This document shows, piece by piece, positions 1 through 24,486 of a DNA stretch of 24,486 nt. The notes under the pieces were generated by a model. That model was given only the letters and a program-made list of their open reading frames with translations. It was not told the DNA's origin and did no database searches. Numbering within the stretch: the first letter of the stretch is position 1; each line of letters begins with the position of its first letter. The DNA is from a virus. The DNA is taken from the IMG/VR virus record IMGVR_UViG_3300026478_000026, positions 1 to 24,486 of that record, one strand, 5' to 3'. Position numbers and translations under genes: made by a program.

Positions 1-13
1 CCTTTTACCTAGT

Positions 14-232
14 TTAAACACCTAATAGCTTCTTAAAAAAAATTGCAGCAGCACCAGGCCCAAGGAGCACAGCGACCATGACAGCGTACATAAGGTACTC
101 TAAACGCTTCATCTTAGCCGAGCCATCATCAAATCGTTGTTCGACACGACCAAATGACTGTTCAATCGACTTGTACCGCTCTGCACAAACTGCCTCATGG
201 ACAGTCAAACGCGTATCCACATCGTGCTCCAT
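14..232 (-). CDS. Small single-span membrane protein, possible holin or lysis accessory
   Basis: A 72-residue protein. Residues 1-45 are charged and predicted helical. One hydrophobic segment (about residues 47-66) contains the sequence AVMVAVLLGPGAAAIFF and is followed by a short basic tail (KK). No signal-peptide cleavage site is apparent. The start is the ATG at 232, preceded by AAGGG. It begins 15 bases after the stop of the 694-residue ejection protein. Helix plus one transmembrane segment resembles XhlA-type or single-span holin-like phage proteins. The position, just after the virion genes and where lysis genes often begin, fits that reading. Bases 1-13 after its stop hold a Shine-Dalgarno-like AGGTAAAAGG, so another gene probably follows outside the window. 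The function is inferred from topology and position only. Confidence 0.75.
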   Translation of the reverse strand: MEHDVDTRLTVHEAVCAERYKSIEQSFGRVEQRFDDGSAKMKRLEYLMYAVMVAVLLGPGAAAIFFKKLLGV

Positions 233-247
233 GATGACCCTTATTTA

Positions 248-2332
248 TCAATCGATGAGTGCATTTTCGCTAGGTTCCGATGCTAGCGCATTAATAGCCG
301 TTGTAGAGGTGGCGCTTCTCATAAACTCCGCTGCACGTTGCGCTGCTTTGCTTTTAAGCGATGATGGATCGCTAAGAAGTTTTACAACGCGGTTGCGTTC
401 TTCTACGGGTAGTCGTTCTAACAGATTCGCAGCGCCGCCAGGCGTTTTTAAAGCCTCTGTCAAAACACCCATAGTTTTTGCGCCAATCTTATTTTCTAAG
501 ATATTTAACGCTTTATTCGTAGTCGTCGCTACAGCACTTAAGTATGAAGGTATACGCAGCTTCGATGTATTATCTAGCAAAAGTTGCTTCAGCGCGTCTT
601 GCCCTGCGCTTACTTGACCTTTGACCGATAAGTTTGCAAGATGTTTTTTCGCTTCAGATTGCAACGTGGATATTACATTTTCGCTTAATTCTGTGGCGAT
701 GTTGTAGTTGCCTGGGCCAAGAAACTTTTCAACGACGTCAGGCGATTCGTTTTGCACCAGACGTACAAACGCGTCTTTGTCGGTCTTCCATAGCCTAACT
801 GCTTCACCGGTCAGCTTGGTTTCAGCAATCTTTTGCATACCTTTGGAAAACTCATCAAGGTACTCACGATAGCCTTTGCCGCCTGCCGCTTCGATGGCGT
901 TGATAAGCGTTGGTTTTATTTCCGACGTTACTTTAGCGGCCAAGTTACGCTGCGTTGTAGCGTCGACGCCTGGGCGTAGCTGCTGTACGGTTGCGTTGAT
1001 GGAGTTCTTACGAATGGCATCTAGTGCTCTTGCGTCAATGATGCCGCCATTTTTGGTCCACTGAGCAATATCGTTTGCTATGTTCTTAGCCGCACCACTA
1101 AGCAAATCATTGCCTGCGAATTCAGGGTTGTTCAATACGCCTCGAATCTGGCTTACGATCTCATCGCCTTTAAGTGGTTTGATGCCCGCCTCTCGTAAGC
1201 TGTCTGCCGCAGACTGAGCAAACCTTGCGCCTTGACCCAAGTCAAGCGACGCATCCGCGGCCTTCGACGCCCACTCATCAGCCATACGAGCTAAGTCGCC
1301 TTTGTAGGTGTACTTAGTCAGCCCCACAGGTAAGTTGCGCTTGATGAGGTCAAGCCGAGCAGACGCTTCAGCCAGATTGCCTGCATTGATTAGTCGGCGT
1401 ACGTCTTGCACCTTTGCTGCTGCTTCGGCGCTTAACTTACCGGCCTCAGCCTCATACTGCGCGACTTGCTGACCGAGATTAGCGCGGTTTAACGCGGCCT
1501 GACGTGCTGGCGATGTAATGTCGCGCAACGTCTGCTTCATAGTATCCGTCGTAGCGCGAACGTCCGTAGCAGTTGTGCCGCCAACAAGACGCGATAGCGC
1601 GTTCAATGACGTTTCGCCTTGCGATTGCTCAAGCGCTCTTAAGAAACGAGGGTCTCTTGCTGTCGCACGATCAATTAACGCTTGCCAAGTAGGACTATTT
1701 ATAGCCGCAGTAGCTTGGGCTGCACTAACATTTTGACCCTGCGCCGCCTTAAGCGCGTTGATAACTTCAGGTAAATCGGGACCAAGCGCGTTTCTTGCAA
1801 TTTCAGCGGCTTTATTTTGCGGTATGTTTTTAAGGTCAGCAGCTTTACCGATAGCTTTACCAAGCAAAGGCGCAATAACGCGCCCGCCAGCTTCGTAAGT
1901 TGCGCCTTCAAGGACATTTTTAGTAGGCTCTATTGCAATTGCTGCGCCTTTACGTGGTTCTTTACCGCCTAAATAAACGTCACCTAACTCAAGCGCCTCT
2001 TTAGCAAGCCCATAACCTAAACCGGCACCACCTACAACACCGGGAGGTCCAAGCGGCGCCCCTAACAAAGCACCGCCTGCTGATCCTAGCGCCTCAATCG
2101 TAGGTGCAACGTAAGGTCTAATACTTTGGTACATACGCTGCCCTGCGGTCAACTCTTGGCGAGGTGCCGTGGGCATACCTTCGCTGCGCGGCACCTGTAG
2201 TCCAATCTTAGCGTCAAAATCGGCTCGGGGAAGGTCTGAGTAGAACTTTTTATACAGCGCGTCTGCAAGCGCTGTATCAGACATATCCGAGTATTGCGGA
2301 TATTGAGCGCGGATTTCTGCAATCGTAGCCAT
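248..2332 (-). CDS. Large internal virion / DNA ejection protein (gp16-like position)
   Basis: A 694-residue, largely helical, Ala-rich protein. The first 45 residues carry a conserved-looking motif (SDTALADALYKKFYSDLP, then DFDAKIG) that I recall from the N termini of many phage ejection proteins. Residues about 80-115 form a Gly/Ala-rich hydrophobic stretch (for example GSAGGALLGAPLGPPGVVGG) resembling a glycine-zipper membrane segment. The rest is long amphipathic helix. No lysozyme or transglycosylase signature is visible. It is the third of three consecutive genes that match the P22 order gp7-gp20-gp16, whose products enter the host to conduct DNA across the envelope. The ATG overlaps the stop of the preceding gene (TAATG), implying coupled translation. 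The role is inferred from position, composition and the N-terminal motif; sequence homology to P22 gp16 is not shown. Confidence 0.8.
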   Translation of the reverse strand: MATIAEIRAQYPQYSDMSDTALADALYKKFYSDLPRADFDAKIGLQVPRSEGMPTAPRQELTAGQRMYQSIRPYVAPTIEALGSAGGALLGAPLGPPGVVGGAGLGYGLAKEALELGDVYLGGKEPRKGAAIAIEPTKNVLEGATYEAGGRVIAPLLGKAIGKAADLKNIPQNKAAEIARNALGPDLPEVINALKAAQGQNVSAAQATAAINSPTWQALIDRATARDPRFLRALEQSQGETSLNALSRLVGGTTATDVRATTDTMKQTLRDITSPARQAALNRANLGQQVAQYEAEAGKLSAEAAAKVQDVRRLINAGNLAEASARLDLIKRNLPVGLTKYTYKGDLARMADEWASKAADASLDLGQGARFAQSAADSLREAGIKPLKGDEIVSQIRGVLNNPEFAGNDLLSGAAKNIANDIAQWTKNGGIIDARALDAIRKNSINATVQQLRPGVDATTQRNLAAKVTSEIKPTLINAIEAAGGKGYREYLDEFSKGMQKIAETKLTGEAVRLWKTDKDAFVRLVQNESPDVVEKFLGPGNYNIATELSENVISTLQSEAKKHLANLSVKGQVSAGQDALKQLLLDNTSKLRIPSYLSAVATTTNKALNILENKIGAKTMGVLTEALKTPGGAANLLERLPVEERNRVVKLLSDPSSLKSKAAQRAAEFMRSATSTTAINALASEPSENALID

Positions 2333-3753
2333 TATCGGATACCTAATGGGTCAGCTTGCTCGCCACGAGTACCTGATGTAGGTGAGGGCGACGTTTGTAC
2401 TTTACGTTGAGCAGTCGCTACACCTTTTCTGATAATTTCTTGCAAATCACGGGCGGCAGCAATAAATTCTTTTTCACTTTGAGCAATTGACATGCGATTG
2501 ATAGCTTCCGTACCCTTTGCGCCTTCTTTTTCTGTAATTTGACCGCCGCCTTTAAGGGACTCAAACGCCTCAAGAAATGACGCACCTTTGATTTGATCAA
2601 ACCGCGCCATAAAACTAGCTTCACTTGTGCCAGGCACAAAACGTAATCCAGGCACCCAAGTTGCACCCACAGCGCCACTGAAACCGGGGTGAGGCTTAGA
2701 ATCTCCAATTAAGTTACCTTTGGAATCTCGTTTACCAACCAATTCATCAATCAAACGCAAACCTTCTTCAGCGCGATTGATAATTTTAGGTAGTGCTTGA
2801 CGTGCGGCAACATCGCCTTCAGCCGCTTTGCGACCTACTGTCTTAGCTTCTTCCATACGTCGTTGGAACTCAGGATCAGCTTGTTGCTTTGCTTGCTGTT
2901 CAGCCATCACTACGCGACGATCTTCAAGAGACAAACGTTGTGCGTCTTGTTGGATGCGTTTATTTTCATTTGCTATGCGTTCGCGATCTCTTGCGTCAGC
3001 CATCAATTGAGCTTGTGTTGGCGTAACTGTTGCGGTACTACCAGACACAACGGTTGCCGCACCCCCAAGTCCTGGTGTTTGTACAAGACGCGTAGTACCG
3101 CCAAGATTTTGAGAGGTAACGGTAGGTTTATTTAACTCCATAAACCGTTCAGTACCTAATTTTGATCTATTTAAAAGATCTGCAAACGCCCCCGGTCCTT
3201 GTGCAATGGCATTTTGTATTTGTGCGCGAGATTGTTCTGCGGTTACGCCTCGTGAGGCTAATAAAGGGCCAAGCACGGGATCAGCATGATTAGCTTCATG
3301 CCATGCCATGTATTTCTCTGGTGCTTTAGGGTCAGCAGGATCTATTGTGTCAAGAAATTGACGGGCTTGTTTAAGTTTAGCGTCAGCTAACTCTTGTTCC
3401 TGCTTTGCTTTTTGCCCCGGTTGAAGGCTAATTTCACCAAGTGTTTTTCGACGCGTAAGTTCTTGCGTTTGGCGTTCGCTAAGTGACTTTTGAAAGTCCA
3501 TGTATCCTTTTATGTCACCTGCCCTTAGAAGCGCGTTTCCAATTTTGCTTTCATCGCTTCCTGCTTGAGCAAGCTCGTTCATTCGCGCTATCTCGCGTTG
3601 CTCAGTACGTTGCGCGGCACCAAGTTGATACTGCGCCAAAGCATTTTGATTACGCGCTTGTTCAATCGCCGCAACACGGCCATACTGCTCCAACGGGTCT
3701 TGTAGTTGGATACCTTTAAACGACAGCGCAATGTTTGGATCAACAAGAGCCAT
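2332..3753 (-). CDS. Internal virion / DNA ejection protein (gp20-like position)
   Basis: A 473-residue protein, rich in Gln, Ala, Arg and Glu, with long predicted coiled coil (residues about 25-135 and 245-330). The C-terminal third contains a segment (FLEAFESLKGGGQITEKEG, about residues 385-410, then helical) that recurs in phage structural proteins of this class. There is no transmembrane segment, signal peptide or enzyme motif. It lies between the gp7-like and large gp16-like proteins, the place of gp20 in P22-type phages, and is probably injected with them. The start is the ATG at 3753, with AAGG nine bases upstream. Its stop overlaps the next start in TAATG. The structural assignment is fairly secure; the exact function is inferred. 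Confidence 0.78.
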   Translation of the reverse strand: MALVDPNIALSFKGIQLQDPLEQYGRVAAIEQARNQNALAQYQLGAAQRTEQREIARMNELAQAGSDESKIGNALLRAGDIKGYMDFQKSLSERQTQELTRRKTLGEISLQPGQKAKQEQELADAKLKQARQFLDTIDPADPKAPEKYMAWHEANHADPVLGPLLASRGVTAEQSRAQIQNAIAQGPGAFADLLNRSKLGTERFMELNKPTVTSQNLGGTTRLVQTPGLGGAATVVSGSTATVTPTQAQLMADARDRERIANENKRIQQDAQRLSLEDRRVVMAEQQAKQQADPEFQRRMEEAKTVGRKAAEGDVAARQALPKIINRAEEGLRLIDELVGKRDSKGNLIGDSKPHPGFSGAVGATWVPGLRFVPGTSEASFMARFDQIKGASFLEAFESLKGGGQITEKEGAKGTEAINRMSIAQSEKEFIAAARDLQEIIRKGVATAQRKVQTSPSPTSGTRGEQADPLGIR

Positions 3754-3774
3754 GATTTAAGACCTTACTTGTAA

Positions 3775-4524
3775 TTAAGTATAAGTTACGCCACCAGAAT
3801 AATCAGGGTTCATTGGTGGCCCATATGAAGGCGCTGAGTATCCTGCGTTGCTACCATAGGCAGTAATAGGCGCACCAAACTGCTGTGGAAAGCGAGCATT
3901 TAAATAATTTTGGCCTTGCTGATAGTTCAAGTACGTTCCAAGACCTTGCGACAACGCGTTAGCGCCGCCAACGTATCCAGACGCTCGCGCCTGCGCGGCT
4001 GCACCTAACGCTTGACCTACGTTGCTCGCCATCGTTTGCCCCGCCTGACCTAGCTGGTTCGTTGCCGTCTGGCCTATACCTGCTAAAGACTGTAAGGGAT
4101 TCAAACGCGCATTACGCTCGGCTTGGTAACGATTAAACGCGTTCATGTACTCTTGCGAAGCCAAATCTTGACCGTAACGCTGCGCTCCTTTGAGCATACC
4201 GCCTGACAACAAGCCCCCACGCGCTGCTGCCGAGCGCTCTAAGGCTTTCATACCCTCGCTCATACGAAAAGCGTAGCCTGGGTCTTGCTGAAACTGATCC
4301 ATGCCAAACGGCGTATATTCAGTCGCCAACGGCGTGAGTTTGTTAAGCGCCGTAATGCCCGCTTGACGCCAAGGTTCTTGCAGTTCAACTTGGCGCTCAA
4401 ACTGCTGCTGTTGCAAGTCCGCAGCGCGGTTAGCTGCGGCGGTTTGTGTTTTAGCAGCGCTTTTAGCGGCTTGCGATCCTATTGCGGCACTTGTTACAAC
4501 CGCGCCTGCTACCCAAAATGTCAT
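3775..4524 (-). CDS. DNA transfer (ejection) protein, gp7 / p32-like
   Basis: A 249-residue protein. A hydrophobic, Ala-rich N terminus (VAGAVVTSAAIGSQAAKSAA) is followed by a Gln-rich helix (residues about 25-50) and the region DPGYAFRMSEGMKALERSAA (about residues 81-100) with a following GGLLSGGMLKGAQRYGQDL. I recognise these from the family commonly annotated as phage DNA transfer protein p32. The C terminus is Gly, Tyr and Pro-rich. P22 gp7, which this resembles in size, position and character, is an injected virion protein. It is the first of three ejection-type genes. Its ATG overlaps the previous stop (ATGA at 4521-4524), indicating translational coupling. No catalytic motif is seen. 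Confidence 0.82.
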   Translation of the reverse strand: MTFWVAGAVVTSAAIGSQAAKSAAKTQTAAANRAADLQQQQFERQVELQEPWRQAGITALNKLTPLATEYTPFGMDQFQQDPGYAFRMSEGMKALERSAAARGGLLSGGMLKGAQRYGQDLASQEYMNAFNRYQAERNARLNPLQSLAGIGQTATNQLGQAGQTMASNVGQALGAAAQARASGYVGGANALSQGLGTYLNYQQGQNYLNARFPQQFGAPITAYGSNAGYSAPSYGPPMNPDYSGGVTYT

Positions 4525-4970
4525 GTCAGCACCTCTTGTACATTATGTCGAATAAGATTACCCGGTGCGTACATACTTGCCGGTTCTGATTCTACAAGTT
4601 CAGCCTCTGCATCATCAACAGTTGTCGCTTTTACTGCATGAAAAGTCATGCACAAAGTATCCGTCAACGCTAGCACCGCACGCTTAGTGCCAGGTTTACT
4701 CTCAAACAAATGTGGGCCTGATATTTCTTGGACATTTCCGTCGCCATCTGTAATCGCAACCGTACCATAAACAATTAAATAAAAGTGTTCTTTTTTATGA
4801 ACAGCGCCTACAACTAAAACACCGGCATGACGAAATACTTCACGGCAGTACATTCCTCCGTGAAAATAATGTTTTGTATCCGGTTGGTATTGAGGCAATT
4901 TAAGAAGTTCGGCTTGCAACGCGCCTACTTTTTGTTGCATCAATTCAGAATGTACACTTAAATTACTCAC
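4521..4970 (-). CDS. Cupin-like (RmlC fold) small phage protein
   Basis: A 149-residue protein whose central region reads as one cupin barrel. Motif 1 is spread over H58, H62 and G69 (HKKEHFYLIVYG). Motif 2 is seen as residues 86-99 (PHLFESKPGTKRAV), with a further conserved-looking H111. This arrangement recurs in small proteins of many phages, generally annotated as cupin-domain or hypothetical. The histidines could bind a metal, but no substrate can be deduced. The start is GTG at 4970, chosen because it overlaps the preceding stop as GTGA and gives the full fold; the next ATG, at codon 11, has no better ribosome-binding site. It sits between a small beta protein and the ejection genes, so it may be a virion component. 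Fold likely, function unknown. Confidence 0.75.
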   Translation of the reverse strand: MSNLSVHSELMQQKVGALQAELLKLPQYQPDTKHYFHGGMYCREVFRHAGVLVVGAVHKKEHFYLIVYGTVAITDGDGNVQEISGPHLFESKPGTKRAVLALTDTLCMTFHAVKATTVDDAEAELVESEPASMYAPGNLIRHNVQEVLT

Positions 4971-5302
4971 GTTATCTCGCGCCCACTCATGCGTAAGTTA
5001 ACGCCGGTATTGTTGCTAGCCGCAGCAACCACATAGTCGCCCGTGCTAAGTATCTGCCCCACTACTTCAGGCCAAGTGTATGTTTCGCCAGCACCTAATG
5101 TCTGTGTGCCTATGTAGTAAGCGTTTCCTACAGAATTACCAGATGCCACAATATTAATCGTAATTTGACGAGCCACAACATCATAGTTAGCTGTTGTCAA
5201 TTTGTCGATGATCGTTGTCACGTACGCAGGCGCGGTGTACACCGTAGTGTTTGTACTAGGAATTACTTGACCTTCAGCCAAAACTTTTGCAGTTACAGTC
5301 AT
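4967..5302 (-). CDS. Small beta-rich phage protein of unknown function
   Basis: A 111-residue protein with no signal peptide and no transmembrane segment. Its alternating hydrophobic and polar pattern predicts a compact beta sandwich. The N-terminal part (TVYTAPAYVTTIIDKLTTAN, about residues 21-40) resembles short proteins found near tailspike and head-completion genes in many phages. It is cotranscribed behind the tailspike. The start is the ATG at 5302 with AAGGTG upstream, and the tailspike stop TAA runs directly into that ribosome-binding site. Its own stop overlaps the cupin gene start (GTGA). It could be a tail-associated or head-surface protein, but I see no motif that decides this. 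Confidence 0.72.
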   Translation of the reverse strand: MTVTAKVLAEGQVIPSTNTTVYTAPAYVTTIIDKLTTANYDVVARQITINIVASGNSVGNAYYIGTQTLGAGETYTWPEVVGQILSTGDYVVAAASNNTGVNLRMSGREIT

Positions 5303-5311
5303 TTTTACACC

Positions 5312-7129
5312 TTAGGTTTTGGTTGCGATCCAAGAAACTATAATTGCGTGGCTTGCAAGCACTTGACCGTTGTTAGGGTTTCCTGAGTCTACAATGCGAG
5401 TGTAAAACGAAAATGTTGTCGGTCCAACATTGTACAAACCGACCATAAGACTCTTAGCGGTGTCAGCGGCTGTTATACAGACTGCACTCGGTGTGGTTCC
5501 TAAATTATGCGTAATCGTCCCCACACCACCAGCATCCGTCGTAACCGTCTCAATGTTCGATGTGGTCTTTCTACTATCTCCGAGATTCTCTGAGATAAAG
5601 ATGTTTGATGCAGTGCTATTGTTAAGCAAAGCACCTGTAACGTTACCCGTTAGGTCATTACCAGATATGACAAGGTAATCTGCACCTGCGCCAATCCAAA
5701 CACCATATCTTTGAAAGTTTGATGCAAGTGTCCCAATTCTCCCCAACGGTCCACCAGAAAAACAATTCTCAATCGTGACATGGGTAACGCCTGCGCCGAT
5801 AGCAATACCATCGTATGACGCAGATCCATCAATTGAGTTCATGCCAATTTGACAGCCGCTGATGGTGTAGTTCTTGCCGTTTTCAATCAAAATACCGCGC
5901 TGATCGTTATTGATGAACCTACACCCGCTGACAAGCACACCATCTGTGTTAGCCGCACAACGAAGGCCGCTAAGACCGTTCGTTGCAGACCAGCAATTCA
6001 CTAAGTTTACATCGGTTGTCTTACCACCGTTGTCAATCAGCGCGATGCCATGCCCAACTGAAGTATCTGCCGTGATACCTTCCACAAACACTGCTGTAAC
6101 GTATTGACCCGTAACTGGATAGGTGGCTAAAGCTGAGTTGCCCGATGAAATAATGTCTACGGTATTGATGTAAACGCCGCTAGCGTAAGTTAACAAAATG
6201 CCGTCATAGCAACTCGCTACAATGCCATCAAGAATCCATACGCCCTGCGCTAACGCCCCAGCGCCGACCTCAATACCAGACAAAGCGCAAGTGCTAATCT
6301 CAAAGTTAGAAATGGTGCATAAATAAGATGATGCGCCGCCTTCAACAATAATGCCGTTGCGCGTATTTCCTGACAGTAAAAACTGATCGACAACGACGTT
6401 ATGACAGTTTTTGATGCGAATACCGGCGGTTGATCCTGTTTGCGCGGCAGACGGTATGATGCCTAAATTGTTAACGCCGCCCTGTGAGCAGCCATTGAAT
6501 AAAATAAAATCATCCGCCATAGCCGCAGGCGCAATGATGCTTGATTGCCTGCCTTCGCCTGTTAGAAAAACAGAGTTAGCGGTAATAGATAATTTGGTAG
6601 AGATTTTATAGGTGCCGGTCGGAAAGTTAACCGCGCCCCCACCAATTGACGACACGTAATCAATAGCTTGCTGAATAGCAGTTGTATCGTTAGCAACGCC
6701 GTTACCCACTGCGCCGAAATCTTTAACTGATACAACCTGACGAAGTTTGGCTTGAACGGTTGTTGTAACCGCGCCCGTGCCTGACGGCGTATACCCAATC
6801 AATGAAGATCCAGACGCGCTAGACAACGACGTTTCTAACGCTTCGACCAATCCTTGCGTGGTGGCAATGTTATCGACAGTCCAAATCGTGACGTCGTTGC
6901 TGTCCTTTAAAACAAACTTATATTGTTGCGTTCCCAGCCAAACATCGGCTTCACCGCGCACACTTAGAATGATGGGGTTTGTGTTAGACGTTGTACCTGT
7001 CGAATCAGTGTAAGTAGCTAAGGGCGTTGTTGTTCCGGCTGCATACGTGTAAAGTTTGCCGCCAACTAACAAAGAGCCATCCGAAGCAAAAAACTGAAGT
7101 TTTGGGCTAGGGGATAAATAAGTTGTCAT
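5312..7129 (-). CDS. Tailspike with right-handed beta-helix (pectate-lyase-like)
   Basis: A 605-residue tailspike. Residues 1-90 form an adaptor domain of the kind that attaches podovirus spikes to the tail (GGKLYTYAAGTTTPLATYTD, residues 23-42, and VILKDSND-type strand near 72-80). A linker follows, and from about residue 133 VSVKDFGAVGNGVANDT opens a pectate-lyase superfamily beta-helix, seen as repeating short strands with Asn/Gly turns to about residue 525. The last 80 residues form a separate beta domain starting with ITHNLGTTPSAV. Such spikes usually bind or cut surface polysaccharide; catalytic residues cannot be picked from sequence. The frame is open back to 7234, but the start is the ATG at 7129. 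It has TAAGGA upstream, and the earlier part would lie inside the fibre gene. Confidence 0.9.
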   Translation of the reverse strand: MTTYLSPSPKLQFFASDGSLLVGGKLYTYAAGTTTPLATYTDSTGTTSNTNPIILSVRGEADVWLGTQQYKFVLKDSNDVTIWTVDNIATTQGLVEALETSLSSASGSSLIGYTPSGTGAVTTTVQAKLRQVVSVKDFGAVGNGVANDTTAIQQAIDYVSSIGGGAVNFPTGTYKISTKLSITANSVFLTGEGRQSSIIAPAAMADDFILFNGCSQGGVNNLGIIPSAAQTGSTAGIRIKNCHNVVVDQFLLSGNTRNGIIVEGGASSYLCTISNFEISTCALSGIEVGAGALAQGVWILDGIVASCYDGILLTYASGVYINTVDIISSGNSALATYPVTGQYVTAVFVEGITADTSVGHGIALIDNGGKTTDVNLVNCWSATNGLSGLRCAANTDGVLVSGCRFINNDQRGILIENGKNYTISGCQIGMNSIDGSASYDGIAIGAGVTHVTIENCFSGGPLGRIGTLASNFQRYGVWIGAGADYLVISGNDLTGNVTGALLNNSTASNIFISENLGDSRKTTSNIETVTTDAGGVGTITHNLGTTPSAVCITAADTAKSLMVGLYNVGPTTFSFYTRIVDSGNPNNGQVLASHAIIVSWIATKT

Positions 7130-7137
7130 GTTATTCC

Positions 7138-7983
7138 TTACAGTGCGGCGATGACAAAAGCTAGCAATTCGCTGTAGCGCACACCTAAACGCGTTTGAGA
7201 TGATCCGTCGGATGCTATCCATGTGTCGCTGCAAAATAAACCGTATTTTGACGCATCTAAACCCTCGGCGGCAAATGCTTCTTGAACATCTTGGGCAATA
7301 ACACCAAAATGAATTCGGGCGTCTTCACCTTTTGACGCTACAGCGTCAGTCCACTTAAACGCTCGGATAAGTTTTTTGATGCTATACGCGACGCGTTGTT
7401 CTGCGTCGGACAATGACCTTATCTGCTGTTTTTGAGCACCATCTGATGTATTGATTGTGCCTGTGGTTGCGTAAACTACAGTATATCTATAGGTACCAGT
7501 GCCCAAAGACCGCGTGTTATCGACCGACGGGCGGAACGTTGTAGCATCCCCTAAGAAAACAGATGTCCCTGGCGACGTTGCGCCGGTAGCTAAGATGACA
7601 CCGTTTGTGCCGCCAATCGTTGCGTATGAACTGGCCTCAACAAAATAAGCACTGGGTGTAGCGTACTTTGCGCCGTTAAACTGATTGTTGCTATTTGTAA
7701 ACGTCTTAGCGCCAGAAATTGTCTGGGTGCCGTTTTTTGTTACGACATTATCACCAAAAGGTATGGGTGGTGGGCCAACGTCAACAGGAATACTAGACAC
7801 CAATACGTTAACATCTTGAGCCGGAGGGCCAGATTGAAGATCATCTAGCGTTGTCGCGTTGTTACCTTGCCCAACTAAAGTAAATAAATTTAAAAAAAAT
7901 CGATACCATTCACGCGAAATCAGACCAGTTCGCTCGTCAATAAAGCTGACGCGTGGGGCCGGTATGTTAGTAACATTAGGCAT
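7138..7983 (-). CDS. Tail fibre with C-terminal S74 (endosialidase-type) chaperone domain
   Basis: A 281-residue fibre. The N terminus (RVSFIDERTGLISREWYRFF, residues 11-30) is a typical attachment segment of small phage fibres. A Thr/Ser/Gly-rich shaft follows, then from about residue 150 an intramolecular chaperone domain of the peptidase S74 family. The family uses a Ser-Lys pair five residues apart to cut itself off after trimer folding; here S180 (in NTSDG) and K185 fit. HFGVIAQDVQEAF (residues 225-237) and YSELLAF (270-276) are further family hallmarks. The stop follows soon after, so the usual terminal coiled coil is very short. The gene overlaps the gp10-like gene by eight bases. Its TAA stop forms the tailspike ribosome-binding site. 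Confidence 0.88.
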   Translation of the reverse strand: MPNVTNIPAPRVSFIDERTGLISREWYRFFLNLFTLVGQGNNATTLDDLQSGPPAQDVNVLVSSIPVDVGPPPIPFGDNVVTKNGTQTISGAKTFTNSNNQFNGAKYATPSAYFVEASSYATIGGTNGVILATGATSPGTSVFLGDATTFRPSVDNTRSLGTGTYRYTVVYATTGTINTSDGAQKQQIRSLSDAEQRVAYSIKKLIRAFKWTDAVASKGEDARIHFGVIAQDVQEAFAAEGLDASKYGLFCSDTWIASDGSSQTRLGVRYSELLAFVIAAL

Positions 7984-9514
7984 TGGTTGGCGTTATAAGA
8001 AGTTCCGCACCCATAATTGCCGTCTTTACTGGATCAGTCATTGACAATTCGTAAACACGGTCACGCAACTTAAGCGTCATCCCTAAGCGGCGAAACCAGA
8101 CGCGGTAGTAATACTCGCCTATCTTTCCTACCGACGTAGTACGGTAATTAGACCACGTATGACCGCCATCGTCGGACCAGCGCAGCATAATTTGCGGATT
8201 AGCGCCGACTGTGGCGGGAATAGAATCATCCGTAATTAGATATTCATCTGACTCAGTTATTAAGTAATCACCGCTTTCCGTAATTAAATACTGAGTCTCA
8301 TCAACAAGATACCCGTTTAAACCTACGCCGGACTCCATGTCAATTTGCATGGCGTGCTGCGCGGTGCGTTTAAGATTGTTTTGGCCCGTTGGCAACGCCC
8401 GCCACGAGCGCAACCACTTTTGTATCTGACCGTTATCGGCGTAGGTGTCTAGATCAAACGCGTAAATGTTGCCGTTTTCGTAGTCGCCTACGATGATTTT
8501 GTTGTTAAACGCCATTTGGCAATTGCTGCGGTGCCGCGTAAACGATCCGTTACTCCAACCCGCTCGCTCATGCCATGCTCCTGTAGCGACATCGTAAACC
8601 CATGTCGTATTGGCGCTGGGGAATATAAGCACATAAAAGCTGTGACCGTCTTGCTGATAGGTGTACGCGAGCGCGTCAGTTAGATTGCCGTATTGTTGGA
8701 TTTGCCATTCAACGGCGTGAGTGCTGATGCGCTGGCCGGTGTAGCCGTTGGCGCGGTACACAATACCTTGGCCTCGGGCGTCAGCGCCGAGCCAAAACAA
8801 ACCGTTGTCCATTTTGGCAATTGTGTACGCAGAGATGCAGCCAATCTCATTAAACGCACCTTGTATGCGTTGAAGCGGAAAATCTGGCGTACCTGCGTCG
8901 TACCAAACCTCTACCGTACCCGTCCCATAAACCCAAACTTCGCGGTGGTCAACAATTAAGCCAACTACACCATCGGGGGAACCTTCTGCGCTGGCAAAAT
9001 CAAGCGGCTCAATGCTTGTGCCATCAAGCAGTTGCGTAACCCAAATTCGCTGGCTGTTAGGCTCGTTAAAAACAAAATAGCCATCAATGTATCCAACAGT
9101 CACTGCACCAGGAAAATCCGTGTCGGTAATTTGTTGAAACGTATTTGTTGAGTTGTTGTATATGTAGCTTGGGCCGTTAGCAGCTATAAACAGTTGAGTA
9201 CCATTGTCAGCAATACTAACTGGACCTGTGCCTGGAATAGCACCAAGCAATGTCGCTGTGTAACTTGTGTTTATCTTGTACAGTTCAGCCCCGGACACTA
9301 CAAACGCGACAGTATTGTCGGATGAAAAAGTCCACAACCCACGGATAGGCCCGCTACCAATCGTAGCTAAGTTGAGCAGGCCTGGGCAACGCTGAAGAAA
9401 CGCGGGTTCTTTGCCGCCTTCAGGTACAACTTCTGGAAATAAATTGACCATCCTCGCATCGGCTGCGTTGACGGAACGGGCAACGTAAGTCGAGCCAAGA
9501 ATTGGCGTTTTCAT
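7976..9514 (-). CDS. Packaged-DNA stabilisation protein, P22 gp10-like
   Basis: A 512-residue protein. The N terminus (PILGSTYVARSVNAADAR, then MVNLFPE and a region with CPGLL) is the recognisable opening of the P22 gp10 family. The remainder is a run of beta-propeller-like strands with Trp-rich segments (EVWVYGTGTVEVWYDAG near residue 195, GAWHERAGW near 310). In P22, gp10 assembles under the portal and gp4 and closes the head so packaged DNA does not leak out. The neighbours agree, since the gp4-like gene is immediately upstream with a TAATG overlap. It is about 40 residues longer than P22 gp10, and residues 408-431 hold an extra three-unit repeat described separately. Confidence 0.9.
   Translation of the reverse strand: MKTPILGSTYVARSVNAADARMVNLFPEVVPEGGKEPAFLQRCPGLLNLATIGSGPIRGLWTFSSDNTVAFVVSGAELYKINTSYTATLLGAIPGTGPVSIADNGTQLFIAANGPSYIYNNSTNTFQQITDTDFPGAVTVGYIDGYFVFNEPNSQRIWVTQLLDGTSIEPLDFASAEGSPDGVVGLIVDHREVWVYGTGTVEVWYDAGTPDFPLQRIQGAFNEIGCISAYTIAKMDNGLFWLGADARGQGIVYRANGYTGQRISTHAVEWQIQQYGNLTDALAYTYQQDGHSFYVLIFPSANTTWVYDVATGAWHERAGWSNGSFTRHRSNCQMAFNNKIIVGDYENGNIYAFDLDTYADNGQIQKWLRSWRALPTGQNNLKRTAQHAMQIDMESGVGLNGYLVDETQYLITESGDYLITESDEYLITDDSIPATVGANPQIMLRWSDDGGHTWSNYRTTSVGKIGEYYYRVWFRRLGMTLKLRDRVYELSMTDPVKTAIMGAELLITPTNA
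8222..8293 (-). repeat. Three tandem 8-residue repeats within the gp10-like protein
   Basis: Residues 408-431 of the gp10-like protein read QYLITESG, DYLITESD and EYLITDDS: three consecutive units of exactly eight residues (24 bases). The DNA of the units differs at several third positions (for instance TTA ATT ACG, TTA ATA ACT and CTA ATT ACG). The protein pattern has therefore been kept while the DNA drifted, and this is not a fresh slippage product. YLITE repeats of this type occur in other phage structural proteins. The hydrophobic/acidic alternation suggests short stacked beta strands. The function is unknown. Confidence 0.85.
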
Positions 9515-10224
9515 TAGAAGTTGTTAGCGTAGATGTTATAGCGCTGACGCGTTGCAACAATCGGGTAAGGTATCGCCATAAGATCGCCGGGGAAGTTGAT
9601 GCGCTTAATGTTGCGCTTGCTTGACATGGCAATACGTTGCACTTGCGGCGAAGGCTCAACCCCAAACTCAGGCGCTAGTTCACAAGCTAAGTTATAGCGA
9701 AACGCACGGAGATAGCCTGGGGGAAAATACATGTCTGTAGCAACGCTTGATACCTCTGTCAATATTTCTACAGAAATAATGTGCCATTCCAGCGCTTTAA
9801 TAGGTACAGGGTACACCGTCATTTCCATGTCAGGAAACGTGTTGTTAACCCACATGACTTGCGGATACGTCGATGTAACTGTTTTAAACGCAATACCATC
9901 GTACTGCTGTTGATTGATTAGCTTAACGCCAAACGATAGGCCCGACGATGGGTCTTTAAAGTATGTAGCGTCATCGATCTCAATCGGGCGATTACCTACA
10001 AAGTCGCCGGTTGGACCAATCGTGCGCGACATAGTGTACGCAGGCCAAGTGAACACTTGGTCTTGCGTACTAAAAACTGATAGTCGTTCAGTATCCCATG
10101 ACTGAATCATTTGATTCATTGCCATGATGGAATCTTGCATGACCGCAACTGAAGGTTCCTCACCTTCAGCTAACACACCAAGAAGTCGAAGTGACCCATT
10201 AATAAGTTCAGCGGCAGTTGTCAT
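9514..10224 (-). CDS. Tail accessory factor, P22 gp4-like
   Basis: A 236-residue protein matching the P22 gp4 tail-accessory family. It has a helical N terminus (AAELINGSLRLLGVLAEGEE, residues 4-23), a MNQMIQSWDTERLSVF helix, a central part including FTWPAYTMS and a C-terminal helical part (FPPGYLRAFRYNLACELAPEF). In P22, gp4 binds the bottom of the portal ring once the head is full and creates the platform for gp10 and the spikes. P22 gp4 is about 166 residues, so this belongs to the longer branch of the family. The start at 10224 overlaps the previous stop (ATGA), and its stop overlaps the gp10-like start (TAATG). These tight junctions suit proteins needed in fixed proportion at the same tail vertex. 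Confidence 0.88.
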   Translation of the reverse strand: MTTAAELINGSLRLLGVLAEGEEPSVAVMQDSIMAMNQMIQSWDTERLSVFSTQDQVFTWPAYTMSRTIGPTGDFVGNRPIEIDDATYFKDPSSGLSFGVKLINQQQYDGIAFKTVTSTYPQVMWVNNTFPDMEMTVYPVPIKALEWHIISVEILTEVSSVATDMYFPPGYLRAFRYNLACELAPEFGVEPSPQVQRIAMSSKRNIKRINFPGDLMAIPYPIVATRQRYNIYANNF

Positions 10225-10409
10225 AACTCAACCTCCTGAGTTCTACGGCTGCGACGACGAGGCTGAAGCTCGTTAACTGGCTCCATCTCATCTTCTACAT
10301 CATTAGGATCATACACTTCCCAGCCGTTTTCTCTATCGTTCTCGGCTTCTTTATCAGATATAGCAACTTTAGCGCCGTGTGTGGCGTGACGAAGATAGAT
10401 GACGGCCAT
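10221..10409 (-). CDS. Small charged phage protein between head and tail genes
   Basis: A 62-residue protein opening MAVIYLRHATHGAKVAISD, followed by an acidic stretch with NGWEVYDP (residues about 29-36) and an Arg-rich patch (RRRSRR, about residues 51-56). I have seen the MAVIYLRH opening and the NGW(E)xY element in small proteins encoded beside the coat and gp4-like genes of other phages; no function is established that I know of. The basic tail could contact DNA or an acidic partner. The start at 10409 is separated from the previous gene by 31 bases containing a GC hairpin, and the upstream ribosome-binding site is poor. Its stop overlaps the gp4-like start (ATGA). Confidence 0.7.
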   Translation of the reverse strand: MAVIYLRHATHGAKVAISDKEAENDRENGWEVYDPNDVEDEMEPVNELQPRRRSRRTQEVEL

Positions 10410-10417
10410 AGTTTACA

Positions 10418-10435
10418 GGGGGGTTATTAGCCCCC
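10418..10435 (-). terminator. Intercistronic GC hairpin (after the 136-residue gene)
   Basis: On the minus strand GGGGG, loop CTAATAA, CCCCC: a five-base-pair GC stem starting five bases after the TAA of the 136-residue gene. No T-run follows (the next bases are TGTAAACTATG), so it is unlikely to be a full intrinsic terminator. It may slow polymerase or protect the 3' end of the upstream message, and it could partly block ribosome entry at the 62-residue gene whose ATG is nine bases beyond. It is the weakest of three hairpins with the same stem sequence in this interval. Confidence 0.5.
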
Positions 10436-10440
10436 GCGCC

Positions 10441-10851
10441 TTACACGCAATGAATAAGAGCAAAGTTAACAACAACTGCTTCAGACAGCGAACCACCCGA
10501 AATGTTGCGTACGGTAATCGACGCAGAACCTGCGCTTAAGCCCGAAACCCAACAGTTGTAAGCGCCCGCAGTAGCACCACCGCTTACATTCAAGATCAAA
10601 ATGTCGTTTGCAGAAATGAACGAGTTGTTCAACGTAAACGTCACGTTGGTTACGCTCGCTAAAGCGGCATTGTTCATCGTGATCTGACCGGCTGACTTAT
10701 TAAGCGTAACAGCTGTAGACTTGCTGGTCGCCTGAGTCACAGTACCTTGAGCGTCTGCTGTGTAACCAAACTGTTCACCGGACAACACATATTGTGAGCC
10801 GATAATGTCTTGGTCTGTAAAAGCAACGCCAATAGGTTTAGTGTTTGACAT
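10441..10851 (-). CDS. Beta-rich virion protein, possible head decoration protein
   Basis: A 136-residue, Ser/Thr/Ala-rich protein with evenly spaced hydrophobic strands and few charged residues. The N terminus (NTKPIGVAFTDQDIIGSQY) and the central ATSKSTAVTLNKSAGQITMN segment (about residues 41-60) belong to a family I recognise from structural regions of many phages, often annotated as hypothetical. The place directly behind the coat gene and the beta composition suggest a protein on the capsid surface or at the head-tail junction. The ATG at 10851 has a strong AAAAGGA ribosome-binding site. It is flanked by hairpins on both sides, as expected of a segment expressed at high level with the coat. 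Not related by sequence to P22 core genes as far as I can see. Confidence 0.75.
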   Translation of the reverse strand: MSNTKPIGVAFTDQDIIGSQYVLSGEQFGYTADAQGTVTQATSKSTAVTLNKSAGQITMNNAALASVTNVTFTLNNSFISANDILILNVSGGATAGAYNCWVSGLSAGSASITVRNISGGSLSEAVVVNFALIHCV

Positions 10852-10868
10852 AGCTGATCCTTTTAAGA

Positions 10869-10888
10869 ATAGGGGGCAAGCCCCCTAT
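10869..10888 (-). terminator. Intercistronic hairpin, 8-bp stem with 4-base loop
   Basis: On the minus strand ATAGGGGG, loop CTTG, CCCCCTAT: a perfect eight-base-pair inverted repeat three bases after the stop of the 131-residue gene. The following TTCTTAAAAGGA has only scattered T residues and already contains the ribosome-binding site of the next gene, so termination would be partial at best. An RNA-stabilising or processing function is equally likely. Confidence 0.65.
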
Positions 10889-10891
10889 CGA

Positions 10892-11287
10892 TTACGCAAT
10901 ACGATAAGCCGTCCAAGTGCCAACGCCGGTTTTGCGAGCCAGCCACTGCGAAGACGTGTTAGCCGACACAGCAGCGGTGCCAACAATTGTCCAGCCCGTA
11001 CCTGCGGTTACGGTTACAGCGTCTGTACCGTCAATGTTGACAACTGCAAACGTGAACGCTGCGTTAACTTTAGCTGCCGAAGAAATTTCATCTTCAAGCA
11101 ACGCAACCGTGGGTAGCGTCATTGCGCCAGCCGTACCATCAAACGTAAACAAACCGTTTGCTAGTTGAGCGGCGGTAACCGTAGCTGCGCCAGTTAGCGC
11201 CGTGGGTGCGCCCTGAACAAACAACAAAGCCTCGCCGGTATTACCGTCGTTGTACTGATAGCCACCAGCACCATTAGGAATTGCCAT
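10892..11287 (-). CDS. Beta-rich virion protein, possible head decoration protein
   Basis: A 131-residue protein beginning MAIPNGAGGYQYNDGNTGEA. It is poor in charge, rich in Ala, Thr, Gly and Val, and has a predicted beta-sandwich pattern with a C-terminal WLARKTGVGTWTAYRIA. A TTG upstream at 11302 would extend the frame by five residues. The ATG at 11287 is the better start because AAAGGA lies seven bases before it, inside that extension. It directly follows the coat gene and has hairpins before and after. Proteins of this size and composition beside coat genes often decorate the capsid lattice; that is inference from position, and no motif proves it. Confidence 0.75.
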   Translation of the reverse strand: MAIPNGAGGYQYNDGNTGEALLFVQGAPTALTGAATVTAAQLANGLFTFDGTAGAMTLPTVALLEDEISSAAKVNAAFTFAVVNIDGTDAVTVTAGTGWTIVGTAAVSANTSSQWLARKTGVGTWTAYRIA

Positions 11288-11316
11288 GATAAATCCTTTC
11301 AAAAAATAATTGGGTA

Positions 11317-11334
11317 AGGGGGCCGAAGCCCCCT
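11317..11334 (-). terminator. Hairpin with TTCG tetraloop after the coat gene
   Basis: On the minus strand AGGGGGC, loop TTCG, GCCCCCT: a seven-base-pair stem capped by the unusually stable UUCG tetraloop, starting eight bases beyond the coat stop. It is followed by TACCCAATTATTTTTTG, giving a run of six T residues 11 bases after the stem. That is further than in a classical intrinsic terminator, so leaky termination or protection of the coat messenger 3' end is more likely than a complete stop. The next gene is read in the same direction 48 bases on. Confidence 0.72.
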
Positions 11335-11341
11335 AGATTGA

Positions 11342-12550
11342 TTAACCCCAGAGACGAACGCCCATTTGCGGACGGATCACGCTGTAGCCGTACAGTACGT
11401 CAATACGGCAGGGCATACGGTCATTGTTGATGTCGTACTGACGGACAATACGCATCGAAATACCGTTATGAACCTGACGCGATGCCATGTCAACGCCTTG
11501 CGGCATCATCAGATCGGCAGTGGCGAAAGTGATAGCGTCTTTGTGGTAGACGAGGTTTTGTGGGTACTGGCTAGATGCTGCACCAACAAAAGTCACGGCC
11601 TTGCTGGTAGCAGGAAGGCTAGCAACGGTAGCTAAGGCGTTACCCGAAGAATAGATCGGAGCGACAGTGATGTTACCTGCGCCAGAGCCATTCAGCGTGA
11701 CGTCAACGGTTGCAACGAACTGGAACAGCGAACCAGTGGACTCACGGGTTTGTGGGTTAACTGCATAGCAATCAGCCACGGTAAACACGTCGCCAGCTTT
11801 GACGGTTGCGCTAGCACCTGCGCCAGTGATGGCGATAGTGGTTGCGCCTTCGCTTGTTACAGCAGCAGACGTTGTACCGCCGGTAGCCGTACGCGAGCCG
11901 GTCGTGAACTGCTTGATCGACTGAGACATGTTGATCTCATCAAACCCAAGCACACCCATACCCATCATACCGTTTTTGAACTGACGGCTGATCGTGTCGG
12001 TGGGGTTGAAAAGACCTTTCATGCCTTCAACCAATCCGGCGTTAGCGGCTGGGTTGACCGTGGCGTAACGGGGCGACATAACCGCAGCGTTCTCGTTAAG
12101 TTTCTGCTGTGCTTGCAACAGAACCAACGATGTAGCAGGCGTCGTTCCAGGCGTACCAACGGTGTTACCGATGTACTGGTAGGAGTTAGCAACGTCAGCG
12201 TCGATGCTAGCAGCAAGCTGGCTAATACGAGGCTTAAGCACACGCTCTGCAAAATCGTCCAACTGCAAGGTCAATTCAGCAGATGTGAAGTTAACACCAA
12301 TGTGCTTTTGCGTAGCAACAGTCAACGTGGTGTATTGCTCGTTATCGCTTTGGACTTGCAGTGCAGCACCGTCAGTGACAAGAGCACGGTCCGGTAAGCG
12401 GATACGCAAGGTTGAACCAATTTTGGCACCTTCAACAGCAAAACTATCGTCGTACTGACGATTAACGTTGCGGGTTAAGACAAGATTATTCTCAAGGATT
12501 TCAAGCGCCTTGCGAGTAATCATGTCGATGGTAAGTAGACTATTTGCCAT
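11342..12550 (-). CDS. Major capsid (coat) protein, P22 gp5-like
   Basis: A 402-residue protein of the P22 coat family (HK97 fold). The N terminus (LLTIDMITRKALEILENNLV, residues 4-23) and the following NVNRQYDDSF and GSTLRIRLPDR are the recognisable opening with N-arm and E-loop. A Thr/Ala/Gly-rich central insertion (about residues 220-325) corresponds in position to the P22 I-domain. The C terminus (QYDINNDRMPCRIDVLYGYS, then MGVRLWG) is also typical. P22 coat is 430 residues. It builds the icosahedral shell with the scaffold encoded just upstream. The ATG at 12550 has AAGGA seven bases before it. A near-consensus promoter precedes the scaffold-coat pair and a UUCG hairpin follows the gene, both fitting the need for hundreds of copies. 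Confidence 0.93.
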   Translation of the reverse strand: MANSLLTIDMITRKALEILENNLVLTRNVNRQYDDSFAVEGAKIGSTLRIRLPDRALVTDGAALQVQSDNEQYTTLTVATQKHIGVNFTSAELTLQLDDFAERVLKPRISQLAASIDADVANSYQYIGNTVGTPGTTPATSLVLLQAQQKLNENAAVMSPRYATVNPAANAGLVEGMKGLFNPTDTISRQFKNGMMGMGVLGFDEINMSQSIKQFTTGSRTATGGTTSAAVTSEGATTIAITGAGASATVKAGDVFTVADCYAVNPQTRESTGSLFQFVATVDVTLNGSGAGNITVAPIYSSGNALATVASLPATSKAVTFVGAASSQYPQNLVYHKDAITFATADLMMPQGVDMASRQVHNGISMRIVRQYDINNDRMPCRIDVLYGYSVIRPQMGVRLWG

Positions 12551-12570
12551 GACAATTCCTTATCAAAAAG

Positions 12571-13362
12571 TTAGCGGACTCGGTTTTGAGCTTCCCATTT
12601 CTTAATCTGCCGTTGACGCTCTGCTTCAATCCACTCTGATGTTGACATTTCTTTAATAGAACGCGGGTCAGTCGTGTCTAAAACTCTTGCGTTGCCACCC
12701 CGTGGAGTGACCGGCTGAATCGGCGCTGGGGCGCTCGTTGATTTCTTAACTGGAGGATTTTCACTTAACCTAGCTTCAATCTTCCCAATCTCTTTTGCTT
12801 GCAAAAAAGGCGACAACTTGGCAATACGATCAGCTTCTTTTGGATTAGAACCAAGGTAATACGCCACCTCGGGGCCAATGTCAGACGCTTGAATCGTTTC
12901 GGCCATCACTGTCGTGATTGGAAGTCGGGGGTTGTACGCAACCTGTTCAAAGTCTTCGTACTTAGACCGCGCTTCTTCTTCGCGCTCGTGATAGACCTCA
13001 AGAACTTCCGCACGCTGTCTTTCTGCTTCACGTCGTGCAAGCAATTCTGCGGCTTTTCTTTCGGCTAACGCTTCCGCGTATTCCTCAGTTGACGCAAAAC
13101 TATCTTGCGCGGGTAAATCACCAGACGGCATATCGGGCGTTACGGCCCTCAGCTTTTGTTCTCGTTCCCACTTGCGTTGCTCTCTTGCAAGGCGTTTGCT
13201 GATCATCGCGTCAAGTTCAGCCTGGGTAAAACGCTTTTCCTCAGTCTGATCTGGCGCTTGTTCAGCGACCTCCGGCGCATTTTGTGCAATCTCCGTGGTG
13301 GCCGTCACCTCGGGTGCTGGCGCGGATTCTACTTCCGCTAAGGTTTGACTTTCGTCGCTCAT
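12571..13362 (-). CDS. Capsid scaffolding protein
   Basis: A 263-residue, highly charged protein directly upstream of the coat gene. It has an acidic, Pro/Ala-rich disordered N terminus. The segment RFTQAELDAMISKRLAREQR (residues 44-63) that recurs in phage scaffolds continues as coiled coil to about residue 130. The basic C-terminal helix includes WIEAERQRQIKKWEAQNRVR. In P22, a basic C-terminal helix-loop-helix of the scaffold binds coat during procapsid assembly and the scaffold then leaves through the shell; this layout is consistent. The ATG at 13362 has only a weak GAG six bases upstream. It is the first gene downstream of the promoter at 13410-13438, with a leader of roughly 40 bases containing two small inverted repeats. 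Confidence 0.88.
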   Translation of the reverse strand: MSDESQTLAEVESAPAPEVTATTEIAQNAPEVAEQAPDQTEEKRFTQAELDAMISKRLAREQRKWEREQKLRAVTPDMPSGDLPAQDSFASTEEYAEALAERKAAELLARREAERQRAEVLEVYHEREEEARSKYEDFEQVAYNPRLPITTVMAETIQASDIGPEVAYYLGSNPKEADRIAKLSPFLQAKEIGKIEARLSENPPVKKSTSAPAPIQPVTPRGGNARVLDTTDPRSIKEMSTSEWIEAERQRQIKKWEAQNRVR

Positions 13363-13409
13363 GACATACTCGTTAGAGTCCCGGTCTACTGGGCCGGTAC
13401 AGTTAAAAC

Positions 13410-13438
13410 ATCATATCTTACAGAAGATTGGATGACAA
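13410..13438 (-). promoter_or_regulatory. Sigma-70-type promoter for scaffold and coat genes
   Basis: On the minus strand TTGTCA (bases 13438-13433) is followed after exactly 17 bases by TATGAT (13415-13410). Each hexamer matches the consensus (TTGACA, TATAAT) at five of six positions and the spacing is optimal. Initiation would fall near 13403, about 40 bases before the scaffold ATG. It lies in the only sizeable intergenic gap of the window (106 bases), exactly where the extra cassette ends and the head genes begin. No experimental evidence is available here. Confidence 0.72.
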
Positions 13439-13444
13439 TATTGT
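13435..13444. promoter_or_regulatory. 10-bp palindrome overlapping the -35 box, possible operator
   Basis: ACAATATTGT is a perfect ten-base palindrome that covers four bases of the -35 hexamer TTGTCA. Such placement would let a dimeric regulator block or modulate the promoter. A ten-base AT-rich palindrome can also arise by chance, and no second copy is apparent nearby. Confidence 0.3.
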
Positions 13445-13468
13445 TTTCAAGTGTGTTGGGCTATTTAA

Positions 13469-14341
13469 TTACAAATCGCCGGTATTTGTAGAAGGAAATA
13501 ATCTAGTGTTTCCAGGCCATATAATTCTTACTGCACCGCCACCACCGGGGCTTCCCGAATATCCCGGCCCAGAGGTTCCTCTTGCGCCACCGCCACCGCC
13601 GCCATATGACGATCCAGAACCGCCACTACCTGCGCCACCGCTAGAAGAAAAATTGCCTGCTGGCGCTCCAGTGCCGTTAGTGCCCTGCCCAAGAATGCCT
13701 ACGCCACCACCAGCGGCTGCACCAATCGGGACGCTACCAGAACCACCGCCGCCACCACCACCGCCAGAACCATCAGTGCCCGCACCACCTTGAACTGCGC
13801 CTACACCACCATTTCCAGAATAACCCGCCGCCCCGCCGCCACCGCCGCCGTTGTCATAACCATTACCGCTGCCGCCAAGCCCACCAGTACCACCAAGCAC
13901 ACCTGTACCACTGTAGGTTCCGCCCGGATACGAACCCCCTACGTTTCCTACAGGGCCACCACTGCCGCCTGTAGCAACACAAACAGCGCCGTTAAACGAA
14001 GAATTTCCGCCTTTTGCGCCTGCAGTTGGCGCTCCAGCCGTACCCGTTCCTCCAGCACCGCCCGATCCAACAACAACCGTATACGACGCGCCGGGGGTTA
14101 CTGGGTAATTGTTAAGGTAAGCAAGACCGCCACCTGAGCCGCCATAACCACCATAACTAACACCATCAGCGCCACCACCGCCTCCACCGCCCCCAACGCA
14201 CACTATGGAGACAGCCGTAACCCCAACAGGGCATACCCATGTATACGTTCCCGGAGTTGTATAAGCTTGTTGTCCTGTTGCGCCAGAACAAAACCCAAAA
14301 GCTCTAGCGGATGCCGCCCCTAAAGTTATGGCTGTTGGCAT
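13469..14341 (-). CDS. Glycine-rich virion protein, possible fibre tip or adhesin
   Basis: A 290-residue protein. A short N-terminal region is followed by YTTPGTYTWVCPVGVTAVSI (about residues 26-45), the usual entry strand of phage glycine-rich domains. There follow about 220 residues dominated by runs of Gly with Ser, Ala and Tyr, and a closing GGGGAVRIIWPG strand. Domains of this build, as in phage adhesins such as S16 gp38, pack as polyglycine-II helices and expose variable loops that contact the host. It shares the scheme with both halves of the 571-residue protein at 17503-19218, so it is probably a third related copy. The ATG at 14341 has AAAGG upstream, and the preceding gene's TAA is fused to that site. 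No receptor can be deduced. Confidence 0.8.
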   Translation of the reverse strand: MPTAITLGAASARAFGFCSGATGQQAYTTPGTYTWVCPVGVTAVSIVCVGGGGGGGGADGVSYGGYGGSGGGLAYLNNYPVTPGASYTVVVGSGGAGGTGTAGAPTAGAKGGNSSFNGAVCVATGGSGGPVGNVGGSYPGGTYSGTGVLGGTGGLGGSGNGYDNGGGGGGAAGYSGNGGVGAVQGGAGTDGSGGGGGGGGSGSVPIGAAAGGGVGILGQGTNGTGAPAGNFSSSGGAGSGGSGSSYGGGGGGARGTSGPGYSGSPGGGGAVRIIWPGNTRLFPSTNTGDL

Positions 14342-14350
14342 AATTAACCT

Positions 14351-15037
14351 TTAGGCAAACTTAGTTTGAGAAGCTAAAACAGTAAACGTGGCGCTTGCTG
14401 TTTTTATAATCGTGTATGTATAAATATCAATACTATTAGAATTGCCAAAAGAAGGGGCTATACCATTTTGATATTTAGGTGTAACACTAGACCCATCAAT
14501 TTGAATGGCGTTGTTGTAATAAGCCGTTGCCCCCTGGGTTACTAAAAAAGCTACAGTTACTACGTCACCTGTAGACATAGCTGTGTTTAAACTCGTACCA
14601 CTTGAGGCTCGGAAATTAACAGTCCAATTAGCTGAAGCGTTTGAGGTGTAATAAAGCACAGATTGCGTAGTGACATCGTAATTGATAGTGCCTGTTGCTG
14701 CCGTGGCGGATACAGTTGCTGGCTCAACAATGTTTTTAAAAGATGAAGCTAAAGTGCTAGATAAGCCACTAAAAGTTTGTTTTGAAATAAAAGTTTGCGC
14801 GGCATCTGTTCTTGCGGCAGTAAAGTTAGCATCAGGTACAGTCATTACCCGCGTACTTGCAGCCGCTGGGCCTGCAACTTGAAGCAAACCGCTAGTAGCG
14901 TTAGACCGTATGTTTTTGACTGTTAAATCATCAGTGGCAACTTTTTTGGTTGCGCTGCTTTGCACAATAGGTAAAACTTCAGTGCCAGCTAAAGGTAACG
15001 TTGCGGAGGTTAGCGCTGAGATTTTAACATCTGCCAT
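14351..15037 (-). CDS. Minor virion protein, tail-fibre-like
   Basis: A 228-residue protein beginning MADVKISALTSATLPLAGTE. It is a widespread opening in phage structural proteins, with PIVQSS and a KVATDDL segment following. The rest is Ser/Thr/Ala-rich beta structure with a regular closing region (YTYTIIKTASATFTVLASQ). There is no enzyme motif, signal peptide or transmembrane segment. In other phages this N-terminal signature is found on fibre or surface proteins, so a trimeric fibre or virion-surface role is likely. The ATG at 15037 follows AAAGG, which is itself fused to the stop of the coiled-coil gene. It sits inside the portal-to-scaffold cassette between a coiled-coil protein and a glycine-rich protein. 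Confidence 0.75.
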   Translation of the reverse strand: MADVKISALTSATLPLAGTEVLPIVQSSATKKVATDDLTVKNIRSNATSGLLQVAGPAAASTRVMTVPDANFTAARTDAAQTFISKQTFSGLSSTLASSFKNIVEPATVSATAATGTINYDVTTQSVLYYTSNASANWTVNFRASSGTSLNTAMSTGDVVTVAFLVTQGATAYYNNAIQIDGSSVTPKYQNGIAPSFGNSNSIDIYTYTIIKTASATFTVLASQTKFA

Positions 15038-15046
15038 GATAGACCT

Positions 15047-15556
15047 TTAAGCCGTTAAAGCTGCGACTTTAGCTTGGAAGTTTTTAATGCGTAGTTCTAA
15101 CGCTGCCATATCGTTCTTAAGAACTTCTTTCTCAACCTCTAATGATTTCTCCATAGCGGTCAGTTCAAATTCACGACTTTCTAAATTTTTTTCTCTTGCA
15201 GTAACTATTTTCTCACGAGCAGCAACTGCTTTTTCACGAGCATTTGTGTCATTAATCAACGCTGCCATTTCATTTTTTATCTTTTGGGCTTTTTCCAGCG
15301 CTTCATCTACAACACGTTTAGCAGCTTCTTGATCATATTTTGCGTCAGCTTTAATAGCTTCGGCTTCCTTTTTTGCAACTTCAAGTTCTTGCGCTGCTTT
15401 TTTACGGTCGGCAACCGCATCTTCGGCTGCGGTTAATGCGCCTTGACGAGTAGCTAACTCATCACGCAAAACAGCCATTTCAGCCAAGTCTTTGGGGAAT
15501 TGCTTGGTAAAATAATCCACGTAATTCATAGCGGGGGCGTCATTAGAAATGTTCAT
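15047..15556 (-). CDS. Coiled-coil protein with exact heptad repeats
   Basis: A 169-residue, Lys/Glu/Ala-rich protein predicted to be almost entirely helical after residue 18. Residues 106-140 show an exact seven-residue period: AREKAVA, AREKIVT, AREKNLE, SREFELT, AMEKSLE, with hydrophobic residues at fixed positions. It must form a long, probably parallel coiled coil of roughly 150 residues (over 20 nm if straight). The N terminus (APAMNYVDYFTKQF) may be an anchor. The ATG at 15556 has GAGG upstream. It lies among fibre-like genes, so a rod or connector in a virion appendage is a fair guess. I do not recognise a named family. Confidence 0.75.
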   Translation of the reverse strand: MNISNDAPAMNYVDYFTKQFPKDLAEMAVLRDELATRQGALTAAEDAVADRKKAAQELEVAKKEAEAIKADAKYDQEAAKRVVDEALEKAQKIKNEMAALINDTNAREKAVAAREKIVTAREKNLESREFELTAMEKSLEVEKEVLKNDMAALELRIKNFQAKVAALTA

Positions 15557-15566
15557 GCTGACCTCA

Positions 15567-15872
15567 TTAAGAGTAGTAAGTGATGTTTAACTTAGCGCCA
15601 GCAGATTGCTCAATGAACTTAATTTGATTGATGTCGCCGTCATATTGCAAAGTAACACCTGCTGCTAAAGGCATACCTACAGTTGCTGTAGGTGCTACAC
15701 CATCATCCCGCCAACGAACAGCCTGCCCTTCGGGGGTGATAATAGCAATCCTAGGCGAACCCGCCAAGCCTGCGATGTCTTTTTGGGGTACGGTTAGCGC
15801 TGTGGCAGAACTTAAACTGGTTATCTGCTGGTAACCAAGTACCGAGGTAATTGCCTTAAGATTGATTGCCAT
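15567..15872 (-). CDS. Small conserved phage beta protein
   Basis: A 101-residue protein. The features GYQQITSLSSATALTVPQ (about residues 13-30), EGQAVRWRDDGVAPTATVG and a closing FIEQSAGAKLNITYYS belong to a small family I recognise from many phage structural regions; its function has not been settled to my knowledge. It reads as a compact beta barrel. The frame can be opened one codon earlier with TTG, but the ATG at 15872 is the proper start, with a perfect AAGGAG seven bases upstream. That ATG shares a base with the stop of the repeat protein (TGATG), so the two are translationally coupled and may function together. Confidence 0.78.
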   Translation of the reverse strand: MAINLKAITSVLGYQQITSLSSATALTVPQKDIAGLAGSPRIAIITPEGQAVRWRDDGVAPTATVGMPLAAGVTLQYDGDINQIKFIEQSAGAKLNITYYS

Positions 15873-16531
15873 CAAAATCTCCTTCGTTCAGTAAACGATC
15901 TTAACCTAATAACTAACTGTTCTGCCCCATCTAGCGTACCAAATTGATCTATGGCTGTCGCCATTTCTGCAATAACACCTTGCAGTGTTTGCGGTATAGA
16001 TACTTGGTCGGCTGCCGTCAACAACTCTAACACCACACTTTGAAGATCCATTAGTGTAGCAAGTTGATCGGAACTTGTTGCAAGTTCTGAAATTGCTGCT
16101 TGATATGCTTGAGCAGCAGAAAAATCATCAAAAACAGCCGCAAACTCACTGATGTTACCAAACTGATCTTGACCTTGGTTAGTTTGGTCTGTTCCTGTAG
16201 CGGTTTCATTAACGCTACTGCTTCCATCAACAGAAACGGATATAGCATCCGAGCCTGTAGCAACTTCAGCAACGGAAGCAACTAATGTAAAGGTTGTAGC
16301 TGTAGTGTCTGTGGCAGAAGCTGATTCAGCAATTAAAGCCTCTACAGCTTTTTCTGCATCTACTATGTCTGTGCCGGTTGCTGTTTCAATAACGGCTGAA
16401 TTGATCGTTAGGTTTGCGCTGGTAGTGTCAGTACCGGTGGCTGTTTCGGCTACTTCGCGTGTGTATGTGTTGGCACCCGATACACTGATCGTTGAGAACG
16501 GCGCAGTTGAAAATGGATCAAAACCGAACAC
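15872..16531 (-). CDS. Virion-region protein built of nine 20-residue repeats
   Basis: A 219-residue acidic protein. A 28-residue N-terminal segment precedes nine repeats of exactly 20 residues, and a short basic tail (ends TERRRF) follows. Each unit has Glu at position 1, usually Ala-Thr-Gly-Thr at 3-6 and an invariant Asp at position 7: Glu at residues 29, 49, 69, 89, 109, 129, 149, 169 and 189, Asp at 35, 55, 75, 95, 115, 135, 155, 175 and 195. The first five units are Thr/Ser/Val-rich, the last four Leu/Gln-rich. The start is GTG at 16531 with AAGG upstream; an ATG two bases earlier is in another frame. Similar short repeats occur in fibre-like phage proteins, but I know no function. Confidence 0.78.
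   Translation of the reverse strand: MFGFDPFSTAPFSTISVSGANTYTREVAETATGTDTTSANLTINSAVIETATGTDIVDAEKAVEALIAESASATDTTATTFTLVASVAEVATGSDAISVSVDGSSSVNETATGTDQTNQGQDQFGNISEFAAVFDDFSAAQAYQAAISELATSSDQLATLMDLQSVVLELLTAADQVSIPQTLQGVIAEMATAIDQFGTLDGAEQLVIRLRSFTERRRF
15908..16447 (-). repeat. Nine tandem 60-base coding repeats
   Basis: These 540 bases encode nine uninterrupted 20-residue units with no insertion or deletion between them. The repeat is strict at the protein level (Glu-1 and Asp-7 present in all nine) but well diverged in DNA, so it is an old, selected array. Units 1-5 are closer to one another (ATGTD-type core) than to units 6-9 (AAVFD, ATSSD, LTAAD, ATAID cores), which suggests two expansion phases or two functional halves. 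Confidence 0.85.
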
Positions 16532-16535
16532 ATTT

Positions 16536-16904
16536 TTACCTTGTTATTTCGATCCAGTTAGTCGTATCTTCATCCCACGAGTACATTTTACCGTCAGTTG
16601 GCATAGGAACCGGAGCCTCCCAAAGGCAAGAACCAGCGTTCAATAACCAACTTGCAAAAGGTTGTTGCGGTATAAAAGCGTCCCGTACTGGATCGTAGGT
16701 GTAACCAATGCCTGCATAGTTCTTCCTAAACGGTGTCCCGTTAGGATGCTGACCGCCTTGGGTGTTGTAGCTTGTACGCTTGCAAGGTTGTCCTCTTATC
16801 TCAGCGTAGCGTACTTCCCAATCAATACCTTCCTCGCCTTCGTCTTTGCCGACAATGACTTCGGTAACGATGTTATTTGCGTCTAAAAAAGCGTAGTGAG
16901 CCAT
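16536..16904 (-). CDS. Conserved phage protein of unknown function (122 residues)
   Basis: A 122-residue soluble protein. MAHYAFLDANNIVTEVIVGKD-type opening, an IRGQPCKRTSYNT segment (about residues 36-48), RKNYAGIGYTYDPVRDAFIP (about 60-79) and WEAPVPMPTDGKMYSWDED identify a small family found in structural regions of cyanophages, pelagiphages and related aquatic phages. Several aromatic residues and YTYD/WDED turns suggest a compact beta fold. No catalytic site is evident. The start overlaps the oxygenase stop (TAATG) and a strong GGAGG ribosome-binding site precedes it within the oxygenase gene. The pairing with an oxygenase gene may mean a shared function, but this is inference. Confidence 0.78.
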   Translation of the reverse strand: MAHYAFLDANNIVTEVIVGKDEGEEGIDWEVRYAEIRGQPCKRTSYNTQGGQHPNGTPFRKNYAGIGYTYDPVRDAFIPQQPFASWLLNAGSCLWEAPVPMPTDGKMYSWDEDTTNWIEITR

Positions 16905-17506
16905 TATGCCTCCAGCCGTAATCCAGTTAAATCAACTTCTTCCCCAATCATTCCAACTGGGAAGGTGTTAAACGATAGAGAAATTCTTGTTTCCTCACCC
17001 TGCACTTGCGGAACCATATGTTGCGCTGACGAAGGAAACAGAATTAGCTTGCCTGTTGTAGCTTCAAACCACCAAGACTCAGAGTTGTACTGATTCCACT
17101 CTAGCGGAGGGAATTTGATCTGTTGATACCCGTCACGGTAGAAGTAAATCCTGTCATCAGGATTGGTCTGAACATAAAACACACCTGAAACATAACTATT
17201 CGGATGTGCATGTTTGTGATGGAACTGCCCTGGCTCCGAGTAATTGCACCAGCTTTGCGTGACTCTCAGACTTACATCATGCTTAGGGTTTGCTGTTGCC
17301 TTAAAGTATTCAGATACGCAATCTTCAATCCATGAGCGTAACCCAGTCATAACCGGATCACGAAGCACAAAGTTATTGGTTGAGGTTGTATTACCCATGT
17401 TAGGACGGGTTTCTAACTCACGGACAAAGAACAACTCCTCATCCGTAAGTTCCCTTCCTAACTCAAAGAATCCTACAGGTGTAGGAAATAAATGGTGCAT
17501 GTTCAT
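16904..17506 (-). CDS. Putative 2-oxoglutarate/Fe(II)-dependent oxygenase
   Basis: A 200-residue protein with the layout of the short 2OG-Fe(II) oxygenases common in aquatic phages. It opens HLFPTPVGFFE. The metal-binding region is FHHKHAHPNSYVSGVFYV (residues 95-112, with H99 and H101 the likely site). FPSSAQHMVPQ (158-168) supplies the distal His163. R174 in ETRISLSFN would hold the 2-oxoglutarate carboxylate. The family normally hydroxylates a protein, nucleotide or small molecule; the substrate here cannot be read from sequence. The start is the ATG at 17506, which overlaps the stop of the glycine-rich gene (ATGA); a TTG two codons earlier is less likely, and an ATG at 17500 is possible. 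Its position among virion genes is notable. Confidence 0.85.
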   Translation of the reverse strand: MNMHHLFPTPVGFFELGRELTDEELFFVRELETRPNMGNTTSTNNFVLRDPVMTGLRSWIEDCVSEYFKATANPKHDVSLRVTQSWCNYSEPGQFHHKHAHPNSYVSGVFYVQTNPDDRIYFYRDGYQQIKFPPLEWNQYNSESWWFEATTGKLILFPSSAQHMVPQVQGEETRISLSFNTFPVGMIGEEVDLTGLRLEA

Positions 17507-19218
17507 GCCCAACTCACATTGCCTGTTCCGGCTGTAAAGGTTGTTATTTTGTAGCTACCAGAAGTAGATGTCGTGTAAGTCAATCCACCACTTGGGTTAG
17601 AGATTGTGAGGGATGATGGGTATTTGAGGATGACGACACCTGAGCCGCCAGCCGCACCGTTTGCCCCAGTATTTGCGCCGCCGCCACCACCACCGCCTTT
17701 ATTGGCAGTTCCAGCAGTCGCAGATGTAGAAGGTGAAATAGTTCCGCTATCACCACCGCCTCCATTACCACCGGAACCTTTTGTAGTAGAACCGGCCCCA
17801 CCGCCACCACCGGCGTAATAAAGAGAATCAATCGTTGCTTGAACTCCAACACCTCCGTTACCTCCAGTAGCTCCGGTATTTGATCCTTCGCTACCAGCAG
17901 CACCAGCTCCACCACCACCACTTCCGTATCGGTCAGCAGGAGGTTGAGTTACTGGCGCACCTGCGTTGCCTTGCCCAGAAGTGCCAGCTCCACCAAGTCT
18001 CCAGTTGGGAGCATAACTTGATGATGCGCCGCCACCAGAACCACCAGCACTACCAGCAGAATATGTAGCTCCAACATTATTGGAACCACCACCACCGCCT
18101 CCGGTGGTGCTAACAGAAGAAAATACAGAAGATGAACCATTGGAACCTGCCGACGATCCGCTTGAAGAACCTGCGCCACCACCACCGACAGTTACAGTGT
18201 AATTTGTTGAAACTGCAAATCCAGTTACAGTTCCCTGTTTCAAACCACCAGCACCTCCCCCACCACCGTAATAACCAGCTCCGCCACCGCCACCGCCAGC
18301 AACAACTAAATAGTCAACGCTGAACGCAAGGCCAAACTGCACATTACCCGTACCTGCTGTTACCTGCGTAATGGCATAACCACCAGAAAGGCTTGTACTG
18401 TAAGTAAGACCACCACCAGGATTGGAAATAGAGTAAGCGTCTGAGTATTTCAGGATGACAATGCCGGAGCCGCCTGCATAGCCATTTTGGACAACAGGAC
18501 TTGCTCCACCCAAACCACCACCACCCCCACCTCCGCCAGTGTTAGTAGTGCCAGCCGTGCCGGCAACAGATGGTGTTCTTGCTCCAACCGCGCCACTGCC
18601 ACCTCCTCCAGAACCACCCGTGCTTTGCACTGCGGTACCTGGGTTATCCCCACAGCCACCGCCACCACCACCAGCGTAATACGTAGCCGTTCCTGTAATT
18701 GATGATTGCAAACCTATACCGCCATTGCCCCCAGAAACAGAGTTTGATGATTTCCCTGCGCCACCCGCTGCACCAGCACCGCCACCACCACCTGGGGAAT
18801 AATAAGGCGCACCAGTTCCAGCACCGCCAGCATTACCTTGCCCAGACGGACTTGCAGCACCTCCAGCATTAGGCCATGAACTACCGCCCCCAGACCCCCC
18901 AGAGTTACCAGTAGTCCCTGCATAAGGAGCGCCACCACCGCCACCCGTTGAAGTTATGCTGCTAAAAACAGAATTGGAGCCGTTAGTACCTGCTCCACTT
19001 GTTCCGCCTGCGCCACCACCACCGACTGTTACTGTTAAGTTTGTTGTTAACGATACAGCGGGATCGGTTCCAGTTCTATAACCGCCTGCGCCACCACCGC
19101 CTGCTGCATCGCGGCCACCACCACCCCCACCAGCAACAACAAGGTACTCAACAGCGATAGACGATGGGGCGCTAACAGCATACGCCGCTGCAATCATTGC
19201 ACTTAATGCGCCAGCCAT
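17503..19218 (-). CDS. Double glycine-rich virion protein, possible receptor-binding adhesin
   Basis: A 571-residue protein made of two homologous halves. A short hydrophobic N terminus (ALSAMIAAAYAVSA) is followed by copy 1 (about residues 22-297) and copy 2 (300-571). Each opens with E/DYLVVAGGGGGG, passes through NxTVTVGGGGAG and VFSS, then long Gly runs with SGQGNAGG and YYAGGGGG. Each ends GGSGIVILKYxxxxxISNP, GGLTY and FTAGTGNV-type strands. Such domains form polyglycine-helix sandwiches at phage fibre tips and carry variable loops. Two copies in one chain, plus a third in the 290-residue protein, suggest duplication for broader or stronger attachment. The ATG at 19218 has AGGAG upstream. 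Its stop overlaps the oxygenase start. The fold is likely; the adhesin role is inferred. Confidence 0.83.
   Translation of the reverse strand: MAGALSAMIAAAYAVSAPSSIAVEYLVVAGGGGGGRDAAGGGGAGGYRTGTDPAVSLTTNLTVTVGGGGAGGTSGAGTNGSNSVFSSITSTGGGGGAPYAGTTGNSGGSGGGSSWPNAGGAASPSGQGNAGGAGTGAPYYSPGGGGGAGAAGGAGKSSNSVSGGNGGIGLQSSITGTATYYAGGGGGGCGDNPGTAVQSTGGSGGGGSGAVGARTPSVAGTAGTTNTGGGGGGGGLGGASPVVQNGYAGGSGIVILKYSDAYSISNPGGGLTYSTSLSGGYAITQVTAGTGNVQFGLAFSVDYLVVAGGGGGGAGYYGGGGGAGGLKQGTVTGFAVSTNYTVTVGGGGAGSSSGSSAGSNGSSSVFSSVSTTGGGGGGSNNVGATYSAGSAGGSGGGASSSYAPNWRLGGAGTSGQGNAGAPVTQPPADRYGSGGGGAGAAGSEGSNTGATGGNGGVGVQATIDSLYYAGGGGGAGSTTKGSGGNGGGGDSGTISPSTSATAGTANKGGGGGGGANTGANGAAGGSGVVILKYPSSLTISNPSGGLTYTTSTSGSYKITTFTAGTGNVSWA
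17506..18321 (-). repeat. Glycine-rich domain, copy 2
   Basis: Codes for residues 300-571 of the 571-residue protein, homologous to copy 1 along the full length: same start (DYLVVAGGGGGG), same internal markers and same LTYTTSTSGSYKI, FTAGTGNV end. The loops between markers differ in length and sequence, as expected for surface-exposed segments. Confidence 0.82.
18328..19155 (-). repeat. Glycine-rich domain, copy 1
   Basis: Codes for residues 22-297 of the 571-residue protein, ending LTYSTSLSGGYAITQ, VTAGTGNV. It is paralogous to copy 2 with the same order of markers. The high G content of the sense strand produces long proline-coding shadows on the plus strand, which are not genes. Confidence 0.82.
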
Positions 19219-19219
19219 G

Positions 19220-20134
19220 TTAGGTCACTCCTGCGCCAGAAACATACCAAGTGTCAGAGCCAACGTATAACAGTGTAGCCATACCTTTTGTTGCAACCGT
19301 TCTTGTCGTTGCTGAAGCGCCATTAGCTAACTGAAAAGACACTCCGGAAGTTGTATTTTGGATAGTCAAATTACCAGAGTTATTGTTTACAACTAAAATT
19401 GTTGTTCCAGTCGGAAACGCAACTGAAGCGTTTGTTGACACACTAAGCGTTGCAGTAGCTCCGCCTGTAAAGTAAACGTGCTTACCTTGATCTGTTAAAG
19501 CAAGCGTTGTATTAGTGCTTTGCGGAGCATTGATGTAGCCAACTTTATTAGTACCGTCTACCGTACAGTTACTCAGCGTACCTGACGTTGGCGTACCTAG
19601 TACAGGAGTCACCAAACTTGGCGATGTTGCAAACACTAATGCCCCTGATCCGGTCTCATCGGTAACCGCAGAAGCAAGATTAGACGATGATGGAGTGGCA
19701 AGCCATGTGGCTACGCCAGTACCCAATCCGGTAATGTTGCCAACAGCAACAGAACCAGCGGTTTGTTTCAGCGAACCCGTTGAATCAAACGAACCGTCGG
19801 TTGTCCAAGTGTCATTAGGCTGAAGCGTTACCTTAGCGATTTGTCGCGTTGTAGAGCCACTTGAGTTGTTGTAGGTGACCGTGACTGTTACCGCAGCGGT
19901 ATCTTTATTCTGAATAGTGATCCACTTGATAACCCGTCTTGTTGATGCGGCTGGAGAACTAACCACCGTAACCGCACTCGTACCGTTAAGCGCACCATCA
20001 CTTGCGCCTTCGGTAAGAGACGATGACGTACTGTCAGCATAAGCAACCGTGTATTCAGGATTACTGGTAGCCGCAGCACCAGACATCACCGCCTGGATAG
20101 TCTTTGTGGTTGCGTCAAGAACTAATGTTCCCAT
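19220..20134 (-). CDS. Tail-fibre-like virion protein
   Basis: A 304-residue, Thr/Ser/Gly-rich protein with almost no Cys and low charge. The N terminus (MGTLVLDATTKTIQAVMSG) leads into beta-structured repeats. A central stretch (GLGTGVATWLATPSSSNLAS, about residues 136-155, then FATSPSLVTPVLGTPTSGTL) is a well-known element of phage tail fibres. The C terminus (VATKGMATLLYVGSDTWYVS) is another common fibre end. It is likely a trimeric fibre or surface protein. The ATG at 20134 is preceded by TAAGGA, whose TAA is the stop of the preceding gene. It is inside the portal-to-scaffold cassette, next to the glycine-rich adhesin-like gene, so the two could form one appendage. No depolymerase signature is seen. 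Confidence 0.82.
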   Translation of the reverse strand: MGTLVLDATTKTIQAVMSGAAATSNPEYTVAYADSTSSSLTEGASDGALNGTSAVTVVSSPAASTRRVIKWITIQNKDTAAVTVTVTYNNSSGSTTRQIAKVTLQPNDTWTTDGSFDSTGSLKQTAGSVAVGNITGLGTGVATWLATPSSSNLASAVTDETGSGALVFATSPSLVTPVLGTPTSGTLSNCTVDGTNKVGYINAPQSTNTTLALTDQGKHVYFTGGATATLSVSTNASVAFPTGTTILVVNNNSGNLTIQNTTSGVSFQLANGASATTRTVATKGMATLLYVGSDTWYVSGAGVT

Positions 20135-20143
20135 TGTTTTTCC

Positions 20144-20821
20144 TTAACTAAGAAACCAAGCAAAATTCTGAGCCGTAGAACTACCGCCACCAGAAACCGT
20201 TGCCCAAGATAAAGTTCCAGAACCGTCTGTTGCAAGCACTTGGTTATTTGTTCCGTATCCAGTTGGCATGATAAAAGTTAAATTTGCACTTTGAGAGGTG
20301 CTAGGCCGCAACGTAAGTGTTCTTCCAGCACCCGCATAAACTTGCCAAGTTAAAGAACTGTAAGTGTTGACCCCAAGCGCAAGCGTCAAAGAATCCGTAA
20401 ATGTCGCGCTCCCATCGTCAGCTAGCGTTGCAGAACTATTCTGAATTAGCTTTCCTGTCGTTCCGTCAAACCTTGCAAAAGCGTTATCACTCGCAGAAGC
20501 AGGGCCAACAACATTACCAAACGAGGATGCCGGGTAAGTTACGAATACGGTCTTTGTACCCGCAGCGAAGTTGACAAGGCTTCCTGAATTGCTTGACGAT
20601 AATACTGTCGTTCGGGATAGCGTTGTCCCGCTTGATGTATACGTACCAAGACCAACCTCCCAATCGCCCGTACTTGAATCGACAATCGTGTAGTAGGTGG
20701 TGTTTCCGTTACCAACAACGGAAAATGATTGGAACCCCGATACCGCACCGGCTAATGTAACTGTACCGGTGCCTGTGGTTGTCGTCGTTTCCTGTACACG
20801 ATCCGCAAGGACAAGGGCCAT
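20144..20821 (-). CDS. Tail or fibre structural protein with conserved N terminus
   Basis: A 225-residue protein opening MALVLADRVQETTTTTGTGT, followed by VTLAGAVSGFQSF and a YYTIVDSSTGDWEVGLGTY segment (about residues 43-61). This 100-residue N-terminal domain is widespread in phage tail and fibre proteins, where it appears to be an attachment module. The remainder (about 100-225) is Ser/Thr/Gly-rich and ends in a short trimer-like tail (LATDGSGTLSWATVSGGG). The start at 20821 follows the stop of the preceding gene by one base (TGATATG), with no strong ribosome-binding site of its own, so it is probably translated by ribosomes finishing that gene. The structural role is likely; its place on the virion is unknown. 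Confidence 0.8.
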   Translation of the reverse strand: MALVLADRVQETTTTTGTGTVTLAGAVSGFQSFSVVGNGNTTYYTIVDSSTGDWEVGLGTYTSSGTTLSRTTVLSSSNSGSLVNFAAGTKTVFVTYPASSFGNVVGPASASDNAFARFDGTTGKLIQNSSATLADDGSATFTDSLTLALGVNTYSSLTWQVYAGAGRTLTLRPSTSQSANLTFIMPTGYGTNNQVLATDGSGTLSWATVSGGGSSTAQNFAWFLS

Positions 20822-20822
20822 A

Positions 20823-21386
20823 TCATGCAGCCAGGCTAAAAGTGTAAGTTACTTGCAGTGTGTCGCCGTTAACAACCGAACGGTCACCACCCGTAAAATC
20901 AGATGCCGAGAACAATGTGCCTGAAGTACCAGAAGCAGCGCTTGCTAAAAATGCCCCACCAACAGTTGCAGTGCTTGTAATACTGTATGAGGCTTTGCTT
21001 GCTGAATTAGTTACAACCGAAGGATTGGCTGTAGTTGCAGCAGCAAAAGTTGCTGCGGGTCTATTTCCTGTGTACGGGTTAATTTCAGTCCATCCAGCAT
21101 GAGACGCTAATGTATCTGAAGCAGCAGGTGTGTTAGATGCTCCAGCACCATATAAACCGATATACCAAGATGTAATGCGAGCCGTAGCCCCGTCAAGCGC
21201 TGTACCTGCCATGTATTGAAGACCAACGTTTACAACAAGATTTTTAGATTCAGCAGTCCATTTGAGTTTGCCGTCTTTGTCATAACACTCAAACGAAAAT
21301 TTACCCATTGCACGAGCGCCTTCAGATGAAGAAGGGCGGGCTATCAAACCGCTGGCAGCGGAGTCTTTGGCTTTAGCTTGTTCCAT
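20823..21386 (-). CDS. Conserved phage structural-region protein (187 residues)
   Basis: A 187-residue protein. From residue 27 it carries MGKFSFECYDKDGKLKWTAE, then NLVVNVGLQYMAGTALDG and ITSWYIGLYG. These are features of a family widely seen in phage structural regions, usually of unnamed function. The rest is Ala/Thr/Ser-rich beta structure ending LQVTYTFSLAA. The start chosen is the ATG at 21386 because TAAGGA precedes it and is fused to the previous stop. An internal ATG at 21308 begins exactly where family similarity seems to start and has a weaker GAAGG, so the first 26 residues may be an extension. It could be a head-tail or fibre-base protein; no motif decides. Confidence 0.77.
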   Translation of the reverse strand: MEQAKAKDSAASGLIARPSSSEGARAMGKFSFECYDKDGKLKWTAESKNLVVNVGLQYMAGTALDGATARITSWYIGLYGAGASNTPAASDTLASHAGWTEINPYTGNRPAATFAAATTANPSVVTNSASKASYSITSTATVGGAFLASAASGTSGTLFSASDFTGGDRSVVNGDTLQVTYTFSLAA

Positions 21387-21396
21387 CGTCTATTCC

Positions 21397-21759
21397 TTAA
21401 GCAAGAAATTTAAGTTTGTAGATTGTACTTAAGTACAACCCGACAATTTCATCGATAATATTTTGCAGCGCGGTTTCATCTTTACCGCACATTTCATACC
21501 TGATTTTTTCAATCTCATCAACCTGATCTTGCATAAAATCTAGGATGTTAGAGGTTTTACCTGCGTTCATCAACGAAATCGGGCCAATTAGACCATGCTT
21601 ACCTTGGTAAGCTTCAGCAAAATTGTCCGCTAAATCTACAATTTTGTCATAAAATTTACGTAAGGCTTTATGTTTGCTGTAGCTGCGTGTGTTTAGATGA
21701 ACTGAGTGAGTAACATCACGGGCCAAAAACAACATGCCTATAAAGTCAGCACATTTCAT
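21397..21759 (-). CDS. Helical DUF5856-like (Dps-like) phage protein
   Basis: A 120-residue, all-helical protein. HLNTRSYSKHKALRKFYDKI (residues 21-40) followed by DLADNFAEAYQGKHGLIG is the pattern of the phage family I recall as DUF5856. It resembles Dps/ferritin helical bundles in having His, Asp and Glu spaced along helices (for example H30, D38, E49). Whether a metal is bound cannot be told. The start overlaps the portal stop (ATGA at 21756-21759). Its stop is part of the next ribosome-binding site. Beside the portal in other phages it remains without a known role. The fold assignment is moderately sure, the function unknown. Confidence 0.75.
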   Translation of the reverse strand: MKCADFIGMLFLARDVTHSVHLNTRSYSKHKALRKFYDKIVDLADNFAEAYQGKHGLIGPISLMNAGKTSNILDFMQDQVDEIEKIRYEMCGKDETALQNIIDEIVGLYLSTIYKLKFLA

Positions 21760-24008
21760 GCTTGGCCCTCCTGTGGTACCACGTTTGGCATCGGTCTGGC
21801 CTGTTGCGCTTCTTCCTGACGGGCCATAATCGCTGCTTCTCGGCCCATATCATCAGACTCAGGCATGATCGGGCCTTGCATTTGCTGCGGTGGTATTAAA
21901 TCCCCTGCATCATGAGCAGCAGCAAGCGTTCCCATCACAATATCTTGAATTTGCTCCATTGTCATGCCAGGCATTGTGGCTGAAATACGCTTAGTTTCGG
22001 CGTCAAATGCCTTGATTTTAGCCTCAAACTCACGTACTTGAACGTCTCTAGCCTCAATCGACTGATTGACGTTCATCAGCATGTCGTGCATTTGTTGCAT
22101 TTCCATGCCCATTGCTTCAATTTGCTTTTGAGCTGCCTGTAACGCTGGATCATTATCTTGATCAGCCAGCAGTTGCGGGTCAATCGTCTTGCGAAGACGT
22201 GCTGCCATCTCTTGAGCACCCGGCCAATCCATGTTTTTAACAAACAAATCACCTGCCACGGCCCACAAGTTAGGATTGCCCTGCAAGATCTGTGACATCG
22301 CGTCCATCGACTCTTGACGTTTGGTCATGTAGCTTGGGCCTGTTGTCACCACCACGTCGTAACGGCCTACAGATGGGTTATAGATCTTATCAATCACCAC
22401 ACCTGTCTGATCCATGATCTTTTTGACCGGTTCTTGCTGGGTCGGGTCAATTTTGACCATGTTGGTTTCGCCATCAATACCAACAATCCTGGCAATACGC
22501 TGTGTGTCGTAAATTTTTGGTATTAAGTCCACCAGTTGACGCGTCACGTAGCGCACAGCACGCGCTAAATTGTCCACATAATGGTACGTACCGTTATCAG
22601 ATTCCTTTTGTCTTGCTAAAATAGCACGTCCAGAACGCTCGTTAGACACCTGCCCTAGGCTTGCGTCATACTGGCCTGTGGTAGCTTTGATGTCTTCAGA
22701 CGCGCCCATCTTGGCCTGAATAAGACCTGTTTGTGGTAGTGGTGGTGCAGCGCGTTGCGGTAACGGCAAGATCGATCCAGCACCGTCGGTAACGTCAGGA
22801 TTGACCTCTAAATAAGGCCAATTTTGTGTATTAGCCGTCTTCCACTGGTACTCATAACCTTCAAACTGACCACCGTAACCAATAAATGGCGCTTTAGGTG
22901 CAAGCGCAAGCATCTCAGCTTCTTGGCTTGTCCAGTAGTTGTACATCCGTTGGGCATCTTTAGCGTTGCGTACGATGCCTGAAATAAAGATGCGGCCATC
23001 AACTTGAAACTCATTACCTACCACGCGCACAACCGGAATCCAATTACCCGCCCATTCACGTTCTTCAAGCACCTCAAAGCCATTGGTTTTCATCCACATG
23101 ATCTTTTTACGGTCTACCTGACGCTCGCGTATGGGCGCTAGCCCCATTGAACGTAGTGTGGCGTCTTCCATCGAGCCTTTAAACACCGATTTATTGCCAG
23201 GAAACAGATACAGCGTTTCTGTTTTGTGCGCAATGTAAAAGTATTCAGCAATCCGTATTGTGTCTTCTGTAATCCACTGGCTGATGTCTTGGTCACCAAT
23301 ACCTTGCGCCATGATCGAAGACAGCGGTGCAGCGTTGGGGTACATACGCTGGTAGTCTTCCTTGAGCATGTCTTCCGTAATAAAACACCACTCAGCGTCT
23401 GCCCCGCATGGGTCTTGGATCAGCGGGTCCATGTAGACGCTAAAGCTATTGCGTACGCGAGCGATCTTGATGTCTTGATCAAAGCTGTCTTCGTAGCAAT
23501 ACTCCGTCAGAATACGAATGTAACCTTCACCGTAAGTGACTTGGTTCTCGCACGCCGTGTCGTAGGCCACGTCAGCGTCTGACATGTACTCAATGTGCCG
23601 CACGATGCCATCGAGCACCTCGGCAACTTCAACGTCGGCTTGATCGTTAACAGGTATGACCTTGCCGCTTGGCCGGTTCTGGCGCTGCTCGTTAGTTACT
23701 TGTCTTACATGCTGTGGTAGCTTATTAATAGTCAAGCAAGGTCTTGCGTTGACCGTCTGCCCTTGCACCGACCCACGCGTTGCCAATACATCTTGCGGCC
23801 ACTGCCACTGGTTGTCTGGCGAACCGGCCATAAAGCGCAGGTCGTCAAGCTCATCTTCGCGGCTCTCCGAGTACGCGCCGATCGCTTGGCGTAACCGATC
23901 GCGCATCAGTTGTAGCGTGTCGCGGTGGTCCTTTTGGTCAGGACCGCCGCGAGCCGATACCTTGCCCGCGCCTTCAATACCTGTAGGGTCTTGCTTAAGC
24001 GTTGCCAT
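21756..24008 (-). CDS. Portal protein, P22 gp1-like
   Basis: A 750-residue protein of the P22 portal family (P22 gp1 is 725). RPCLTINKLPQHVRQVTNEQ (about residues 88-107) with following NRPSGKVIPVND, YGEGYIRILTEY and FSVYMDPLIQDP are strong family marks. The stem, wing and crown regions follow in order. The last 150 residues are helical (LQAAQKQIEAMGMEMQQMHD, then KIKAFDAETKRISATM), corresponding to the barrel extension. Twelve copies form the ring through which DNA enters and leaves the head; it binds terminase during packaging and the gp4-like factor afterwards. The start ATG at 24008 overlaps the stop of the small basic gene (TAATG). No truncation is seen. Confidence 0.93.
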   Translation of the reverse strand: MATLKQDPTGIEGAGKVSARGGPDQKDHRDTLQLMRDRLRQAIGAYSESREDELDDLRFMAGSPDNQWQWPQDVLATRGSVQGQTVNARPCLTINKLPQHVRQVTNEQRQNRPSGKVIPVNDQADVEVAEVLDGIVRHIEYMSDADVAYDTACENQVTYGEGYIRILTEYCYEDSFDQDIKIARVRNSFSVYMDPLIQDPCGADAEWCFITEDMLKEDYQRMYPNAAPLSSIMAQGIGDQDISQWITEDTIRIAEYFYIAHKTETLYLFPGNKSVFKGSMEDATLRSMGLAPIRERQVDRKKIMWMKTNGFEVLEEREWAGNWIPVVRVVGNEFQVDGRIFISGIVRNAKDAQRMYNYWTSQEAEMLALAPKAPFIGYGGQFEGYEYQWKTANTQNWPYLEVNPDVTDGAGSILPLPQRAAPPLPQTGLIQAKMGASEDIKATTGQYDASLGQVSNERSGRAILARQKESDNGTYHYVDNLARAVRYVTRQLVDLIPKIYDTQRIARIVGIDGETNMVKIDPTQQEPVKKIMDQTGVVIDKIYNPSVGRYDVVVTTGPSYMTKRQESMDAMSQILQGNPNLWAVAGDLFVKNMDWPGAQEMAARLRKTIDPQLLADQDNDPALQAAQKQIEAMGMEMQQMHDMLMNVNQSIEARDVQVREFEAKIKAFDAETKRISATMPGMTMEQIQDIVMGTLAAAHDAGDLIPPQQMQGPIMPESDDMGREAAIMARQEEAQQARPMPNVVPQEGQA

Positions 24009-24172
24009 TACTTTTTCTTCGTCATAGGTTTAGGGCTTGGCCTTTTAGCCGCCGCAGCACGTTGGGTATTGTAAGCAATTGCAACAGCCTGCTTAACAGG
24101 TTTGCCTGCGTTAACTTCAGCCTTAATGTTTTTACGAAAGGCTTCTTTGCTGGTCGATTTAACAAGTGGCAT
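24008..24172 (-). CDS. Small basic protein between terminase and portal
   Basis: A 54-residue, Lys/Ala-rich protein (MPLVKSTSKEAFRKNIKAEV, then a GKPVKQAVAIAYNTQ helix and a basic tail). This is a common small phage protein recognisable by its MPLVKS opening and KQAVAIAY motif, often located near terminase or portal genes; its function is not established. The frame is open to 24199, but GAAAGG lies within that extension. I take the second of two adjacent ATGs (24172), six bases after AGG; the first (24175) is possible. The strong positive charge suggests nucleic-acid contact. Confidence 0.8.
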   Translation of the reverse strand: MPLVKSTSKEAFRKNIKAEVNAGKPVKQAVAIAYNTQRAAAAKRPSPKPMTKKK

Positions 24173-24191
24173 CATTTTCCTTTCGTTGCCA

Positions 24192-24486
24192 TCAAGCACC
24201 CATCCAAGATGTCGTTACGCCGTTGGCGTTGTACGCACGATTAGTTTGTTTCTCGACATACTGCCTGTGCGCGACCGGAAATGCAAACGTCACTGCCAGT
24301 GCGTCGGCAGCGTCGGGTGATGCTAATCCTCGGGCTTTCATTTCCTTTTTACCTTCCAAGAAAATTGTACCCGACGAATTAGGTTTTATGGTAGGCCCAA
24401 CTAGATCAGACTTGAGCGCTCTGTCGTTAGGGATCGACGCCGTTTTAAGCCACTCCTTCATCAGCCCCCACAGCTCGGCGCGTTTA
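24192..24486 (-). CDS. Terminase large subunit, C-terminal part (cut by window edge)
   Basis: The frame is open to the window edge, giving the last 97 residues. It reads through RAELWGLMKEWLKTASIPND at its start, then FLEGKKEMKARGLASPDAAD and ALAVTFAFPV. The (L/I)xxKxxMKxRGLxSPDxADALxxTFA pattern is the end of the RNase-H-like nuclease domain of large terminases. The Asp in SPDAADAL is the likely last metal-binding acidic residue. The enzyme cuts concatemeric DNA and drives it through the portal with its N-terminal ATPase, which lies outside. An ATG at 24461 is internal and is not the start. It is followed after 19 bases by the small basic gene. Confidence 0.92.
   Translation of the reverse strand, partial: KRAELWGLMKEWLKTASIPNDRALKSDLVGPTIKPNSSGTIFLEGKKEMKARGLASPDAADALAVTFAFPVAHRQYVEKQTNRAYNANGVTTSWMGA

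Follow-up and report, generated by a model that had tools for sequence, protein, structure and literature searches.

What kind of structure does a virus build from a protein that places the same two acidic residues at every twentieth position? The stretch of DNA analyzed here, which we call the window, comprises positions 1 to 24,486 of IMG/VR virus record IMGVR_UViG_3300026478_000026. Its minus strand encodes a 219-residue protein that opens with an N-terminal module of 28 residues, continues with nine 20-residue units (residues 29-208) and ends in an 11-residue tail. The gene has the following parts.

15872..16531, minus strand: coding sequence of the 219-aa repeat protein, with a GTG start, AAGG about 7 bases upstream, and a TGA stop
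16448..16531, minus strand: N-terminal module VFGFDPFSTAPFSxIS (residues 1-28), almost unchanged among relatives
15908..16447, minus strand: array of nine 20-residue units, unit k running down 60 bases from 16447-60(k-1)
16208..16447, minus strand: units 1-4, faster-evolving, their number varying among relatives
15908..16207, minus strand: units 5-9, slow-evolving and ungapped in relatives with the same C-terminus
15875..15907, minus strand: C-terminal tail RLRSFTERRRF, 11 residues, replaced in other relatives by the W-repeat module LWELIDDSQxANW

The TGA of the repeat gene shares the sequence ATGA with the ATG of the next gene, an overlap as in operon-like arrangements.

The original prediction had described nine exact repeats at 15908-16447 with invariant Glu-1 and Asp-7. 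Coordinates, unit number and acidic positions were all correct: Glu stands at residue 29+20n and Asp at 35+20n (n=0..8) in each of the nine units, an in-register run of 9, compared with at most 2 in 20,000 shuffles of the protein. At a lag of 20 residues, the protein matched itself at 0.26 of positions, whereas 5000 shuffles averaged 0.086 and reached 0.171 at most. The word "exact" holds for the spacing and for these two residues, but not for the sequence itself, which varies from unit to unit. The DNA has diverged as had been described, the units being only 32-58% identical, and a search for direct repeats of at least 15 bases was negative. Three gene pairs gave dN/dS values of 0.12-0.18; the closest pair, the window gene and that of locus L003, gave 0.36 on the few changes that separate them. 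The repeat gene is under purifying selection.

Is this regularity peculiar to one gene? Scans for a pattern of three E.A...D units in register each returned at least 120 stretches in viral contigs, and the matches listed provided 229 non-redundant ORFs from 220 viral loci. These ORFs carried a median of 10 motifs and a maximum of 45. Of the neighboring motif spacings that fell between 15 and 25 residues, 889 of 914 were exactly 20, which supports the constraint on spacing that had been proposed from a single gene. Matches in cellular genomes were mostly unrelated low-complexity repeats, and a few loci from metagenome-assembled genomes (MAGs) or isolates look real (L088, L115, L170, L105 and L121).

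Residue preferences were counted over 1973 units of relatives, each with an intact unit on either side and itself unconditioned. The consensus was E-[TS]-A-T-[GA]-[TS]-D-x-[VI]-S-[AS]-x-x-x-[FLY]-x-x-x-[VI]-[SA]. Position 1 was acidic in 99.6% of units (E 98.5%, D 1%) and position 7 in 98.6% (D 94%, E 5%). Lys and Arg together averaged 0.29 per unit and net charge was -2.4 per unit; the acids are therefore left without basic side-chain partners. Hydrophobic residues occupied positions 9, 15 and 19 in 67, 82 and 88% of units, and small residues occupied positions 3, 5, 11 and 17 (position 5 was Ala in 36%), all of them, like E1 and D7, at odd-numbered positions. Overall, the units are rich in Ala, Ser and Thr.

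Relatives of the window protein are encoded in 36 IMG/VR loci, and here the number of units could be compared directly, a check that had been suggested with the original prediction. Proteins sharing the window C-terminus are 219, 239, 259 or 279 residues long, corresponding to 9, 10, 11 or 12 units, and none has an insertion or deletion inside a unit; another relative is 371 aa. Copy number thus differs by whole units in related phages. The extra units map to the N-terminal part and units 5-9 align free of gaps; between the window and locus L004 dN was 0.24 in units 1-4 and 0.05 in units 5-9. The original prediction suggested two functional halves in the array. Units 1-4 and 5-9 do differ, but two functions are unproven; because the additional units are N-terminal and dN differs between the parts, the array is better read, from these alignments, as a faster-evolving front of variable unit number followed by a slow-evolving back. 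In longer relatives the array is interrupted after unit 3 by a Gly-rich domain of about 270 residues, and the C-terminus is a different, Trp-rich one.

A match to a characterized family would have been the simplest route to function. As had been anticipated, no Pfam, NCBIfam or PHROGs model covered the array of the window protein. Among 87 members, matches to these libraries were scattered and weak (for PHROGs and NCBIfam, in 1-3 of 87), and we read them as effects of composition. Neither the protein nor a profile retrieved a credible relative from the PDB sequences, the weak matches being repeats of other period. A tblastn search of cultured phages with array segments of P0001, L191 and L204 returned nothing, perhaps masked by the low-complexity filter, and the motif strings were absent from the openly accessible papers searched. 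Specific candidates were also rejected. RTX calcium-binding repeats (GGxGxDxUx) had no Pfam match in the 87 members at E<=0.01, and the array consensus ETATGTDxV lacks GG; the curli repeat PF07012 (Curlin_rpt) likewise matched none of the 87.

Structure prediction, which had been named as a check on the repeat, gave a regular all-beta array at moderate confidence. With an alignment of 86 register-matched sequences, AlphaFold2 (AF2) built two beta strands per unit in the window protein, of about 6 and 9 residues, separated by turns of 2-3. Mean pLDDT was 68.5 and pTM 0.63, with pLDDT of 74-79 over units 1-5; across the five models mean pLDDT ranged from 45.7 to 68.5. The 19-unit member L191 gave the same two-strand pattern (pLDDT about 77 in the first units, pTM 0.42). 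A VIA-align search with the window model placed the calcium-bound beta-helix 3p4g, the RIV region of the Marinomonas primoryensis antifreeze/adhesin (MpAFP), first, with Z 17.9 and rmsd 2.5 over 196 residues, the next rows standing at 14.8. With the L191 model, 3p4g was second (Z 18.9, rmsd 3.2, 248 residues); CsgA (8c50) was first at Z 19.7, but with an rmsd of 8.8. Foldseek found no PDB match below E 0.49, and its matches to viral models, described as "curlin associated", were at E 0.035 or weaker. The Z scores of 17.9 and 18.9 against 3p4g would fit a two-sheet parallel beta-helix, and must be read with the moderate confidence of the models, the register-matched alignment behind the window model and a known bias in mind: given random 20-residue repeats, AF2 readily returns confident beta-solenoids whose interior holds stacks of Asp/Glu, and the calcium antifreeze fold is singled out as a true exception (PMC11795689).

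Covariation was also considered as evidence of stacking. Instead of neighbor-specific coupling between adjacent units, we found same-position coupling array-wide, which we therefore do not count as support for stacking. A weak neighbor signal appeared at position 15 only (z 3.4 among 18 positions). Direct couplings at positions 1 and 7 were artefacts of how segments were selected for this calculation and are unusable as stacking support.

The MpAFP RIV repeat is the most instructive comparison. Its tandem beta-helix coils of 19-21 residues, with the consensus xGTGNDxuxuGGxuxGxux (PMC3492233), resemble the 20-residue units, and both share a turn of a small residue followed by T-G-x-D, seen in the array as xATGTDxVxA. 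However, the array has a strict period of 20, carries a near-invariant second acid at E1, lacks the second, GG turn, often has Ala at position 5 and is set in a phage appendage cassette; a profile search of PDB sequences misses 3p4g. CsgA repeats (8c50; PF07012) likewise form two strands in each unit, about 22 residues long, but the array is without their Gln/Asn ladder. By the features compared, the array is not a member of the RTX, curli or MpAFP families. Repeat stalks in phage fibers are a known kind of structure; judged by its sequence, this array is absent from the family libraries searched.

The original prediction had suggested that a regular ladder of carboxylates might bind calcium or form a rod. 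The regular all-beta models and the high ranks of 3p4g speak for this, while AF2 is biased towards such folds and covariation does not confirm stacking; rod formation and calcium binding are plausible. We modestly favor a beta-solenoid as the fold of the array. The nine units would then form a stiff all-beta rod with one turn per unit; the whole number of units would set its length, which could be altered one coil at a time. Hydrophobic or small residues occupy odd positions (V19, A3, G/A5, V9, A11, F15), so E1 and D7 would fall on the same inward face, flanking the A-T-G-T turn. Because almost no Lys or Arg is present to neutralize the acids, the two stacked carboxylate rows would most likely coordinate divalent cations, in the manner of beta-helices that bind calcium. 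Given a solenoid, we consider such a cation ladder somewhat more probable than not.

Fixed-length repeats free of insertions and deletions, encoded in an appendage cassette, would also suit an obligate trimeric fiber shaft, akin to the adenovirus fiber triple beta-spiral or other fibrous phage shafts. The chains would wind on one axis with the hydrophobic residues between them, and E1 and D7 would point outward or pair across chains. Predictions made on a monomer are blind to such a trimer. Against it, a single chain already suffices for a regular repeat in the models, and E1 and D7 have the parity of the hydrophobic positions; we regard a trimeric shaft as rather unlikely.

It is improbable that the array is an acidic, low-complexity and largely disordered spacer, its solenoid an AF2 artefact and its period kept by whole-unit duplication only. 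The Ala/Ser/Thr-rich composition, the AF2 bias (PMC11795689) and the missing neighbor-specific covariation fit this account, but slippage alone leaves two fixed residues unexplained, and a disordered chain agrees poorly with a 20-residue spacing that is strict despite sequence divergence, with near-invariant E1 and D7, with hydrophobic residues alternating at 9, 15 and 19, and with dN/dS well below 1.

In the window, the neighbors of the repeat gene are portal, tailspike, Gly-rich, scaffold and coat genes. Genes of the window that recur with arrays elsewhere include the following.

20823..21386, minus strand: phrog_8123 homologue, found with arrays more often than any other partner gene (blastp match in 135/220 loci)
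16536..16904, minus strand: phrog_7759 homologue, directly upstream of the repeat gene, in the same position in 12 other loci

The window portal had a blastp match in only 1 of the 220 array loci; compared with the 135 for the phrog_8123 homologue, this indicates a cassette common to phages with different head genes. Within six genes of the array and on the same strand, an adaptor of the SU10-type family was present in 90 of 163 loci (mostly at -3), phrog_644 in 92 (mostly at -2) and phrog_8123 in 95 (mostly at -1); a 216-residue protein followed the array in 79 of the 163. The repeat gene thus sits in a virion connector/appendage module. Capsid decoration by a head fiber, in place of a tail role, would accord with the position of the window gene between portal and scaffold/coat genes, but is very improbable given that most other loci place the array after the adaptor and phrog_8123 genes and before tail-fiber-like genes, and that Gly-rich neighbors in the window match tail-associated PHROGs.

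The ends of the array proteins vary. Among 154 array ORFs, the N-terminal module GxGxWGxxxWG was found in 72 and GFxxFSxxPF, which the window module VFGFDPFSTAPFSxIS resembles, in 25; an LWExIDDxQ module was present in 69. A modular build of this kind, with repeat arrays and varied end modules, is typical of phage appendage proteins. We consider a role in a phage appendage very probable. The array protein would be the stalk of that appendage, with the N-terminal module (FGFDPFS..PFS) probably anchoring it or marking it for assembly. The full proposal, a structural protein of a tail-fiber/appendage cassette that forms an all-beta rod with cation-holding rows of carboxylates, has in our estimate about an even chance of being right. 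Within it, the repeat, its fixed spacing, the pattern of charges, the changes in length by whole units and the setting in the cassette are observed, while a place in the virion, the solenoid fold, the inward face of E1 and D7, the binding of cations and a role as ruler are inferred. More tentative, and in our judgement possible rather than probable, is its extension to a widely shared and previously undescribed fiber module: a predicted cation-stapled beta-solenoid with one Glu and one Asp per 20-residue coil in an internal metal ladder, whose reach would be tuned by gain and loss of whole coils in phages that are otherwise unrelated.

Repeat arrays in phage fibers govern the reach and stiffness of the receptor-binding part. 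The array described here is common in environmental phage contigs, occurs in phages with unrelated head genes and follows a simple rule of two acids per 20 residues, with length changing by whole units. Should it bind calcium, an appendage of many uncultured phages would be under the direct control of divalent ions, and protein design would gain a new beta-rod of adjustable length.

Cultured F116-like Pseudomonas phages offer a testable system, since they carry a degenerate form of the repeat, [ED]xAxx[ST]D (H66_0057; F116 region p55-p56). H66_0057-type proteins are homologous to the Acinetobacter L121 protein, which has 20-residue E...D units, and F116 has a phrog_8123 relative upstream. In these proteins, unlike the array, spacing is loose, Glu-1 is often Asp and the C-terminal domain is another one; they are annotated as hypothetical. 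As to presence in virions, a point against the proposal is that H66_0057, a diverged cultured relative, is not marked as detected although H66_0054 and H66_0060 are.

Haloarchaeal viruses PhiCh1 and PhiH1 encode acidic, short-repeat tail fiber proteins in an invertible segment (PMC6210493). BLAST with the L191 array matched PhiCh1 gp34 (L589:6737-8107) at E 7e-9. However, gp34 has a unit of about 10 residues, SQTAMDAVSx, with no E1...D7 scheme of 20 residues, and the match is probably compositional. The PhiCh1 repeat is half the array period, which may reflect convergence.

Other observations concern the surroundings of the arrays. The 20823-21386 protein, a phrog_8123/5417 homologue, is the most constant array partner in unrelated phages. 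A 2OG-Fe(II) oxygenase gene (16904-17512, minus strand) lies two genes upstream of the window array, and in 14 of the 163 loci a relative lies close to the array; its product could modify fiber residues. Gly_rich_2 proteins are encoded nearby at 17503-19218 (two copies) and 13469-14341, both on the minus strand.

A C-terminal Trp module, LW[EN]xI[DN]DxQxxNWxxI, in units of about 11 residues, occurs in L191:5855-7240 and about 69 other array ORFs, the pattern scan giving a lower bound on its matches. It is mostly in register with the 20-residue array: in at least 51 of 68 ORFs, the W-repeat C-terminus begins 13+20n residues past the final motif. Five loci (L203, L206, L215, L246 and L281) have two separate array-bearing ORFs each. 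In a Sterolibacterium MAG (L089, L114 and L176), ORFs of about 1300-1965 aa contain runs of 11-13 diverged E...D units and may encode prophage or host surface proteins.
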